From Methanocella paludicola SANAE (GTDB lineage: Archaea > Halobacteriota > Methanocellia > Methanocellales > Methanocellaceae), in NCBI RefSeq assembly GCF_000011005.1, contig NC_013665.1, positions 2,891,501 through 2,955,500 on the forward strand: DNA of 64,000 bases, in the 5' to 3' direction. Below the pieces are notes generated by a model. The model had not been told where the DNA came from. It did not search any database and saw only the letters and a list, made by a program, of their open reading frames with translations. The stretch's first letter is position 1; every line of letters starts with the position of its first letter. Positions 1-64,000 of the stretch are shown here, in pieces. Made by a program: the position numbers and the translations under genes.

Positions 1-1
1 G

Positions 2-1630
2 GGGCTCGAGCAGATGCTGGCGGGAAGGTCCCCGGAGGACGCCCCGTACTTCACGCAGCGCATCTGCGGCATGTGCTCTGCATCCCACGCCACGGCGTCC
101 GTGAACGCCATCGAGAGCGCCGCGGGCGCCGCGGGCCTCATACCCCGGGACGCGCTGCTCGTCCGGAACATCCTCAACGGCCTCGGGTGGCTGAAGAACC
201 ACGTCGAGCACCTCTACATGGCGTTCATGCCCGACCTGGCCGACCCCGTGTACGGGGACGCGCTGAACTCCTCCAGCCTGGGTAATTTATTATGGCAGGA
301 GCTCAAAGAGCGGTACGCGGTCTCGGGCGGCCAGGCCTACGGCGAGGCGCTCAGGTGCATCAGGGAGATAGGCAGGGCCGAGGGCGTTCTCGGGGGCCGC
401 TCCCCGTGCTCGCCCGCCATCGTGCCGGGAGGCGTCACGGTGAGGCCCGCCAGGGGAGACATCGGCGCCCTGGAGACGTGCCTGGAGAACATCGACGGCT
501 TCCTGCAGAAAAGGCTGGTCGGCGCCATGACCATAGGCGAGTGGCTGGCTAATACGCACGACCAGGACGCCGGGTTCGGGTACGACTACATCGAGCACCT
601 CCCCATGGGCGACCTGTCGGCCTCGAAAGGCTGGGGGGACCTGCCCCTCTTCATGATGTTCTTCTCCAGGATGTTCGCCAGGGACGTGCTATCCCTCCCC
701 GCATACATCGGGCTGGACGACGCGGGCGGCTATCCCCTCGACGACCAGCTCATCGGCTTCCTCAGCTACGGGTCCTTTTACAGGGTCAGGGACGAATCCG
801 GCCGGCTCAAGGACGGGTACGGGACTGTCGAAGATGGCGCCTTCGAGATGCCCGCCGGGTTCACGCCCGGGGGCATGCAGAACATATACCTGGCCGCCGA
901 CAGGGTCGACCCGAACCTCATCGTCGAGCACGTCGCGGCCTCGTTCTACGACTACAGCGAGGAGAGGCTGTCGGAGGCCCCGCTGGACGGGGAGACCGTG
1001 CCGGCCGGCAGGGCGAGCTCCATAGAGCTGGACGGCGCCCGGTACAGCTTCATCAAGGCCCCCAGGTACGGCCGCGTGCCGTGCGAGGTCGGGCCGCTGG
1101 CGAGGCAGATCAACTCCAGGGAAAGCCTGATCATCGACGCCATGCGCAGGCTGTACTCGCGCAACATGAGCGTCACTAATTACCCCATGGCCAGCGTATA
1201 CACCCGGACCATGGCCCGGATGCAGGAGACATTGCTCATCTCCCGCATGCTCCACGAGTGGCTCGACGATCTCCATGTCAGCGATGAGAGGCAGAAGTAT
1301 TGCGTGCCCGTGTCCGTGAAGCCTAACAGGACGGGGAGCGGGCTCATCGAGGCGCCCCGGGGCGCGCTCGGCCACTGGCTCAGGATAGGCAAGGACCAGA
1401 AGATCTCCAACTACCAGGTCGTGGCCCCGACCACGTGGAACGCCTCGCCCAGGTGCAGCGAGCAGAAGAGCGGCCCCATGGAGCTGGCCCTGCTCGGGTG
1501 CAGCACCACGCCCTCCGGGTACCTGCCCGGGTCGGAGTCGAACCCCGTGAGCATATACCACGTCATCCGGTCGTTCGATCCCTGCGCCGCCTGCGCCGTC
1601 CACACCGTGAAGAGGCGGGACATTGGATAG
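2..1630 (+). CDS. [NiFe] hydrogenase large subunit, 5'-truncated by window
   Basis: The reading frame is open from base 2 (GLEQ before the first Met at 14), so the gene starts upstream of the window. The protein carries both nickel-binding motifs: RICGMCSASH near the visible N-terminus and DPCAACAVH at the C-terminus. In this family these four cysteines hold the Ni-Fe(CN)2CO centre. With the downstream cytochrome b it fits a membrane-bound uptake hydrogenase (group 1, Vho/Vht-like) that passes electrons to a membrane carrier. After the last motif His only eight residues (TVKRRDIG) remain, a shorter maturation tail than usual. The small subunit is expected just upstream, and no maturation protease follows. 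Confidence 0.93.
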   Translation, partial: GLEQMLAGRSPEDAPYFTQRICGMCSASHATASVNAIESAAGAAGLIPRDALLVRNILNGLGWLKNHVEHLYMAFMPDLADPVYGDALNSSSLGNLLWQELKERYAVSGGQAYGEALRCIREIGRAEGVLGGRSPCSPAIVPGGVTVRPARGDIGALETCLENIDGFLQKRLVGAMTIGEWLANTHDQDAGFGYDYIEHLPMGDLSASKGWGDLPLFMMFFSRMFARDVLSLPAYIGLDDAGGYPLDDQLIGFLSYGSFYRVRDESGRLKDGYGTVEDGAFEMPAGFTPGGMQNIYLAADRVDPNLIVEHVAASFYDYSEERLSEAPLDGETVPAGRASSIELDGARYSFIKAPRYGRVPCEVGPLARQINSRESLIIDAMRRLYSRNMSVTNYPMASVYTRTMARMQETLLISRMLHEWLDDLHVSDERQKYCVPVSVKPNRTGSGLIEAPRGALGHWLRIGKDQKISNYQVVAPTTWNASPRCSEQKSGPMELALLGCSTTPSGYLPGSESNPVSIYHVIRSFDPCAACAVHTVKRRDIG

Positions 1631-2369
1631 GCTGATCGTGACCAGGCACACGACCCTGGAGCGGCTCTCCCACTATACGAACATCGCCTCGCTGGCGCTC
1701 CTGCTCGCCTCGGGCTTCTCCATGTACCTGGGCCTGCCGTACCTCTCGTACGGCGACTCCTATTCAATTCACATCATCTCCGCCGCCGCGTTCATCGCCA
1801 ACAACTGGATCGTGATGCCGTACACGGCCTTCATGAACAGGAGCCTGTCCAGCTACTTTTTCTGGCCCATGGACTTCCGGAGGCTGTGGGGCATAATTAA
1901 AAACTTCTTCACCGGCTCGGAGTATCCCCCCTATTCGGTCTACGACATCGGCAAAGGCCGGTTCGCCAATCGCCTCCACCCCGGCGCCAAGCTGCTCCTC
2001 TACTCGCACTACGCGGCGCTCTTCGTGGCCACGGCCACCGGCATCGTCCTCTACTCGGGCTCGGTCACGGTGCTGGGATTCGGCGTATCGTCATTGATCG
2101 TGCGCGCCCTGGACATGCTAGCCCCCTCTTTTCACATGCCGGGCATGGCCCTGGCCCTGGTGCTCCACATGGCCGCCGCGTACTGGTTCGTGGCCGAGGC
2201 CATCATACACGTGGGCATGGTACAGCTCGACCCCAAAAAGTCCCAGCACATCCGGTCCATTTTCCTGCACGGTAAGGAGGACCTGTACGCCGACCCCACG
2301 GCCGACATCGTCGATACTTCGGAAAGCTCTAAGGATTTCGAGGAGAAAACTGCCGTCGAGGTCAAGTAG
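1623..2369 (+). CDS. Hydrogenase b-type cytochrome subunit
   Basis: 248-residue membrane protein overlapping the end of the hydrogenase gene by 8 bp with a TTG start (GTG at 1638 is the alternative). It has about four hydrophobic segments and several membrane-embedded or flanking histidines (RLSHYTN near residue 15, a later LYSHYAA, HMPGMALALVLHMAAAYW), as expected for a dihaem cytochrome b of the HyaC/VhtC/FdhI type. The soluble C-terminal tail is acidic. Known members anchor the hydrogenase and carry electrons to the quinone or methanophenazine pool; that role here is inferred from adjacency. Confidence 0.85.
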   Translation: MDRLIVTRHTTLERLSHYTNIASLALLLASGFSMYLGLPYLSYGDSYSIHIISAAAFIANNWIVMPYTAFMNRSLSSYFFWPMDFRRLWGIIKNFFTGSEYPPYSVYDIGKGRFANRLHPGAKLLLYSHYAALFVATATGIVLYSGSVTVLGFGVSSLIVRALDMLAPSFHMPGMALALVLHMAAAYWFVAEAIIHVGMVQLDPKKSQHIRSIFLHGKEDLYADPTADIVDTSESSKDFEEKTAVEVK

Positions 2370-2385
2370 GCTATTTTTTTAGCCT
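2368..2385. terminator. Bidirectional hairpin between convergent genes
   Basis: AGGCTA, six T, TAGCCT forms a perfect 6-bp stem. It overlaps the stop codons of the cytochrome b gene (+) and mobA (-), so it can serve both convergent transcripts. Confidence 0.55.
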
Positions 2386-2976
2386 GAGCTTCTCCATGTC
2401 CTCGGCCCGGTTCACGTTCAGAAAAGTCTCAAGCTCCGGGTCGACGGCCCTGACGGCGTCGTCGGGCACGTATACCACGTCCTTCAGCCTCTTCAGGGGA
2501 GCCGATATCTTGCTCTCGCCGGCCGCGATGGACTCCTCTACGGCCCTGAGCATGGGCCCCCTCTGATATACGGCGTGCAGGGGCTCAATGAGCCCGTCCT
2601 CATGGCGGGGCACGGCGGCGTCGTGGCCGAGCGCCTTCTCGAACAAGAGCCGGACGGCCGCGGAGTTTATTAAAGGCATGTCGCAGGCCACGACGACGGC
2701 ATAATCGCCCTTCAGGCGCTTAAGGCCGGATAAAATGCCCGATAGCGGGCCGATGCCCTGCACTTCGTCATAGGCGAAGTAGTAGCCGCTGATAAAAGGG
2801 AACAGCAGGTCTTTCTGCTGCTCGTCCCTCACCGAGATGACGAGCTCGTCCACGACGGGGCAGAGCGCGTCGACGACCCGGCATATCATCCGCCTGCCCC
2901 CGACCAGCTTCAGCGATTTCTCACCGCCGCCGAACCTGGTCGAGCGGCCTCCTGCCAGTATCAGGCCAGACCTCAT
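2371..2976 (-). CDS. mobA: Molybdenum cofactor guanylyltransferase MobA
   Basis: 201 residues with the nucleotidyltransferase signature at the extreme N-terminus (LILAGGRSTRFGGGEKSL), the VACDMPLI segment that supplies the metal-binding Asp, and a C-terminal FLNVNRAEDM motif. The family transfers GMP from GTP to Mo- or W-molybdopterin. In a hydrogenotrophic methanogen the likely clients are formylmethanofuran dehydrogenase and formate dehydrogenase. It is convergent with the hydrogenase genes, so it is not part of that operon. Length is normal for MobA. Confidence 0.9.
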   Translation of the reverse strand: MRSGLILAGGRSTRFGGGEKSLKLVGGRRMICRVVDALCPVVDELVISVRDEQQKDLLFPFISGYYFAYDEVQGIGPLSGILSGLKRLKGDYAVVVACDMPLINSAAVRLLFEKALGHDAAVPRHEDGLIEPLHAVYQRGPMLRAVEESIAAGESKISAPLKRLKDVVYVPDDAVRAVDPELETFLNVNRAEDMEKLRLKK

Positions 2977-2993
2977 GAAAACTCCTTATGTGC

Positions 2994-4406
2994 CTAATAC
3001 ATAAAAAACAGATAGTATAGGCCCATCGATATGATGCCGCCGACCACTGTGGAGAAAAAGTTCACGCCCTCGTTAGTCAGCAGCTTCTTCTGCTGGAAGG
3101 TGGCGCCCAGTACGCTGTCGATGTTAGTGCCCAGGAGCCCGCCCAGCACCGCGAGGAGGAAGGCGACCCCCGCGTCGGGGCCGGCGACGCCCATGGCGAT
3201 GGCCACGACGGCGATGGCGACCGAGCCGAACAGGGCCGATACCTCGCCCAGGATGGATACGGCGCCGTCCGTGCCAGGCCTAACCTTTTTAAGCGTGGTG
3301 ATCAAGCGAGGCTCGCCCCTATAAGTGGAGCCGATCTCGCTGGCCAGGGTGTCGGCGGTCGCCGTGGCCATGGCGCCCAGGTACCCCATGATGAAGATGG
3401 TCCTGTCGACGGTACCGACGTACGGGAGCTCGAAGCTCCCGATGGCGCCGAAACCGACCACTAATATTAGAGGGAACAGGCAGTTGCCGAACACGTTCCG
3501 GTACCCCCGGGAGCCTTTATTCATCTGGGCCGTGCCGATCTCGACCTTGTACCTGTACTTGTACTTGGTGAAGAGGGTGCCCAGGAAGAAGAACACGAGA
3601 AGCAGGGCGAACCAGCCGATGCCCCCGAACAGGATCATGAGCAGCCCGGAGAGCACGCCCGCCAGGGCGCCGGAGAGGTCGGCGGCGTTCAGCTTGTACG
3701 AGGCGACGCCGATGATCAGCGGGAACGTCGCGGCGATGATTATTTCGGCCGAGGCGGGGATGCGCGCGTAGGTGAACGACGAGAACAGCCACATGGCCAT
3801 GCCCGCGCCCAGCGGTATGGCGATGCTCTCCTCGTCCACGATCGTATAGAGGAGCGCGCCGGTCACCGTGCCTATTACCGCTAAAAAGAACATCAGGTCG
3901 AGCCGGTCCGTGCCCATGCCCATGTTCACCATCGCCCAGCCCCCGAATATGAAGCCGAATAAAGTGCCCAGTATGAGGAGCGTGACGATCCAGAAGAGCG
4001 CCTTATTCCGGGAGACCAGGACGTTGACCAGGGTGGCGGCCCCCTCGCCGAATGCCACGATGCCGATGGTGGCGGCCATCACGTAGACCGGTAAGTCGAG
4101 CGACACGACCAGGATGGCCAGGAGAAGGATGGCGAAGCTGAACTTCAGCGGGCCGATGAGCACGCCAGCCTCCATGTCGCGCTCGGAGGCGAACGCCCTG
4201 AAGATAAAAGAATTTTTAGGCATGTACAGGATGGCCACGACCCCGAACAGGACGCCCAGGACGATGACCCACTTGGGCACGAAGGGGAACAGCAGCGCCA
4301 GCAGGCCGAGGGAGATGTACGCGGACTGCCGCTTCAGCTCGGCGTCTAGCGATTGCCGGCCAAAAGTGCTGAGCCTCGGGTACATAGAGTCAGTATATTC
4401 GGCCAA
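2994..4406 (-). CDS. DUF92 (TIGR00297-like) integral membrane protein
   Basis: 470 residues, strongly hydrophobic, with roughly a dozen membrane segments. The C-terminal half holds the conserved DUF92 core (GAMATATADTLASEIG near residue 345, then a PGTDGAVS segment). The N-terminal ~200 residues are extra membrane segments of the same character. Plant DUF92 protein VTE6 is a phytyl-phosphate kinase, so a role in phosphorylating isoprenoid alcohols is possible but unproven in archaea. It is divergent from the cis-prenyltransferase-like gene with only 40 bp between, which supports an isoprenoid-lipid context. Confidence 0.8.
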   Translation of the reverse strand: MAEYTDSMYPRLSTFGRQSLDAELKRQSAYISLGLLALLFPFVPKWVIVLGVLFGVVAILYMPKNSFIFRAFASERDMEAGVLIGPLKFSFAILLLAILVVSLDLPVYVMAATIGIVAFGEGAATLVNVLVSRNKALFWIVTLLILGTLFGFIFGGWAMVNMGMGTDRLDLMFFLAVIGTVTGALLYTIVDEESIAIPLGAGMAMWLFSSFTYARIPASAEIIIAATFPLIIGVASYKLNAADLSGALAGVLSGLLMILFGGIGWFALLLVFFFLGTLFTKYKYRYKVEIGTAQMNKGSRGYRNVFGNCLFPLILVVGFGAIGSFELPYVGTVDRTIFIMGYLGAMATATADTLASEIGSTYRGEPRLITTLKKVRPGTDGAVSILGEVSALFGSVAIAVVAIAMGVAGPDAGVAFLLAVLGGLLGTNIDSVLGATFQQKKLLTNEGVNFFSTVVGGIISMGLYYLFFMY

Positions 4407-4446
4407 TACGCAAAATACTTTACCCTATAGTGAATTAATACGTACG

Positions 4447-5088
4447 ATGCTCGTCCGGCAGATGGCATATAAGATCTACGAAAGGTCCCTGGCCAGCGGT
4501 ATTAAGCAGAGCCCCGTGCCCCGTTGTATAGCGCTCGTCATTTCGGACGGCGACCTCATCGACCGGCCTGCGCTCAACAAGCTGCTCCAGCTGATCGAAT
4601 GGTGCGCCGAGCTGGGCGTCCACGAGGCGTCCATTTACGTGAGCGTGACCGACACCAGCGCCGTGTCCAGGCTGGTGGAGTGCATCCGGGACGTCTTTGA
4701 TGGCGCCGGGTTCCCGGGGAAGATCGTATCCCCGGGAGGCATCGCGGACATAGAGGGCGACATGCCGTGCACGGTCAGCGTCTCCATCGGGTACGGCGGC
4801 AAGCACGAGCTGATCAACGCGCTCCGGGCCGCGATGAAGGACGTGAAGGAGGGCAGGCTCTCCGAGGACAGCATCGACGAGCAGGCCATCGATTCCCGCC
4901 TCGTGTTCAAGTGCGAGCCCGACCTGTTCATCCGCACGGGCGAGGAAAGGCTCACCGATTTTCTGATATGGCAGGCCGTGTACTCCGAGCTGTACTTTAC
5001 GGACGTGAACTGGGAGGACTTCCGTAAGATCGACCTGCTCAGGGCGATCAGGGACTACCAGTACAGGCAGCGCAGGTACGGCACATGA
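4447..5088 (+). CDS. Degenerate cis-prenyltransferase (UppS/DHDDS family)
   Basis: 213 residues from ATG 4447; the open frame continues upstream but that part has no family similarity. The C-terminal half matches undecaprenyl diphosphate synthase closely: IGYGGKHEL, DLFIRTGEERLTDFLIWQ, YSELYFTDVNWEDF and a final RQRRYG. The N-terminal catalytic signature (MDGNGRWA in bacteria) is eroded to VISDGDLID, and the FSSENW loop is absent. The protein is about 40 residues shorter than E. coli UppS. It may be the partner subunit of a heteromeric cis-prenyltransferase, known in some archaea and eukaryotes, or an inactive homologue. It overlaps the next gene by 4 bp (ATGA). Confidence 0.8.
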   Translation: MLVRQMAYKIYERSLASGIKQSPVPRCIALVISDGDLIDRPALNKLLQLIEWCAELGVHEASIYVSVTDTSAVSRLVECIRDVFDGAGFPGKIVSPGGIADIEGDMPCTVSVSIGYGGKHELINALRAAMKDVKEGRLSEDSIDEQAIDSRLVFKCEPDLFIRTGEERLTDFLIWQAVYSELYFTDVNWEDFRKIDLLRAIRDYQYRQRRYGT

Positions 5089-6137
5089 TCACAGAGAAGG
5101 ACATCATGTTCCCGGACATACCCTTCGGGAAGACCGCCGTGCTCATCGTGATAGGGCTCGCTATTTACTTCGGCTACTTATACCTGGTCGGCTTCGACAG
5201 CGTCCTGGACGTGCTCCTGCACGCGGACTACTGGTACATGGCGCTGGCTGTCATCATCTCCCTGTCCGCAAATGCCTTCCACGCGGCCGGATGGTGGGTA
5301 TACCTTAAAAGCATGGGATATAAGACATCGTTCTTCAAGGCGTACCAGATCTACCTCGCGTCCATATTTTTCGTCAACCTGCTACCTACGATGGCCGTGA
5401 GCGGCGAAGTCTCTAAGATTTATTTCGTGCAGAAGAGCACGCCCGGGAGCCGTTTCGATAAGACGCTGGCCACGTGCGTCATGAGCAGGGTGCTCGAGAT
5501 CGTCCCCATCGCTTCAGGCGCGACGGTCGGCGTGCTTTACCTGGCTTTCTTCTACGGGATGCCCATCTGGGCCACTGCTTTCTGCCTGTTCGTCGCCCTC
5601 GCCATGGCATCAGTGGCCGTAGGCGGGCTCGTCGTGACCATGGACAACGTCCTTCTTCGAAGGCTCGCGAACTCCGCCTTCCGGCTGTTGGGCCGGCTGC
5701 TGAGGAAAGACCTCTCTGCGCAGGCGGAGCACGTCGACATCATCCTCGCGCAGTTCGACACGAGCCTCAAGGACATGACGAGTAACAGAGCCCTCGTGGC
5801 CGGGTCCCTCGTCTTGATATTAGTGGCCTGGTGCCTGGACGTCTCGGTCGCCTACATCGCCTTCATGGCCATGGGCAGCCCGGTGTCCCCGGTGCTCGTG
5901 GTCACCGTGTTCTCGGTCATGGTCATACTCCAGATGCTGCCTATATTCCTGCCCGGGGGCATCGGCGTCGTCGACATCGTGATGACGACGCTGTACATGA
6001 CGGTGGGGATAAGCAAGAACGCCGCGGCCGGGGCCACCATCATGGTGCGCTTCGTCACGCTGTGGTTCCTCACCGCGCTGGGCGGCCTCGTCACGCTATA
6101 CCTGACGAAAGCCCATGGAAAAAACGGCGCCAGATGA
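5085..6137 (+). CDS. Flippase-like integral membrane protein (UPF0104/LPG synthase TM family)
   Basis: 350 residues with about eight membrane helices. It carries the family signatures FFVNLLPTMAVSGEVSKIYF near residue 110 and LPGGIGVVDIVM near residue 290. The family includes the membrane part of bacterial MprF and many archaeal proteins found beside glycosyltransferases and polyprenol genes. Moving lipid or lipid-linked sugar across the membrane is the usual proposal. Coupling to the cis-prenyltransferase-like gene by an ATGA overlap points to a shared lipid-carrier process. Confidence 0.8.
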   Translation: MITEKDIMFPDIPFGKTAVLIVIGLAIYFGYLYLVGFDSVLDVLLHADYWYMALAVIISLSANAFHAAGWWVYLKSMGYKTSFFKAYQIYLASIFFVNLLPTMAVSGEVSKIYFVQKSTPGSRFDKTLATCVMSRVLEIVPIASGATVGVLYLAFFYGMPIWATAFCLFVALAMASVAVGGLVVTMDNVLLRRLANSAFRLLGRLLRKDLSAQAEHVDIILAQFDTSLKDMTSNRALVAGSLVLILVAWCLDVSVAYIAFMAMGSPVSPVLVVTVFSVMVILQMLPIFLPGGIGVVDIVMTTLYMTVGISKNAAAGATIMVRFVTLWFLTALGGLVTLYLTKAHGKNGAR

Positions 6138-6181
6138 GGAGAAAGAATCAGAATATTTTACCTGCCAATCGGATGCGACCA

Positions 6182-6201
6182 AATAAAATTCAATAAAATT
6201 C
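6182..6201. repeat. Tandem 10-bp repeat AATAAAATTC x2
   Basis: Two perfect head-to-tail copies (6182-6191 and 6192-6201) lie about 40 bp before the DUF151 gene, just upstream of its TATA-like stretch TTATATACT (6211-6219). They may be a promoter duplication or an activator site. Confidence 0.5.
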
Positions 6202-6238
6202 TAGACTGTATTATATACTCGTAGGCAAATTTCTATTT

Positions 6239-6691
6239 ATGAGCGACTACGTGCCCGTGAAGGTGAGGGGCGTCTATTTTGTGAGCACGATCACCGGCCC
6301 CCAGGCCGTCGTGTTCATCGCGGCGGACAACGAGCGTATGGTCCCCATCTATATCGGGCTCGCCGAGGCCATCTCCATCGACATCGCGCTCAGGAACGAG
6401 ACCACGCCCAGGCCGATGACCCACGACCTCATGAAGTCGGTGATGGACAACTTCAACATCAGGATCGACCGCATCATCATCGACGACCTTGACGAGCAGG
6501 TGTTCTACGCCAGGCTCATGCTCAAGGACACGGACAAGGAGATCGAGATCGACGCCCGGCCCAGCGACTGTATCGCCCTCGCCGTGCGGATGAACGCGAG
6601 CATCTTCATCGACCCCGAGATCTTCGACAAGGTCGCTGTCGACCGCAAGGATATCGAGGCGGCCGGCAACCTCGAGGAATTTTTCGAGTAG
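6239..6691 (+). CDS. DUF151 / bifunctional nuclease family protein
   Basis: 150-residue soluble acidic protein matching the DUF151 (BFN) family: VFIAADNERMVPIYIGLAEA near residue 25, MTHDLMKSVMDNF near residue 60, and RPSDCIALAVRM near residue 102. A plant member was reported to have DNase and RNase activity, and Mycobacterium and Thermotoga homologues have structures, but the archaeal function is not established. ATG 6239 lies 20-25 bp after a clear TATA element, so the transcript may be nearly leaderless. Confidence 0.85.
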   Translation: MSDYVPVKVRGVYFVSTITGPQAVVFIAADNERMVPIYIGLAEAISIDIALRNETTPRPMTHDLMKSVMDNFNIRIDRIIIDDLDEQVFYARLMLKDTDKEIEIDARPSDCIALAVRMNASIFIDPEIFDKVAVDRKDIEAAGNLEEFFE

Positions 6692-6699
6692 GTAATTAC

Positions 6700-6738
6700 T
6701 TAATATTACTTTCAAATCGGTTAATATTACTTTCAAAT
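6700..6738. repeat. Direct repeat of an 18-bp AT-rich motif
   Basis: TTAATATTACTTTCAAAT occurs perfectly at 6700-6717 and 6721-6738, a 21-bp period or two helical turns. It starts 8 bp after the DUF151 stop and precedes the promoter of the next gene. The spacing suits two copies of a DNA-binding protein on one face. Confidence 0.6.
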
Positions 6739-6773
6739 AGCTCTCTATCATCGGCTTCATTATTTAATTGCAT

Positions 6774-6787
6774 ATATTTGCAAATAT
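6774..6787. promoter_or_regulatory. 14-bp palindrome over the start of the unknown gene
   Basis: ATATTTGCAAATAT is a perfect palindrome overlapping the ATG at 6786. With the AT-rich stretch before it, it falls in the likely promoter-to-start region, so a bound protein could block transcription initiation. Confidence 0.45.
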
Positions 6788-7532
6788 GTTCATACCATTG
6801 ACCATCAACCAGCGCCGCGACGGGCTGACTAATGTCCTCATTGCGGGCGACACGGCGGGCATATTCTATTTGCTCAGCCACCTGACCGCATTAGAGCTGA
6901 ACGTGTTCCTGGCAGACACGGGCATACGAAGGCCGCTCCGGGAGTTCCCATGCCACCGCGGGGCCTCGAAAGACAGGGCCAACGTGTATTACGACTTCTT
7001 CGACGGGGGGATCGGCGCCGGCATCCCGAGGCGAATGGACGCCGTGCTCACCACGTCGTGCGACCTGAAACGGTGGACCAGGCACTTCGAGGTGCCCGCA
7101 GTGCACTTATGGCAGGACGCCTCGGGCACATGGCTCGAGTTCGAGGGGGCGGCAGGGAAGCCGGATAAGGGCTCCATCGCCGACATGCTGGGCGGCTTTA
7201 TTTCCTCCCGAAGCCGGTACGTGCCGGAGTCTTCCCGGGCATTGCTCGATAAGGAGGGCGAGCTGCATGCCTTCCCGGCAGTCGAAAAGTGGGAGACGAA
7301 AAAGCTCACGCCCGACGAGTCGACGTTCAGCGCCTGGGACCGGGCCTGCGACCTGCTGAAGGGAGGGGAACGGCTCCTGAGGAACGACGACGCCATCGAG
7401 AGCGGCGAAGAGAGGAGGCTCATCGAGCTCGGGGTGCCCGAGCTGGACGTCGTGGTAATAGAGCGCTGCGGAAAGCAAAAGTACGTGGAGCTTACCGGGG
7501 ACCTGGCGAGGGTGTTCGACGGGCTGTTCTAG
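6786..7532 (+). CDS. Unknown protein, 248 aa
   Basis: I do not recognise this protein. ATG 6786 is preferred over the TTG at 6768. An early segment reads LTNVLIAGDTAGIFYLLSHL, a hydrophobic strand-loop-helix like a Rossmann start but without a clean GxGxxG. Later segments are mixed alpha/beta and acidic, with a C-terminal VPELDVVVIERCGKQKYVEL strand pair. There is no signal peptide or membrane helix. Its 3' end overlaps the convergent GTPase gene by 4 bp. Codon use matches the neighbours, so it is a normal resident gene. Confidence 0.65.
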   Translation: MFIPLTINQRRDGLTNVLIAGDTAGIFYLLSHLTALELNVFLADTGIRRPLREFPCHRGASKDRANVYYDFFDGGIGAGIPRRMDAVLTTSCDLKRWTRHFEVPAVHLWQDASGTWLEFEGAAGKPDKGSIADMLGGFISSRSRYVPESSRALLDKEGELHAFPAVEKWETKKLTPDESTFSAWDRACDLLKGGERLLRNDDAIESGEERRLIELGVPELDVVVIERCGKQKYVELTGDLARVFDGLF

Positions 7533-8044
7533 CCGGCCCTGACGAGGTCCACCAGCCGGTCAAGCACGAGGCCGACCCCTTGCCCGGTACGGGAAGATAT
7601 GGGGAGCACCTCGCATACGCCGCCCGCGTCCCTCGTTATCCTGTCCAGGGACGCGCCCGGCAGGTCCTGCTTGTTCGCCAGGACGATGCACGGCACCCGG
7701 TTAGCGTGAAGCTCGCCCAGGATGCCCTTCTCGAACTCGGTCATCCCCCGGGTGGAGTCGACGACTATTATCGCGGCGTGCAGGCCGAAGGCGACGACCT
7801 CCCTGGCCACGTCGAACCGGTCCTGGCCCGGGGTACCGAACAGGTAGATCCGATAGCCGTTGTGCTCCTTGATGGCCAGGTCGAAGGCTACAGTAGTCGT
7901 GCCGCTGCCGCTCTTTACCTCGGTGGAAAGGGTGTCGGGGTTGACGCAGCGGATGAACGACGTCTTGCCCGAATGGTACGAGCCGAAGGCGACGACCTTG
8001 ACGCGGTTGCCGCTGTCGACTTTCCTGGCGACGTTCTCGAACAT
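7529..8044 (-). CDS. Small Ras/MglA-like GTPase
   Basis: 171 residues with the GTPase signatures in order: P-loop GSYHSGKT at 21-28, switch threonines TTTVAFD near 49-55, switch II GTPGQDRF at 70-77, NKQD at 124-127 and SSRTGQG near 151. The G3 motif has Gly in place of the usual Asp (FGTPGQ), a form typical of prokaryotic MglA/CvnD-like GTPases. Such GTPases usually pair with roadblock/LC7 proteins, and two of those occur in this window (19806-20426 and 24952-25341), though not adjacent. Confidence 0.87.
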   Translation of the reverse strand: MFENVARKVDSGNRVKVVAFGSYHSGKTSFIRCVNPDTLSTEVKSGSGTTTVAFDLAIKEHNGYRIYLFGTPGQDRFDVAREVVAFGLHAAIIVVDSTRGMTEFEKGILGELHANRVPCIVLANKQDLPGASLDRITRDAGGVCEVLPISSRTGQGVGLVLDRLVDLVRAG

Positions 8045-8156
8045 CGATAAATGCCCTCGGATTGTTGGGACTTAACCAGCATAAGCCTTTCTCTCAGGCG
8101 CCTTCGAAGCAATGCATCAACAAATTGATATACTATACATATTTTATTAGAGGCAC

Positions 8157-8843
8157 ATGGGCTATTCCGCCGGTATCGGGACCTCCGAGCTGATCGACTT
8201 ACTATTATCGTTCGTAGTGCTCACTGTCGCCTTTGCGATGGTCGGCGGCGGCCTGGGATCATTGAGCGCGGAGCGGATCGCCATCGTCGCCGTGGCGGTG
8301 GGCACCGGGTTCCTGCTCCACGAGCTCGCCCACAAGTTCGTCGCCCAGCGGTACGGCTACTGGGCGGAGTACAAGGCGAGCATGTTCGGGCTCATCCTGA
8401 CGTTCATCATGGCCCTGACCATCGGCATCGTGTTCGCCGCGCCCGGCGCGGTCATGATCCGGAAGCCTGCCCACTCGTCCCGCTCGATGTACGACCTCCA
8501 GGCCAATTACGAGGGCGACGACGCCTACTGGGACAGCCTGGAGCGGAAGACTGGCAGCGAGGACCTCTGGATATCGCTCGCCGGCCCGGTGACCAATATC
8601 GTGCTGACGATGTTCTTCTTCGCCCTGCTCATGAGCGGCATGCTCACGTCCTCGCTCTTCATCGCCATGGCCTGGACGGCTTTCCAGGTGAACCTGATGC
8701 TCGCGGCCTTTAACCTGATACCCATCGACCCGCTCGACGGCGGCAAGATCTTCCGGGGCAACGCGCTTGTATGGGTGATCGTCGGGGTGCCCACCATACT
8801 GGCCGCCCTCGCGATCCTGTTCCTGGGCGTCAGGATCATCTAA
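8157..8843 (+). CDS. Site-2 protease family (M50) membrane metalloprotease
   Basis: 228 residues with several membrane segments. The zinc motif HELAH sits near residue 60 within LLHELAHKFVAQRYGY. The second family motif, FNLIPIDPLDGGKI near residue 185, supplies the third zinc-ligand Asp. Members cleave substrates inside the membrane, often releasing transcription regulators; no substrate is evident here. A TATA-like stretch (ATACATATTTTA) ends about 15 bp before the ATG. Confidence 0.88.
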   Translation: MGYSAGIGTSELIDLLLSFVVLTVAFAMVGGGLGSLSAERIAIVAVAVGTGFLLHELAHKFVAQRYGYWAEYKASMFGLILTFIMALTIGIVFAAPGAVMIRKPAHSSRSMYDLQANYEGDDAYWDSLERKTGSEDLWISLAGPVTNIVLTMFFFALLMSGMLTSSLFIAMAWTAFQVNLMLAAFNLIPIDPLDGGKIFRGNALVWVIVGVPTILAALAILFLGVRII

Positions 8844-8851
8844 GGCCCTTT

Positions 8852-9574
8852 TTAAATGAACCGTGCAAGGAGCAGGCTCAGCTCGAATAATAGTATCAGG
8901 ACCACGCCCACGATGAGTTGCGAGAGCATCGTGGGGTCCGGGGAGATGAACACGGCGAAGCCCACGAGGAGCCCGTACACGACGAGCCGGCTGTCCACGA
9001 GCGCCTTCCTTTTTACCAGGCCCATCCTGATGGCCAGGAGAATAATGAGGGGGACCTGGAACACGACCCCGAAGCCCAGCATGAAGTTCGTTACGATGGT
9101 GAACGTTTGCCCTATCGACAGCTCGGGCGAGGCGAGCGAGCCCTCATAATTGAACAAAAGGTCGAAGAAAAGAGGCATAGTGACAAAGTATGCCAGCGCC
9201 GATCCGGCAACGAAGAGGAGCAGGGAGAACGGGAAGACGGCATAGACGAACCGCTTTTCATGCTGGTACAGGCCCGGCGCCGCAAAGCGGAAGGCCTCGT
9301 AGACGAGGAGCGGGAACCCGATGGTGACCGCCGCGAGGAACGACACGATGATCCGCACCTTGAGGAGCTCCAGGGGCTCGTAGACGGTGAGCGTTGCCGA
9401 GGCCGGCACGACGTGCCCGAGGACGATGTCGACTAGCGAGGAAGAGAATGGAAAGGCCACGGCCATGAGCGCGAGCGTGACGGCGAGGACGATGACCACG
9501 CGGTCCCGCAGCTCCCGGAGGTGCTCGGACAGGGGCATCTCCCGGTCGTGGGGCGGGAGCGATGTTTCGGGCAT
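8852..9574 (-). CDS. tatC: Sec-independent translocase TatC
   Basis: 240 residues, six membrane helices expected. Family signatures are visible: SEHLRELRDRVV at the N-terminus, YEAFRFAAPGLYQHEKRF in the first large loop (with the conserved Glu and Phe of the twin-arginine binding site), and FISPDPTMLSQLIVG near the C-terminus. TatC recognises twin-arginine signal peptides and with TatA moves folded proteins across the membrane. No tatA is seen nearby. Confidence 0.93.
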   Translation of the reverse strand: MPETSLPPHDREMPLSEHLRELRDRVVIVLAVTLALMAVAFPFSSSLVDIVLGHVVPASATLTVYEPLELLKVRIIVSFLAAVTIGFPLLVYEAFRFAAPGLYQHEKRFVYAVFPFSLLLFVAGSALAYFVTMPLFFDLLFNYEGSLASPELSIGQTFTIVTNFMLGFGVVFQVPLIILLAIRMGLVKRKALVDSRLVVYGLLVGFAVFISPDPTMLSQLIVGVVLILLFELSLLLARFI

Positions 9575-9609
9575 TGGTTAGGTGTGTCCGCCGTATTAAT
9601 AAAAAAACT

Positions 9610-10014
9610 TTACCTGACGAGGAGCCGCCAGGCGGCGCAGCCGAGCACGATGAAGCCGCCGGCGAACGCCAGCAAAGGGTTCCTCAGCAGGTCGATGCTG
9701 TCCGTGGCAAGGAGCATGCCGACCGCGATCATCAAGAGCCCCACGGCGATCCCCGTCATGTCTAGCACCGACACCTTCTGCACGGGCGCTTTTTTATTTG
9801 TGGCCGCCTCGAGCGCCGCCACCCGGCCCTCGAGAGATGCGTGCGGGCCTTCCGGCCCGGCGGGCACGAACTCGGTGACGTCGCAGGCGCTCGCGTCCCC
9901 GGAGAACCGCATCTCCAGCGCGCTCAGCCGGCCGCCGAGGCCCCTCGTCCGCTGCTCCAGCGCCATGATCCGCCCGACGACGTCGGGCCCGGACTCCTTA
10001 TTCGTAGCGTCCAT
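9610..10014 (-). CDS. Small membrane protein with coiled-coil N-terminus
   Basis: 134 residues from ATG 10014 (GTG at 10023 is the alternative). The N-terminal half has two heptad-like segments (VVGRIMALEQRTRGL and LEGRVAALEAAT). The C-terminal half has two hydrophobic helices separated by a short DSIDLLRN loop, ending WRLLVR. Function unknown. It follows the pattern of a membrane-tethered coiled coil and is divergent from the pilin-like cluster. Confidence 0.6.
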   Translation of the reverse strand: MDATNKESGPDVVGRIMALEQRTRGLGGRLSALEMRFSGDASACDVTEFVPAGPEGPHASLEGRVAALEAATNKKAPVQKVSVLDMTGIAVGLLMIAVGMLLATDSIDLLRNPLLAFAGGFIVLGCAAWRLLVR

Positions 10015-10026
10015 AGTAACCACATG

Positions 10027-10036
10027 TGTAATTACA
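10027..10036. promoter_or_regulatory. Palindrome in divergent promoter region
   Basis: TGTAATTACA is a perfect 10-bp palindrome between the divergent genes ending at 10014 and starting at 10075. A TATA-like CTATAAGTATTTTA (10053-10066) follows and serves the rightward pilin-like operon. A regulator site is possible but short. Confidence 0.3.
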
Positions 10037-10074
10037 TAATGGTAAGCCGCAAACTATAAGTATTTTACCGATAA

Positions 10075-10503
10075 ATGAAAAAAAGTATGCTGGACGAGAA
10101 GGGAGCCGACTTCCTCGGGATGAGGCTCGTAGTGGTGCTCATGGCAGCCTTTTTGCTGCTGTCCGTGGCCTCCGCCTATGTGGAAGCGTACGTCGAAGGG
10201 GCCTCGAGGGACCAGGCGAGGCGGGAGGCGTTCCGCATATCGAGCCTTGCATCCGCCGAGTTCGCCTCGGGAATACCCGGTGGCTCCGCTGAGATATCGG
10301 TGAGCGTGCCGGGCTGCGTGAGGCACATCGATTTTACGGGCAATAATTATAGCATCGAGTTCAGTGACGGCTCCTGCGAAGTGCATGCAGCTGGCTGCCC
10401 GTTCATTCCCGCCAGGCTGTGCCCGGGCGAGCACCGCCTGGAATTAAAGGTCGTGGATAACGGCACATACGCCGTCTCCATGGAGGCTCAGGATGCTCGA
10501 TGA
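10075..10503 (+). CDS. Pilin-like membrane-anchored protein 1 of appendage cluster
   Basis: 142 residues. The N-terminus has a short charged stretch LDEKG, then a hydrophobic helix (RLVVVLMAAFLLLSVASAYV), then a small extracellular beta-rich domain with four cysteines that could form disulfides. ATG 10087 (MLDEKG) is a good alternative start: it lies ~29 bp after the TATA element and matches the next gene's MLDDRG. This architecture fits a class III-type prepilin or Tad-like pseudopilin. It overlaps the next gene by 11 bp and leads a six-gene co-directional cluster. Confidence 0.72.
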   Translation: MKKSMLDEKGADFLGMRLVVVLMAAFLLLSVASAYVEAYVEGASRDQARREAFRISSLASAEFASGIPGGSAEISVSVPGCVRHIDFTGNNYSIEFSDGSCEVHAAGCPFIPARLCPGEHRLELKVVDNGTYAVSMEAQDAR

Positions 10504-11080
10504 CAGGGGCGTGGACTACGGCGTCCTGACGGGCATAGGACTTGTCATCGCGTCGGCAGTCGTGCTGCTGTTCGTATTTTCCATGGTCAGGTCCTCCGCT
10601 TCGGCCGACGTGGCGATCGCGCTCGAGTCGGCCGCATCGGAGGTGTGCGGGGACATCGAGACCGTGGGCTCTATGGCCGTGCCCTATCGTGTAGAGCGCT
10701 TCTACCGGCTGGACGGGGCCGAGGTCCGCGCGAGCTCTGGATACGTGAACGCCTCCTGCGGGAAGGACGTGTTCTCCAGGCCGTTCGCCTTCCGCATCGT
10801 GCCGGGGAGGTATGAGGAGAACGGCTCCCTGCTCTGGAACGGCTCGGCCGGGATGCGGGAGTACCTGAACGCCACATTCAACGCCACGGGCACCAGGGAG
10901 AGGCCGGTCGACGACAACCATACGAAGGCTTTAACAACGCTCATGGACCGGGCGAGCACGAGCACGTTCACCAGCCCCGTGGAGGTGCCCCACGGGAGGC
11001 CCCTGATCATCGAGAAGACGTTCATATACGCCATGAACGGCGTGGAGGCGGAGCCATATGTGCTCGTTTACGCGGGATGA
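10493..11080 (+). CDS. Pilin-like membrane-anchored protein 2
   Basis: 195 residues starting MLDDRGVDYG, followed by a hydrophobic helix (LTGIGLVIASAVVLLFVFSM) and a ~150-residue extracellular domain with several Asn-X-Ser/Thr sequons (NAS, NGS, NAT) and two cysteines. The charged-Gly-hydrophobic N-terminus repeats in genes before and after it. From memory it resembles the haloarchaeal DUF7287/7288-type proteins that neighbour secretion ATPases; that match needs a profile search. It overlaps both neighbours. Confidence 0.7.
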   Translation: MLDDRGVDYGVLTGIGLVIASAVVLLFVFSMVRSSASADVAIALESAASEVCGDIETVGSMAVPYRVERFYRLDGAEVRASSGYVNASCGKDVFSRPFAFRIVPGRYEENGSLLWNGSAGMREYLNATFNATGTRERPVDDNHTKALTTLMDRASTSTFTSPVEVPHGRPLIIEKTFIYAMNGVEAEPYVLVYAG

Positions 11081-11492
11081 GCGGGGCGTGACGGAGCCCT
11101 ACACGGACCTTCCGGCGCTGGGCATCGTGGCCGTGGGGCTCATCGTGTTCTTTTATCTCGTGCTCTCGGCGTACTCGTCGTACGCCTCCTCCGCCTATTA
11201 CGCCTCGGTGAAGGGCGACCTGAGGAGCGTCGCCCGCGCCGTCGCCGCCGACCCCGGGCTCACGTACGCCCCTTATACGTTCGATGCCCGGAAGCTGGAC
11301 AACGCGTCATTAAGCAGTGCAGATTACGGGTACCAGGCCGTCCGGATGACGGTCGATGCCCCGGGGCGCCACTGGGCATGGGGCCATCAATCGAGCGGAA
11401 GGTCGGCAGGCTGTATGCTCCCCGTCTCGGTCAGGCTGAACGACGCCAGGTGCATCGCAGGCACTCTCAAGGTCACCATGTGGGAGCGATAG
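11058..11492 (+). CDS. Pilin-like membrane-anchored protein 3 (DUF7285-like)
   Basis: 144 residues. After TRDERGVTEPYTDLPALG comes a hydrophobic helix (IVAVGLIVFFYLVLSAY) and a short extracellular domain. The RG-x-x-EP stretch before the helix is like the N-termini of haloarchaeal DUF7285 proteins (from memory). It overlaps the previous gene by 23 bp and ends 1 bp before the next, so the cluster is almost certainly translated from one message. Confidence 0.68.
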   Translation: MCSFTRDERGVTEPYTDLPALGIVAVGLIVFFYLVLSAYSSYASSAYYASVKGDLRSVARAVAADPGLTYAPYTFDARKLDNASLSSADYGYQAVRMTVDAPGRHWAWGHQSSGRSAGCMLPVSVRLNDARCIAGTLKVTMWER

Positions 11493-11493
11493 A

Positions 11494-12585
11494 ATGGATG
11501 ACGGGTACTCCACCATCATCGACGCCATCATGTTCCTGGCCATGGTGTCCGCCTGCGCGATCATCCTGTCCCCGGCCATCGCCGGAGGCGAGAGCCGGCG
11601 GGCCGTGGCAGACTCGAGCCTCCGGGCCCTGGCGTCATCGTGCCTGGCATCGGTGGAGACCGGCCGCGTTGACTACTTCGAGTACCGCATCCTGGGCGAC
11701 CGCGTGGATGCCGTCGCGGAGAGCTGCGGCATCGACCCCGGCGCCTGGCTCTACAGGGACGTGACGAAGGCCGTGCTGGGCCGGGGAAACCGCCACAAGT
11801 CCGCCATGGAGATGGCCGCAGAGGCCGCCGCGTGCCAGTTCACGGTCCGCATGGGAGGGGACACGCTCACGCTCAACCCGCTCACTGCCGAGTACCGCAG
11901 CGGCGTAGAGCGGGCCGTGGACGGGCAGGCCAGGGAAAGGCTCGACGGGCGTTATGCGTATAATTTTACCCTGCGCTGGGTCCCTTTCGCCGGAGTGCCC
12001 TTCGAGGGCTCCGTGGAGTGCGGCAAGCCCGTCCCCGTCGGCGCTGCCTCCGCCTCCACCCTGGTCACCATGCCGTATCAGGCCGGCGTCACCGGGAGCC
12101 GCATCGAGGAGGCCATATCCCCGGAGCTCTCGGGCATCGAGAACGCCACCCGCGAGTACAGGGCCGGGGGCCGGGACGATGTTTACAGGGAGCAGCTGAG
12201 CGCATATCTTAGTAGCTCATTGAAGAAGTCCAGCAGTCTCATGGTCGAAGAGGTACTGGGGAACACGCTGTACCGGGTAGTGCCGGCGAGCGACGTGGGG
12301 AACCCCCTGGCCATGCTCGCCTCCTTCTCGGACAACGACACCGTATCCGCCGGCCCGGTACTGCTGAACGCGAGCGATGACCTGGAGGACGTCTTATGCG
12401 ACATGATCGTGCAGTACAGCTCGGAGCCCCTGGACGGCCTGGCCGATAAGATCATCGAGGGCGTCGATGACGGCTCGATAGAGCCCGGAGATGAGAGGGA
12501 TATCATAGTAAACTGGCTTTGCACGAGATACAATCCATCGGCGGCACGGGCCACGCTGAGCGTATGGGTGACCGCCGATGCTTAA
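11494..12585 (+). CDS. Membrane-anchored surface protein 4 (DUF7284-like)
   Basis: 363 residues. It begins MDDGYSTIIDAIMFLAMVSA, a helix like that of haloarchaeal DUF7284 proteins (from memory), followed by a ~330-residue extracellular domain. The middle holds an ATP-free alpha/beta region with four or five cysteines, and many Asn sequons. No C-terminal membrane helix is seen, so it is probably N-anchored with the body outside. It overlaps the giant gene downstream by 8 bp. Confidence 0.7.
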   Translation: MDDGYSTIIDAIMFLAMVSACAIILSPAIAGGESRRAVADSSLRALASSCLASVETGRVDYFEYRILGDRVDAVAESCGIDPGAWLYRDVTKAVLGRGNRHKSAMEMAAEAAACQFTVRMGGDTLTLNPLTAEYRSGVERAVDGQARERLDGRYAYNFTLRWVPFAGVPFEGSVECGKPVPVGAASASTLVTMPYQAGVTGSRIEEAISPELSGIENATREYRAGGRDDVYREQLSAYLSSSLKKSSSLMVEEVLGNTLYRVVPASDVGNPLAMLASFSDNDTVSAGPVLLNASDDLEDVLCDMIVQYSSEPLDGLADKIIEGVDDGSIEPGDERDIIVNWLCTRYNPSAARATLSVWVTADA

Positions 12586-15532
12586 GGACGACGGCGCCAG
12601 GGTACCGTTCGCCGTCATCGGCGTGCTCCTGATCTTCGTATCCACTGCGGCGTCGGCGTACCTGATGTCCATGCAGTCGCTGGGGGTCACGAACGCCGTC
12701 GAGGACGAGAGGGAGGCCGAGCTCAACGACGCGCTGGCCTGCGCGAAGGCCGACATCGACAGCGCCCTCAACTACGCCTGCATATACGCGGAGGAGGACA
12801 TCGGAGAGCGGCCTATCGTCAACTCCACGATGGACCCCGGCGAGGCAAACCTGCTCCGGCTCGAGCGCATGGCGGCCCGGAACCTGACGCAGTACCTCGA
12901 TGCCAACTATCAGGGCAGCTTCGTCTACGGCGACTACCGGATCGACGCCTCGATGTGCGGCAACGTCAGCGTCGAGCCCCTCTACATGAACCTGAGCCGC
13001 GTCGTATACCACCCCGTGCTCCAGTGCCAGGTCCGCTACCCGGCATATTACGTGGCCTCGACGCCCATACGCCTTCACATCACCCGCCCGGGCAGCACGC
13101 TCGACCATGCCGAGGAATACGAGGCCAGGACGCTGGTCACCTCGCGGTACCCGCTCCTGGAGAGCCTCACGGAGGAATATGAGGCGCGCCTGAACGGCAC
13201 GGTTATGCTAGCCGACGCGACGGCGGCCTCGTTCGCGTACACCTGGGCCAGGGGGTACTGCCAGTACTACTCGGGCGAGCCCGCGAACATCGTGGACAAC
13301 GACGACCTCGCGCTCATCGCCAACGCCGCGTCGCTCCTGGAGCAGGGGTGCGAATACAACTCGGTGGACCCGGTGAGCCTGGCGTCCCTGGTAAAGCACA
13401 CGTACGACAACACGCGCTCCACGGAGGACGTGCTCGAGGATAACGACCTCTCGTACATCAACCAGTACAACTTCAGCAATACCTCTAAAAAGCCCCTGCC
13501 AAGGGATGAGGTGCCCGACGAGTACTCTTTTAACGGGGACGAGATCGTGGATAAAGCGCTCAGGAAAGCCATCGCCGACCCGGTGAGCCGCTACGACGTG
13601 GAGAAGGCCTACGGGTGCCGCATGTACGTCACGGTCCAGAGGAGGGCCGTGTCCGAGCGGTATAACGACACGGGAAGCATCTGCCGGGAATCGTATCCCC
13701 TTGCCTCGAACGAGAACGGCACAGGCCCCTTCTTCCGCGAGGTGTGGAAGGCCTGGGAGAACGATACGTGTGGCAGAGGATGGACCGAGGCCGTCACCAT
13801 CGACTACGTCATGGAGGACTGCTCGCTCCTCCACGCGTATAACGACGTGCGGACGCCCCATAAAGAGGCCTCGTACGCGTCCGGGGGCAGGGCTTACGTC
13901 GACTCGAACCTCGTGAAGGCGGTGGACGGGTACCACGGCGTCGTTCCCGTCCAGGACGTCCTGTTCGACAGGGCAGGGTACCCGTCGGGCAGCTCAGGGC
14001 CGACGGTCGAGATAGCGTGCGAGCACAATGAGTGGGTGGAGAACGCCTCAGTGTCGGAGCTGAGAGCGCTGGCGCCCGGGATAAAAAAGGGCATATCAGT
14101 AACGCTCAAGGCCTCCGATTATGGCTCATATGACGAGATGATGGCCGGGGCATACGGAAGGATGCAGGACCAGTTCAGGCGTAACTATACCGCCTACCTG
14201 TCGGAGGGCGATTACCGGAATGATGGCATATTCAGGGGCTGCGGAGCGAAGTACGTCTTCTACAAGCGGGTGGCGTTCCTGGACGACATCGGGAACGCGC
14301 TGGACGCCTCGGCGAACGCCTCAGAAGAGGTAAATAAAAAGATCGACAAACAGCTAAAAGACTACTCCCGCGACATGAACTCGTCCACGCTGAAGGACAA
14401 CGCCCGCAGCTCAAAAAGCTTCCTGGACGACACGAAGATGTTCATACCGTTCGGGCTTAACATGACCCTCGCCGGAGGCGAGGGCAAGTACGACCCGTAC
14501 AAGTGGGAGGAGAACGTGTCCCTGGCCATCGACCAGCGCCCGAACTACCTGTACGTTGATAATTATACGGACCCCGAGACCGGCTATACGGTGAGGCCGC
14601 TCAAGGTCAGGAACGTGTGCGCATTCGCCCTACCCACGGACGTGGTCGATACGGGGGAGGCGACGGGGGCGGTGCTCGACGGCATCGACGCGGTGGCGGG
14701 AGCGGCCGGAAGGCTGGCCAACGATACCATCACGGCCGAAACGTCGGAGCTCGTGGACAACGTCTCGGCTGAGGCGAAGCAGGCGATCAAGGACGAGATC
14801 AACGACGCCCTTGTACACGACCAGGACCTGCAGGGCCAGGTCACCAGGGAAGACGTGAACAGCTCTGTCGAAAGCGCGTTCAATGACCGCACGCCGGGGC
14901 AGGCCGTCAGGGACATGAGGAACGGCACCCTGCAGAGGGAGATCGCCGGGGACCTCGCGGGGAAAGCGAAGGCCCGTGCCGAGAGCGAGCTGGCGAAGAG
15001 GTCCGACGAGTACGTGGACGCGTACGGCGACTATATCGCCGGCAAGGCCGAGGAGGCCATCCTGGGGGCCGAGGAGCGCGCCGTCTCGTACGTTATAAGC
15101 ACGCTAAGCGACAGCGTAAAAGGCGTTTTTAAGGACTTCATGGCCGAGGCGGCGGACAAGACAGGGGACGCTGCGATAAGCGCAGCGCTCAAGCGCATCC
15201 CTATGGGCCTGCCCCTGCTGCCTCCGTGGGGATGGTGGGCGACCATGAACCTCTGGTATATCGAGATCTACGGGGAGATACCGTACCTGGCCGTCTACGA
15301 CACTGATAGCGAGCCCATCCCGGACCCAGTCCTGGGACAGAGGGCCACCGTGTACGTGCGCCGCCCGATGCTCGACATCAGGGAGGGGGAAATAATGGGG
15401 AGCAACGAGCCCGTTCGCTTCCACATCCGGACCTGCACCTTCATCGTGGTCCCGCCCGGGCCCCAGGGTATCGGCGATAAGCTGGGCGGCTGGGACGAGA
15501 AGAGCCCTGGCTTCGACGAGGTGCCCGCATGA
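12578..15532 (+). CDS. Giant membrane-anchored surface protein 5, 984 aa (DUF7286-like)
   Basis: 984 residues. The N-terminus MLKDDGARVPFAVIGVLLIF is a charged stretch, Gly and one membrane helix, close to haloarchaeal DUF7286 proteins of similar length (from memory). The extracellular part is rich in Asp, Tyr, Asn sequons and scattered cysteine pairs. Residues ~690-880 are alanine- and charge-rich and probably helical or coiled (SELVDNVSAEAKQAIKDEIN and following). The C-terminus returns to a compact beta domain around IEIYGEIPYLAVYD. It could be the adhesin or tip, or a periplasmic-like scaffold, of the appendage. Overlaps both neighbours by 4-8 bp. Confidence 0.72.
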   Translation: MLKDDGARVPFAVIGVLLIFVSTAASAYLMSMQSLGVTNAVEDEREAELNDALACAKADIDSALNYACIYAEEDIGERPIVNSTMDPGEANLLRLERMAARNLTQYLDANYQGSFVYGDYRIDASMCGNVSVEPLYMNLSRVVYHPVLQCQVRYPAYYVASTPIRLHITRPGSTLDHAEEYEARTLVTSRYPLLESLTEEYEARLNGTVMLADATAASFAYTWARGYCQYYSGEPANIVDNDDLALIANAASLLEQGCEYNSVDPVSLASLVKHTYDNTRSTEDVLEDNDLSYINQYNFSNTSKKPLPRDEVPDEYSFNGDEIVDKALRKAIADPVSRYDVEKAYGCRMYVTVQRRAVSERYNDTGSICRESYPLASNENGTGPFFREVWKAWENDTCGRGWTEAVTIDYVMEDCSLLHAYNDVRTPHKEASYASGGRAYVDSNLVKAVDGYHGVVPVQDVLFDRAGYPSGSSGPTVEIACEHNEWVENASVSELRALAPGIKKGISVTLKASDYGSYDEMMAGAYGRMQDQFRRNYTAYLSEGDYRNDGIFRGCGAKYVFYKRVAFLDDIGNALDASANASEEVNKKIDKQLKDYSRDMNSSTLKDNARSSKSFLDDTKMFIPFGLNMTLAGGEGKYDPYKWEENVSLAIDQRPNYLYVDNYTDPETGYTVRPLKVRNVCAFALPTDVVDTGEATGAVLDGIDAVAGAAGRLANDTITAETSELVDNVSAEAKQAIKDEINDALVHDQDLQGQVTREDVNSSVESAFNDRTPGQAVRDMRNGTLQREIAGDLAGKAKARAESELAKRSDEYVDAYGDYIAGKAEEAILGAEERAVSYVISTLSDSVKGVFKDFMAEAADKTGDAAISAALKRIPMGLPLLPPWGWWATMNLWYIEIYGEIPYLAVYDTDSEPIPDPVLGQRATVYVRRPMLDIREGEIMGSNEPVRFHIRTCTFIVVPPGPQGIGDKLGGWDEKSPGFDEVPA

Positions 15533-16062
15533 GGATACGGGCGCTGGCGCTGGCAGCGGTCATCCTGGTCTCGATGGCAGGGGACGCGGAGGCCAGGCAC
15601 GTCATCAAAGCCTATTATAACGGGCAGGAGGCCACGGTCACGGGCGTCGTCCTCAAGGTAGGCGAGCCGTTCACGATCGACCTTTATGTTACCCCGGACC
15701 GGTACGCGACGGTGTCCGCCCGCCTGAGGGAGCCCGGAGGAGGGCTCGAGTCTTACGGGCGCATCTCGGGCGATCCTGTGGATATAGTGCGCAAGAAGGG
15801 CGGCACCGGTGATACCGTGCACTTCCAGTGGGTGCTGGCCCCCACGGACGCGTGGGCCGGGGGCACGGCGCCCCTGGACATCCAGTATAACGTGTGGGGC
15901 GAGACCATGGACGGGGACGTGCAGGGATGCTTTACGGCCGTGGAGGCGTACATCTCTCCTGTAAAATATGGGCCGCCGCTCTGGTCACGGGAGGGCGCCC
16001 ACCTGCCACATAGCGGCGTCCGCCGCGCCATCCGGTGCCGCGCGCCATCGCTTATCACGTAA
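15529..16062 (+). CDS. Secreted protein 6, sarcinarray-like domain
   Basis: 177 residues with a cleavable signal peptide (ALALAAVILVSMAGDAEA), then a beta-sandwich-like domain with VVLKVGEPFTIDLYVTP and REPGGGLESY. This resembles the sarcinarray/MAST-type surface domain of methanogens (from memory, not verified). Unlike its neighbours it has no N-terminal anchor helix. The C-terminal ~35 residues are Arg-rich and unlike the rest, which could mean an old frameshift or natural tail. It overlaps the giant gene by 4 bp (ATGA) and ends the cluster. Confidence 0.62.
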   Translation: MRIRALALAAVILVSMAGDAEARHVIKAYYNGQEATVTGVVLKVGEPFTIDLYVTPDRYATVSARLREPGGGLESYGRISGDPVDIVRKKGGTGDTVHFQWVLAPTDAWAGGTAPLDIQYNVWGETMDGDVQGCFTAVEAYISPVKYGPPLWSREGAHLPHSGVRRAIRCRAPSLIT

Positions 16063-16200
16063 CACGAAGCCTATTTATATCCAGACCCCATTACTACGAG
16101 CCCATGCTAAACAGGTTATTCAGTATATTAAAAATAAAGAAGTCTTTGCAGGCCAGGGACTGGACCCGCAACACGAGCCTGCTCCAGTCGGGCGTTTGCG

Positions 16201-16220
16201 GCGGGTTTAACTTTACCCGC
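16201..16220. terminator. Hairpin terminator after the surface-protein cluster
   Basis: GCGGGT, eight bases, ACCCGC forms a 6-bp stem followed by CCCCTTTTT on the plus strand. It lies in the convergent gap between 16062 and 16244. The rest of that gap (16063-16200) holds nothing I recognise. Confidence 0.5.
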
Positions 16221-16243
16221 TAACCCCTTTTTAACTTTCAGTT

Positions 16244-17446
16244 TCACCTACCCTTCCGGCTCAGGAACAGGTACAACCCGAGGAGGCACAGGATGCCCAC
16301 TGCCAGTGACGCCAGCAGGGCAGCCCACTCGATGGGGATCCCTGAGGGCTCCGATGTCGTGGCGCTCGCAGTCGCGGAAGCGCCCACATCGAGCACCATG
16401 GGAACGAAGGCCACGTTCCTTGCGTCGTCCTCCCCGCCGTTCGCCATGAGCATGTCCGGGTAATACAGGGGCTTCTCTTCCGTCCGGTCCTCTGCAGCCC
16501 CGTATTCCGCCACGGCCACGATGTCCTTCTTCGCCTGGATCGGCTTGCCGTCGTCCGTGGTCGGTGCCACGCCCGAGAACGCGTATCGGCCCTGATCGTT
16601 CGTCGTGGCAGAGACGGTCCTGCCATCTGTCACCATCGGGACGAAGGTGGACCCGTTATCGGACCGCTGGTAGAGCGCCACGGTCACGCCGGGCAGGGGC
16701 TGGCTGTCTTTTGTCAAGACGATGCCGATGACCCTGTTCTCGTGGTGGGCCGGCGCCTCGGCGGGGTCCGGGCTCGAGGAGGGAGAGGTCAGCGGGAGGA
16801 TGATGCGGGTATCGAGCACTTCGGTCACGGCTGCGTTGGGAGTGACGTTCACGGCCTTGCGGGCCGACTCGTAGACCACTCCGTTCTCCCGATGCTGAGC
16901 GTATAAGATGTAGCTGCCCGCGGGGGCGTAGAACGTATAGCTGGCCTTGCCGTCCGTCCTGTCGGCGAACTGGTAGTACCTGATGCCGCTATCGGGGTCC
17001 GCCAGGTAAACGATCCCCGGGATGAAGCTGGCGGCATTCCCGGCGCCGGCCTGGATGGCGCCGTATATGTAGCCGTAGACTGGCTCAGGATAGTTCGAAA
17101 AACTTGTCTCGTTGCTGTTGATGCACTGGATGCCTTTTGAGGGATACCATCGAGTGTAGTACGAGGGAATCTCGTATGTCTTCCCGCCCCGCGTGAGGTT
17201 CACCCTCACCGAGACCGTGTCAGTATCCGATACCACGTTGACGAAGTCGTAGTTGCCGTTCTCGTTCGTATAGTTGATCGATATGGTCTTATGCGCGTTA
17301 TCGATCAGTGTCACGCAGGCTCCCTGCAAGGGGCCGCCGTATCGGTCGAGCACCTGCCCGGAGAGAGAAAAGGGCGTGCCGGCGGCGGAGGCCGGGGAGA
17401 CAAAAAGCACGACCACCGCGAATATGAGCAAATAATACAGTCGCAT
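16244..17446 (-). CDS. Surface protein with carboxypeptidase-regulatory-like domains
   Basis: About 400 residues with a signal peptide (LIFAVVVLFVSPASAA), an N-terminal CarboxypepD_reg-like domain (FSLSGQVLDRYGGPLQGACV), a long middle domain, a Pro/Ser linker near residue 225, a second such domain (VIGIVLTKDSQPLPGVTVAL near 243), and a C-terminal membrane helix followed by SRKGR. It is therefore exported and anchored at its C-terminus. ATG 17446 is chosen over ATG 17452 because a GGTG stands seven bases before it. A surface or cell-wall role is likely; no enzyme motif is seen. Confidence 0.75.
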   Translation of the reverse strand: MRLYYLLIFAVVVLFVSPASAAGTPFSLSGQVLDRYGGPLQGACVTLIDNAHKTISINYTNENGNYDFVNVVSDTDTVSVRVNLTRGGKTYEIPSYYTRWYPSKGIQCINSNETSFSNYPEPVYGYIYGAIQAGAGNAASFIPGIVYLADPDSGIRYYQFADRTDGKASYTFYAPAGSYILYAQHRENGVVYESARKAVNVTPNAAVTEVLDTRIILPLTSPSSSPDPAEAPAHHENRVIGIVLTKDSQPLPGVTVALYQRSDNGSTFVPMVTDGRTVSATTNDQGRYAFSGVAPTTDDGKPIQAKKDIVAVAEYGAAEDRTEEKPLYYPDMLMANGGEDDARNVAFVPMVLDVGASATASATTSEPSGIPIEWAALLASLAVGILCLLGLYLFLSRKGR

Positions 17447-17511
17447 TAACATACACCAAGAAAAAAAATAAAAAGGGAGCTTAAATAGCTTATATCACGA
17501 TCGGTTAACCC

Positions 17512-18186
17512 TTAGAACGTGTACATGCTCAGGTCGTGAGTGCCCGCCGCTTCTTCGATGTTGTCGATGGCCCGGTAGATCTCCACGATGCCCTTGTTGC
17601 CCAGCAGCCTCTGTTCCGCTTCCATGAATTGTTTATTGATGTCGTCCATGTCCCTCTCCGGGAGGAGGTCGTACATCGCGGGGAAAATGACGGTCTCTTC
17701 CCAGGCGGCGTGGGCCGTGATCATGTCCTTGAAGCTCTTCGTGAGCAGCGCCAGCTCGTCCATTTCGCTCTTGCCCTTGACCTTGCCCCCTCTGGTCAGG
17801 TCGAGCACCATCTTGTTAACGACTCGGGCGTCATCGTGCTGGCCCTCAAGCGTTTCCGTCATGCTGCTCAGGTAGTCGATCTGCTCCATGCGCGGGTAGA
17901 CGCTCTCCTCCTCGAACGCCATGTGGTGGTCGGCCACCACTTTCTGGATCGCGTTGGCCGCGCTGTTGATGGGGCTCAGGTCCGTGCTCCTGTCGTCGAG
18001 GGCGCTGTCCACGACGTTATCGATGGCGAGCAGCAGGCGGGTGAGCATCGCGTGCTCCCTGGAAAGCGCTTCAGGGGCGGACACGTTCATCGAGCGTTCG
18101 CTCGCCCACGTAGGCCTGGCCTGGGTCGCCTGGGCGAAGATGCCCAGAAATGCGCCCGGCCGATAAGTAAATCTCCTAAAGGTCAT
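17512..18186 (-). CDS. Hemerythrin-like HHE domain protein
   Basis: 224 residues from ATG 18186 (GTG 18195 and ATG 18090 are alternatives; a GGTGA lies five bases before 18186). The four-helix iron ligands are visible: SREHAML, HHMAFEEESVYP, EGQHDDAR and AHAAWEETVIFP, giving the H...HxxxE...H...HxxxE pattern of cation-binding hemerythrin domains. Such proteins bind O2 or react with oxidants and NO. The first ~30 residues before the domain are Arg- and aromatic-rich and may not be translated. No partner gene is adjacent. Confidence 0.85.
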   Translation of the reverse strand: MTFRRFTYRPGAFLGIFAQATQARPTWASERSMNVSAPEALSREHAMLTRLLLAIDNVVDSALDDRSTDLSPINSAANAIQKVVADHHMAFEEESVYPRMEQIDYLSSMTETLEGQHDDARVVNKMVLDLTRGGKVKGKSEMDELALLTKSFKDMITAHAAWEETVIFPAMYDLLPERDMDDINKQFMEAEQRLLGNKGIVEIYRAIDNIEEAAGTHDLSMYTF

Positions 18187-18295
18187 GCATATCACCGCGC
18201 GGATAATTTTAGTGTTATTAATAAAAAATGTGGCAAAATTAAACGTGATATTGTAAAAATGAGCTTAATTAGGGCTTTTTAAGATGAACTGTACG

Positions 18296-18868
18296 TTACT
18301 TTTCGTTTTTTCCACGGCTCGCCATGTCATAAAAGTACTTGACCTTCGAGCTGTGCTCGATCATCGTGGTGGTGTTGAAGCAGTCCTTCAGGTCCGGCCC
18401 GATGGCGAACGAGCCGTGGCCGCGGTTCACCACGCCCCTGTACTTTCCCGGCGAAAATACCGATATCAGGTTATCGTACAGCTCCCTGGAGCCCGAGTCC
18501 CCGTCCACGATGGGTATGGTGCCCAGGAACGGGAGGCCTTCGCTGTCAAGAGGCCGGATCTCGCCCTCGCAGAGGAGCGACTCCACGATGGCGAACTGCG
18601 GGTGAGCGTGGATGATCGCCATCGCGTCCGTGGCCCTGTATATGGCGCGGTGGCTCGAGGTCTCGGACGAGGCCTCGCGGTCGGCGGGCGAGGGCTCCAT
18701 GCCCACCTCGATCACGTCGCCGGCGCTCTCGATGGAGTCGAGCATGACGCCCGTCTTTTTTATCAGCAGCCCGCGCTCCGTGCGCACGCTGATGTTGCCG
18801 AACCTCGAGCTGACGAGCCCGCTCGCGGCAAGCTTTTTACCCCAGTATGCGATATCCCGCCACATCAT
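18296..18868 (-). CDS. Class II aldolase/adducin family protein
   Basis: 190 residues with the class II aldolase zinc motifs: SSRFGNISVR near the N-terminus, SSETSSHRAIY, IIHAHPQ (two His ligands) and RGHGSFAIG (third His). Size fits fuculose-1-phosphate aldolase. In methanogens a homologue has been linked to lactaldehyde supply for coenzyme F420 side-chain synthesis, so that is a reasonable role; substrate is not shown by the sequence. A few bases separate it from the hemerythrin gene's promoter, so it is transcribed on its own. Confidence 0.85.
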   Translation of the reverse strand: MMWRDIAYWGKKLAASGLVSSRFGNISVRTERGLLIKKTGVMLDSIESAGDVIEVGMEPSPADREASSETSSHRAIYRATDAMAIIHAHPQFAIVESLLCEGEIRPLDSEGLPFLGTIPIVDGDSGSRELYDNLISVFSPGKYRGVVNRGHGSFAIGPDLKDCFNTTTMIEHSSKVKYFYDMASRGKNEK

Positions 18869-18964
18869 ATCCCCTTATCACGCGCATATTATTAATGCTA
18901 TGGATGGCGTCATGTAAAATAAGACCGGGGGCTCAGTTTCCACAGGAAGCGAGGGGGTCGAAGT

Positions 18965-19564
18965 ATGGTTTCGCATCTGAAGGCCTGGGAGGACGAGTAT
19001 ACGCGCACCGAGTGGAGGGGGCCCTATAGCATCGAGCCCATGAAAGAGCTCCTCAGGGCCGGCGCCCGGGTGCTGGACGTGGGCTGCGGGAACGGAAAAT
19101 TGCTCGCCCCGCTGGCCAGGGCGGGGTTCGACGTCCTGGGGGTGGATATATCCAGGGGGGCGCTGCTCACGCTGGCGGACCGGAGGATCGTGCAGGGCGA
19201 CGCCCGGGACCTGCCCTTCAAGGAGGATACGTTCGGCGGCGCCGTGTGCTACGACGTGCTCCAGCACCTGCTCGAGGCCGAGAGGGACGCCGCCGTCCGG
19301 GAGATACGGCGGGTGCTCGTGCCGGGAGGCCTGCTTTTTATCCAGGTGTTCGGCAGGAAGGACATGCGCTATGGAGGCACCCTGGTGGAGCCCGACACGT
19401 TCAGGCGGCACAGCGGCATCATATACCACTACTTTTCTGAGGATGAGGTGAGGGCCATGCTCTCGGGATTCACGGTGCTCCGCATGGACAGCTCCATCTC
19501 CGTCAAGGCCTTTAAGGGCGAGGAGTTCACCCGCCATAAGATCACGGCCGTCGCCCAGAAATGA
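18965..19564 (+). CDS. Class I SAM-dependent methyltransferase
   Basis: 199 residues. Motif I is VLDVGCGNGK near residue 37, the acidic end of strand 2 is VLGVDIS, motif II region is GDARDLPF, and motif III is VLVPGGLLFIQV. This is the Methyltransf_11/UbiE-like fold. Substrate cannot be deduced. It reads away from the aldolase gene and has no operon partner. Confidence 0.86.
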   Translation: MVSHLKAWEDEYTRTEWRGPYSIEPMKELLRAGARVLDVGCGNGKLLAPLARAGFDVLGVDISRGALLTLADRRIVQGDARDLPFKEDTFGGAVCYDVLQHLLEAERDAAVREIRRVLVPGGLLFIQVFGRKDMRYGGTLVEPDTFRRHSGIIYHYFSEDEVRAMLSGFTVLRMDSSISVKAFKGEEFTRHKITAVAQK

Positions 19565-19805
19565 GCGGGACCACAAAGGTCAAATATACATTGGATTCTA
19601 TAAAATGTCAGGGGATGCGGATTTAAAAAACGCGGCGATAGAGGCTTTTTTATGCTTCCCTGCCCCGGCCATCTAAGGAAGGGCAACTTTTGTATGGCAA
19701 CCACTAGTTTACTATACAATTCGTTATATAATAAAGCCTTGATGTCCCCGGGAACAGGACACAATTTAAATATCAGTTTGACAAATGGTAGTTAGCTGAG
19801 GGAAA
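19565..19805. other. Intergenic stretch with roadblock gene promoter
   Basis: No convincing ORF. It holds a weak inverted repeat TGTCC/GGACA (19743-19761) and a TATA-like ATTTAAATATC (19766-19776), about 30 bp before ATG 19806. Confidence 0.4.
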
Positions 19806-20426
19806 ATGGATATCGTTGATGGCTTGTACGGTTTTTTTGGCGCCGGCGACCCCGCGACGCTGCTTCTTGACCTGCTCGTGGCGGCAGTTCTGGCCGTTTC
19901 CATCGCCTACCTGGCCAGGGAGCTGTACCGGATCTACGTGGAATACACCCCGAAGGAAGCCCCCGCGCTCGTAAAATCCGAGATGCCGGAGGTAAAGCCG
20001 GCCACAAAGCCCCCCATGCCCGGGCCCATGGAGGCCATGAAGACGCCCGTAGCGGGTAATGCCGAGATACCTGCCATCGACGTGGTGAAGGGCACGCTAC
20101 AGGAAAGCATGATGACGCTCACCCAGAAGTACAGGCTCGGCTCGCTCACCCTGGCGTCCCAGGACGGCCTGGTCATCGCGTCCACGAGCAAGACGCCGGA
20201 GCAGGATGCGGCCGTGTACTCCGGCCTGTTCCAGGAATTGTATAAAGTGAAGCAGGAGCCCTACTACTACGTCGAATCCAAGGGCGTAAGCCTATACTCC
20301 GTCGAGAGCGGCGCCCAGAAGCTGATCGGCGTGGCCGCCCGGAAGTCCGGGCTGGCCCCCGAGGAGGCCAGGGCCGTCCGCGATGACACGAAGAAGGTCG
20401 TCGAGCGTTTCGCCAGCCTGAAATAA
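19806..20426 (+). CDS. Membrane-anchored roadblock/LC7 domain protein
   Basis: 206 residues: an N-terminal membrane helix (TLLLDLLVAAVLAVSIAYLA near 18-37), a Pro-rich linker with Lys-Pro pairs (to ~80), then a roadblock/LC7 fold (LTLASQDGLVIASTSKTPE, then YYVESKGVSLYSVES, then QKLIGVAARKSG). Roadblock proteins bind and regulate small Ras-like GTPases. The MglA-like GTPase at 7529-8044 or the EF-like GTPase at 23859-24884 are candidate partners. Tethering would bring the GTPase to the membrane. Confidence 0.78.
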   Translation: MDIVDGLYGFFGAGDPATLLLDLLVAAVLAVSIAYLARELYRIYVEYTPKEAPALVKSEMPEVKPATKPPMPGPMEAMKTPVAGNAEIPAIDVVKGTLQESMMTLTQKYRLGSLTLASQDGLVIASTSKTPEQDAAVYSGLFQELYKVKQEPYYYVESKGVSLYSVESGAQKLIGVAARKSGLAPEEARAVRDDTKKVVERFASLK

Positions 20427-20466
20427 TCAAAAAGTTATTAATGTTTGGCCATAGAGCTTTTTTCGG

Positions 20467-21237
20467 ATGAATTCCATCGACACCGTTACCTTCGACGTCT
20501 GGAATACTCTGCTCGTGCATGAGTTTTACGATGATCGTGTCAAGCTGGCGCGCGTCGAGCGCATCGAGAAAGCCCTTGACTGTGCGGGCTTCCGGTTTAG
20601 CAGGGATGACCTTTTGAAGGCCTACGACTACTCCGAGGCCAGCCTCTGCAGCCTCTGGAAGGACGAGAGGGACGCGAGCCTGGACGGCCACGTCGCTTTG
20701 TTTTTGGACGGCCTGGGCCTGGAGGCCGACGAATATCACAAGGACATCCTCCGCCAGCCTTACGCCGACGCCCTGCTCGATTTTAAGCCCGTGATGGTGG
20801 AGGGGGCGCCGGATGTCCTGGCGAGCCTCAAGAAGAAGGGCTACCGCATCGGGCTCATATCGAACACGGGCCGGACTCCGGGCGAGACGATCCGCCGGGT
20901 GCTGGACGGCTACGGCATCCTGAAGTACTTCGACGCCACGGTGTTCTCCAACGAGTTGGGCTACATCAAGCCGAACAGGCGCATCTTCGAGAGAGCGCTA
21001 TCGGGGCTGGGCTCCCGGGCCGCTAATGCGGTACACGTGGGCGACAGCGTGCTTCTCGACATCTACGGCGCCCGGGAGGCTGGCATGAGCGCCATACTCT
21101 TCAACAAGTACTCGGTGCGCTTCGAGAAGTACGCGACAAGGTACTACGAGGCCAACGGCCGCAGCGGCACGCCGGACGCCGCCGTCGAGCGGCTTGCGGA
21201 CGTGACTTCCGCCGTCGAGGCGCTCGAGATAAAGTAA
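20467..21237 (+). CDS. HAD-superfamily hydrolase
   Basis: 256 residues with all HAD motifs: I as FDVWNTLL (nucleophile Asp9), II as LISNTGRTPG, III Lys in GYIKPNRRIF, and IV as GDSVLLDIYGAREAGM. An alpha-helical cap lies between motifs I and II. Motif I has Trp-Asn between the aspartate and Thr-Leu, a form common in 2-haloacid dehalogenase-like phosphatases. Substrate unknown. A short gap follows the roadblock gene, so the two may be cotranscribed. Confidence 0.84.
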   Translation: MNSIDTVTFDVWNTLLVHEFYDDRVKLARVERIEKALDCAGFRFSRDDLLKAYDYSEASLCSLWKDERDASLDGHVALFLDGLGLEADEYHKDILRQPYADALLDFKPVMVEGAPDVLASLKKKGYRIGLISNTGRTPGETIRRVLDGYGILKYFDATVFSNELGYIKPNRRIFERALSGLGSRAANAVHVGDSVLLDIYGAREAGMSAILFNKYSVRFEKYATRYYEANGRSGTPDAAVERLADVTSAVEALEIK

Positions 21238-21266
21238 ATATACACGAGGCCGTATCTGAGGCTGGT

Positions 21267-22148
21267 ATGATGGACATCGACCTTCGCTCCACCATGGACA
21301 TCCAGATCACCGCCCTTGAGTGGATGCTCCGTGACGACGGCAGGTACGTCCGGTACTACCCGGAGGCGGGCAGGGACGTGTACCTGGAACAGCTTCCCGA
21401 CGGTTCCCTCAGGGTGACGCCGCCAGAGTTCCACGACGAGGTGATGTCCATATTCGAATATCCCCTGAACGGAGTGTACTGTGGCGATAACAAGCTACTG
21501 CTAAGGCTCCGGGAATTTTACAGGCGCTGCTGGGTCATGAAGCTCCAGGACCCCTACATCTCATTGATCATTACCATACTGACGCAGAACAAGACGGCTG
21601 ACAGCGCCCGAAGGACGTTCCACAAGCTGCAGCACCGGTACAATGGCATCGACGTGCACAAGATGGCGGGCGCCGACAAGAAGGAGCTGGAGGAGCTCAT
21701 CCACTATTCCGGCCCGTACAAGGCCGCATACATCATCGAGTGCTCCAGGCAGATCATCGAGCGGTGGGGCGGGAGCCTGGAGTGGATGAAAAAGGTCTCG
21801 ACCGAGGAGGCCCGGGAGGCGCTGCTAAGCTTATACGGCGTGGGCCCCAAGACGGCAGACTGCGTCCTGTTATTTTCGCTGGGCCACAGCGTTACCCCCG
21901 TGGACACCCACATCTGCCGGGTGTCACAGAGGCTGGGCCTGAGCACGTCCACGGGAGACAGCGAGGCCGCGAAGAGGAAGGTCAAGGAAGACCTGGAGAA
22001 GAAGCACAGGATACCTGGCATGGCCCACCTTCTTATCATCAACCTGGGGAGGGACTTCTGCAAGGCCCTTGTGCCCCTCCACCACATCTGCCCCGTCGAG
22101 GACATATGCCCAAAGCGGGGGGTGGTCAGGCCTGAAAGGCTCCTGTGA
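21267..22148 (+). CDS. Endonuclease III-like DNA glycosylase with variant Fe-S site
   Basis: 293 residues; ATG 21267, or the next codon. The HhH-GPD core is clear: helix-hairpin-helix LYGVGPKTADC with the catalytic Lys, and the catalytic Asp in VTPVDTHICRV. The C-terminal cluster loop reads FCKALVPLHHICPVEDIC. Against the standard C-x6-C-x2-C-x5-C pattern the second Cys is His with spacing intact. The N-terminal ~95 residues are an extra domain found in AlkA/MBD4-like archaeal glycosylases. It removes oxidised or mismatched bases; the target is not shown. Confidence 0.85.
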   Translation: MMDIDLRSTMDIQITALEWMLRDDGRYVRYYPEAGRDVYLEQLPDGSLRVTPPEFHDEVMSIFEYPLNGVYCGDNKLLLRLREFYRRCWVMKLQDPYISLIITILTQNKTADSARRTFHKLQHRYNGIDVHKMAGADKKELEELIHYSGPYKAAYIIECSRQIIERWGGSLEWMKKVSTEEAREALLSLYGVGPKTADCVLLFSLGHSVTPVDTHICRVSQRLGLSTSTGDSEAAKRKVKEDLEKKHRIPGMAHLLIINLGRDFCKALVPLHHICPVEDICPKRGVVRPERLL

Positions 22149-23193
22149 TTTCGGGGTCATCGTGCATGGCCCCGAGGCGGTCTACTCCGGCGAGGTCTCG
22201 AAGGTCATCTCCTTTTTAGAGTCCCGGGGCGACGTGCGGGCCTTCGCCGCGGGCACCATGTGCCGGACCGCCATCATCGACATGAGGCTGGAGAACGTCA
22301 TCGATATCACTGTTTGCGACCTGCCCAGCCGGACGCTGTCCGCCATCCCGTGCGCCGTGCCCATCATGGTGAACAACGGGAAGTCCGTCGAGTCGGGCCT
22401 GGCGTTCGGGGACATCGTGGCGGGCCGCACGAAGAGGACGGCCATACAGGTGGAGAGGGCCTCCGAGAAGGACGGAGTTATCGTTTTATGGGAGGTCGAG
22501 CCGAACGAGACGGCCTCCTGGGTGGCGCGGGCTCTCTCGGAGCATTTCGCCGTACCCTTGAGACAGCTCTGGCCCTCCGTGAACAGCGAGGGCGAGTGCC
22601 ACGCGGTGAGGTGCGCCTGCCCCGGCGAGCCGCTCTTCGTCAACGGCGTCCTCATCGGAGTCGTGGAGAGCCCCGAGGTGAAGGCATACATCAGGGACGG
22701 CCGGATCGTGCGGCTGGAAGGCGTATCTGCAAAGGATACGGGCCTGGCCAGGCTGGGCCAGTTAAAAGAGGCGAAGTTCAAGTCGGGCTACATCCGCTAC
22801 AAGGCCGGCCCGGCGTGCGACGTGCCCGTGAGGTACGGCAAGGGGAGGATGGCGGTCATCGACCACATCGCGTTCAGCTCCCTGGAGCGCATCGACCCCG
22901 ACACGGTGTGCGCCCTGACCGTGGGCGACGACACGACGGAGGTGGCGGGCGACGTCCTGGCCCGGAGGGGCGTGCGGGTCATCGGCATCACCGACGGCGA
23001 CCGGGACGGCGTGCTGAAGGGCCCCGCCAGGGCATCGGGCTCCGTCATCCTCCGGATCCTGAGCACGACGGACGACGAGGCCGGGGCGGCGCTGGCCAGA
23101 AAGATCAATGGTACCGACACCTTCGAGGGCTTCGTGGCTAAGGTCAGGGAGGAGCTGGCCAGGATGGGCGTCGAGTACGAGGTGGCCCCGTGA
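22069..23193 (+). CDS. DUF2117 family protein (methanogen-conserved)
   Basis: Up to 374 residues; the family-like part starts around 22150 (FGVIVHGPEAVYSGEVSKVI). The only near in-frame standard start is TTG 22069, inside the glycosylase gene; no ATG or GTG fits well, so the true start is uncertain. The domain is alpha/beta with later segments IDHIAFSSLERIDPDTVCAL and GITDGDRDGVLKGPA, the latter like a Toprim or Rossmann acidic loop. DUF2117 occurs mostly in methanogens and has no assigned function to my knowledge. It couples to rnhB by a 4-bp overlap. Confidence 0.72.
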   Translation: MCPSTTSAPSRTYAQSGGWSGLKGSCDFGVIVHGPEAVYSGEVSKVISFLESRGDVRAFAAGTMCRTAIIDMRLENVIDITVCDLPSRTLSAIPCAVPIMVNNGKSVESGLAFGDIVAGRTKRTAIQVERASEKDGVIVLWEVEPNETASWVARALSEHFAVPLRQLWPSVNSEGECHAVRCACPGEPLFVNGVLIGVVESPEVKAYIRDGRIVRLEGVSAKDTGLARLGQLKEAKFKSGYIRYKAGPACDVPVRYGKGRMAVIDHIAFSSLERIDPDTVCALTVGDDTTEVAGDVLARRGVRVIGITDGDRDGVLKGPARASGSVILRILSTTDDEAGAALARKINGTDTFEGFVAKVREELARMGVEYEVAP

Positions 23194-23843
23194 TCGCGGG
23201 CATCGACGAGGCGGGCCGGGGCCCGGTCATCGGCCCCATGGTGGTCTGCGGCGTCTCGGTCAGCGAAAAGAAGCTCCGTAAGATCAAGTCCATGGGCTTA
23301 AAGGACTCCAAGCTGCTGACCCCAAAGAAGCGGGAGGAGTTCGCCGTAAAAATAAAAGATGTCTGCGAGTACGAGCTCGTGGTCGTCGGGCCGGAGCGCA
23401 TCGACTCCCGTGCCAATGACGAGCTGAACCTTAACGAGCTCGAGGTCGAGTGTTTTTCTAATATACTAAAAGCCTTGAGGCCGGCCACCGCGTACGTCGA
23501 TGCCTGCGACGTGAACGCGGAGCGGTTCGGTATTAACGTGAAGAAGGGCCTGGACTTCGAGGTGGAGGTCATCTCGAGGCACAACGCCGACCGGGATTAC
23601 CCGGTGGTATCGGCCGCCTCCATCCTGGCCAAGGTGCACAGGGACGCGTTGATCAAGGAGATCTGCGACTCCATCGGCGAGAACGTGGGGAGCGGGTACT
23701 CGCACGACCAGGTCACCATCGAATTCTTAAAAGGCTATTATAAAAAAAATAAGTGTATGCCCCCGTTCGCCCGGAAGTCGTGGAAGACCACGTCGGCCAT
23801 CATCAGCGACTGCCTGCAGGCGAGGCTTTTCCAGTTTGAATGA
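23190..23843 (+). CDS. rnhB: Ribonuclease HII
   Basis: 217 residues from GTG 23190, overlapping the upstream stop by 4 bp. Catalytic acidic residues are visible in GIDEAGRGP (Asp6, Glu7), VDACDVN (Asp104 and Asp107) and the SAASILAKVHRD segment. It cleaves RNA in RNA-DNA hybrids, removing Okazaki primers and misincorporated ribonucleotides. The upstream glycosylase and DUF2117 genes make a small DNA-maintenance operon with it. Confidence 0.94.
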   Translation: MIAGIDEAGRGPVIGPMVVCGVSVSEKKLRKIKSMGLKDSKLLTPKKREEFAVKIKDVCEYELVVVGPERIDSRANDELNLNELEVECFSNILKALRPATAYVDACDVNAERFGINVKKGLDFEVEVISRHNADRDYPVVSAASILAKVHRDALIKEICDSIGENVGSGYSHDQVTIEFLKGYYKKNKCMPPFARKSWKTTSAIISDCLQARLFQFE

Positions 23844-23858
23844 GGCGGCTTAATTCTT

Positions 23859-24884
23859 TTAAGGCGTGCCGCTGGCCAGGAAACGCTGCTTCGGGTCGTC
23901 CAGTTTCGATAGCAGGAACATGTCGCCCGGGTTGTAGGCGACCTCCTTGTCCGTCTTGATGTCGACCTCGTAATTACTATTAGAGGCGGTCGCAGCGGCG
24001 CCCTTGATGCCCGTGACCAGCGCCGGCGTGGACTGGAGGCCAACGTAGAGGTGCACCTTGTCGCCTGCGTTGAACTCGCCCTTGAACCGGGCGGTCCGGC
24101 ACTTCAGTTTTAGCGTGTCCGCTACGGTCTCCGAGGCGGAAATGATGAAGCCCCGGTCCAGGTCCTTGCTCTGCACGCCCTTCAGCGCGAGGCCGACCCG
24201 GTCGCCCGCCTTCGACTGCTTCACGTCGTTGTCCTGCATCTGGATGGAGCGGACCTCGGCCTCCTGCTTCAGGGGATAGACCATGAGCTTATCGTGGATG
24301 TTCACCGTGCCCTGGAGGACGTAGCCCAGGACGACACAGCCGATGCCCGTCACGTTGAAGTGGTGGTCGATGGGGATGCGCACGGGCTTGCTGACATGGG
24401 ACACGTATTCTTTCTTAAGGAGGTTGTCCAGCTCGAACAGGCGGTCCTTAAGCCGGTCGACGCCCTCGAACGACTTGGTCGAGGTGGGGATGATCTCCCA
24501 GCCTTCCATGGCCGTGCCCTTCGTGAGCGCCTTGATCTTGCTGGAGAGTTCCTCGACGGCGTACGGGTTCGACTCGTCAGTCCTCGTGATGGTGATGATG
24601 CCGTGCCTGGGCCTGAGCAGGTCCATGAGGATGATGCACTCCCCGGCCCGGGCGTCCAGGCCCGTGGCGGATACGCAGAATACGACGACGTCCGACATGT
24701 TGACGCCGTTCACGAGGGGCTTCGGGGACTTCGGGTACCCGATGGGGTCCACGATCGTCAGGATGTTCTCGCCCTTGGTAAAATTATACAGAGTGATGTC
24801 TGATTCGGTGCCTTTTTTGCCGAGCTTCGAGGCGAGAGTGGTCTTGCCGCTCTTCTCTCCGCCGGCCATTGTCACGTTGACCAT
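23859..24884 (-). CDS. EF-Tu/SelB-like translational GTPase with altered G motifs
   Basis: 341 residues: a GTPase domain (1-~155) and two beta-barrel domains like EF-Tu domains II and III. The P-loop is GEKSGKT (residues 9-15). G3 is DPIGYP (46-51), where translational GTPases have DxPGH with a catalytic His. G4 is TRTD (100-103) in place of NKxD. The second domain (IPIDHHFNVTGIGCVVLGYV) matches SelB/EF1A barrel II. It is shorter than EF1A and likely a paralogue with altered hydrolysis. A roadblock gene lies 67 bp upstream on the same strand. Confidence 0.8.
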   Translation of the reverse strand: MVNVTMAGGEKSGKTTLASKLGKKGTESDITLYNFTKGENILTIVDPIGYPKSPKPLVNGVNMSDVVVFCVSATGLDARAGECIILMDLLRPRHGIITITRTDESNPYAVEELSSKIKALTKGTAMEGWEIIPTSTKSFEGVDRLKDRLFELDNLLKKEYVSHVSKPVRIPIDHHFNVTGIGCVVLGYVLQGTVNIHDKLMVYPLKQEAEVRSIQMQDNDVKQSKAGDRVGLALKGVQSKDLDRGFIISASETVADTLKLKCRTARFKGEFNAGDKVHLYVGLQSTPALVTGIKGAAATASNSNYEVDIKTDKEVAYNPGDMFLLSKLDDPKQRFLASGTP

Positions 24885-24951
24885 GAGTGATTACCTCTAT
24901 GAAAGTTGAGACATACAATGAAAAGGTGGCTTATATAAGTTGCCATGGCCG

Positions 24952-25341
24952 TCACTTTGCCATGATGGCCTTAACCTCGGCCGCCGCCCGGTCGACGTCC
25001 GCCAGGGCCTCCCTGTATGCGGCCTTCGGGCCGATGAGCGCCACGACCAGGGCCTTCGGGCCCGCGCCCACGGCGACGAGCCTCTTCTCCCCGACCTCCA
25101 TGACCACCCGCCTGGGTATCCCCGCCCTCAGCTCGGATGACGCCTCCTCGGCGGCGCCCAGCATGGCGGCGTACATTGGGGCGAAGATCTTGCGCTCCTC
25201 TCCAGGGGCCACGTCCGCTGCCAGGAGCGTGCCGTCCCGGGAGATGGCCGCAGAGGCCTCTATGCCGGACCCCTTCAGCCTGGACAGCGCGGCCTTTAGC
25301 CGGTCCGCCTTCTCCTGAGGCAGTGCCCCTTCCACATTCAT
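24952..25341 (-). CDS. Roadblock/LC7 domain protein
   Basis: 129 residues, soluble. The fold shows as an amphipathic N-terminal helix (KADRLKAALSRLKGSG), strands GIEASAAISRDGTLLAADV, a middle helix (FAPMYAAMLGAAEEAS), and paired strands RRVVMEVGEKRLVAVGAGPKA written in two pieces. It lies between alaS and the EF-like GTPase gene, all on the minus strand and closely spaced, so a GTPase-roadblock pairing is a reasonable guess. Confidence 0.8.
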   Translation of the reverse strand: MNVEGALPQEKADRLKAALSRLKGSGIEASAAISRDGTLLAADVAPGEERKIFAPMYAAMLGAAEEASSELRAGIPRRVVMEVGEKRLVAVGAGPKALVVALIGPKAAYREALADVDRAAAEVKAIMAK

Positions 25342-25368
25342 CTACGTAAACTACGCGTCGTTTTTATA

Positions 25369-27993
25369 TTACGCTTTGGGCTTCGCCTTGAAGGCCCGGG
25401 CCTCGCGCTCGCTTCCGGTGACGTTCATGTAGCCCTCGCCCAGCTTCTCCTTTACGTTGACCGTCTCCGAGTAGCCGTACGCGAAGTTGTCGCCCTTGAG
25501 GAACACCGTCTTCCCCTTGAACCGGGGCTTGAGCGCCTCCACGGCCTTCATGACGGTGCCGAAGTCCCCGGAGGGCAGCGAAAGGTCGATGGTGTCGCTG
25601 TTCAATGAGCCCTCGATGAGAGCCCGGACCATCCGGGATTGTAAATCCTTGTTCTGCTTGGACAGCTCCTTCCACTCGTTGAAGAACCGGGCCGCAGTCT
25701 TCGGGATGTCGTCGTACCCGACGCCCCAGAGGTCGGAGACCTCCTTGAGGAGACGGTCGTGGTACTGGACTTCGTTTAAGGAATTGTCTAAGGACTTGAA
25801 CTCGAGCCTCACGACTCCGTCCTGGATGCGCTCCGAGGACAGCATCTTTATGAAGCCCACCTTGGCCGTGTTATCGACGTGTATGCCTCCGCATGCCTCC
25901 ACGTCGTACCCGGGGATCCTGATGATCCGGAGCACCTTGCCCGGCACCGCGCCGCCCTGGTAGATCCGCATGGAGTACCGCCTCTCCGCCTCGGTCCTCG
26001 AAAGCTCCTCCACGTGGACGGGCACGTTCTCCATGACCAGGCCGTTGGCGACCCGCTCGATCTCCTGGAGCTGGGCGAAGGTGAGCGACTCGTAGTGGGT
26101 GATGTCCAGCCTCGCCTTCTCCGGCGTCTTCTCGGCGCCCGCCTGCCAGACGTGGTCGCCCAGCACTTTTCGGGCCGCGTAGTTGACGATGTGCGTCGAG
26201 GTGTGGTGGGCCGAGAGGATGCGCCGCCTGTCCTTATCGACTTCGCCGACGACCCTCTTCGCGTCGGCCGGCAGGGGCGACTCCAGGACGTGGACGACGA
26301 CGCCGTCCTGCTTGTACACGTCCTTCACCTTTATGCCGTTCATGAACCCCGTGTCTCCGGCCTGGCCGCCTCCCAGCGGGTAGAACAGCGTCCGGTCGAG
26401 CACTACTTTCACGGGCGTGATGAGCTTCACGACGTCGGCCTCGAACCTGAACTCGTGGGGCTTCTCATAGTACATCGGCACTGTCTTCGGCAGGCCCGCG
26501 GTCTCGCTGGCCTCGACCTTGCGCTCCTCCCGGCGCTCGTGCCTGGCCTGCACCCGGACGTAGAAGTCCTCGGGTATCTCCAGGTCGGGCTTCGACTCCT
26601 TTATCATCTCGGGGGCGACGCCCTGGGAGTCGTATAGCTCGACGAGCTTCTCGGGCGTGAACGCCTCCTTCGACTTGACCATGCGCTTGATGATGTTCTG
26701 GCTTTTTTGTTTTGATTCATCGTAGCGCTTCTTTTCCACGTCGATGATGTCGAATAGGCTGCCGTAGTCCTTGAGCTCCGTGTACCAGGAGCCGAACTCG
26801 TCGATGTGGCACCTGAAGACGTCGTTCAGGTCGACGTCGAGGCCATATTGATCGGCGAGCGTCCAGCAGCGCCTCAGCAGATTCCTGAGGTTGTAGCCTC
26901 CGCCCACGTTGGATGGAAGCGCTCCGTCGTGGATGGCGACCAGCAGGCTCCTCGTGTGGTCGGCGATGGCGTATAATGCGCGGTTCTTGTAGACGGCGCC
27001 CTTGAGCTCATCCAAGCTCATGCCCATCTGGCCGGCGATGTCGTTCCACGCCGAGTGGGCGTCCTCGAGCTCGTCCACGTTGAGAATGCCGGCGTACTTC
27101 GCGAAGCGCGCCTGGAACTCGGGGTCGGGGCGGTAGCCCGTTTTGGTGTATAAAAAGTCCATCGTCTTCGGGAAGGTGGCGTCGTAGGACATCGGCAGGC
27201 CCTGACTGAACCATGCCCACCTCTCCAGGCCGGCGCCCATGTCGATGACCTTCGTCTTTAGTTCCCTGAAGCCGTCCGGAAGCTGCTCGTACTGCATGTA
27301 TACCTGGTTGCCCAGCTCCAGGCCCCTCGAGAAGTACTCGATGGAGGGGCCGAAGTTGCCTCCCCCGGCCCACACGTCCTCGTGGAACAGGATCTCGTGG
27401 GCCGGTATGCCCAGGCCCTTCGTTAAGAACTCCTGTATCTGGGCGATGCCCTCCTCCTTGAAGTAGACGTGCTTCTCGGGCGTGTTGAACGTGTGCTGGC
27501 CCACCATGATGAATCCGGTGTAGTGCCGGCCGGTGATGCCCACGTTATCGATGTCGTTGAACCTTAAGCAGAACTGGGGCTCCAGCACGGCGGGGGCCGG
27601 GGGCTCCAGCTCGCCGGAGACCACGTAGGGCTGAAAGTCGTTGATGCCGGCGGCCACAAAATAAAGGTCCTCGTACCAGCGGGCCACGGTCGGGTACCGT
27701 TCGAGGGGCACGTATCCCCACTGCTCGAACGTCTTAACGTAGCAGTCCCAGGCTTCCTTGTACTCGAACTTCTTCCGGGTGAGCGACTCCCCTATGAAAC
27801 GGTATCCGCCGCTGCACTCCGCCTCGTCGCAGAAGTCCCGGGGCGTCTGGCTCCAGAACCCCCTGCCGCACTTCTTACACACGTACCTCTCGTAGCCCAA
27901 TGAGCGTAACGTTTTAACCGGATAGTACTTCTCGTAGTTCTTCGCGAACTCCGGCTTCATGAGTTTTTTGATCTGCTTATCGTCCATGGCCAT
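25369..27993 (-). CDS. alaS: Alanyl-tRNA synthetase
   Basis: 874 residues, archaeal type. The N-terminal region has a Cys cluster (CKKCGRGF ... FCDEAEC, about 39-60), the class II motif regions follow, and the editing domain holds SAHHTSTHIVNYA (HxxxH near 597) with CGGIH (near 698). Motif 2 surroundings include FCLRFNDIDNVG. It charges tRNA-Ala and clears mischarged Ser/Gly through the editing site. ATG 27993 gives MAMDDKQ; a shorter start two codons on is possible. Directly upstream of the roadblock-GTPase pair. Confidence 0.96.
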   Translation of the reverse strand: MAMDDKQIKKLMKPEFAKNYEKYYPVKTLRSLGYERYVCKKCGRGFWSQTPRDFCDEAECSGGYRFIGESLTRKKFEYKEAWDCYVKTFEQWGYVPLERYPTVARWYEDLYFVAAGINDFQPYVVSGELEPPAPAVLEPQFCLRFNDIDNVGITGRHYTGFIMVGQHTFNTPEKHVYFKEEGIAQIQEFLTKGLGIPAHEILFHEDVWAGGGNFGPSIEYFSRGLELGNQVYMQYEQLPDGFRELKTKVIDMGAGLERWAWFSQGLPMSYDATFPKTMDFLYTKTGYRPDPEFQARFAKYAGILNVDELEDAHSAWNDIAGQMGMSLDELKGAVYKNRALYAIADHTRSLLVAIHDGALPSNVGGGYNLRNLLRRCWTLADQYGLDVDLNDVFRCHIDEFGSWYTELKDYGSLFDIIDVEKKRYDESKQKSQNIIKRMVKSKEAFTPEKLVELYDSQGVAPEMIKESKPDLEIPEDFYVRVQARHERREERKVEASETAGLPKTVPMYYEKPHEFRFEADVVKLITPVKVVLDRTLFYPLGGGQAGDTGFMNGIKVKDVYKQDGVVVHVLESPLPADAKRVVGEVDKDRRRILSAHHTSTHIVNYAARKVLGDHVWQAGAEKTPEKARLDITHYESLTFAQLQEIERVANGLVMENVPVHVEELSRTEAERRYSMRIYQGGAVPGKVLRIIRIPGYDVEACGGIHVDNTAKVGFIKMLSSERIQDGVVRLEFKSLDNSLNEVQYHDRLLKEVSDLWGVGYDDIPKTAARFFNEWKELSKQNKDLQSRMVRALIEGSLNSDTIDLSLPSGDFGTVMKAVEALKPRFKGKTVFLKGDNFAYGYSETVNVKEKLGEGYMNVTGSEREARAFKAKPKA

Positions 27994-28134
27994 CTCTTCC
28001 GGAAAAATGAATGTAAATTGGCTCTCTTCGCCCTATGTCGTGGAGGGCGCATATATTTATCGGTTTTTGCGGGGCATGAAAAGGTTTATGGCTTAGCAGC
28101 AGTAATCAAGTAACGGTTCCTCAAGGGTAAAAAC

Positions 28135-28704
28135 ATGGATTCGGACACCGGCGGCAAGTCAAAATACGATTTTAGCGAGATCATGTCCATACTGGGCGAG
28201 GAGCAGAAGCCCTCCACACCGGTCAGGAAGACCGAGCCCCAGAAGCCCCGGGACGAAGCTTTTTCTAAAAAGCTCATGGCGGACATCGAGCAGAAGAACG
28301 CCGAAATACTGAGGCTCAACTCGGAGAACATTTCCCTCAGGTACTCGCTCAGCGAGAAGGAGATGGAGATAAAGAAGCTCCGGGCGCAGTCCGACAGCCT
28401 GCGGGACCAGGCGGAGAGCCTGAAGGCCCAGGTGGTCAGCCTCAACCAGCAGATCGGGGACATGAACAAGTTCGTCAGCGACGCGCGCCTGAAGCTCGGG
28501 GAGATGGAGTCGGACAGGGCGAAGCTCACGGCCCGGATCGTGAAGGAAGAGGAGGCCCCGCCCGGGGACGATGACGATGTCGCATCGATATTCAAGCGGA
28601 TAGCCCTGAAGGGCGAGGAGCCGCCGCAGGAAGCGCCCGACGGCGGCGAGGATAAGCCAAAGCCCCTGAAAAAGGCCGGCACCGCCAAGCTCTACGACCT
28701 GTAG
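28135..28704 (+). CDS. Coiled-coil hypothetical protein
   Basis: 189 residues, soluble, highly charged. A single long coiled coil is predicted from ~45 to ~145 (heptads such as LMADIEQKNAEILRLNSENI and SLRDQAESLKAQVVSLNQQI). The C-terminal ~45 residues are Pro/Glu/Lys-rich and likely disordered, ending KLYDL. No known domain. It is 45 bp upstream of glnA on the same strand, though glnA has its own TATA element between them. Confidence 0.65.
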   Translation: MDSDTGGKSKYDFSEIMSILGEEQKPSTPVRKTEPQKPRDEAFSKKLMADIEQKNAEILRLNSENISLRYSLSEKEMEIKKLRAQSDSLRDQAESLKAQVVSLNQQIGDMNKFVSDARLKLGEMESDRAKLTARIVKEEEAPPGDDDDVASIFKRIALKGEEPPQEAPDGGEDKPKPLKKAGTAKLYDL

Positions 28705-28713
28705 GCCAAAGAT

Positions 28714-28722
28714 AATTTTATA
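28714..28722 (+). promoter_or_regulatory. glnA promoter TATA element
   Basis: AATTTTATATG-type box, about 28-36 bp before ATG 28750, which suggests a short or leaderless glnA message. No clear repressor palindrome is seen in this 45-bp gap. Confidence 0.4.
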
Positions 28723-28749
28723 TGTACCCCGGGTCCTAATTCTTCTTAC

Positions 28750-30084
28750 ATGAGCAAAGTCACCAAAGAGTCGATATTGAAGAGGGCTGAGGACCTCGAT
28801 GTCAAGTTCATCAAGCTACAGTTCACCGACGTGTTCGGGACCACGAAGAACGTGGCCATCCCCGCCAGCCAGCTCGAGAAGGCTCTGGATGGTGATGTCA
28901 TGTTCGACGGTTCGTCCATCGAGGGGTTCGTCCGCATCGAGGAGTCGGACATGTACCTCAAGCCGGACATGAACACCTTTTCTCTCATTCCCTGGCAGAG
29001 CGAGTACGGCAACGTCGCGCGGCTCATCTGCGACGTGTACAACCCGGATGGCAAGCCGTTCGAGGGCTGCCCCAGGAACGTGCTTAAAAAAGTCATCAAG
29101 GAGGCCGAGAAGATGGGGTTCAGCATGAACGCCGGCCCCGAGGCCGAATTCTACTTATTCGAGCGGAACCTGGAGGATATGCCGACCACGAACTCCCGTG
29201 ACTACGGCGGATACTTCGATTTATCTCCGGTCGACCTGGGCGACGAGGTGCGCCGGGCCATGGTCACCGAGCTGGAGAGCATGGGATTCGAGATCGAGGC
29301 CTCCCACCACGAGGTGGGCGAGGGCCAGCACGAGATTGACTTCAAGTACGCCGACGCGCTGACCACGGCGGATAACGTGGTGACGTTCAAGTTCGTGGTG
29401 CGGAAGATCGCCATGCAGTACGGCCTGCACGCCACCTTCATGCCAAAGCCTTTGTTCGGCAAGGCCGGGTCGGGGATGCACACCCACCAGTCGCTCTTCA
29501 AGGGTAAGAACACGAACGCCTTCTACGATGAGAACGCGAAGTACCAGCTCAGCAAGACCGCCATGAACTACATCGGTGGCCTGCTGGCCCACGCGAGGGG
29601 CTTCGCCGCGATCACCAACCCGCTCGTGAACTCTTATAAGCGGCTCGTGCCGGGCTACGAGGCGCCCGTGTACATCGCGTGGTCGGAGAAGAACCGCTCT
29701 CCGTTAGTGCGCATACCGGCCCGCAGGGGCCTCGGCACCAGGGCCGAGCTCAGGAACCCGGACCCGGCCTGCAACCCGTACCTGGCCTTGGCCGTGACGC
29801 TCAAGGCAGGCCTGGACGGGATCAAGAAGAAGACCGACCCGGGAGACCCCGTCAACCTGAACATATACCACCTGACCGAGACGCAGAAAAAGGACCTCAA
29901 GATCAAGAGCCTTCCCGCGAGCCTGAGCGAGGCGCTGGACGAGCTGGAGGCCGACGACGTGGTCAGGAGCGCCCTGGGCCCCCACGTCTACGAGAACTTC
30001 ATGACCGCCAAGCGCATCGAGTGGGACGAGTACCGGACCCAGGTCTTCCCCTGGGAGGTCGAGCGGTACCTGGGCGTTTATTAA
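28750..30084 (+). CDS. glnA: Glutamine synthetase type I
   Basis: 444 residues, normal for GSI-alpha. Signatures: FDGSSIEGF near 55, EAEFYLF near 138, [10 protein letters not shown] near 240 and the ATP-binding R residues in [13 protein letters not shown]. The position of the bacterial adenylylation Tyr lies in NLNIYHLTE, and the ~25-residue insert of the adenylylated GSI-beta group is missing, so adenylylation control is unlikely. It makes glutamine from glutamate, ammonia and ATP. No P-II or transporter gene is adjacent. Confidence 0.96.
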
Positions 30085-30103
30085 CGCCCCCGTCCTTTCT
30101 TTT

Positions 30104-30580
30104 TTAATATATTATCAGGTATTTTTCGTTCAGGCTTCGATCGTACTCGTACTCTATGGTTATTTCGTACCGCCCGCCTCCCTCGATGGCCCTGTGCTTA
30201 TTTGATGGGACCATGACGCCTCCCTTTTCCACTCCCTCCCTGAGCCTGACCTGGCCGATGGCTATGGCCTTCCTGCTGCCCCGGACCTCATAGATCATAG
30301 TGCCCTCATCCTCTTCGGAGCCGAACGTCACGTTCGTGCCGGGCGGAAGGGAGAGCGTTGTTCTCTTCGTGGCTCCCTGAGGCGAGGCGGGGTCGAGAAG
30401 GTCCCTGGGGGCCGATGCCATGAGAGCCCTGCAGTCGTTTGATAGCTCGAGAAGCCGGGAATCCACGGAAGCCGTACTCACGACCGGCTCCGCACGGCTC
30501 AGCCCGAGGCCGGCGAGGCATGCGATGGCCGCCAGCACGGCCATGGACGCGGCCATGGCCACGGGCAGCGAGTCTACCAC
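30104..30580 (-). CDS. Pilin-like/TadE-like small anchored protein
   Basis: 158 residues from GTG 30580, which overlaps the prepilin peptidase stop by 7 bp; the longer open frame upstream is antisense coding shadow. The N-terminus VDSLPVAMAASMAVLAAIAC is a hydrophobic helix starting almost at residue 1, followed by an extracellular beta-rich domain (SLPPGTNVTFGSEEDEGTMI). Position and layout fit a minor pilin or TadE-like protein of the appendage. It ends the minus-strand operon, convergent with glnA. Confidence 0.66.
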   Translation of the reverse strand: MVDSLPVAMAASMAVLAAIACLAGLGLSRAEPVVSTASVDSRLLELSNDCRALMASAPRDLLDPASPQGATKRTTLSLPPGTNVTFGSEEDEGTMIYEVRGSRKAIAIGQVRLREGVEKGGVMVPSNKHRAIEGGGRYEITIEYEYDRSLNEKYLIIY

Positions 30581-31095
30581 GGCACGGCCCCCAGGAGTAC
30601 GACTGATGAGACGCAGGCGGCCAGCAGGGCAGGGCCCATGGGCTCCTCCTGCTCCCGGAGAGAGGCGATGTCCTCGGCGGACAGGGGGCCGCCCTTGCCG
30701 GCATGTCTCGATTTCACGGCGGGCCGGTATACCCCGTGCTTCAGCAGGAGCACGGCCGCCAGGCAGAGCGAGTACGCCGCGATGAAGTATAGCGGGGGAT
30801 AGGCCGGCGAGGCCATTAAGAATAGCCCCAGGACGAGCTTGGCGTCCCCGCCTCCCCACATTCGGAGCTTCCAGAGGCCATACACGTACGCGTACGACAC
30901 GATACACGTCAGAACGGCAGGCCCCAGGGGGTAACCCCGGGCCGCCATCAGCGCCAGACCGGCCGCGATGAGCGGGATCGTGAGCCGGTTAGGTATGCGC
31001 ATGGTACGGTAGTCGATGACGGCGGCCGCGGCGACGGCCAGCCCCGCGAGCACGATGCAGGCCAGGTCAATCCAGGTAAACGACAGGCTCTCCAC
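30574..31095 (-). CDS. Prepilin peptidase, A24 aspartic protease family
   Basis: 173 residues with about six membrane helices. The two catalytic aspartates are in VIDYRTMRIPNRL (near residue 28) and [13 protein letters not shown] (GxGD motif near residue 82). Archaeal members (FlaK/PibD/EppA) cut class III signal peptides of archaellins and pilins just before the hydrophobic helix. The pilin-like proteins of this window are natural substrates. It overlaps the upstream ATPase gene by 29 bp. Confidence 0.88.
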   Translation of the reverse strand: MESLSFTWIDLACIVLAGLAVAAAAVIDYRTMRIPNRLTIPLIAAGLALMAARGYPLGPAVLTCIVSYAYVYGLWKLRMWGGGDAKLVLGLFLMASPAYPPLYFIAAYSLCLAAVLLLKHGVYRPAVKSRHAGKGGPLSAEDIASLREQEEPMGPALLAACVSSVVLLGAVPW

Positions 31096-32176
31096 CCCCG
31101 TGCTCGCTTTCCCTCGGGCGGATCTTGATGACGTGGCAGGACTCTGTGGTGTCGTCGACCACGATGGCGGCGCCCCTCCCGGCGCCCAGGCGGGCCATGG
31201 CCTCCTGTATGGGCTCTTTCACGTACGTGGGCCGGGCCGACTCGAGCGCCTCCAGGTCGTCCCTCAGCGTCAGCCTGTGGCAGACGATCACGTCGGCCTG
31301 GGAGAGCACCTCCTTGCCCAGTGCGGAGGGCCGCTGGGTGGCAAGCACCAGGGACAGGCCGGGCTGCCTTCCCTGGCGGAGCCACTCGTTCGTGAGCACC
31401 CGCCCCGCCCTGGTATCCCCGTCCATGAACATGTGGGCCTCGTCGATGAGCAGCCAGACAAGGGGCTTTTCCCTTTTGCCGTTCTCGGCCCTGCGTGCCT
31501 CGACCCGGATATCGTACAGCGCTCTGGCCAGCGACGCCACGATGGCCGATCTTATCCGGGGCTCGTGGCCGTATCCGCTCAGGTCCAGTATGCTTATTGA
31601 GCCGGGCTTCAGCAGCGCGTCGAACGTGGCGCTGCCCGAGAACAGGCCCCAGGACGCCACCATACGCAGCAGGCCCGACAGCGTGCTCCCGGGCTTCACC
31701 CTCTTTACCAGCCCCTCTACCTCGAACGGCCCGTTGTCCATGGCGCCCATCAGATCGGCGCCGTGCTCGCTCAGAGGCTCGATGCCCAGGAGCTCGCAGT
31801 AGTCGTAGAACGATAGCGAGCAGGATGGTATTTCCAGGGGCAGGGCGCCCTCGCGCCGGTGCGCCGGAGGCGCGAACACCCGTATGCCTTCCCAGCCTTT
31901 CATACAGGCGAACACGCCCATCGTGTCCACGACGATAACGCAAAAGTTCTTCCTGATGGCGAGGGGCAGCCGGGCGAACTCCTCGATGATGACGCCCATG
32001 GTGTATGATTTGCCGTAGCCCCGCTTGCCGCAGATCAGCGCCGCGTGGGGCTTAAGCACGTCGAGGTACACCCCGGCACCCTGGGACCCGTCCAGGGCAA
32101 GGTACCTGCCCACGTAAAGCACCCCATCCTCCCCTCCGTCTCTCCTTCCAAGCAGATAGCGCTTCTCACAGGACAT
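31067..32176 (-). CDS. HerA/VirB4-like ATPase of the appendage locus
   Basis: 369 residues. Walker A is ICGKRGYGKSYTMG near residue 50, Walker B is WLLIDEAHMFMDG near 245, and an ATQRPS motif follows near 280, giving the HerA-FtsK core. HerA proteins with NurA resect DNA ends, but here no nurA is present and the gene overlaps the prepilin peptidase, so a role in the secretion/pilus locus is at least as likely. Its own promoter (TATA-like stretch in 32177-32215) precedes it. Confidence 0.75.
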   Translation of the reverse strand: MSCEKRYLLGRRDGGEDGVLYVGRYLALDGSQGAGVYLDVLKPHAALICGKRGYGKSYTMGVIIEEFARLPLAIRKNFCVIVVDTMGVFACMKGWEGIRVFAPPAHRREGALPLEIPSCSLSFYDYCELLGIEPLSEHGADLMGAMDNGPFEVEGLVKRVKPGSTLSGLLRMVASWGLFSGSATFDALLKPGSISILDLSGYGHEPRIRSAIVASLARALYDIRVEARRAENGKREKPLVWLLIDEAHMFMDGDTRAGRVLTNEWLRQGRQPGLSLVLATQRPSALGKEVLSQADVIVCHRLTLRDDLEALESARPTYVKEPIQEAMARLGAGRGAAIVVDDTTESCHVIKIRPRESEHGGGEPVVYLD

Positions 32177-32215
32177 ACTTAATTACAATAAATTGAAAAT
32201 AAATAAAGCTATCCC

Positions 32216-32854
32216 CTATGTGACGGGTGCCTGGTTAATGAGAGCTTTCACTTCCTCGTCGCTCAGGTCAGGGAAGCTCTCGTAGTAGCTCGCCACGGCG
32301 AACGGGCCGTACGGCTGCACGGCCAGGCCGACCACCTCGTCCACCTCCTTTTCGAGCCGCTCTACTGAGGATTCGGGGCTGCAGGGCACGGCCACGATGA
32401 CCCTTTTCGGATGCTCCCTCATGACGGCCCTCACGGCGGCGATCATGGTATACCCCGACGCCAGGCCGTCGTCCACGACGATGACGTTCTTGTTCTTTAG
32501 TTCAGGCAGGGGCCTGTCGCCCCTGTATTCCCTTGCCCGGCGCCGTATCTCGGCCAGCACCTCTTTAGATATCCGCTCGATATCCCCGACGGACAGCCCG
32601 CAGTATGCCACGAGCCGCTCGTTCAGTACGATGGTGCCGTCGGGGGCGATCGCGCCGAACCCGGCCTCGGGGTCGGACGGGATGGGCAGCTTCCTCGGGA
32701 TGATGAGGTCCAGGGGCACTTCGAGCCGCCTCGCCACCTCGTATCCAACGGGCACCCCTCCCCGTGGTATTGCCAGCACGATGGCGTTGTGCCGGTAAAT
32801 GAGCAAGCGCTCTGCCAGCCGCCTTCCCGCGTCGCGCCTGTCCCTGAAGATCAT
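32216..32854 (-). CDS. Phosphoribosyltransferase domain protein
   Basis: 212 residues. The PRPP-binding loop is NVIVVDDGLASGYTM near residue 125, and the N-terminal part has IPRGGVPVGYEVA, the pattern of stand-alone prokaryotic PRTase-like proteins sometimes fused to dienelactone hydrolase. Base substrate is unknown. It overlaps the PfpI gene by 4 bp (ATGA), so they form one transcript. Confidence 0.82.
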   Translation of the reverse strand: MIFRDRRDAGRRLAERLLIYRHNAIVLAIPRGGVPVGYEVARRLEVPLDLIIPRKLPIPSDPEAGFGAIAPDGTIVLNERLVAYCGLSVGDIERISKEVLAEIRRRAREYRGDRPLPELKNKNVIVVDDGLASGYTMIAAVRAVMREHPKRVIVAVPCSPESSVERLEKEVDEVVGLAVQPYGPFAVASYYESFPDLSDEEVKALINQAPVT

Positions 32855-33417
32855 TGGGCCCTTGCCATCCCCGCGGCCTGGCCTGCGCCCGCGCCCTGGA
32901 GCGCCCGGAGCACGGCGTCGCAGAAGTACCCGAGGTCCGTGGGCTGCCTGGAGAATATGTACTGGGCGTCGGTGATCAGCGGCTCGTTCACGTACGTAGC
33001 CCCCGCGTCCTCGATGTCCACCACGAGGGACTTCCAGCCCGTGGCCCTCTTCCCCTTCAGGAGCCGGGCCGTGATGAGTATCTGCACGCCGTGGCAGATG
33101 GCGGCTACTGGCTTACCCGTGCGGTCGAAGTCCTGCACGAACCTGATCACTTCGGGGTATATGCGGATGTGGTCCGGCCCCTGGCCGCCCGGTATCACGA
33201 GACAATCGTAGTCGTCGGGGCTGAGGTCCTTGAAGGCGATATCGGCGGCGACGGGCATGCCGTGCTTGCCTGTGATGGTCTTGCCCTTTTCAAGGCCCGC
33301 GACCTTGACGTCGGCACAGGCCTCATACCTCAGCCTGTATAGCGGGTACATCAGCTCCATGTCCTCGAAGCCTTCTCCTGCGAGCATAACGACTCTTTTT
33401 CCTTTTAACTCCTCCAT
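32851..33417 (-). CDS. DJ-1/PfpI family protein
   Basis: 188 residues. The nucleophile Cys lies in VAAICHGVQILI near residue 109, with the family Glu in MLAGEGFEDMEL near residue 15 and PGGQGPDHIR near 76. The family includes proteases, glyoxalases/deglycases and chaperones. The C-terminal tail is Ala/Gly-rich. It leads the minus-strand pair with the PRTase gene and is divergent from the secretion ATPase gene. Confidence 0.86.
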   Translation of the reverse strand: MEELKGKRVVMLAGEGFEDMELMYPLYRLRYEACADVKVAGLEKGKTITGKHGMPVAADIAFKDLSPDDYDCLVIPGGQGPDHIRIYPEVIRFVQDFDRTGKPVAAICHGVQILITARLLKGKRATGWKSLVVDIEDAGATYVNEPLITDAQYIFSRQPTDLGYFCDAVLRALQGAGAGQAAGMARAQ

Positions 33418-33506
33418 AGTACTCCTCCTCTTTTATGATGTTCGAGCCCCGGATACTTGAACCGTTTCGACGTTATGCGCGAACGGGTTAATTATATATG
33501 GTTTGG

Positions 33507-33527
33507 TTGCAAATTACTAATTTGCAA
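33507..33527. promoter_or_regulatory. Perfect 21-bp palindrome before the secretion ATPase gene
   Basis: TTGCAAATTA, C, TAATTTGCAA: perfect 10-bp arms around one base. It lies 14 bp before ATG 33542 and just after the TATA-like ATTATATATGG (33491-33501), where a bound dimer would block RNA polymerase. A repressor operator is the likely reading. Confidence 0.65.
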
Positions 33528-33541
33528 TTTGGTGTAAAATT

Positions 33542-35650
33542 ATGCTCGATGCCCTCAGAGCCCTGTCAGGGCTGACAATAAAAGCGGCGGAGCCCGCATG
33601 CCCCCTGGCGTTCAGGCAGGGAAGGCACGGGACTGACGCTGTGGCGGACTGCAGCAGGTGCCCCGGCGGGTCCAGCCTCTCCGACCCGGGATGCCGGCTT
33701 CCCCTCGTCAAAAGCCTAGCGGGAAAAGCGTGGATGGACCGGCTATTGCTCGAGAAGAACATCGTCCGCGAGTATGACGCCCTCGGGTCGCTCCAGGCGC
33801 TGGTGTCCTCGTACGAGAACATGAGGCTCCACGCCTCCACGCTCCGGACGTACGGATGCGGCCAGTGCGACAGGCAGAGGAAGGCCGTGGTGGGCTCGGC
33901 CATAGAGGAGGCCGTGGCCGCCCCGGGGGATATATGCCGCGTCATCGCCTCGATCCCCGTCCGGCCAGGGAAGGGCGTGCCCGAGTGCAGCCTCTGCATG
34001 GAGCGCTACTCGGCCTTCCTGAGCGGCATGGCGGATATCGGCCGGAGGCTGTCGTACAAGGATCCGCCTCCATATGTCAGGCCCCGGTTCTCCAGCTCCA
34101 GGATATGGATGGAGCCCCCGAAGGGGGCGGTTTTCGTGCGCTCGTACGAAGTGGCCGGGGATGCCTTCACGCCCCCGCTGCACGTCACTCTCTACGAGCT
34201 GGCGGAGAGCCTGGAGAAGATGTACTTCATCGTGCCGTGGGAGTACTGCATGGATGAGGAAGACATCGCTATTCTTACAGAGGCCAGGCAGAGGCTCCTC
34301 ACGAAACGCCCGGAGACGATGGAGTTCATGGAATCGGCGAACATGCGCCCGCTGTTTGCACGGTATGGCAGGGAGGCCATTTCGGCGACGGCGAGCTCTG
34401 GCAGGGCATGGATCGGCGAGGCGAGGCTCGAGAGGCTCACCGCCGCCCTGGTGAAGTACACGTGCGGCCTTGGCATCATTGAGGACGTCCTCAGGGACAC
34501 CCACATCGAGGACGCCTACGTCAACGCCCCGGTCGGCTCCACCCCCCTTCACCTGGTCGTGGATGGCGAGGAGTGCACGAGCAACGTCTTCCTCTCGGAG
34601 GCGGACGTGGAGTCGATGATCTCCCGGCTTCGGGCCATATCGGGGAGGCCGTTCTCGGAGGCCAGCCCCGTGCTGGACATGGACCTGGGCGAGTTCAGGA
34701 CGAGGGTGTCGGTCATCGGCGACCCCCTGTCAAGGGGGCTTGCCTACGCGTTCAGGCGGCACAAGGCCACGCCCTGGACCCTGGCCCAGCTCGTCTCTAA
34801 GGGCATGCTCACGCCCTACGCCGCCGGCCTGCTCTCGCTCCTCGTGGACGGGCAGTCATCCATCCTGGTCACGGGCACCCGGGGGGCGGGCAAAACGTCC
34901 CTGCTTGGGGCCATGATGCTCGAGATACCACAGGGCTACCGCATTTTGGCCATCGAGGACACGCCCGAGCTGCCGCTCGAAGACATGCAGCGCTGTGGCT
35001 GGAAGGTGCAGGGGATGGGGACGAGGTCCGCCGTGTCGGGGTCGGAGGCCGAGTTCCAGGCGTCGGACGTGCTCAGGGCGGCGCTAAGGCTGGGCGAGTC
35101 GGCGCTCATCATCGGCGAGGTGAGGGGCGCCGAGGCCCGGTCGCTGTACGAGGCCATGCGTGTGGGCGCTTCCGGCAACTCGGTCATGGGCACCATCCAC
35201 GGCTCCTCCTGCAGGGACGTATACGACCGCGTAGTCCACGACATAGGCGTCCCCCCGGCGTCCTTCAGGGCGACCGACATCGTCGTCGTCTGCTCGACCG
35301 TGAGAAAGTGTGGCGGCCACTCGAGAGAGCGGCGCGTCATACAGGTCGCCGAAGTCTCGAAAAGCCGCTGGGATGACTCCGGCGGGGCTTTTAACGACCT
35401 CCTCCTGTACGATGCCACGGAAGGCTCTTTGATCGCGACGGACCTCATCGACACGGGACGCTCTGAGGCCCTCCAGGGCATCGCCGGCAGGTGGGGCCTG
35501 CCGATCAGGGCCGTGAACGGGGAGATCGAGGCCAGGGCGCAGCTCATAAAGCAGGTGGCGGGCACGATGTTCATGGAGGCCCCGGAGTACGCGAGGTGCC
35601 TGAACGCCTACCGGGCCATGCGCGAAAAGGGGGGCGCCGGTGGAAGCTGA
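33542..35650 (+). CDS. Type II/IV secretion-type ATPase (TadA/GspE-like) with Cys-rich N-terminus
   Basis: 702 residues. C-terminal motor: Walker A TGTRGAGKTS near 443, Asp box AIEDTPELPL, Walker B region IIGEVRGAEA, and GNSVMGTIHG with the catalytic-site His. It powers assembly of type IV pilus-like fibres. Unusual is the N-terminus: cysteines at 20, 37, 40 and 51, then CxxC at 106/109 and CxxC at 149/152, which could form two metal or Fe-S sites. Related haloarchaeal ATPases also carry N-terminal cysteines (from memory). It overlaps the next gene by 11 bp. Confidence 0.88.
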   Translation: MLDALRALSGLTIKAAEPACPLAFRQGRHGTDAVADCSRCPGGSSLSDPGCRLPLVKSLAGKAWMDRLLLEKNIVREYDALGSLQALVSSYENMRLHASTLRTYGCGQCDRQRKAVVGSAIEEAVAAPGDICRVIASIPVRPGKGVPECSLCMERYSAFLSGMADIGRRLSYKDPPPYVRPRFSSSRIWMEPPKGAVFVRSYEVAGDAFTPPLHVTLYELAESLEKMYFIVPWEYCMDEEDIAILTEARQRLLTKRPETMEFMESANMRPLFARYGREAISATASSGRAWIGEARLERLTAALVKYTCGLGIIEDVLRDTHIEDAYVNAPVGSTPLHLVVDGEECTSNVFLSEADVESMISRLRAISGRPFSEASPVLDMDLGEFRTRVSVIGDPLSRGLAYAFRRHKATPWTLAQLVSKGMLTPYAAGLLSLLVDGQSSILVTGTRGAGKTSLLGAMMLEIPQGYRILAIEDTPELPLEDMQRCGWKVQGMGTRSAVSGSEAEFQASDVLRAALRLGESALIIGEVRGAEARSLYEAMRVGASGNSVMGTIHGSSCRDVYDRVVHDIGVPPASFRATDIVVVCSTVRKCGGHSRERRVIQVAEVSKSRWDDSGGAFNDLLLYDATEGSLIATDLIDTGRSEALQGIAGRWGLPIRAVNGEIEARAQLIKQVAGTMFMEAPEYARCLNAYRAMREKGGAGGS

Positions 35651-37511
35651 TCACTATGCGGAAGCCTGCCGGTCGTCCTTCAGGACACTCTCCGCGCTCT
35701 TCGGCCGGGACAGGCTCGACGCGTACTCGGGCCGCTATGCGAGTAAAGACCTTGTGGCGTGCATCGGGTTCGCGGGCCTGGAGATCAAGCCGTCCGAGGC
35801 CTTTTCGCTGGCATTCATGGCGGCCATGGCCTCGCTCATCATTGTAGCGGTAACGGGAATGGCGGCCTTCGCCCTGGGCCTGCTGGATACGGGGATGGCC
35901 GTGGTGCTGGTGGTATGCGGTGGCGTGCTGCCGCTGCTCGTGTACGTGTACGTGGGGGAGTACCCGAAGCGCAGGGCCGCCTACATGAAGGTCCATTCAC
36001 TGGGCGACGTGCCCGAGGTCATCAGCTACATCGTCATGGCCATGAAGCTCACCCCCAACATCGAGCTGGCCCTCAAGTTCGCCGCCTCCAACTCGAAGAG
36101 GCAGCTCGCGAAGGACGTGAAGAAGCTGATGTGGGGCCTGCAGGCGAGGGCCTATGACAGCCTGGACATGGCGCTGGGCGCGTTCGCGGAGGAGTGGGGC
36201 GGGTACAGCGAGCACTTCAAGCGGGCCGTGTTCCTTATAAAGAGCGCCGCGGACGAGAGGGACGAGGCCATGAGGACGATCACCCTCAACCGGGCCCTGG
36301 ACGTGGTGCTCGCGGGCACGAAGGGCATGATGCAGTCCTTCTCGAGCGCCCTGCACTCGCCCACCCTCATCCTCTACTCCATTTTCGTCATGGTGCCCCT
36401 GGCCCTCGTGGCCATGCTCCCCGCCGCCGCCATCATAGGCCTGCGGATTAATTCGCTCGAGCTGGCGCTGCTCTACGACGGGCTGTTCCCCCTGGCAACG
36501 CTCGTCTACGCCCACTCCATCCTCATGAAGAGGCCGGCCGCCTTCACGCCGCCCGACATTCCGGCCATGAAGGAAAGCATCCCCAGGTGGGCCTGGGCGC
36601 TCATCGCATGCGCGGTCGGGGCCGCCACGGCATCGCTGTACTTCTTCCCGGCCGGAATTCCCGTCCCCGGCTCGATCTTCCTGGCATGGAGCGTCACTGC
36701 TGTCATATCGATATACTGCCTGGGCGTGTACACGCCCTATAAAAAGCTGAGGGACGACCTCAGGAAGATGGAGGACGAGTTCGCCGACTCGCTGTTCGTC
36801 CTCGGCCGGCGCATTTCGGAGGGGAGGTCCCCGGAGGATGGATTCGCGTACACGGCCGCCATGACCGCCGGCACCTCGGTCGGAAAGGCCTACGCCCGGG
36901 CTGCATACAACATACGGTGCCTCAGGACGACGCTGAGCGACGCGGTGCTGTCGCCCGAGTACGGCGCCTTCTCGGACGTGTACTCCGACCGCATCAGGGC
37001 GACAGTGTGCATGCTCGTGGAGACCTCGGGCAAGAGCGGCGAGATCGCGGGCAACTCCGTCGTGCGGCTGGCCGATCACCTGAAGGAGCTACAATCGATC
37101 GAGGACGACGTCCGGAAGATGCTCTACACCATGACCAGCATGCTCAAGACGACCTGCGTGGTGTTCGCCCCGTTCATAGGGGGCATCACCCTGGCGCTGT
37201 CCCGGTCCGTATCGGAGGTGGTTGCCCGCACGATGGCCGGGCTGAGCGAGATGCCCGAGGGGGCCAGGCAGTACTTCCCCATGATGCCCGAGTTCAGCGC
37301 TCCCCTGGTGTCCAACGACGAGTTCGTCCTTATCATCGGGATCTACGTGATCATGCTGGTGCTGATATTGTTGAGGTTCGTGGACGGCATCGAGCATGGC
37401 GACGACCGGTACGAGTTCATGTACAGCGTCGGGACGGTGCTCCCCATCGCCATGGCCGTGTTCACCATCACGACGGTGTTCGCCGATTCATCGTTCGGCA
37501 CCATGTTTTAG
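35640..37511 (+). CDS. TadC/GspF-like platform membrane protein
   Basis: 623 residues from GTG 35640. Two T2SSF-type halves are visible: the first with membrane pair near 55-110, a cytoplasmic EYPKRRAAYMKVHSLGDVPE region and helices at ~230-290; the second repeats this after ~310. Pattern matches archaeal TadC-like or ArlJ/PilC-like platform proteins, which bind the ATPase and extrude subunits. Directly follows the ATPase gene with an 11-bp overlap, so the pair is the motor-platform core. Confidence 0.85.
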   Translation: MEADHYAEACRSSFRTLSALFGRDRLDAYSGRYASKDLVACIGFAGLEIKPSEAFSLAFMAAMASLIIVAVTGMAAFALGLLDTGMAVVLVVCGGVLPLLVYVYVGEYPKRRAAYMKVHSLGDVPEVISYIVMAMKLTPNIELALKFAASNSKRQLAKDVKKLMWGLQARAYDSLDMALGAFAEEWGGYSEHFKRAVFLIKSAADERDEAMRTITLNRALDVVLAGTKGMMQSFSSALHSPTLILYSIFVMVPLALVAMLPAAAIIGLRINSLELALLYDGLFPLATLVYAHSILMKRPAAFTPPDIPAMKESIPRWAWALIACAVGAATASLYFFPAGIPVPGSIFLAWSVTAVISIYCLGVYTPYKKLRDDLRKMEDEFADSLFVLGRRISEGRSPEDGFAYTAAMTAGTSVGKAYARAAYNIRCLRTTLSDAVLSPEYGAFSDVYSDRIRATVCMLVETSGKSGEIAGNSVVRLADHLKELQSIEDDVRKMLYTMTSMLKTTCVVFAPFIGGITLALSRSVSEVVARTMAGLSEMPEGARQYFPMMPEFSAPLVSNDEFVLIIGIYVIMLVLILLRFVDGIEHGDDRYEFMYSVGTVLPIAMAVFTITTVFADSSFGTMF

Positions 37512-37525
37512 TTGCATTAATGTGA

Positions 37526-37575
37526 AAATTATTTATAGGATAAGCGTTAACTTACTAACGTATAATTATAGTTAG
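37526..37575 (+). promoter_or_regulatory. Promoter and short inverted repeat before pilin-like gene
   Basis: TATA-like TTATTTATAGG at 37529-37539 gives this gene its own promoter inside the cluster, as expected for a pilin needed in excess. An inverted repeat CTAAC/GTTAG (37555-37559 and 37571-37575) brackets GTATAATTATA near the transcription start, a possible operator. Confidence 0.45.
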
Positions 37576-37584
37576 GTGATATAC

Positions 37585-38058
37585 ATGCGCAGCAAAGGTT
37601 TCAAGGGCGACGAGAGGGGCGTGGAAGGCCTCCCCGTGCGCCTGATCGTCGTGCTGGTCGTGGGCGTGATCGCGCTCTCGTCCATGGTGGCCGCCGTGAA
37701 CAGCTTCAAGCCCCCGAAGACGCTGACCGCCGCAGTGACCGAGGTGAGCAGCAAGGACGGCAATCTCCTGCAGGTCAGTAACTCGGGCGAAGGCGCCGTT
37801 ACGAAGACGTGGACCTGCTATGTGAACGTGACTGACGATAAGGGCAACCCGGTGAGCGGCGCCAGCGTGATCGTCCACGGCCTGGGAGGCGCAGGCTCGG
37901 GCGTGACCAACACAAAAGGAGTAGCGTACATCTCCAAGACGAACGACATCAAGCTCAACGCCAACCAGAACATCGGCTACATGACCCTGGAGGTCAACGC
38001 CCCCGGGTTCTACCAGTACAAGAACGAGAACGCGCTCGCCGTGGTGAGGGTGAGCTAG
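37585..38058 (+). CDS. Pilin-like protein with Ig-like extracellular domain
   Basis: 157 residues from ATG 37585. The N-terminus FKGDERGVEGLPVRL is followed by a hydrophobic helix (LIVVLVVGVIALSSMVAAV), fitting a prepilin processed near the Gly before it. The extracellular part is a single CarboxypepD_reg/Ig-like beta domain (YVNVTDDKGNPVSGASVIVH, then TNTKGVAYISKT). The DERG stretch is shared with the protein at 11058. It is the best candidate for the major subunit of the fibre. Confidence 0.75.
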   Translation: MRSKGFKGDERGVEGLPVRLIVVLVVGVIALSSMVAAVNSFKPPKTLTAAVTEVSSKDGNLLQVSNSGEGAVTKTWTCYVNVTDDKGNPVSGASVIVHGLGGAGSGVTNTKGVAYISKTNDIKLNANQNIGYMTLEVNAPGFYQYKNENALAVVRVS

Positions 38059-38714
38059 AGCCGCCTGGCGAGCCAGTACAGCGCCTCGGCCGCCCCTTCC
38101 CCGTACGGCCTTTCGGCCACGTAGTCGGCGGCCTCCTTTATTTCGGGCGTGGCGTTGCCGACGGCGAGCCCCATGCCCGCGGCGTTGAACATGTGGATGT
38201 CGTTGGCCGAGTCCCCCACCGCCGCGAACTCCTCGGGCCTCAGGCCCATCAGCCGGGCGACCTCTACGAGGCCGGTGCCCTTGTTGACGCTCCTGTGCTT
38301 CAGGTGCAGGGCGAACTTCGTGTCGATGATCTCAAGGTCAGGGTAATATTTTGCGAGCAGCGCCCGGGCCTTCTCAAGGTCGACGTTGCGCCTGAAGGCC
38401 AGCTCGGACATCCTGTACCGGGCGTCGAGCTGCTCCAGGCCCGGGAACTCTTTCAAAAGAAGGGCGGCCGCCCGCCGGCACTCCTCGATGTCGGCCAGCA
38501 CGGAGGGCTTCGCGTCGTAGCCCACCTGGATCACCCCGCCGGTCTCCGCGATCATGGCCTCGCTCGCGCCGATGAGCTTGCTGGCCGCGCGCATAAAACA
38601 GATAACGTTGCCCGAGGCCAGCACGACCGGCACGGGAAGCGAGCGGATGGCGGCGATCGCGTCGGTGCTGACCTGCCGCCGCATGTCGGTGAGCGTGCCG
38701 TCGATGTCCGCCAC
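38055..38714 (-). CDS. Phosphoglycolate phosphatase (archaeal HAD-IIB type)
   Basis: 219 residues from GTG 38714, but the natural protein probably starts seven codons earlier at an ATT (38735) with GGAGG six bases before it; this adds the first beta-strand (KAVVADIDG). Motifs: DIDGTLTD, ASGNVICF, a Lys in the HRSVNKGTG region, and VGDSANDIHMF. Closest known type is archaeal phosphoglycolate phosphatase (Thermoplasma TA0175 class), which clears 2-phosphoglycolate. Overlaps the pilin gene's stop by 4 bp, convergent. Confidence 0.85.
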   Translation of the reverse strand: MADIDGTLTDMRRQVSTDAIAAIRSLPVPVVLASGNVICFMRAASKLIGASEAMIAETGGVIQVGYDAKPSVLADIEECRRAAALLLKEFPGLEQLDARYRMSELAFRRNVDLEKARALLAKYYPDLEIIDTKFALHLKHRSVNKGTGLVEVARLMGLRPEEFAAVGDSANDIHMFNAAGMGLAVGNATPEIKEAADYVAERPYGEGAAEALYWLARRL

Positions 38715-38783
38715 GACGGCCTTTATCCGAGTAATGAAAAGCCTCCGGTGTTTATGCGCCTTTTGTATTTTTATACGTGATGG

Positions 38784-39557
38784 TCAGGGGTGTTTTAACA
38801 CGAGCGCCGGGTAGTCCGAGGCCGCCACCACCGACAGCGCCATGCCCATCTCCGCCCCCGCGTCGAGCATGATGATGGACGCGCCGGTCTTTTCCGCCGC
38901 CTCGATGATCTCTTTCCTGGGCGTGCCCTCCGCCATGACCACCCCGCCCCCCAGGCCAAGGCCTTTCAGGCTGTCTGCGAGGGATACCGGGTCTACCCGG
39001 TCGGAAAAGCACAGGAAAGTGACGCTGCCTATGCTTACCTCTTCCTTCAGGGCGCGAAGTGCCTTCAGCTTGGCCGCCGGTTCGCCTGTAATGGGGCAGA
39101 GCACGCGGCCGAAGAGGTTCGTGCAGTAGGCCTCCATGGCCATCTTCGACTGGTCCACCGCGCTGGAGGAGAGCATGGTCATGACCAGCAGGTCCCGCCG
39201 GCAGTTCCTGATCAATTCCATGGTGGCGCTGCCCGCCGGCCCGCCGGGCTTGTGGTAGTTGACCACGATGAGCGAGGCGTCGAGCTTCTCCGCGATGCCG
39301 CAGATGTCCCTCCCGGGGGCGCCAGGCATGAGGTGCACGTCCGTGGATACCCCCTTGTTCCGCTCTATATTTAATTCTTCATCCAGGAAGTCCCGGGCCT
39401 CCTGCATCCGGGGCTCGAACAGGGCCGGGTCGATGCGGTTCTGCTCGTCGATGACGTGCAATAAGTGGATGTTTTTCGTCTTCCCGATGATGCCGACGCA
39501 GGGGAGCATGAACGGCGACTCGGAGAAGTCGGTCGCGTACAGGATATTCTCGAACAT
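38784..39557 (-). CDS. Universal stress protein family, double-domain
   Basis: 257 residues. The first UspA-like domain begins ILYATDFSESPF and includes IHLLHVID and ASLIVVNYHKPGG. The second starts FGRVLCPITGEPAAK and ends ALSVVAASDYPALVLKHP. ATP-site glycines (G-2x-G-9x-G) are only partly kept, so nucleotide binding is uncertain. Role in stress response is family-based. A single gene with its own promoter. Confidence 0.78.
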   Translation of the reverse strand: MFENILYATDFSESPFMLPCVGIIGKTKNIHLLHVIDEQNRIDPALFEPRMQEARDFLDEELNIERNKGVSTDVHLMPGAPGRDICGIAEKLDASLIVVNYHKPGGPAGSATMELIRNCRRDLLVMTMLSSSAVDQSKMAMEAYCTNLFGRVLCPITGEPAAKLKALRALKEEVSIGSVTFLCFSDRVDPVSLADSLKGLGLGGGVVMAEGTPRKEIIEAAEKTGASIIMLDAGAEMGMALSVVAASDYPALVLKHP

Positions 39558-39628
39558 CTATGATTATATTGGCCTGCTAAAATAAAATAGTGCCGTACAT
39601 AGGTTTATGTCCGCCGGGGATATAGTGG

Positions 39629-40828
39629 TTGCTTGTGCAGGACAGGATCGCCGTCGATCAGGCGCTGGCCTTTCGCCTGGATGGCCATTATCTTGCCCGC
39701 CGATCCCCCCCGGGCTCGATGCTGCGGGCGGCAGGGGCGTGTGGCATCCAGAACACGCCGCCCGGCTCGGCGGCCCTCTCGCTCCACGCGAGGGTTGAGG
39801 GCCTTACTCCGGGGGACGTTGAGAGGGCGCTGGATATCGATAAGACTCTGATGCAGACCTTCAGCCTGAGGGGCGCGGCCTATGTGTCCCCGACGGCCGA
39901 CGCGGCCGTGTTCACCCGGGGCGTGCTGCCCGGGGACGAGGACTCGATGCGCTTCTTCATCCGGGGAGCCGGCCCCGCCTTCGATAAGGCCGGCATGAGC
40001 GCCGCGGAGGCGGTCCGCCTGACATCCGATGCGGTGCTCGAAGTCCTGGACGGCCGTGCGCTTCCCAAGAGCGAGCTGGCCGTCGAGCTGGCCGATCGCG
40101 TGGCAGAACGATTATCTCCGGGGCAGCTTGAGGCATGGAGGTCGCCCGGCGGGTACGCGCCCCGCCAGCCCCTGGGCGAGGCCATCGTCCGCTTCTGCCT
40201 GTACGTCAATGCACTCGAGGGCTCGTTCTGTTTCGTTACAAGGCGCAACGCCGCCCACTTCGTGCGCACGGACCAGTGGCTCGGCGCCCCGTTGTCGGAA
40301 GCGGACCCGCAGGAGGCGAGAGCCGGGCTGGCACGCCGCTACATTTCGTGCTACGGGCCCTCGACGCCCGAGCATTTCTCCGAATGGGTCGGCATTTCGC
40401 TGGCCGGGGCCTCGAACGCGTGGGAACCCATGGCAAAAGAGCTCGTGGAAGTCGACTTCGAGGGACGTAAAGCATGGATACGTGAGCCGGACCTTCCCCG
40501 CCTCATGTCGCCCCGGGAGCCCGAGGGCACACGGTTCCTGCCGCCCCATGACCCGTACCTGCAGATGCGGGACAGGGCGACGCTTATCCCCGATAAAGGG
40601 CTCCGCCGCCTCATCTGGCGAGCCGTGGGCAACCCGGGCATTGTCCTGTATAAAGGTCGCCCGGTAGCGATGTGGAGGCCACAGAAGAAAGGTAAGACTC
40701 TCGGCATATCCATAGAGCAGTTCGCTCCCCTGGCTCAGGCCGAGCGCAGCGACATCGAGGCTGAGGCGACAACGCTTCCCCCGTTCAAGGGTTGCACGAA
40801 GGCTGATGTCGGGTTCAAGAGCCTCTAG
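39629..40828 (+). CDS. Winged-helix YcaQ/AlkX-like (PF06224) protein
   Basis: 399 residues; TTG 39629 or GTG 39635 as start. The three winged-helix-type repeats of the crosslink-repair glycosylase family are suggested by AFRLDGHYLARR, LMQTFSLRGAAYVS near 75, YISCYGPSTPEHFSEWVG near 235, and LPPHDPYLQMRDRA near 310. Bacterial YcaQ unhooks DNA interstrand crosslinks; actinobacterial and archaeal relatives are annotated only as DNA-binding. The catalytic Gln pair (QxQ) of YcaQ cannot be located with confidence. Confidence 0.75.
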   Translation: MLVQDRIAVDQALAFRLDGHYLARRSPPGSMLRAAGACGIQNTPPGSAALSLHARVEGLTPGDVERALDIDKTLMQTFSLRGAAYVSPTADAAVFTRGVLPGDEDSMRFFIRGAGPAFDKAGMSAAEAVRLTSDAVLEVLDGRALPKSELAVELADRVAERLSPGQLEAWRSPGGYAPRQPLGEAIVRFCLYVNALEGSFCFVTRRNAAHFVRTDQWLGAPLSEADPQEARAGLARRYISCYGPSTPEHFSEWVGISLAGASNAWEPMAKELVEVDFEGRKAWIREPDLPRLMSPREPEGTRFLPPHDPYLQMRDRATLIPDKGLRRLIWRAVGNPGIVLYKGRPVAMWRPQKKGKTLGISIEQFAPLAQAERSDIEAEATTLPPFKGCTKADVGFKSL

Positions 40829-41391
40829 GGGCTTTTCCCCTGCTGCTCTACGAAGCCTTCGACGGCACGCCGGATGTCCTGAACGCTCTCCAGCACCGTG
40901 ATGCCCTCCATCTTTCGGATCTTATTGACGTTCTCCACGTCGACGTCTCTTATATAGAGGGTCATCTTCTTGCCGCCGGGCAGGATGGTCACGAGCTCGC
41001 CGGGCTTGTTGTCGGGCGGGTATATGTAGATCGGCAGCCGGGCCTTGGCGCCCTGGGCTACGGCGTTCGAGAGCAGCGTATCGCCGATGCCGTAGGCGAT
41101 CTTGGCCGCCGTATTCGCCGTTACGGGGGCCACCAGGAACATGTCGTAGTGGCCGGTCTGGAGCTTGCCCACCAGGAACGGGGAGTTCGCGTCCACTTCG
41201 ACGCGGATGTCGTAGAACTCTTCCTCCAGCTTGCTCCAGAGCTTGTACCATTTGAGCACCAGTTTGGCGCTCTTCGACGTGTAAATGTCCACGGTGAGGC
41301 CGTGCTTCTTCTTCAGCTCGATCATGAGCGCGGCGATCTCCTCGATCTTGTCGCCGCAGCCGGTGATGCCCCAGGCTATGCGGACCATCAT
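40825..41391 (-). CDS. afpA: Archaeoflavoprotein AfpA
   Basis: 188 residues from ATG 41391, which overlaps the upstream stop (ATGA). It matches AfpA: AWGITGCGDKIEEIAALM at the start, VAPVTANTAAKIAYGIGDTL near 95 and YIRDVDVENV near 150, a flavoprotein of the HFCD fold that binds FMN and accepts electrons from ferredoxin. The adjacent iron-sulfur flavoprotein is its likely electron partner. Longer frames upstream are shadow of that gene. Confidence 0.88.
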   Translation of the reverse strand: MMVRIAWGITGCGDKIEEIAALMIELKKKHGLTVDIYTSKSAKLVLKWYKLWSKLEEEFYDIRVEVDANSPFLVGKLQTGHYDMFLVAPVTANTAAKIAYGIGDTLLSNAVAQGAKARLPIYIYPPDNKPGELVTILPGGKKMTLYIRDVDVENVNKIRKMEGITVLESVQDIRRAVEGFVEQQGKSP

Positions 41392-41999
41392 GCCACCTTC
41401 CTGGCCATCGCCTCGTAAAAGCGCTTGAGCGTCTTGCGGAGCGTGCGGAGCCCTTCCTCGTCGCCGGCCACGCCCTCGCTTCCCCTGTCGTGGGACCATA
41501 GAGTCCCTCCCAGGTTGGCGCCGAAAGAGCCGCCTCCGCACGGGATCATCTCGTTGAGGATGTAAAAGTTATTGATCGTGGTCAGGGCAAGCTCCTGCCC
41601 GCCGCAGCGGTCGCCGCCCACGGCCAGGCCCATGCCGGTCTTGCCCTTTAGTATCGAAGGATCTTTCGCGAGTATGGCCCTGCACCTGTCCATCAGGCAC
41701 TTCGTCTGGCCGGACAGGCTGCCCTGGTAGCACGGCGTGCCGAAGATGATGCCGTCGGCCCAGACCATGCCGTCGTAGAACTCCGGCAGGGCGTCCTTCT
41801 GGATGCATCCCTGCTTATTCTTGATGCAGTAGTCGCAGTGGATGCAGAACCTGATGTCCTTTCCCCTGACGGAGAAGTACCTGGTCTCGCAGCCCTTCTC
41901 CTTTAGGTAGTCCAGTCCATACCTGACCGCATAGTCAGTGCCGCCCTGGCGGGGGCTTCCGCTGATGCCGAAGACCTTCATAGTGCCTCTTTTTTTCAA
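41388..41999 (-). CDS. Iron-sulfur flavoprotein (Isf-like)
   Basis: 203 residues (ATG 41999; ATG 41981 also possible). The flavodoxin-like FMN fold starts VFGISGSPRQGGTDYAV. The compact cluster motif FCIHCDYCIKNKQGC gives C-x2-C-x2-C-x6-C, the hallmark of methanogen Isf, which holds a [4Fe-4S] cluster and reduces O2 and H2O2. A second motif GTPCYQGSLSGQTKCLMDR binds the flavin phosphate. Coupled to afpA by a 4-bp overlap, a likely oxidant-defence electron chain. Confidence 0.88.
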   Translation of the reverse strand: MKKRGTMKVFGISGSPRQGGTDYAVRYGLDYLKEKGCETRYFSVRGKDIRFCIHCDYCIKNKQGCIQKDALPEFYDGMVWADGIIFGTPCYQGSLSGQTKCLMDRCRAILAKDPSILKGKTGMGLAVGGDRCGGQELALTTINNFYILNEMIPCGGGSFGANLGGTLWSHDRGSEGVAGDEEGLRTLRKTLKRFYEAMARKVA

Positions 42000-42042
42000 C
42001 TCGTTAAAAAGTAGTTTGGCGGACGATATAATAATTTTATGG

Positions 42043-42384
42043 TCAGCGCCGCTTGGTCTTGACGTTCCCGTACGTCCTGACCTGGTTCTGGACGTCCATG
42101 ACCCACTGCATCATCGCCCTCTCGTCATTCCCGGGGACCTTGCCCGCCTCGATGGCCTTCCCGAACGCCTCCATGGCGTCCTGGACCTTCAGGAACTTTT
42201 TGTGGGCTATGCACTGGTCGACGTACAACGGATAGACTTCGTCTGACAGGCCGTACAAGTCCTTGATGGGCCGGAGCTTCTTCATTATCTCTGCCTTCAC
42301 CGAGTCGTGGTTCCCGTTCGACAGCCCCCGGATGAGGTACGAGAATACGGTGGCTGCGGTCTCTTCCTGCTCGAGCTTTTCCAT
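42043..42384 (-). CDS. Hypothetical helical protein, 113 aa
   Basis: Soluble, all-helical by composition (EQEETAATVFSYLIRGLSNG at the start, then EIMKKLRPIKDLYGL). No motif recognised. Start ATG 42384 is preceded by GGTGC-type bases. It stands alone 43 bp downstream of the Isf gene on the same strand, with a T-rich stretch between. Confidence 0.6.
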   Translation of the reverse strand: MEKLEQEETAATVFSYLIRGLSNGNHDSVKAEIMKKLRPIKDLYGLSDEVYPLYVDQCIAHKKFLKVQDAMEAFGKAIEAGKVPGNDERAMMQWVMDVQNQVRTYGNVKTKRR

Positions 42385-42483
42385 TTGAGAGCACCTTTTT
42401 CACCTTATAGAAGTCAAATGGTCATATATCTTTTCTTGGCGGGACCGGCAAACGTTTAGGCAGGTATTTCCATATGATCCATC

Positions 42484-42918
42484 ATGCCAGACATGAGGAT
42501 CGCCACAGCCGAAGATCTGCCCGCGATCATATCGCTGCTGAAGGCGTCCGAATTGCCCTGCGAGGACGTCAGCCCGGGCAGGCAGGACTTCATCGTCGCC
42601 GTATCGGGGAACAGCATCGTAGGCGTCGTCGGGCTGGAGAGGGCGGGCCCGTACGGGCTGCTAAGGTCGCTCGCGGTGGGGCCCGGCCATCGGGACAAAG
42701 GATTGGGGAAAGCCCTGCTGGACGAAATGCTCTCGCATGCCTGGCTAAAAGGCATTGGCGAGATATACATTCTCACTACAACAGCTTCCGGGTTTTTTAA
42801 GAGGCGTGGGTTCGAGGCGGCCGTCAGGTCTGACGCGCCTAATGTCATTCAAAATACCACTGAGTTCAGGACCATATGCCCGGCCTCGGCCGTCTGCATG
42901 CGGAAGAAGATCGCCTGA
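42484..42918 (+). CDS. GNAT acetyltransferase, ArsN2-like
   Basis: 144 residues. The acetyl-CoA loop reads LRSLAVGPGHRDKGLGKALL (R/Q-x-x-G-x-G/A). Flanking features match the ArsN2 class closely: GVVGLERAGPYGLLRSL, TTTASGFFKRRGF, NTTEFRTICPASAVCM. ArsN2-type enzymes are tied to arsenic resistance, but no ars operon is near, so this could be an orphan or an amino-acid analogue N-acetyltransferase. Confidence 0.8.
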   Translation: MPDMRIATAEDLPAIISLLKASELPCEDVSPGRQDFIVAVSGNSIVGVVGLERAGPYGLLRSLAVGPGHRDKGLGKALLDEMLSHAWLKGIGEIYILTTTASGFFKRRGFEAAVRSDAPNVIQNTTEFRTICPASAVCMRKKIA

Positions 42919-42947
42919 GCTGAGCCCGGCGCTATAAACTAAAAAAG

Positions 42948-42965
42948 GAGGGACCTTAGTCCCTC
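42948..42965. terminator. Strong hairpin terminator for radA
   Basis: GAGGGAC, CTTA, GTCCCTC: perfect 7-bp stem. On the minus strand it is followed by six T (A-run 42941-42946). It overlaps the last codons of radA and also lies after the acetyltransferase stop, so it may serve both convergent genes. Confidence 0.7.
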
Positions 42966-43927
42966 AGACCCTCGGTCGTGACCGAGAATATCGCCTCGCC
43001 TTCCGGCAGGTTCGGGGAGTCCACGAGCCTGGCGATACGCTTCTCGCCCTTCGACTTCCTCAGGTACAGCCTGAACGTGGCCGTGTGGCCCACGATGTGG
43101 CCGCCGATGGGCCTGGTGGGGTCGCCGAAGAATGCGTCGGGCTTCGCCTGCACCTGGTTGGTGACCACGATGGCGGCGTTGTTGATGTCGCCGAACCGCA
43201 TCAGGTCGTGCATGTGCTTGTTGAGCTTCTGCTGCCTGTCGGCCAGGGTGCCCCTGCCCACGTACTCGCTCCTGAAGTGTGCCGTCAGGGAGTCCACGAT
43301 GATGAGCTTGACGGGCCTGTCCGAGTCGCGCATCTTCTCCGCTAATTCGGAGGCGCTCTCGACCAGGAGTATCTGGTGGTTGGAGTTGTAAGCGCGGGCG
43401 ACGTGGATGTTCTTGAGGAACTCCTCGGGATCCAGGTCCTCTCCACCCTTGAGCCCTTTGACCATCTGGGCGATACGCTCCGGCCTGAACGTGTTCTCGG
43501 TGTCGATCATGATGACGGAGCCTCCGAGGCCGCCCTCCTCAGGGGGAAGCTGCACTTTCACCGCGAGCTGGTGCGCCACCTGGGTCTTGCCCGACCCGAA
43601 CTCGCCGTAGAACTCGGTGATCGACTGCGTCTCCACGCCCCCGCCCAGGAGCTCGTCGAGCGCGTTCGACCCGGTCTTGAGCTTGCCTACCTGCTTGCGG
43701 CGCTCGAACACGGTGTCTCCTGTCTCGAATCCCCCGATGTTGGAGCACTTCTTCGCGGCCGCGACGATCTTGGAGGCGGTGTTCTCGCCCACCTCGGCCG
43801 CTGCGGCCAACTCGCTCGGCGATGCGACAGCTATCGCCTCGATGGATGTATATCCTGCCTCTTTGAGCTTGTCGGCGGTAGCAGGCCCCACGCCAGGTAG
43901 ATCTTCTATTGTCATTCTTTCTGCCAT
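42956..43927 (-). CDS. radA: DNA repair and recombination protein RadA
   Basis: 323 residues, normal for RadA. N-terminal helix-hairpin-helix [13 protein letters not shown] (residues ~9-21), Walker A GEFGSGKT (108-115), and Walker B LIIVDS near 213, then [16 protein letters not shown] (L2 region). It is the archaeal Rad51/RecA recombinase, forming filaments on single-stranded DNA. A TATA element (TTATAAAATA type at ~43950-43960) stands ~30 bp before ATG 43927, with a GAGGT Shine-Dalgarno between. Confidence 0.96.
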
Positions 43928-43944
43928 TTTGTTTACCTCTCGGG

Positions 43945-43975
43945 CTTATTTTATAATTATTGTAATTAGTATTGG
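43945..43975 (-). promoter_or_regulatory. radA promoter region
   Basis: On the minus strand, an AATTATAAAATAAG TATA box precedes GAGAGGT and ATG 43927. Two TAATTA hexamers (43955-43980 area) are next to it. The stretch 43928-44199 otherwise holds no gene, only the dispersed repeat at 44091-44162. Confidence 0.4.
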
Positions 43976-44090
43976 AGTGTATATAGAACGTTATCGCATG
44001 CGGATTGAAAGTAATATCCAAAAGACGTGCTTTGCCATGATATGTATACTTTCTTTATATTGAAAAAATGGTCGGAGCACGTCTGTTTTA

Positions 44091-44162
44091 AAAAGCCTTC
44101 GTGTCGCTTCGGGCCGGCTTCGAGTCGCTTTGTGGCTGAAAAAGTCTTCGAGCGTTCTTATT
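44091..44162 (+). repeat. Dispersed ~70-bp intergenic repeat, copy A
   Basis: Copy A of an element also found at 58181-58251 (inverted) and 59851-59922. A and C agree at 57 of 70 positions. Shared core: GGCTTCGAG, then CTT-TGTGG-type bases, then GGCTGAAAAAGTCTT. It begins 38 bp after the stop of the ABC permease gene (minus strand) and, read in that gene's direction, ends with a T-run (AGGCTTTTTTAAAA). Confidence 0.8.
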
Positions 44163-44199
44163 ATGCTTTTGGGCTGATGCCCAATTCGAGCAGAGGGGC

Positions 44200-45435
44200 T
44201 TATTCCGTGCGAAGCGCCTCGATGGGGTCGAGAGTCGCAGCCTTGTTGGCGGGGTAGACGCCGGCGATGGTGGTGGTGATGAAGCCGAAGCCCAGGCCGA
44301 TGAGCACGTTGTTGAGGGTGATGGGCATGGGCATGCCGGCGCCGTTGCCTATAAAGTAAGAGATGATGGCCGCAAGGCCGAGGCCGATGAGGCCGCTGAC
44401 CACGCCCAGCATGGCGGACTCGGCCAGGAAGAGCATGCGGACGTCCATGGTGGTGGCGCCCACGGCCTTCATCAGGCCGATCTCCTTCGTCCTTTCTTTT
44501 ACGGTGAGCATCATGACGTTCAGGATGCCGATACCGCCGACGACCAGCGAGATCCCGGCGATGCCCCCCAGGACGTACTTGATGTAGTCGAAGATCGAGT
44601 TGATCGCGTCGGAGAAGGACTTGATGGTGATCACGGTGAAGCCCTCGTTCCGGTGGAGGCGTTTCAGGGATTCCTCCACGTTGTCCGCGGTCGCCTGGGC
44701 CTCGGACGCCGAGGCGGCCCTCACGTAGATCATGCTGTAGCTGTCCACGCTGGAGACGGCCTTGATGCCGTCCATGGTCATGTAGATGTTCGAGTTGGGG
44801 TCCCCGGTGACCATGGAGCCGTTGCTCTCCTGGAGGATGCCGACGACCGTGTACTGGTGGGACCTGCCGTCCATGGGGTTGGTGATGGTGATGGGCGTGC
44901 CCGTCTTGACGAGCCTGCCGAAGGTGCCGTTGGCGATCTTGCTCCCGATGACCACCGAGTACGTGTCCGTGGACGAGAGGAACCGGCCCTTGTCGATCTG
45001 GCCGTCCAGCCGGGTCTCGCTTGCAGGGCGGACGCCCTGGATGGAGAGACTGCGGTTCTCGCTGCCGTACGTGACGATGCCGCTTCCGCTGACCCGGGGG
45101 GTGACCTCGACCACGCCGGAGGTGCCCATGAGCAGGCTCACGTCCCGGTCGGTGAACTTGGCGGGGGACTTTTCCTGGGCGCTCGCGAAGCCCATGCCCA
45201 TGCCCATGCCGCCCGACTGCACGCTGCCGCCGCCCGGCATGACGATCATTTGATCCAGATCGAGGTCGCCGAACTGCTGGCTGACGCCCGAGTAGAGGCC
45301 ATCGCCCAGAGTAAGCATTACGACTATGGCCATGACGCCGATGATGATGCCCAGGGACGACATCATGGTCTTGAACTTGTTATTGGAGAAGTCGGATAGC
45401 GCGTATCCGATGACGTCTGCAGGCTTCATGGTCAC
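44200..45435 (-). CDS. ABC transporter permease (MacB/FtsX-like), paralogue 2
   Basis: 411 residues. One N-terminal membrane helix (FKTMMSSLGIIIGVMAIVVM), an extracellular MacB-PCD domain of ~220 residues, then three C-terminal helices starting at SLVVGGIGILNVMML, with the FtsX signature KERTKEIGLMKAVGA and a final AATLDPIEALRTE. It works with the ATPase at 47665 and is last in the operon. It is a paralogue of the adjacent permease; segments are nearly identical in DNA. A 4-bp overlap (ATGA) links the two. Confidence 0.88.
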   Translation of the reverse strand: MTMKPADVIGYALSDFSNNKFKTMMSSLGIIIGVMAIVVMLTLGDGLYSGVSQQFGDLDLDQMIVMPGGGSVQSGGMGMGMGFASAQEKSPAKFTDRDVSLLMGTSGVVEVTPRVSGSGIVTYGSENRSLSIQGVRPASETRLDGQIDKGRFLSSTDTYSVVIGSKIANGTFGRLVKTGTPITITNPMDGRSHQYTVVGILQESNGSMVTGDPNSNIYMTMDGIKAVSSVDSYSMIYVRAASASEAQATADNVEESLKRLHRNEGFTVITIKSFSDAINSIFDYIKYVLGGIAGISLVVGGIGILNVMMLTVKERTKEIGLMKAVGATTMDVRMLFLAESAMLGVVSGLIGLGLAAIISYFIGNGAGMPMPITLNNVLIGLGFGFITTTIAGVYPANKAATLDPIEALRTE

Positions 45436-46640
45436 TCCGTCCTCAGCGCCTCGATGGGGTCGAGCCTCGCCGCCTGGTTGGCGGGGTACACGCCGAACAC
45501 CACGGTCACCACGAGCCCGAATAGAACGCCGATGATGGCGTTCGACGCCGACACGGGCATCGAGAGCTCCGCGTAGTGTCCGACGACGGCGGCGATGGCG
45601 GCCGCGAGGAGGACGCCCCCGGCGCCGCTGAAGAGCCCGAGCATCGCCGACTCGGCGATGAACACCTTCCGCACGTCCATGGTGGTGGCGCCCACGGCCT
45701 TCATCAGGCCGATCTCCTTCGTGCGCTCCTTTACGGTGAGCGTCATGACGTTCATGATCCCTATCCCGCCGACGACCAGGGAGATGGCCCCGATGCCGGC
45801 GAGGGTGTACTTGATCATGGCGAACACCTGGGTGATGAGGTCGGCGAACATCTTTTGAGTCAGCACCGAGAAGCCCTCGTTCCGGTGGAGGCGGTTCAGG
45901 GAGTCCTCCACGCTCTTCGCGACCGAGTCCGCCGACTCCACGGACTCCGCCCTGACCCCGATGTACGAGTAGGTGTCCTGGTCGGAGAGCGCCTTGAGCC
46001 CGGCCTTCGTCATGTAGATGGCGCTGTTCGGGTCGCCCACGAGGATGGAGGCGTTGCGCTCCTTCATCACGCCCACGACCTTGTATTCCTGGGACCTGCC
46101 GTTGTAGATGTTCGTGATGGTGATGTACGAGCCGGTCCGGATCTCCTTCCCGAACGTGCCGTTGGCCACTCTGCTTCCCAGGACCACCGAGTATGAATCG
46201 GACTGCGAGAGATAGCGGCCCTTATCTACCTGCTCCATATAGCGCCCTGAAAAGTACTGGGGGGAGATGCCGCTCACGCCCATGGTCCTGTTCTCGTCCC
46301 GGTAGGTGACGGTCATGCCGCTCACGGATATCTCGGGATAGACTTCGGTGACGCCCGGGGTGCCCATGATCAGGCTGACGTCCCTGTCGGTGAGCTTCGC
46401 AGGGGGCTTCTGGGACAGGGTGCCGGCCTGCATGTCGATGCCCATGGGAAGCACGACCAGCGTGTCCAGCTCCAGGCTTCCGAACTGCTGGCTGACGCCC
46501 GAGTACAGGCCGTCGCCCAGAGTAAGCATTACGACTATGGCCATGACGCCGATGATGATGCCCAGGGACGACATCATGGTCTTGAACTTGTTGCTCGTGT
46601 AGTCCGAGAAGGCGTACTCCAGGACGTCCGGCAGTTTCAC
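45432..46640 (-). CDS. ABC transporter permease (MacB/FtsX-like), paralogue 1
   Basis: 402 residues, same layout as its neighbour: N-terminal helix, extracellular domain, three C-terminal helices, FtsX motif KERTKEIGLMKAVGA, and final AARLDPIEALRTE. A LolCE-like heterodimer with the downstream paralogue is plausible. In archaea such MacB-like systems may move lipids, peptides or lipoproteins, or sense envelope stress. It lies 11 bp after the S-layer-like protein gene. Confidence 0.88.
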   Translation of the reverse strand: MKLPDVLEYAFSDYTSNKFKTMMSSLGIIIGVMAIVVMLTLGDGLYSGVSQQFGSLELDTLVVLPMGIDMQAGTLSQKPPAKLTDRDVSLIMGTPGVTEVYPEISVSGMTVTYRDENRTMGVSGISPQYFSGRYMEQVDKGRYLSQSDSYSVVLGSRVANGTFGKEIRTGSYITITNIYNGRSQEYKVVGVMKERNASILVGDPNSAIYMTKAGLKALSDQDTYSYIGVRAESVESADSVAKSVEDSLNRLHRNEGFSVLTQKMFADLITQVFAMIKYTLAGIGAISLVVGGIGIMNVMTLTVKERTKEIGLMKAVGATTMDVRKVFIAESAMLGLFSGAGGVLLAAAIAAVVGHYAELSMPVSASNAIIGVLFGLVVTVVFGVYPANQAARLDPIEALRTE

Positions 46641-46650
46641 TGGAAGGCCT

Positions 46651-47643
46651 CTATTGCTTTGCTCTCTTGCTTCTCATGTACAGGAAGTACCCGCCCAGCA
46701 GTAATGCGGCGGCGACGATGATGCCGATCAGGTAGAGCAGCGTGTTGTCGCTCGAGCCGGCGGTCGCCACTGCGGCGGACTGGGTGTGGTCCGAGTAGAC
46801 GGTGATGGGGTCGGCCTCGTGCCAGTTATTACCGTTCCTGTAGATCACCTTGAACGAGGGGTTACCGCTGTAGGTGGCGTTCTTGGTGGTGACGTCGAAC
46901 TGGACCGTGTACATCTCGCCCGGGCCGATGTTGCCCACGACGTACTCCTGCAGGGGCTTGAACGTGAAATCGTCGCCCGCGGGCACGACGCTGACCGCCT
47001 CGACACCGTTAGGCCTCAGGTTCACGATGTCCAGTATGACGCTCTTCTTGGTCGTGGAGAAGGACCTGGGGGCATCGTTGATCACGACCTTGAGGGAGGC
47101 GCTGCTGACCTGCACGTTGACCGGATAGTTCAGGTATATGTCCCCGTCGTCCGTGCGGACCTTCAGGGTCATGGTGTAGGTGCCATCGGGCGTGCCCTCG
47201 TCCACGCTTATCGTGAACACGAACTGGGCGGAGTCGCCCATGCCCATCCGGCCTATGTCGGCATACTGCTTCGACGTGACGTGGAGCGGCGAGTCCGCCA
47301 GGAGCGTTACCTCTTTGAGGTACACCGCCCCGTCGGGCGAGTTGGTGCTGGTCGTCGTGGTCGTCTGCGTGTGCCCTATGCTATACTGCCCTGAAGTGCC
47401 CGTGCCGTAATTGTAAGTATTACTATCCGAAGTCGTATCGCCGGCCAGGCTCTTTGCAGGGTTGGTGAGGGTGACCGCAACAGTGCCCGTATCCCCGGGC
47501 ATGAGGGCCGAGGGGGAGACCTTGACGTCGCCCACCGCGACGGACGGCTTGCCGGAGGCGGCGCCCGCCGGAACGGCTGCCATTATGACAATGATGAGCA
47601 TTGCGAGGACGCCCACCAGTTTCGTTGATAACTTCATACTCAT
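46651..47643 (-). CDS. Exported COG1361-like/CARDB-type anchored protein
   Basis: 330 residues with a signal peptide (LVGVLAMLIIVIMAAVPAGA), a tandem of Ig-like CARDB/NPCBM-type beta domains (DVKVSPSALMPGDTGTVAVT, and later VDEGTPDGTYTMTLKVRTDD), and a C-terminal membrane helix followed by RSKRAKQ. Proteins like this commonly sit in archaeal MacB-type operons, as an external partner of the transporter. It is the second gene of the operon, after the ATPase. Confidence 0.78.
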   Translation of the reverse strand: MSMKLSTKLVGVLAMLIIVIMAAVPAGAASGKPSVAVGDVKVSPSALMPGDTGTVAVTLTNPAKSLAGDTTSDSNTYNYGTGTSGQYSIGHTQTTTTTSTNSPDGAVYLKEVTLLADSPLHVTSKQYADIGRMGMGDSAQFVFTISVDEGTPDGTYTMTLKVRTDDGDIYLNYPVNVQVSSASLKVVINDAPRSFSTTKKSVILDIVNLRPNGVEAVSVVPAGDDFTFKPLQEYVVGNIGPGEMYTVQFDVTTKNATYSGNPSFKVIYRNGNNWHEADPITVYSDHTQSAAVATAGSSDNTLLYLIGIIVAAALLLGGYFLYMRSKRAKQ

Positions 47644-47664
47644 ATCTCCATAAATGAACGCTAC

Positions 47665-48348
47665 TTAATTCGTCTCCTCTCCCACGATCATCCCGTCCTT
47701 GAGGCGGATGATCCGCTGGCTGAACTCGGCGACATCCGGGTTGTGGGTGACCATCACGATGGTCCGGCCGTTCTTGTTCAGTTCCACGAAGAGCTTCATG
47801 ATCTCGTCGCCGGTCTTCGCGTCCAGGTTGCCCGTAGGCTCGTCCGCGAGGAGTATCGATGGGTCGTTGACCAGCGACCGGGCGATGGCCACGCGCTGCC
47901 TCTGGCCGCCGGAAAGCTCGTTGGGGCGGTGGGACATGCGGTCCCCGAGGCCCACTTCCTCGAGGTATCGCTTCGCGACTCCGGCGCGGTACGCCTTCGA
48001 ATGCTCCTGGAATATCATCGGGAGCTCCACGTTCTTGAGGGCGCTGAGCCGGGATACCAGGTTGAACGTCTGGAAGATGAAGCCGATCTCCTTCCCCCGG
48101 AGGTGGGAGAGCTCCACGTCGTTAAGCGTGCCGATGTCCTTGTTATTGATCACCAGCTGGCCGCTGTCCGGCCTGTCAAGCAGGCCGATGAGGTTCATGA
48201 GCGTGCTCTTGCCGCTCCCCGATGGGCCCATGATGCTGATGAACTCGCCTCTCTTTATATCGAGGTCGATGCCCTTCAGCACGAGCAGGTCTTCGCTGCC
48301 CATATGGTAGCTCTTGCGCACGTTCTTCAGCGATACCACAGAATCCAT
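47665..48348 (-). CDS. ABC transporter ATPase (LolD/MacB-like)
   Basis: 227 residues. Walker A GPSGSGKST (41-49), Q-loop FQTFNL, signature LSGGQRQRVAIARSLV, Walker B SILLADEPTGNLD and switch His in VMVTHNPDVAEF. First gene of the four-gene export operon (ATPase, exported protein, two permeases). The class powers mechanotransmission rather than classical channel transport. Confidence 0.92.
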   Translation of the reverse strand: MDSVVSLKNVRKSYHMGSEDLLVLKGIDLDIKRGEFISIMGPSGSGKSTLMNLIGLLDRPDSGQLVINNKDIGTLNDVELSHLRGKEIGFIFQTFNLVSRLSALKNVELPMIFQEHSKAYRAGVAKRYLEEVGLGDRMSHRPNELSGGQRQRVAIARSLVNDPSILLADEPTGNLDAKTGDEIMKLFVELNKNGRTIVMVTHNPDVAEFSQRIIRLKDGMIVGEETN

Positions 48349-48598
48349 CTTGTGTCGCGTCTCCTGAGTTAAAGTCGTTTACCCCACGATTTTTTCTTAC
48401 CCTATGTCTTTCCTGAGGGCTTATAGGTTATCTATATAGCACGCGATGGTACCGGCTTTTCCCGCAATTTGTAATGGGAAATGCGGCCGCACGCGGAGTG
48501 CCCTTTACAACGTTATATGCTTTAGTTTGATGTACCTAATAGTAGTATATATAAGTTTGTAAAGGAAAATAAAAAAGTGTAGGGCTCGGGAGGTCAGG

Positions 48599-48615
48599 GT
48601 TTGCGCTGTGCAAAC
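48599..48615. terminator. Hairpin downstream of guaB
   Basis: GTTTGC, GCTGT, GCAAAC: 6-bp stem. Read on the minus strand it follows the guaB stop and is followed after ~23 bases by a T-run. The stretch 48349-48598 between the ABC operon start and guaB holds no gene that I can see; it includes a TATA-like AGTATATATAAG (48544-48555) facing right with no ORF. Confidence 0.45.
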
Positions 48616-48625
48616 TCCATCTCCA

Positions 48626-50095
48626 TCACTGCCGGAGCGTTAAAGGGTAGTTCGGGGCCTCGTCGGTGATCATGATGTCGTGGGGGTGGCTCTCGGTCAT
48701 GCCCGAAGGCGTGACGCGGACGAAGCGGGACTTCTCCTGCATCTCCGTGATGGCGTTGGCCCCGCAGTATCCCATGGACGAGCGCAGCCCGCCGATGAGC
48801 TGGTAGATGATGTCGCTGACCGTTCCCCGGTACGGGATCGCGCCCTCGACGCCCTCCGGCACGAACTTGGTCCTGCCGATCTCGCCCTGGAAGTACCTGT
48901 CCGAGCACTCTCCGCCCGCCATGGCGCCCAGCGAGCCCATGCCCCGGTACTGCTTGTACTTCCTGCCCTTGATCGTGATGAGCCTTCCCGGGGCCTCCTT
49001 GGTGCCGGCTAAAAGGTTACCCAGCATGACGCAGTCGGCGCCCGCCGCGATGGCCTTGGCCACGTCGCCCGAGTAGCGCACTCCGCCGTCGGCGATGACC
49101 GGCATGCCCGCCTTCCGGGCCACGTCCACCACGCTGGCGACCGCCGTGAGCTGGGGCACGCCCACGCCCGCCACGATGCGCGTGGTACATATGGAGCCGG
49201 GGCCGACGCCCACCTTGACGCCGTCCGCGAATCCCGCGAGCTCCTCGGCCGCCTCGGCCGTGGCGATGTTGCCCACGACGACGTCCGCGGAGACCATCTT
49301 CTTAATTCTCCTCGCGGACTCGACGACCCTCATGTTGTGGGCGTGCGCGCAGTCCACGCAGATCGCGTCCACGCCTGCCTTGTCAAGCGCCATGGCCCGC
49401 TCGATGTCGAAGGGCCCCACGGCGGCGGCGACGCGAAGCTGGTCGCCGCCGTTCTTGTTGCAGTTGGGATACTGGCGCCTCTCGATGATGTTCTGCATCG
49501 AGATGATGCCTATCAGGCTGCCCTTATCGTTGATGATCGGTAAACGCTCCACCTTGTGCTCGTACATGATGTCGATGGCCTCGTCGATCTTGACGCTCTC
49601 CCGGGCGGTGACCACGTCCCGGGTCATGACCTCGACGATCTTCTTGTTGGGGTCGGCCTTCACGATGGGCCGCACGTCGCGGCGGCTTATGATGCCGACG
49701 AGCTTGCCGTTCTCGATGATGGGGATGCCGCTGATGCTCTGCTCCGTCATGGTCTTCCAGACGGCACCGACGGTCTGCGACGGGCTGGCGGTGGTGACAT
49801 CCCTTATGAGTATCTCCTCGCCCCTCTTGACCTTCTGGATCTCCTCGACCTGCATCTCCCTCGGCATGTTCCTGTGGATGACGCCGATGCCGCCCTCCCT
49901 GGCGATGGCGACGGCCATCTCGGCCTCGGAGACGGTGTCCATGGCGGCGCTGACGATGGGAACGTTCAGGCTGATATTCTTCGAAAATCTGGTTTTAACG
50001 TCCGTGTGGTCGGGCTCTACGTAAGACTTGCTTGGGACCAGCAGGACGTCGTCAAAAGTGATCCCGAGGGGGGCATCGAGCTTTTTTAAGAACAC
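48626..50095 (-). CDS. guaB: Inosine-5'-monophosphate dehydrogenase
   Basis: 489 residues. The N-terminal [11 protein letters not shown], tandem CBS domains (~95-210, with [20 protein letters not shown]), the catalytic loop [12 protein letters not shown] (Cys near 301), and the flap [10 protein letters not shown] are all in order. It oxidises IMP to XMP, the first committed step to GMP. The CBS pair may sense ATP/GTP. A palindrome lies 12 bp before its ATG. Confidence 0.96.
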
Positions 50096-50107
50096 TATTA
50101 ATCACCA

Positions 50108-50121
50108 TACCCTTTTGGGTA
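50108..50121. promoter_or_regulatory. Inverted repeat before guaB
   Basis: TACCCTTTTGGGTA (5-bp arms, TTTT loop). Its near edge is 12 bp upstream of the guaB ATG at 50095, the same distance as the mfnB element. A shared regulator site is proposed. Confidence 0.55.
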
Positions 50122-50225
50122 ACTATACCTGAACCTAGTATTAATAAATTTCCTCTTACGGGGCCGTTTTTTTACCCTCGCGAAGGGAGCGGCAAAAAAG
50201 ATGTCGGGTATGTGCAGGGCGATTT

Positions 50226-50921
50226 TTATGCGAGCTGTTTCTTGAGCTCGGCCACGAGCTCGGGGCGTATGGCCTGGGTGCGGTCCCCGCCGCAGACCAT
50301 GCCTCTCACGCCGATGATGTCGGGGCTGATCTCCCTGAGAAAGGCGATGTCCTTAAGTTTAATGGAGCCGGCGATGGCGCAATTCAGCTTGTTCTCGTGC
50401 GCCAGGTCGACGAATTTTTTCAGCTCCTCGCTGCCCATGAACTCGAACGTGGACCTGCCGTCCTTGATGCCAGTGTCCACCATGACCACGTCGGCGTCAG
50501 CCCTCTTCGCCGCGGCGGGCAGCTCAAAGGGACTGATGGAGCCGATGCGCTCGTAGTCGGAGTAAGCGGATGCGACGACGATCTTCTCGGCGTCGAAGGT
50601 GCGGACCGCCCGGGTAACGCCCGCGAGAAGCTCGTACGCCTGCTCGGGCGTGTGAATGTCGTACAGCCCCACCTTGATGTACTGCGCTCCGGCCACCGCC
50701 GCCCCGAGCGCCGCCAGGGACGCCGTGCCCGGCTTGAAGTTGAAGTCGCCGATGGTCGCGCTGAGCGGCTTGCTGATGTGGGATTTTATTTGCGAGATGA
50801 CCCACGGGAAGTTGGCGCCGAGGGAGCCCTCCTTCGGGTTCTTGACGTCGATGATGTCGGCGCCGCCCTGCTCGGCCGCGATAGCCTCCTGAACGTTCAT
50901 GGGGCTGACTAAAAGCTTCAT
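50226..50921 (-). CDS. mfnB: (5-formylfuran-3-yl)methyl phosphate synthase
   Basis: About 231 residues from ATG 50921, chosen because GGTGG stands five bases before it (ATG 50933 is the alternative). Start MKLLVSPMNVQEAIAAE, then GGADIIDVKNPKEGSLGANF, a TIM-barrel with catalytic Lys and Asp residues (YIKVGLYDI, VVMVDTGIKDG). MfnB makes the furan ring of methanofuran from two glyceraldehyde-3-phosphates. This marks the organism as a methanogen or relative. Same strand as guaB. Confidence 0.94.
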   Translation of the reverse strand: MKLLVSPMNVQEAIAAEQGGADIIDVKNPKEGSLGANFPWVISQIKSHISKPLSATIGDFNFKPGTASLAALGAAVAGAQYIKVGLYDIHTPEQAYELLAGVTRAVRTFDAEKIVVASAYSDYERIGSISPFELPAAAKRADADVVMVDTGIKDGRSTFEFMGSEELKKFVDLAHENKLNCAIAGSIKLKDIAFLREISPDIIGVRGMVCGGDRTQAIRPELVAELKKQLA

Positions 50922-50933
50922 GTAAACCACCAT

Positions 50934-50950
50934 AATACCGTTTTGGTATT
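50934..50950. promoter_or_regulatory. Inverted repeat before mfnB
   Basis: AATACC, GTTTT, GGTATT: perfect 6-bp arms, near edge 12 bp upstream of ATG 50921. The core TACCnTTTTGGTA is shared with the element before guaB. Confidence 0.6.
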
Positions 50951-50978
50951 TAATATTTATCAGGGGTGCTGTCCGTTT

Positions 50979-51410
50979 TCAAACAACGTAATGGATGACC
51001 GTCGCCAGGGCCGCCAGGTTGAGGATGAACAGCGATACCACGAAGAGCAGTGCCAGCGCGATGGCCACGATGGTGACCACGACGTTGATGACGGCCACGA
51101 CCAGCATCTGCGCCGCGCTGTAGATGTCGTAGGCCTTCTTCACGCCTACGAGGGCAAGCTGCATGATGGGCAGCTTATTGAAAGGCGGCGACTCGAGCGT
51201 GTCCTCGACGAGGCGCAGGATAGTGTAGACCGCCCAGTCCACCGCCTTGTCTATGGTCTGCAGGACGCCCTTGCCCGCCTTGAACGCGACGAATAGAGTT
51301 GCCCCAGCGATGGCGAGCGCCACTATCAGGATATCCAGGGATATCACCAGGAATATGAGCATGAGAAGCTGCGTCTGCGAAAGCTGGTCGGGCAGGAGGG
51401 CGATTAGCAT
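50979..51410 (-). CDS. Membrane protein of unknown function, 143 aa
   Basis: Two hydrophobic regions: LLMLIFLVISLDILIVALAI near 15-40 and MLVVAVINVVVTIVAIALAL then LLFVVSLFILNLAAL near 105-135. The middle (LQTIDKAVDWAVYTILRLVE) is amphipathic. No family recognised. Downstream of the RPA gene on the same strand, 38 bp gap. Confidence 0.6.
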   Translation of the reverse strand: MLIALLPDQLSQTQLLMLIFLVISLDILIVALAIAGATLFVAFKAGKGVLQTIDKAVDWAVYTILRLVEDTLESPPFNKLPIMQLALVGVKKAYDIYSAAQMLVVAVINVVVTIVAIALALLFVVSLFILNLAALATVIHYVV

Positions 51411-51447
51411 GGGCGATGAAAAATGGCGGGATGAAAATAAATAGTTT

Positions 51448-52566
51448 TTATTCGATCTTCCTGACCGCGCTCCGCCAGTTCGCGGACAGCTCGAGCTCCT
51501 GCCTGAAGTTCAGCTTCGCCTGGGCGTCCGTGACTAATATCTTATCGCCGACGGAGAGCGCCTCCGCGAAGTTCGCGTGCTCGCCCCAGAATACCACGCG
51601 GACCCTGCCCGTATCGTCCGATAGGTGGACGCCGCAGAGCCGGCCGAGCTTGCCGTCCTTGGTGGTGAACTCCCGGACGCCGTCGATGCCGGTCACGACC
51701 CCTTTGACGTTGTAGGACTTATCGGCCTCGATGTCGCCGATCTTCGACACGGGCTCCTCGTACTCCACTTTCTTGTCGGACCTGCGGACAATGCCCCGGT
51801 TCCCGACCTGGATCTCCACGCCGCCCATGGACTCCCGGGTGTAGGCGTGTAAAACCTCGATGGAGTCGCCCGGGTTGAGGGCCTCCACGTCCTTGAGCTT
51901 GTTATCCCATACGGTAAGCCTGATCTTGCCCGACTCGTCCCCGATCATGACGCCCTGGACCGAGCCCTTCGAGCCGTCCTTCCGGTTGAAGGAGCGGGGC
52001 TCCTGCTTCGACAGTATCATGGCGCGGACGCACACGTTGCCGTTGCCCATCTGGACGCCCTTGATTGGGATCATCGGGTCCTTGACGGTTATCTTCGTAC
52101 TCTCGTCCTTCTGGATGCCGCCGCCCTTGCCGATGCTGACCTCCATGCCCCGCTGGCCTTCCTTCACGTAGCCGCTGATCTTGAGCACGTCGCCTTCTTT
52201 TATGTCGCCGGTCATCACGGCATCGGCCAGCTCGTCCCACAGGACTAACGTGACCTCGCCCGTCTCGTCGGCGACGGTGAGGTTACATACCCGGCCCTCG
52301 GAGCCGTCGTTGCGGCTGAACTTCCTGACGTCGGACGCCCCGGTCACCTTCGCGATGAACTGGACGTTCTTCTTGTCGAGCGTGATCTCTTTTATCTTTA
52401 TGGCGTTGACGCCCTCGATGCCCAGGTCGTGGGCCACGAGCAACGCGGCGGTGTGCTCGTCGCAGAGGCCGCCCATGATATCCATCTTCTCGTCCACTAA
52501 CTTTTTGAACTCTTTCTGGGTGATCTTCCCGTTCAGTTTTTCATAGACTTCAAGCACGTCGGACAT
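51448..52566 (-). CDS. Replication protein A / single-stranded DNA-binding protein, three OB folds
   Basis: 372 residues from ATG 52566 (ATG 52575 possible). Three OB-fold repeats show the same pattern: KFSRNDGSEGRVCNLTVADE ending LVLWDE; SFNRKDGSKGSVQGVMIGDE ending LTVWDN; EFTTKDGKLGRLCGVHLSDD ending VVFWGE. There is no C-terminal zinc finger, so it is a Methanosarcina RPA2/3-unlike, zinc-free type. Role: binding single-stranded DNA in replication and repair. Confidence 0.9.
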   Translation of the reverse strand: MSDVLEVYEKLNGKITQKEFKKLVDEKMDIMGGLCDEHTAALLVAHDLGIEGVNAIKIKEITLDKKNVQFIAKVTGASDVRKFSRNDGSEGRVCNLTVADETGEVTLVLWDELADAVMTGDIKEGDVLKISGYVKEGQRGMEVSIGKGGGIQKDESTKITVKDPMIPIKGVQMGNGNVCVRAMILSKQEPRSFNRKDGSKGSVQGVMIGDESGKIRLTVWDNKLKDVEALNPGDSIEVLHAYTRESMGGVEIQVGNRGIVRRSDKKVEYEEPVSKIGDIEADKSYNVKGVVTGIDGVREFTTKDGKLGRLCGVHLSDDTGRVRVVFWGEHANFAEALSVGDKILVTDAQAKLNFRQELELSANWRSAVRKIE

Positions 52567-52700
52567 ATCAAGCACGCTCTTTTACGGTAGGGCTTGTGCA
52601 TTAATAATACTATTGATTCAAAAATCTGGCGGGTGCAACTAACACTCAATTACGGTTAAATTTATAACAAGTTCTAGGCATTAAGCTACCTTAGATTCAA

Positions 52701-53978
52701 ATGTCGAATGACCTCACCATAACGGAAAAGATCTTTAGCAGGGCGTCCGGCAGGCCCGTGAAAGCGGGCGATTTCGTAATGGCATCCATCGACAGGGCGA
52801 TGACCCATGACATAACGGGTCCTCTCGCGGTCGAGGGCTTCTACGAGATCATGCGGGACGAGAAGGAGAAAAAGGTGTGGGACCCCGGTAAGATCATTAT
52901 CTTATTTGACCACCAGGTCCCGGCCGACTCGCTCAACGCCGCTAAGAACCACATTTTACTGAGGAAGTTCGCAAAGGACCAGAAGATAAAGCACTTTTAC
53001 GACTTACACGAAGGCATCTGCCACCAGGTCATGCCCGAGAAGGGGCACGTCCTGCCCGGCCAGCTCGTAGTCGGCTCTGACTCCCATACCTGCGCCTACG
53101 GCGCGGTCGGGGCGTTCGGCACCGGCATCGGCTCAACGGACATGGCGGCCGTGTTCGCGCTGGGCAGGCTTTGGTTCAGGGTGCCGGAGACCATAAGGTT
53201 CGAGGTCGACGGCAAGCTCGGCGATAGAGTTTATTCCAAAGATATCATCCTCAAGCTGATCGGGGACGTCGGGGCCGACGGCGCACGCTACAAGGCCTGC
53301 GAGTATGCCGGGGACGCCATAAGGAGCCTGGACATGTCCCAGCGCATGACCATCAGCAACATGGCCATCGAGATGGGCGGCAAGGCGGGCATCATCGAGC
53401 CCGACCGCACGACCGAGGCATACGTCAGGCAGCGCTCTAAAGGCTTTAAGCTGGATAGGGGCCTGAAGAGCGATAAGGGCGCGGAGTACTCCGAGGTCAG
53501 GGAGTACGATGCCGGCGAGCTCGAGCCCCAGGTCGCATGCCCCCACAACGTCGACAACGTGGTCGACGTGGGCAAGGTCGAGGGGAAGAAGATCGACCAG
53601 GTCTTCCTGGGGTCGTGCACCAACGGCAGGTTCGAGGACCTGAAAACAGCGGCGGAGGTCATGGACGGCAGGCCCGTGGCGAAGGGCGTCCGCATGATCG
53701 TCATACCGGCATCGCACACGGAGTACATGAAGGTGCTCAAGGCGGGGCTCGTGGAGGAGTTCATGAACGCCGGGGCGCTGGTGGAGTCGCCGTGCTGCGG
53801 CCCGTGCATGGGAGGCTCGTTCGGCCTGCTCGGTCCGGGAGAGGTGGGCCTGTCCACGTCCAACCGTAATTTCAAGGGGAGGCAGGGCAGCCCGGAGGCG
53901 TTCGTGTACCTGTGCAGCCCGGCAACGGCGGCGGCCTCCGCGATAAAAGGAAAGATCGCCGACCCGAGGAGCGTGTGA
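52701..53978 (+). CDS. Aconitase-family large subunit (LeuC/homoaconitase)
   Basis: 425 residues. [4Fe-4S] ligands are in LGSCTNGR (near 306) and [10 protein letters not shown] (near 365-369). Other signatures: [35 protein letters not shown]. It dehydrates/rehydrates isopropylmalate (leucine) or homocitrate-type acids (coenzyme B precursor 2-oxosuberate); the large subunit does not settle which. It couples to the small subunit with a 2-bp gap and then to a dehydrogenase, giving a three-gene pathway operon. Confidence 0.92.
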
Positions 53979-53980
53979 GC

Positions 53981-54511
53981 ATGGCCCGCAAGACGACGAA
54001 GAAAACGGTAGTCGAGAACAGGAGGGAGCTTTCGAGGGCCTGGAAGTTCGGGGACGACGTCGACACCGACGCCATCATACCCGGAAGGTTCCTCATCATC
54101 AACGATGCGAAGGAGCTGGCAAAGCACGCCTTTGAGGGCGTCAGGCCGGACTTCAGGCCGTCGCCCGGGGACGTCGTGGTGGCCGGGGAGAACTTCGGCT
54201 GCGGCTCGTCGAGGGAGCACGCGCCCCTGGCGCTCAAGGGGGCGGGGATCAAGTGCGTAATAGCGAAGTCCTTCGCCCGCATCTTCTTCAGGAACTCCGT
54301 CAACATCGGCCTCCCCATGCTGGAGTGCGAGGACGCCGGCCGGATATCCGACGGGGACGTCCTGGAGGTCGAGGGGGACGTCATCAGGAACCTCACGAAG
54401 GGCGAGACGTATCGCACTGCCCCCCTCCCGGAGTTTCTGGAGGAGATCGTGAGGGCCGGGGGGCTCATCGAGTACGCCCGGGAGATCGTTGCGAAGGAGC
54501 ACAAAAAATAG
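53981..54511 (+). CDS. Aconitase-family small subunit (LeuD/homoaconitase)
   Basis: 176 residues from ATG 53981. Signatures: [28 protein letters not shown] and [14 protein letters not shown]. The specificity loop after PGR is FLIIND; isopropylmalate isomerases usually have an Arg here (YLRT), while archaeal homoaconitases have hydrophobic residues. This leans to homoaconitase (coenzyme B pathway), as inference. An N-terminal basic extension ([19 protein letters not shown]) is unusual for LeuD. Confidence 0.9.
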
Positions 54512-54538
54512 CGTTCATATATGGCGAGAGGTTAACGG

Positions 54539-55678
54539 ATGACAACTTACAAGATACCGGTGATCCCCGGGGACGGCATCGGCCCGGAGGTCATCGCCGA
54601 GGGTAAAAAGGCCATAGATGCGGCCGGAGAGGTATACGGCTACGACGTGGAGTGGCTGGAGCTGCCCCTGGGCGCGGACCACTACCTGAAGACGGGCGAG
54701 ACCGTGTCCGAGGACACGCTCAAGGAGCTTGGCAGGCACAGGGCATTCTTCCTGGGCGCGCTTGGCGACGAGCGCAAGGTGAAGACGGGCATCCTCGAAA
54801 AGGGCGTCCTGCTGAGGCTGAGGTTCCACTTCGACCAGTACATCAACCTGAGGCCTGTAAAGCTCATGGAGGGCGTGGAGACGCCCATAAAAAATAAAAC
54901 GGCGAAGGACATCGACTTCTTCGTGGTGAGGGAGAACACCGAGGACTTTTACGCCGGCATCGGGGGCCGGTGTACGAAGGGCCTCACCAGCCAGCACCTT
55001 AAATTATTAAGAGAGGCGTACAGCGTGAAGTTCGACCTGGACGTGCTCACGGACAGCGACGAGATCGGCTACCAGATCGGGGTGATAAGCAAGGAGGGCA
55101 CCAGGCGCATCATGGACTACTCCTTCAAGCTGGCGCAGCAGCGTAACAAGCATCTATCCAGCGTCGACAAGGCCAACGTCATGACGGACATCTACGGCCT
55201 GTGGCGGGAGACCTTCCAGGAAGTCGGCCGGAACTACCCGGACGTGAGGACGGACTTCAACTTCGTGGACGCAGTGACCATGTGGTTCGTCAAGAACCCG
55301 GAGTTCTTCGACGTGATCGTCGCCCCCAACATGTTCGGGGACATCATCACCGACCTCGGGGCCATGATCCAGGGCGGCCTGGGCCTGGCGCCGGGAGGGA
55401 ACGTCAACCCGGAGGGCACCAGCATGTTCGAGCCCATGGGTGGGTCCGCCCCGAAGTACAAGGGCCTCGACAAGGTGAACCCGATAGCGACGATATGGGC
55501 CGGGGCGCTCATGATGGACCACCTGGGGGAGAAGGAAGCCGCAAAGGGCATCCTTTCTGCGATCGAGGCCAACCTCCGGGAGGGCAGGGTCCGGACGTAC
55601 GACCTTGGCGGATCCTCCAGGACGTCCGACGTGGGCTCCGACGTCGCCCGGATCATAAAAATGCAGGGGCGCAATTAA
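54539..55678 (+). CDS. Isopropylmalate/homoisocitrate/isocitrate-type dehydrogenase
   Basis: 379 residues. N-terminal [17 protein letters not shown], substrate arginines in [15 protein letters not shown], catalytic Tyr in [14 protein letters not shown], Lys/Asp in [12 protein letters not shown] and [11 protein letters not shown]. It is a beta-decarboxylating NAD(P) dehydrogenase. With the aconitase pair it fits either leucine (LeuB) or 2-oxosuberate synthesis (AksF). The residues following the first Arg cluster resemble LeuB/tartrate-type, so substrate remains open. Confidence 0.9.
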
Positions 55679-55689
55679 GCCCCGTTTTT

Positions 55690-55890
55690 TTATCTGAAGA
55701 ACCTCGACCCCTGCCAGGCCGCGGCGGCCAGCGCCTGCGTATCATGGCGGTGCCGGTAGCTCTCGTCCCCTTTTAGGGCGCCTTTGGCGACATCGTCTTC
55801 GTGTTTCCGGTCAAAACCCCCCAGTATGCGGTAAATATAATTATACAGCGATGCGGGAACATGCCTTAAGCCTGATATTTGCACTTCCAT
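55690..55890 (-). CDS. Small protein, 66 aa
   Basis: Begins MEVQISGLRHVPASLYNYIY. A GAGGT Shine-Dalgarno stands six bases before ATG 55890, in favour of translation. The rest is charged (KHEDDVAKGALKGDESYRHR). No family recognised. It lies in the gap between the dehydrogenase and the regulator, on the opposite strand, and ends at a T-rich stretch. Confidence 0.5.
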   Translation of the reverse strand: MEVQISGLRHVPASLYNYIYRILGGFDRKHEDDVAKGALKGDESYRHRHDTQALAAAAWQGSRFFR

Positions 55891-55933
55891 ATTCGAACCT
55901 CAAGGTACAATAGAATGATGAAGACGAAAGCAA

Positions 55934-56017
55934 TTAAGGTAAATTTCGTATACTAAATGATTACCTTAAGCAAAAACGTTCGAATTTTAAGCTTATTCGA
56001 GGCCAGTGAAGGTAAAT
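55934..56017. promoter_or_regulatory. Triple AAGGTAAAT-type motif before regulator gene
   Basis: TTAAGGTAA (55934-55942) and TTACCTTAA (55961-55969) form a 9-bp inverted repeat with an 18-bp spacer. A third copy AAGGTAAAT occurs at 56009-56017 within the TATA region (AAATATTTTATACG) of the regulator gene. Autoregulation is a natural reading. Confidence 0.6.
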
Positions 56018-56048
56018 ATTTTATACGCAGGGCACATACGATCGATCG

Positions 56049-56858
56049 ATGAGAAAGGACAGGATCGAGGAGCGCATCGCCGGCATCGAGCGGGACATGA
56101 AAGAGCTTCGCTCGGAGGTCAGGCAGGAGATCATGTCCATGTCCTCCGAGCTAAAAGAGGCCCAGCTGGCGCTCGTAGAGGATATGATGTGCGACATCCA
56201 GGACACCATGTCGGTCGGATACCGCCAGATCGCCTACGAGCTCAGCATCTCCGGGGCCGAAAAGAGGTTCAGGGAACAGATGTCGTACGACTGCCCCCCG
56301 GGCGATAACAGGGAGGAATGCATCGACCATTTCGTCTGCGATCACCTGCGCAAGGGCATCGTAAGCCTGGACGCCGCCCCGCCCGGTATGGAGGGCGAGG
56401 CCAGGAAGTCGATCATCGACCAGGACGACAGGGAGAGCGAGACGTTCAAGGGCACGCCCTGTGAATACTGCCAGGGCATCTACGTCTCCGAGAGGGACAG
56501 GCTGCTGGAGATGGGCGAGAAGTTCTCGGCTTACAGGAAGAGCCTTTATGTTAAGCGCAGCCGGCCGTACTATAAGCAGCTTCCGGACGACCTTACCGTG
56601 TCCGAGCTCATCGAGCCGCTGTCCCATAGGGCCAGGTTCGTCATGCTGAAAAACCTAACATCGGGGAGCATGTCGTTCAGGGACCTCGGGGATGTGACCG
56701 GCTACGGGGGAGGCCACCTCATATACCATCTGAACAAGCTCGTGTCGGCGGGCCTGGTCTCGAAGGAGGACAGCGGGCTTTACGCGATCACCGACAGGGG
56801 CATCGACGTGATGGAGGTCATCCGGAAAATGTACGGCGGGCCATCAACACGTTTTTAA
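56049..56858 (+). CDS. Winged-helix transcription regulator with Cys motifs
   Basis: 269 residues from ATG 56049, likely leaderless. N-terminal ~60 residues are a coiled coil (RIEERIAGIERDMKELRSEV). The middle has cysteines (MSYDCPPGDNREECIDHFVC, then PCEYCQ) that could bind metal or a cluster. The C-terminal winged helix is ArsR/MarR-like: HRARFVMLKNLTSGSMSFRD, then GGGHLIYHLNKLVSAGLV and GLYAITDRGIDV. It probably senses a ligand or metal through the Cys region and regulates its own promoter. Confidence 0.75.
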   Translation: MRKDRIEERIAGIERDMKELRSEVRQEIMSMSSELKEAQLALVEDMMCDIQDTMSVGYRQIAYELSISGAEKRFREQMSYDCPPGDNREECIDHFVCDHLRKGIVSLDAAPPGMEGEARKSIIDQDDRESETFKGTPCEYCQGIYVSERDRLLEMGEKFSAYRKSLYVKRSRPYYKQLPDDLTVSELIEPLSHRARFVMLKNLTSGSMSFRDLGDVTGYGGGHLIYHLNKLVSAGLVSKEDSGLYAITDRGIDVMEVIRKMYGGPSTRF

Positions 56859-56885
56859 CGTCCCGCGTCCAGAGTAGTATTCACC

Positions 56886-57530
56886 ATGACCACCCTACAG
56901 GCCCACAAGCTCACATGCCCGCTCTGCGGCAACGCGTTCGACTCTAAGCTCGTCACGTCCACCGACTCCTTCGGCAGGCACCACTCCGACCTCTACAAGG
57001 AGTCGGAGGGCGAGCAGCCCGTGTGCTACTTCGTCCACACGTGCCCGAAGTGCGGATACTCGGGCTACGAGGGAGACTTCGGGCCCCAGAGGTTCGACCA
57101 GGCCTTCCGGGACCAGGTGGAGAAGCTCATCACTCCCGAAGTGAAGGACAGGCAGATAGAGACCAACGGCAACTTTTACCTCGCGGCGCTCTGCGCCGAC
57201 TGGCGGGGCGCGCCCCCCTACGTCGTGGGCAGGATATTCCACATGGGCGCCTGGTGTTACCGGATGAAGGGCGACTGGGACCGGGAGGTCTACTACCTCC
57301 AGGAGGCCCTTACGCATTTCGAGATGGCGCTGAGGCGGGACGACACGCCGAAGGAGGCCCGCGCGGTCTACACGTACCTGGTCGGCGACATCTACCGGCG
57401 CCTGCACGACCCGGAGAGGGCGAAAGAGTATTACCGTAAGGTGGAAAAGGAGCTGAATGAGCACGGCGGCGAGGCCAGGATAGGCGAGTTCGCCCGGCGG
57501 CAGCTCGAGAGCCCCTCGGATTACTTTTAG
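56886..57530 (+). CDS. DUF2225 family protein
   Basis: 214 residues. N-terminal zinc-ribbon-like pairs CPLCGN (residues 11-16) and CPKCGYSGYEGDF (near 53), then a TPR-like helical part (YYLQEALTHFEMALRRDDTP, ERAKEYYRKVEKELNE). DUF2225 is widespread in clostridia and methanogens and without proven function. It begins 28 bp after the regulator gene on the same strand, so it may be its target or cotranscribed. Confidence 0.8.
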   Translation: MTTLQAHKLTCPLCGNAFDSKLVTSTDSFGRHHSDLYKESEGEQPVCYFVHTCPKCGYSGYEGDFGPQRFDQAFRDQVEKLITPEVKDRQIETNGNFYLAALCADWRGAPPYVVGRIFHMGAWCYRMKGDWDREVYYLQEALTHFEMALRRDDTPKEARAVYTYLVGDIYRRLHDPERAKEYYRKVEKELNEHGGEARIGEFARRQLESPSDYF

Positions 57531-57614
57531 CCGTACATGCACAAGCTTTAATACTATCCTTCATTTTTCGAGTTTATAACCAACAGCTTAAATACTATAT
57601 TTGATTTATATTGA

Positions 57615-57620
57615 AGGAGG
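57615..57620 (+). promoter_or_regulatory. Strong Shine-Dalgarno of ferritin-like gene
   Basis: GGAGGA-type site seven bases before ATG 57628; it decides that start over the TTG-class codon at 57601. A TATA-like TTAAATACTATATT lies ~40 bp upstream. Confidence 0.6.
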
Positions 57621-57627
57621 AATTCAT

Positions 57628-58086
57628 ATGAAGGCGGAAGAAGCAAAAAAGATATTATCGTTAGCTATTGACAGGGAAGTCGAAGCCTACACGTTCTACC
57701 GGACGGTGGCGGACAAGGCTAAGGACAAGGCAATGAAGAGCATTTTCGACGAGCTCGCCGGGGAAGAGAAGAAGCACCGCGAGTTCCTGCAGGCATTCCT
57801 CGCGAAGGAAGGTAAGGGCCTGAAGTTCGATGCGACGAAGAAGGACTACAAGATCGTCGAGGCGCTCCCGACCCCGCCCCTATCGCCGGACCTGAAGCCG
57901 ACCGAGGGCCTCATCATCGCCATCCGTAAGGAGCTCGAGGCCATGCAGATGTACACTCAGCTCGCAAACGCCTCCAGCGACACGGAGCAGCAGTTCCTGT
58001 TCCAGCAGCTGGCCAACATGGAGAAGACCCACAAGGCGCGGCTCGAGGACATCTACACCGACATGGCATTCCCCGAGTCCTGGTAA
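57628..58086 (+). CDS. Ferritin-like (rubrerythrin-type) diiron protein
   Basis: 152 residues, four-helix bundle. Diiron ligands: DREVEAYTFY, GEEKKHREF, RKELEAMQMYTQ and NMEKTHKARL, giving two E...ExxH sets. No rubredoxin domain is present, so electrons must come from another protein. Role in peroxide or oxygen defence is family-based. A T-rich stretch (58115-58140) follows as terminator. Single-gene transcript. Confidence 0.85.
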   Translation: MKAEEAKKILSLAIDREVEAYTFYRTVADKAKDKAMKSIFDELAGEEKKHREFLQAFLAKEGKGLKFDATKKDYKIVEALPTPPLSPDLKPTEGLIIAIRKELEAMQMYTQLANASSDTEQQFLFQQLANMEKTHKARLEDIYTDMAFPESW

Positions 58087-58497
58087 AGGGCGACGGGCAA
58101 GTATAGTTTAATCAATTCTTTTCTCTTTTTATTATTTTCCTGATCCCGGTTTTATTTCCTGTGAAGGCCCTCGAAAAATATTAAGAACGCAGGAAGACTT
58201 TTTCAGCCACGAAGTTGCTCGAAGCGGGCCTGAAGTTACACGAAGATCCTTTAAAGGGTCTATTGTCAGGTGTTTGCGTTTTATTCTTATGCATTGTTTG
58301 CGAGACACGTACAGCCCCACGGTTTTTTCAACACAGAGTATACTGAGCACTTTTTATAATGGAGAAACAGAGAGCCAGGAGATTTTAAATAATAAAAAAT
58401 CTCTGTCCGTAGTTCCGAGGTTGTTTTGTTAGGGGTTGTGGTGGTAGAATAAGTTTTAGTATTTAAGGGCGGGGGTGTAAGGGGCTTGTTGGTAAGA
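58087..58497. other. Repeat-rich intergenic region left of the insertion sequence
   Basis: From left: T-rich terminator (58110-58140), dispersed repeat copy B (58181-58251, inverted), a stretch with AACACAGAGTATACTGAGCA and CAGAGAGCC like other archaeal ACAGAG-type repeats (58327-58380), a hairpin AGATTTT/AAAAATCT (58379-58401), and the left end of the IS (58419 onward). No gene. Confidence 0.65.
58181..58251 (-). repeat. Dispersed ~70-bp intergenic repeat, copy B
   Basis: Reverse-oriented copy. Reading in the direction of the ferritin-like gene it contains GAAG at 58211, 58221, 58232 and 58242, a 10-11-bp phased spacing. It differs from copy C at about 11 of 70 positions. Confidence 0.8.
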
Positions 58498-59734
58498 ATG
58501 AAAACTCCTCACAGTCCCCGCGTTTGTAGCGTTAGGCATGTTGATATAAATCTTTTCGCGCGCCGGTTCGCAAGCCTGTTTGATTTTCCCCGAAGCATGG
58601 GTTATGCAAGGTGTCTTGTTAACGCGTCCGTGAGAATGAAGAGCCTGGAATCTGTGTATAACAATTACGGGGGGCTCCCTCCGGACAGTTTCTTCCAGTT
58701 TTTCAAGTACTCCATGGACGATGTGATACGGGGAGCTGACTGGTTCTTCGAGTGTCAGGCCAAATTGGTGGACCTGCATGGCTGTGCTATTGCCATCGAC
58801 TTGAACGATGTGGAGCACTGGGGAGTGGAGGACGAGTACGTGCACCCTAAAAAGGGCCTTAACAAGAACACGTACGTCCTCCGGTACGCCGTGGCCTCCC
58901 TTGTAGACGAGAGCCGCAAGCTCGCTCTGGCATGTATGCCCGTCACTACGAACGATAAACTCTCGGACATTGTACGAGTCCTCCTTGAAAAGACAATGAG
59001 CCATGTCCTGGTTGACGTCGTCCTGTTCGACCGGGGATTCTACAATGCCACCATCCTCAAAACCGTGGATGACTTGGGCATGCAATTCGTGATCCCCCTC
59101 AGGAAAAGCATGACATCGGACAATGTCTGGGAGGAATCGAAAAAACGGGGAGAATACAAATTACGGTATACAGTAAAGGGCGAAACAGACCAGGTACGGG
59201 CATGGCTATACCTCGAAGAGAAAAAGAAAGAGAAAAAAGAGGATGGTAGAAAAGAAAAGGGCAAAAGAAAGGGACGGAACAAGAGCAAGAAGAAGCGAGA
59301 AAGGGAGTACGTGGGAGTGATCAGCAATATGGACGTGTGCCCGGAACTGGTCCAGAATTTCATGGACTGGTACTTCGTAAGGAACAACGTGGAAACAGGT
59401 TTTAAAGAGAAGAACCAGTACAAGATACGAACATGCAGCACCGACAAAGCCTACCGATACCTTATCTATTGCATCAGCCTTTACCTGATGAACCTCGTAC
59501 AGGTCGTAAGAATGGTTAACAACACCTTTTTCAGGAACGACGAGATGAAAAAACTCGTAAAACAATTACTGAGACTTGAAGGATCGCTGATAGGAGAGCA
59601 CAGGCTCTCAAGAACCCTGATAGTGATTGCTTAGCGACAACCCGATAGCCCAAGCTATCAAAAAACATTGAAAAACCCCCGCTATTCAGCCAATTCTAAC
59701 AATAACAACCAACAAACCCCACAACAAAACAACC
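58419..59734 (+). mobile_element. Insertion sequence with IS4/ISH3-like DDE transposase
   Basis: Imperfect terminal inverted repeats: 58419-58444 and 59709-59734 agree at 21 of 26 positions, with the outer 12 (GGTTGTTTTGTT) identical. Length 1316 bp. One transposase gene inside. No clear target-site duplication flanks it, so it is old or has recombined. Inverted copies of the dispersed repeat lie outside both ends (copies B and C). The family name is tentative. Confidence 0.75.
58498..59634 (+). CDS. DDE transposase, IS4/ISH3-like
   Basis: 378 residues from ATG 58498 (TTG 58486 possible); frame intact. DDE residues: first Asp in AIAIDLNDVEHWG, second in VVLFDRGFYN, Glu in RNNVETGFKEKNQYK, which fits the Y/F-2-R-3-E-6-K signature of the IS4 group. 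Between the second Asp and the Glu is a Lys-rich run of ~30 residues (from EEKKKEKKEDGRKEKG to KKKREREY). Codon and base use (less GC) differ from the host genes, as expected for a mobile gene. Confidence 0.88.
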   Translation: MKTPHSPRVCSVRHVDINLFARRFASLFDFPRSMGYARCLVNASVRMKSLESVYNNYGGLPPDSFFQFFKYSMDDVIRGADWFFECQAKLVDLHGCAIAIDLNDVEHWGVEDEYVHPKKGLNKNTYVLRYAVASLVDESRKLALACMPVTTNDKLSDIVRVLLEKTMSHVLVDVVLFDRGFYNATILKTVDDLGMQFVIPLRKSMTSDNVWEESKKRGEYKLRYTVKGETDQVRAWLYLEEKKKEKKEDGRKEKGKRKGRNKSKKKREREYVGVISNMDVCPELVQNFMDWYFVRNNVETGFKEKNQYKIRTCSTDKAYRYLIYCISLYLMNLVQVVRMVNNTFFRNDEMKKLVKQLLRLEGSLIGEHRLSRTLIVIA

Positions 59735-59947
59735 ACTTAGATAACAGCCCAAAAAAGACCACATCGGAAGTACGGTCTGTGGCCTCAGTGTCAAAACTGA
59801 TACCACGACGGCATAACGATAGAGATAATAGCAGATATTCATTTTATAAAAAAGATCTTAGAGTCACTTCAGGCCGGCTTCGAGCAACTTCGTGGCTGAA
59901 AAAGTCTTAGAGCATTCTTATGAAGCTTAGAGATGCTTAATTTTTAG
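59635..59947. other. Intergenic region right of the insertion sequence
   Basis: Holds the right IS end (59709-59734), a unique stretch of ~115 bp with no ORF or promoter I can support, and the dispersed repeat copy C (59851-59922) just before the end of the polymerase gene. Confidence 0.6.
59851..59922 (+). repeat. Dispersed ~70-bp intergenic repeat, copy C
   Basis: Contains GGCCGGCTTCGAG and GTGGCTGAAAAAGTCTT. It lies 26 bp after the stop of the polymerase small-subunit gene (minus strand) and, read in that gene's direction, ends in a T-run (GATCTTTTTTATAAA). Confidence 0.8.
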
Positions 59948-61375
59948 TCATTCCCCGAAGTCCACGATCTTGACGTCACCGTTCTGCAGGTCAACGATGG
60001 GGATGCGGGCGGGGTCCGGCTGGATGTTCATCCGCTTCTGGAAGTCGGTCTGGGATTGCCAGGTGCCCGAATTGACTAATGTGACGCCCCTGTAGCGGCA
60101 TACGCCCACGGTGTGCACGTGGCCGCTGTGCATGATGTCGGGGAGCGGATCGATGACGAAGTGGTCCTTCGCCTCGGGGGCGATCATCACCTTGCCGCCG
60201 TATATGGGCGAGAGGTGGCGGCGCTTCAGTAATTCGGCCATGGCCTTCTCGGGCTTCGAGTACGAGGCGCCGGGCAGGTTCGACACCAGATCGTCTAAAG
60301 ACCGGCCGTGGTAGATGAGCAGCCTGACCCCCTCCATTTCCACTGCAGAAGGGTTGCCGGCGAACGTGACGTTCGGGTGCCTGAACATCCTCCGGACCTC
60401 CTCAGGCAGGGCGGGCTGGGGCTCGGCCTGCCTCACGGCGTCGTGGTTCCCCGGGGCGATGACGATCTTCAGGTGCCGGGGGAACTGGTCGAAGTACTCG
60501 GCGGCCTTCCTGTACTGGTCGTAGACGTCCGCGATGTGGAGCTCCTTCTCCTGGCCCGGGTACACGCCGATGCCGTCCACCATGTCCCCGGCCACCACGA
60601 CGTACTTCAGCCTCGACGCCAGGTCGTGGTGGGCGTCGGAGTCGCCGTTCAGCCAGTCGATGAACCGCATCCACGGGTCCTCGAGAAAAGTGTTGCTGCC
60701 GATGTGCACGTCCGAGATGAGCGCGACGGCCGCGGGCTCGTCGGAGCGCCTGGGCACGTTGGTGTTGGGCACGTCCGGGTATATGACCCCGCTGGCCATG
60801 AGCAGCCCGCCTTCCTTCACGGTCCCCGAGACCCCGACCACCTCGTCTAATAACAATGGCGAGTCGAAGAAGTCCTTATCCTTGGAGATGAGCACGCCCA
60901 TCGAGCCCGTTCGGTCCTCCAGCTCGACCAGGCGGTTGCCGTTCGCCGTGTCCCGGACGTCCGACACCATGCCGATGACGGCCACCTCCGACTTCTCGCC
61001 CCGGGAAAAGCCCTTCTTTTTGATGCTCTCGATCGGGCGGGCGCTGATGCGGTGGCGCATCATATCGCCCAGCCGCCCGTACCGGTCCCTGAAGTACCCG
61101 ACGAACTCGTCGTAGTCGCCGATACAGGTGGAATTATTGGTGATATCCGACAGGATCCTGAGCGCCGGCTTGCGGGCTGTCTGCTCCGCGATGTTGCCCG
61201 CTCGTAGCGAGCGGGCCACGTCGTCCCTGGTGACGGTGAGGGCGGAGGGGTCGAGGCCGGACACCAGCCTGTCCAGTATCCCGGGGTCAGGGTCCCTGCC
61301 AAGCGCGTCCAGGGCGTCGGGCTCGACCATGTACCCCTTCGACGCGAGCGCTTTTACGATCTCAATGCCGTCCAT
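59948..61375 (-). CDS. polB: DNA polymerase II (family D) small subunit DP1
   Basis: 475 residues from ATG 61375 (ATG 61390 possible). Calcineurin-like exonuclease motifs: ALISDVHIGSN near 221, VVAGDMVDGIG, IAPGNHDAV near 311, and MHSGHVHTVGV near 418. An OB fold precedes it (VAVIGMVSDVRDTANGNRLV). It is the proofreading subunit of archaeal PolD; the large subunit DP2 is not in the window. Confidence 0.94.
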   Translation of the reverse strand: MDGIEIVKALASKGYMVEPDALDALGRDPDPGILDRLVSGLDPSALTVTRDDVARSLRAGNIAEQTARKPALRILSDITNNSTCIGDYDEFVGYFRDRYGRLGDMMRHRISARPIESIKKKGFSRGEKSEVAVIGMVSDVRDTANGNRLVELEDRTGSMGVLISKDKDFFDSPLLLDEVVGVSGTVKEGGLLMASGVIYPDVPNTNVPRRSDEPAAVALISDVHIGSNTFLEDPWMRFIDWLNGDSDAHHDLASRLKYVVVAGDMVDGIGVYPGQEKELHIADVYDQYRKAAEYFDQFPRHLKIVIAPGNHDAVRQAEPQPALPEEVRRMFRHPNVTFAGNPSAVEMEGVRLLIYHGRSLDDLVSNLPGASYSKPEKAMAELLKRRHLSPIYGGKVMIAPEAKDHFVIDPLPDIMHSGHVHTVGVCRYRGVTLVNSGTWQSQTDFQKRMNIQPDPARIPIVDLQNGDVKIVDFGE

Positions 61376-61474
61376 ATGCTTACATGGCAATCATGGGCGA
61401 AATGTCTTTAAGCTTTTGCCCCATAATAATAACTTATATATTATAATAATGCTATATATAATTTCCAGGGGGTT

Positions 61475-62032
61475 TTGAGCCTGGCCACAAAGGATACCGT
61501 TCACAAGTTCATGAAGAGCGACAACTTCTGGATCTCGCTGTTGAGGGAGACGCTGTACGCCCTCGCGGCGGTCGGGGCCATCGCGCTGGTCCTGTATTTA
61601 TATGCGGGCGCCTGGCCCCCCATGGTGAGCGTGGACGGCCTGAGCATGTACCCCAACATGCACGACGGCGACCTGATAATAATCCAGAGCATCGAGAAGT
61701 CCCCCATCGTCACCTATGGCGCCGCCGGGGGCTACTCATCGTTCGGCGACGCCGGAGACGTCATCGTGTACCAGCCCTTCGGCCGCAGGGACATGACGCC
61801 CGTGATCCACCGGGCCCTGTACTACGTGAACGCCTCGGAGCCCATGTGGGAGGGAGGAATAAAAGCCCCCAATTCGGGATACATCACCAAGGGCGACAAT
61901 AACTTTTTATTCGACCAGAGCAGCGGCGTCTCCCCGAACACCCCCGTCAAGGAGGACTGGATCCTGGGCGTGGCGAAACTGCGCATCCCCTACCTGGGCT
62001 ACGTGAGGAGCATATTCTCCTTCATACACTGA
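61475..62032 (+). CDS. Signal peptidase I (S26B, ER/archaeal type)
   Basis: 185 residues from TTG 61475, preceded by an AGGGGG Shine-Dalgarno. One N-terminal membrane helix (LAAVGAIALVLYLYAG). Catalytic Ser in DGLSMYPNMHDGD (near 57), His in TPVIHRALY (near 111) and Asp in TKGDNN (near 139), the Ser-His-Asp arrangement of archaeal/ER enzymes rather than bacterial Ser-Lys. It cuts Sec signal peptides. No C-terminal membrane anchor. Confidence 0.9.
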   Translation: MSLATKDTVHKFMKSDNFWISLLRETLYALAAVGAIALVLYLYAGAWPPMVSVDGLSMYPNMHDGDLIIIQSIEKSPIVTYGAAGGYSSFGDAGDVIVYQPFGRRDMTPVIHRALYYVNASEPMWEGGIKAPNSGYITKGDNNFLFDQSSGVSPNTPVKEDWILGVAKLRIPYLGYVRSIFSFIH

Positions 62033-62115
62033 AGCACAACTATATCCAGGCATGCCCGGGAAGCGATAAAGGCACATAGGCAACTATTTTATGTGAGGGG
62101 CGCCTACTATATGCG

Positions 62116-63045
62116 ATGATTTTCGGGAGAAGGCACATCATATCCACCAAGGACTTCTCAAGAGAAGAGATCGACTTTATTCTCGACCGCGCCGAGAGGC
62201 TGGAGCCTTACGCCCGAAAGGGCGGCCTGGACCTGCTAAAGGATAAGGTGGTGGCCACGCTCTTTTTCGAGCCCTCCACCCGGACCAGGCTGTCGTTCGA
62301 TACGGCGATTAAGCGCCTTGGCGGCGATACCATCGGCTTCGACTCCGCGGAGTCCACGTCCGTGGTCAAGGGAGAGACGCTGTCCGATACCATACGCATC
62401 ATCGAGTCGTACGCGGACGCCATCGTCATCCGCCACCCCAGGGAGGGCGCGGCACGCATGGCCTCAGAGGTGTCGAGCGTGCCCGTGATCAATGCCGGGG
62501 ACGGCGCCGGACATCACCCCACCCAGACGCTCCTGGACCTCTACACCATGCGGAAAGAGTGCAGGAAGCCGCTGGGCGATCTGAACGTCGCCATCGTGGG
62601 CGACCTCAGGTACGGGCGGACCGTGCACTCGCTGGCGTACGCGCTGTCGCTCTACGGGGCGAGTCTGAGCCTCGTGTCCCCGGAGCCCCTGCGCATGCCC
62701 GAGAGCATAATAAACTATTTGAGGAAACATGGCGTCACGCTGGTCGAGACGCCCCGCATCGAGGACGCCCTGGGGCAGGCGGACGTGCTGTACATGACCC
62801 GCATCCAGAAGGAGCGGTTCCCCGACCCCTCGGAATATCTGAGGGTCGCCGGCTCGTACCGCATCACGCCCGACACGCTGGAGAGCGTCGGTAACGACAT
62901 GATCATCATGCACCCGCTGCCGCGGGTGAACGAGATCGACCCGGGAGTCGACTCCACCAGGCACGCCCGGTATTTCCAGCAGGCCTTCTACGGAGTGCCC
63001 ATCCGGATGGCCGTGCTGTCCCTGGTGATGGGCAAGGAGATCTAA
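62116..63045 (+). CDS. pyrB: Aspartate carbamoyltransferase catalytic subunit
   Basis: 309 residues. Carbamoyl phosphate loop FEPSTRTRLSF (STRTR at 54-58), HHPTQTLLDLY near 134, 80s loop Lys in VVKGETLSDT, and MHPLPRVNEID near 264. It makes carbamoyl aspartate in pyrimidine synthesis. The regulatory subunit gene starts 1 bp after its stop. Confidence 0.96.
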   Translation: MIFGRRHIISTKDFSREEIDFILDRAERLEPYARKGGLDLLKDKVVATLFFEPSTRTRLSFDTAIKRLGGDTIGFDSAESTSVVKGETLSDTIRIIESYADAIVIRHPREGAARMASEVSSVPVINAGDGAGHHPTQTLLDLYTMRKECRKPLGDLNVAIVGDLRYGRTVHSLAYALSLYGASLSLVSPEPLRMPESIINYLRKHGVTLVETPRIEDALGQADVLYMTRIQKERFPDPSEYLRVAGSYRITPDTLESVGNDMIIMHPLPRVNEIDPGVDSTRHARYFQQAFYGVPIRMAVLSLVMGKEI

Positions 63046-63046
63046 T

Positions 63047-63517
63047 ATGAACGTGAGCGATCGCGAGCTAAGGGTAAAGCCGATCAACAACGGCACCGTC
63101 ATCGACCACATCGAGTCGGGGCAGGCGCTCAACGTGCTAAAGATCTTAGGCATCGGCAGCCACTCCAAAACAGTTGTAAGCCTGCTCATGAACGTGCCCA
63201 GCGGCGCCATGGGCGCCAAGGACGTGGTCAAGGTCGAGGGAAGAGAGCTCGACCCCGAGGAGGTCGATACCATCGCCCTCATCTCCCCCAGGGCCACCAT
63301 CAACATCATCCGCAATTACGAGGTCGCCGAGAAGTTCCGGGTGGGCATGCCCAGGAAAGTCGTGGGTATCATCAAGTGCGGCAACCCGAACTGCATTTCT
63401 AACAGTAACGAGCCCGTGAGCTCGAAGTTCATGGTCGAGTCGGCGGACCCCGTGCTTTTACGGTGCTCCTATTGCGAGTTCGTGCTCGATAAGAACATCG
63501 CCGATAATTTATTGTAG
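63047..63517 (+). CDS. pyrI: Aspartate carbamoyltransferase regulatory subunit
   Basis: 156 residues. N-terminal allosteric domain (KPINNGTVIDHIESGQAL), and zinc site Cys111, Cys116, Cys140 and Cys143. Binds ATP/CTP and holds the catalytic trimers together. Typical E. coli-type heteromer. Confidence 0.95.
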   Translation: MNVSDRELRVKPINNGTVIDHIESGQALNVLKILGIGSHSKTVVSLLMNVPSGAMGAKDVVKVEGRELDPEEVDTIALISPRATINIIRNYEVAEKFRVGMPRKVVGIIKCGNPNCISNSNEPVSSKFMVESADPVLLRCSYCEFVLDKNIADNLL

Positions 63518-63525
63518 TGATAGAC

Positions 63526-64000
63526 ATGAGCGAGGATATCGTGAAAAAGCTGGCGAGCGGCGAGCTGAAGCTCCACCAGGCCGACGAGCATTCTACGTCC
63601 CGCAGGGAGGCCGTCGACATGCGGCGGGAGGCCGTGAGCATGCTTACCGGCGCCGATCTTTCTAACATCGGCAAATACTCATACGACCCCGAGGTCGCCA
63701 CCAGGAAGAACATCGAGAACGCCATCGGCGCCGTCCAGATACCATTAGGCATCGCCGGCCCGATCACCATCCATGGCGACTACGCGAAGGGCGACTTTTA
63801 CCTGCCCCTGGCCACGACGGAGGGCGCCCTGGTGGCCAGCGTGAACCGGGGCTGCTCGGTGTGCCGGGCCGCCGGGGGCGTGACCGTGGCGGTCATGCAG
63901 GACGAGATGACCCGGGCCCCCGTGGTCAAGGCGAAAGACCTTAAAGAGGCGAAGCGCCTGGCGGACGCGGTAAAGACGCCCGAGATGTTCGCCGAGATGA
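63526..64000 (+). CDS. hmgA: HMG-CoA reductase, 3'-truncated by window
   Basis: ATG 63526; the frame runs off the window after ~158 codons. Start MSEDIVKKLASGELKLHQAD, then NAIGAVQIPLGIAGP and LATTEGALVASVNRG, the class I/II signature with the catalytic Glu. It makes mevalonate for archaeal isoprenoid lipids. It lies 8 bp after pyrI, so it may be cotranscribed with the pyr genes. Confidence 0.92.
   Translation, partial: MSEDIVKKLASGELKLHQADEHSTSRREAVDMRREAVSMLTGADLSNIGKYSYDPEVATRKNIENAIGAVQIPLGIAGPITIHGDYAKGDFYLPLATTEGALVASVNRGCSVCRAAGGVTVAVMQDEMTRAPVVKAKDLKEAKRLADAVKTPEMFAEM

Follow-up and report, generated by a model that had tools for sequence, protein, structure and literature searches.

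The closest described counterpart of the locus is the haloarchaeal pilB2/C2 regulon, which adjoins cetZ2 and comprises seven predicted pilins and one surface protein (PMC9856176). In its passages on subclade 4F, the 2016 census (Makarova 2016, PMC4858521) describes an ATPase with a Cys-rich N-terminus together with a coiled-coil component. The role of the haloarchaeal PilB2/PilC2 system is given as unknown in the relevant passages of both publications (PMC4858521, PMC9856176), and no filament of a system of this kind is reported in the cited literature; therefore, a pseudopilus or a role in secretion is still compatible with the genes. Minor pilins form a tip complex that starts filament assembly (PMC10191384), and the authors of the VARTIG study found no close counterpart of their system outside Thermococcales (PMC8416519).

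Comparison with the PilB2/PilC2 regulon revealed that the Methanocella genome shares an ATPase with a Cys-rich N-terminus, orthologous by pairwise comparison, a TadC protein, and, with almost unchanged gene order, DUF7311-like, DUF7285, DUF7284 and DUF7286 proteins; a weak match makes 9610–10023 a candidate for the coiled-coil component. The motor genes lie elsewhere, the second protein of the cluster is not recognisably DUF7283, and a sarcinarray gene has been added. The kind of system is already known from haloarchaea, going by the passages that treat it in PMC4858521 and PMC9856176; what is new here is the assignment of methanogen genes, their dispersal over several loci, the tie to the sarcinarray family and a variable tip in relatives, and the 2016 census may already list the methanogen genes. 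The comparison would bring DUF7284, DUF7285, DUF7286, TIGR04209 and two unnamed prepilin families, formerly of 'unknown function', under one shared role.

Layout and families of the six-gene cluster

The stretch of DNA analysed (hereafter the window) covers 64 kb of a single contig of 2,957,635 bp. Six + strand ORFs, which the initial annotation had described as overlapping or abutting, were confirmed at 10075–16062, with overlaps of 11, 23, 8 and 4 nt between neighbours and one gap of 1 nt. Their products are here called P1 (10075–10503, 142 aa), P2 (10493–11080, 195 aa), P3 (11058–11492, 144 aa), P4 (11494–12585, 363 aa), P5 (12578–15532, 984 aa) and P6 (15529–16062, 177 aa). P1–P5 are prepilin-like: each begins with a charged stretch and Gly (P1 MKKSMLDEKG, P2 MLDDRG, P3 MCSFTRDERG, P4 MDDG, P5 MLKDDG) followed by one hydrophobic segment, just as had been proposed for five of the genes, whereas the leader of P6 is an ordinary Sec-type one. 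A loose prepilin-like motif was found in 5/6 cluster genes and in 4/59 other genes of the window (Fisher p = 9e-5), one of the latter four being the prepilin-like gene at 37576. The strict FlaFind-type motif, [DERK][GA][ALIFQMVED][ILMVTAS], was passed only by P3, and P1, P2, P4 and P5 fit the loose version. The initial annotation also spoke of giant surface proteins in the plural; its fifth protein indeed has 984 residues, but it is the only giant of the cluster. No enzyme matched in the profile searches, in agreement with the earlier view that the cluster encodes none.

Profile searches assigned P3 to DUF7285 (Pfam PF23956, E 1.2e-9, above the gathering cut-off), P4 to DUF7284 (PF23955, E 5.5e-11), P5 to DUF7286 (PF23957, E 9.8e-64) and P6, a Sec-secreted MAST-domain protein, to the sarcinarray family (NCBIfam TIGR04209, 152.8 bits, cut-off 45), and gave no family in Pfam or NCBIfam for P1 and P2. 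Profiles built from methanogen members were then compared with profiles of haloarchaeal members. P1 paired with haloarchaeal DUF7311 at 85% probability (E 5.8e-6; its other haloarchaeal pairings were below 1%), which makes it a distant DUF7311 relative, P3 with DUF7285 at 95% and P4 with DUF7284 at 98.8%; the remaining methanogen–haloarchaea pairings were all below 2%. P2 occupies the position of haloarchaeal DUF7283, but was ruled out as a member of that family (0.6%); it resembles P1 (79%, profile-profile) and is conserved across Methanocellales and Methanosarcinales. The DUF7284–7288 series named in the initial annotation was thus recovered in part, as DUF7284, DUF7285 and DUF7286, and the rest of the cluster consists of a DUF7311 relative, an orphan family and a MAST/sarcinarray protein. 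A search of PDB sequences with the DUF7286 profile returned nothing below E 0.19, a plasmid tblastn with haloarchaeal DUF7286 as query gave no match, and a scan of the collection with a Methanocellales-only DUF7286 alignment found one locus, in a Methanocella MAG.

DUF7287–7289 were rejected as members of the six-gene cluster; they occur in another genome (G002), in which a second five-gene prepilin-like set (L021:1380-5046, − strand) adjoins the homologous cluster. That set consists of DUF7289, a DUF7266-like protein, a Big_1/DUF7261-like protein, DUF7288 and DUF7287, and probably belongs to another type IV pilus. Divergent from the Methanocella cluster lies a 137-aa gene (9610–10023, − strand) whose product has a coiled coil and hydrophobic segments. 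It is a candidate DUF7310 counterpart, with a weak Pfam match (E 0.05, below the cut-off; E 0.089 for its homolog), and its counterpart adjoins the prepilin block likewise in two other genomes (G001 and G002). Just downstream of the cluster, a gene on the − strand (16244–17452) encodes a protein of 402 aa that is predicted to lie at the surface; it contains carboxypeptidase-regulatory-like repeats and has a hydrophobic segment at its C-terminus.

Motor genes and gene order across archaea

The motor genes, together with a prepilin peptidase candidate and a candidate major pilin, were located at 30.6–38.1 kb of the window. The PilB-type secretion ATPase (33542–35650, + strand, 702 aa; T2SSE E 1.2e-20) has several Cys in its first 55 residues (CPLAF, DCSRCP, GCRLP). 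It shared 35–39% identity over 440–500 aa with haloarchaeal ATPases encoded beside DUF7283–7286, whereas the genome's other two comparable T2SSE-type ATPases shared about 25% with the same proteins; by this pairwise comparison, it is the genome's best counterpart of the haloarchaeal ATPase. The TadC/PilC-type platform protein (35640–37511, + strand, 623 aa) had no Pfam T2SSF match, and comparison with homologs that follow the ATPase gave 62–63% in Methanocellales, 40–42% in Methanosarcinales and 27–31% in haloarchaea. The next gene encodes a 160-aa prepilin-like protein with a beta domain (37576–38058, + strand; leader KGDERG, then VEGLPVRLIVVLVVGVIAL), which is kept directly after ATPase and TadC in 3/3 other Methanocellales (60–70%) and is a candidate for, and probably is, the major pilin of the system; the major pilin of subclade 4F is arCOG02981, and the protein here is a candidate by position. 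An A24-family prepilin peptidase candidate (30574–31095, − strand) contains a PF01478 match inside its ORF (G000:C1:2922254-2922541, E 2.1e-14), one of two A24 peptidase matches in the genome and the one that lies within the window. The region from this peptidase to the ATPase (30574–33417, − strand) also holds genes for a HerA-like ATPase, a phosphoribosyltransferase-like protein and a DJ-1/PfpI protein, and similar genes occupy the same region in other Methanocellales.

Analysis of gene order showed that haloarchaeal loci, whose genes were predicted with simple ORF criteria, run DUF7310, DUF7311, PilB ATPase, PilC/TadC, DUF7283, DUF7285, DUF7284 and DUF7286. In Methanocellales the cluster is retained but the motor genes are not part of it, and DUF7286 is directly followed by an additional gene, sarcinarray. 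Methanosarcinales have it in three loci, namely a P1–P4 block, DUF7286 with sarcinarray, and ATPase–TadC; the DUF7286–sarcinarray pair lies at another locus or divergently near the P1–P4 block. In five Methanosarcinales loci (L169, L170, L171, L173 and L174) the P1–P4 block is intact and flanked by hisS and a ribosomal S15-like gene. This synteny is shared by haloarchaea, Methanocellales and Methanosarcinales, which argues that the cluster is an old unit rather than a local accident. Among 66 genomes, which were chosen by DUF7286 status (44 with, 22 without) and are not phylogenetically independent, a strong match to the middle region of the ATPase (at least 75 bits) was present in 41/44 genomes with DUF7286 and in 0/22 without it, where the best score was 39 bits (Fisher p = 1e-14, uncorrected for shared ancestry). 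DUF7284 was distributed in the same manner (40/44 versus 0/22). The initial annotation had named a lack of DUF728x or pilin-fold matches and of conservation with a secretion ATPase as grounds for refuting its proposal; since both the profile matches and the conservation with the ATPase in these three groups were found, its proposal stands in this respect.

The sarcinarray gene was absent from all haloarchaea tested. Outside Methanocellales, the gene preceding a sarcinarray gene is nearly always DUF7286 or a 3′ copy thereof; an exception is genome G014, which has a sarcinarray gene (L073) but neither DUF7286 nor a matching ATPase. P6 scores far above the TIGR04209 cut-off, but the P5–P6 pair of Methanocella is single-copy, with no tandem array, and the alignment showed that P6 is without the C-terminal hydrophobic segment and basic tail of most relatives. 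A frameshift hiding this anchor was excluded, as no such segment occurs in any of the three frames. Because the hydrophobic segment is missing, P6 may be released rather than anchored.

Structural models and possible function

Confident AlphaFold models of the two largest proteins contain long N-terminal helices: residues 5–77 (73 residues) in P5 (pLDDT 84, pTM 0.71) and residues 5–56 (52 residues) in P4 (pLDDT 84, pTM 0.74), the latter followed by strands (58–192), a helical lobe (201–344) and a last strand (350–359). In the models, both proteins thus have the general type IV pilin layout of a long N-terminal helix and a head with beta strands. Foldseek searches of whole chains against the PDB gave best E values of 0.34 (P5) and 0.07 (P4), none of the matches being a pilin, and there was no significant PDB match; P4 and P5 are therefore candidate members of the pilin fold. 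The likeness to class III prepilins claimed in the initial annotation is accordingly supported by the prepilin-like architecture of the models, but not by the strict leader motif, which four of the five leaders fail, nor by a match to a solved pilin fold. Alignments further revealed a conserved leader of P5 ([GA] followed by RVPFAxIG) and a conserved C-terminal module.

We consider it moderately probable that the six genes supply the minor pilins and the tip of a type IV pilus resembling the haloarchaeal PilB2/PilC2 system, a type that fits subclade 4F, and that this module is situated apart from its motor on the chromosome. P1–P5 would enter the membrane via the N-terminal helix, and the A24 peptidase from 30.6 kb would presumably cleave them at the Gly, and the ATPase (33.5 kb) and TadC (35.6 kb) would push them out ahead of the major pilin, probably the 37.6-kb protein. 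P1–P4 would prime the filament, and P5, in a putative tip position, would cap it, with its 900-residue outer body and with the conserved C-terminal beta module as the exposed end. P6 would be secreted separately and would pair with this end, presumably in physical contact, as a ligand, cap or surface partner; the system could thereby serve in adhesion or recognition. Among the features that count against this assignment, about 18 kb containing unrelated genes separates the ATPase from the cluster, and the leaders of P1–P5 have no clear Glu5. Compared with the tip complexes of bacterial type IV pili and type II secretion systems (PilHIJK or GspHIJK, with PilC/PilY1), the cluster likewise encodes four minor prepilin-like proteins together with one very large protein, and assembly is likewise expected to start from the tip. 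In contrast to the bacterial complexes, the large protein here carries a pilin-like helix itself and there is no outer membrane; no sequence match or PDB-level fold match links the two.

Two other assignments place some or all of these proteins outside a filament tip. Instead of a long filament for adhesion, P1–P5 could assemble into a short pseudopilus whose task is to expel a substrate; P6 or the product of a gene at another locus might be that substrate. The helical lobe of P4 between strands, which resembles the layout of GspK, speaks for such a pseudopilus, and so does the number of components, four minor prepilins and one large protein as in a GspHIJK-type tip set (PMC10191384); however, the locus holds no dedicated substrate enzyme, and the separate prepilin-like gene after ATPase–TadC suits a filament, so that we regard a pseudopilus as quite unlikely. 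P5 and P6 might instead be S-layer-associated or envelope-anchored proteins that share the pilus regulon without belonging to a filament. An S-layer-like protein is noted in 4F loci in the passages of Makarova 2016 on them (PMC4858521), relatives of P6 resemble envelope-anchored proteins in having a hydrophobic segment and a basic tail at the C-terminus, and the DUF7286–sarcinarray pair of Methanosarcinales often lies apart from the other cluster genes. This placement nevertheless appears unlikely for a protein with the conserved [GA]/RVPFAxIG leader and 73-residue modelled helix of P5, whose phyletic pattern tracks that of the ATPase.

Possible tip–partner cassettes in Methanosarcina-type relatives

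One genus of the collection (represented by G236), which is probably Methanosarcina, as the named control M. acetivorans matches, carries arrays composed of a full-length DUF7286 gene and a sarcinarray gene, after which come truncated copies of the 3′ part of DUF7286, every one accompanied by its own sarcinarray gene. The truncated copies encode neither the N-terminal helix nor a signal peptide. For 32 tip–partner pairs, we compared the tip, defined as the last 78 residues of DUF7286, with the body, defined as the 107 residues just before the tip, and with the neighbouring sarcinarray protein. Tip distances were correlated with the distances between the adjacent sarcinarray proteins (Mantel r = 0.62, p = 5e-4), but not with those of their own body (r = 0.10, p = 0.09). 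The tip data rejected the body tree by a delta lnL of 619, whereas the sarcinarray tree cost them 28 lnL (SH p = 0.375, but AU p = 0.012). Ten orphan tips were classed as certain, leaving out two main genes (one edge-cut, one frame-broken) and two ambiguous cases. In 10/10 of these, the nearest relative outside the own genome was a full-length gene, and identity to the own main gene was 44–66% in the tip and 68–93% in the body. The end of DUF7286 therefore recombines apart from the protein body in these relatives, and shares its history with the neighbouring sarcinarray protein. The pattern is explained either by tips that move together with their partners among gene copies and across lineages, or by homogenisation of the bodies.

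It is conceivable that the 3′ copies are ordinary debris of tandem duplication, with no functional exchange and no bearing on the Methanocella pair. They contain neither the N-terminal helix nor a signal peptide, a single pair is all that many genomes carry, and tip and sarcinarray adjoin, so that their shared history could reflect linkage alone. Yet the orphan tips are under purifying selection (dN/dS 0.11–0.25 in seven pairs tested), the certain ones are closest to full-length genes elsewhere while diverging from the main gene of their own genome more in the tip than in the body, and the body tree is rejected by a wide likelihood difference, which together make debris an improbable account. 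Exchange of tip and partner as a cassette suggests a variable recognition surface. Going further, DUF7286 could, through its C-terminal end, form with the adjacent sarcinarray protein a polymorphic pair whose members are matched to each other and serve in recognition at the pilus tip, with unexpressed 3′ cassettes swapped into the full-length gene to give a switchable specificity for self/non-self, partner or virus, and with Methanocella as the single-allele form; we put this forward tentatively, as possible but rather doubtful. An interpretation of the arrays as Rhs/CDI toxins was discarded, since the variable end is homologous throughout and the partner has a signal peptide.

VARTIG resembles the arrays of the Methanosarcina-type relatives, though not the Methanocella locus, in having a large surface protein whose variable C-terminal end undergoes recombination and whose partner genes lie downstream. 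It differs in that the protein there is an Ig protein, whereas here DUF7286 and MAST proteins are involved and are linked to the motor of a type IV pilus, and the relatives have truncated 3′ copies beside the main gene. If the cassette reading were true, methanogens would possess a recombining polymorphic surface tip, a type of variation that the VARTIG authors found only in Thermococcales (PMC8416519), and recognition of self/non-self or of a partner would be testable in a genetically tractable methanogen genus. Short DUF7286 proteins consisting of the C-terminal end only, alternating with sarcinarray genes, were also observed outside the Methanosarcina-type genus, at two loci of another genome (L057 and L058, G191).
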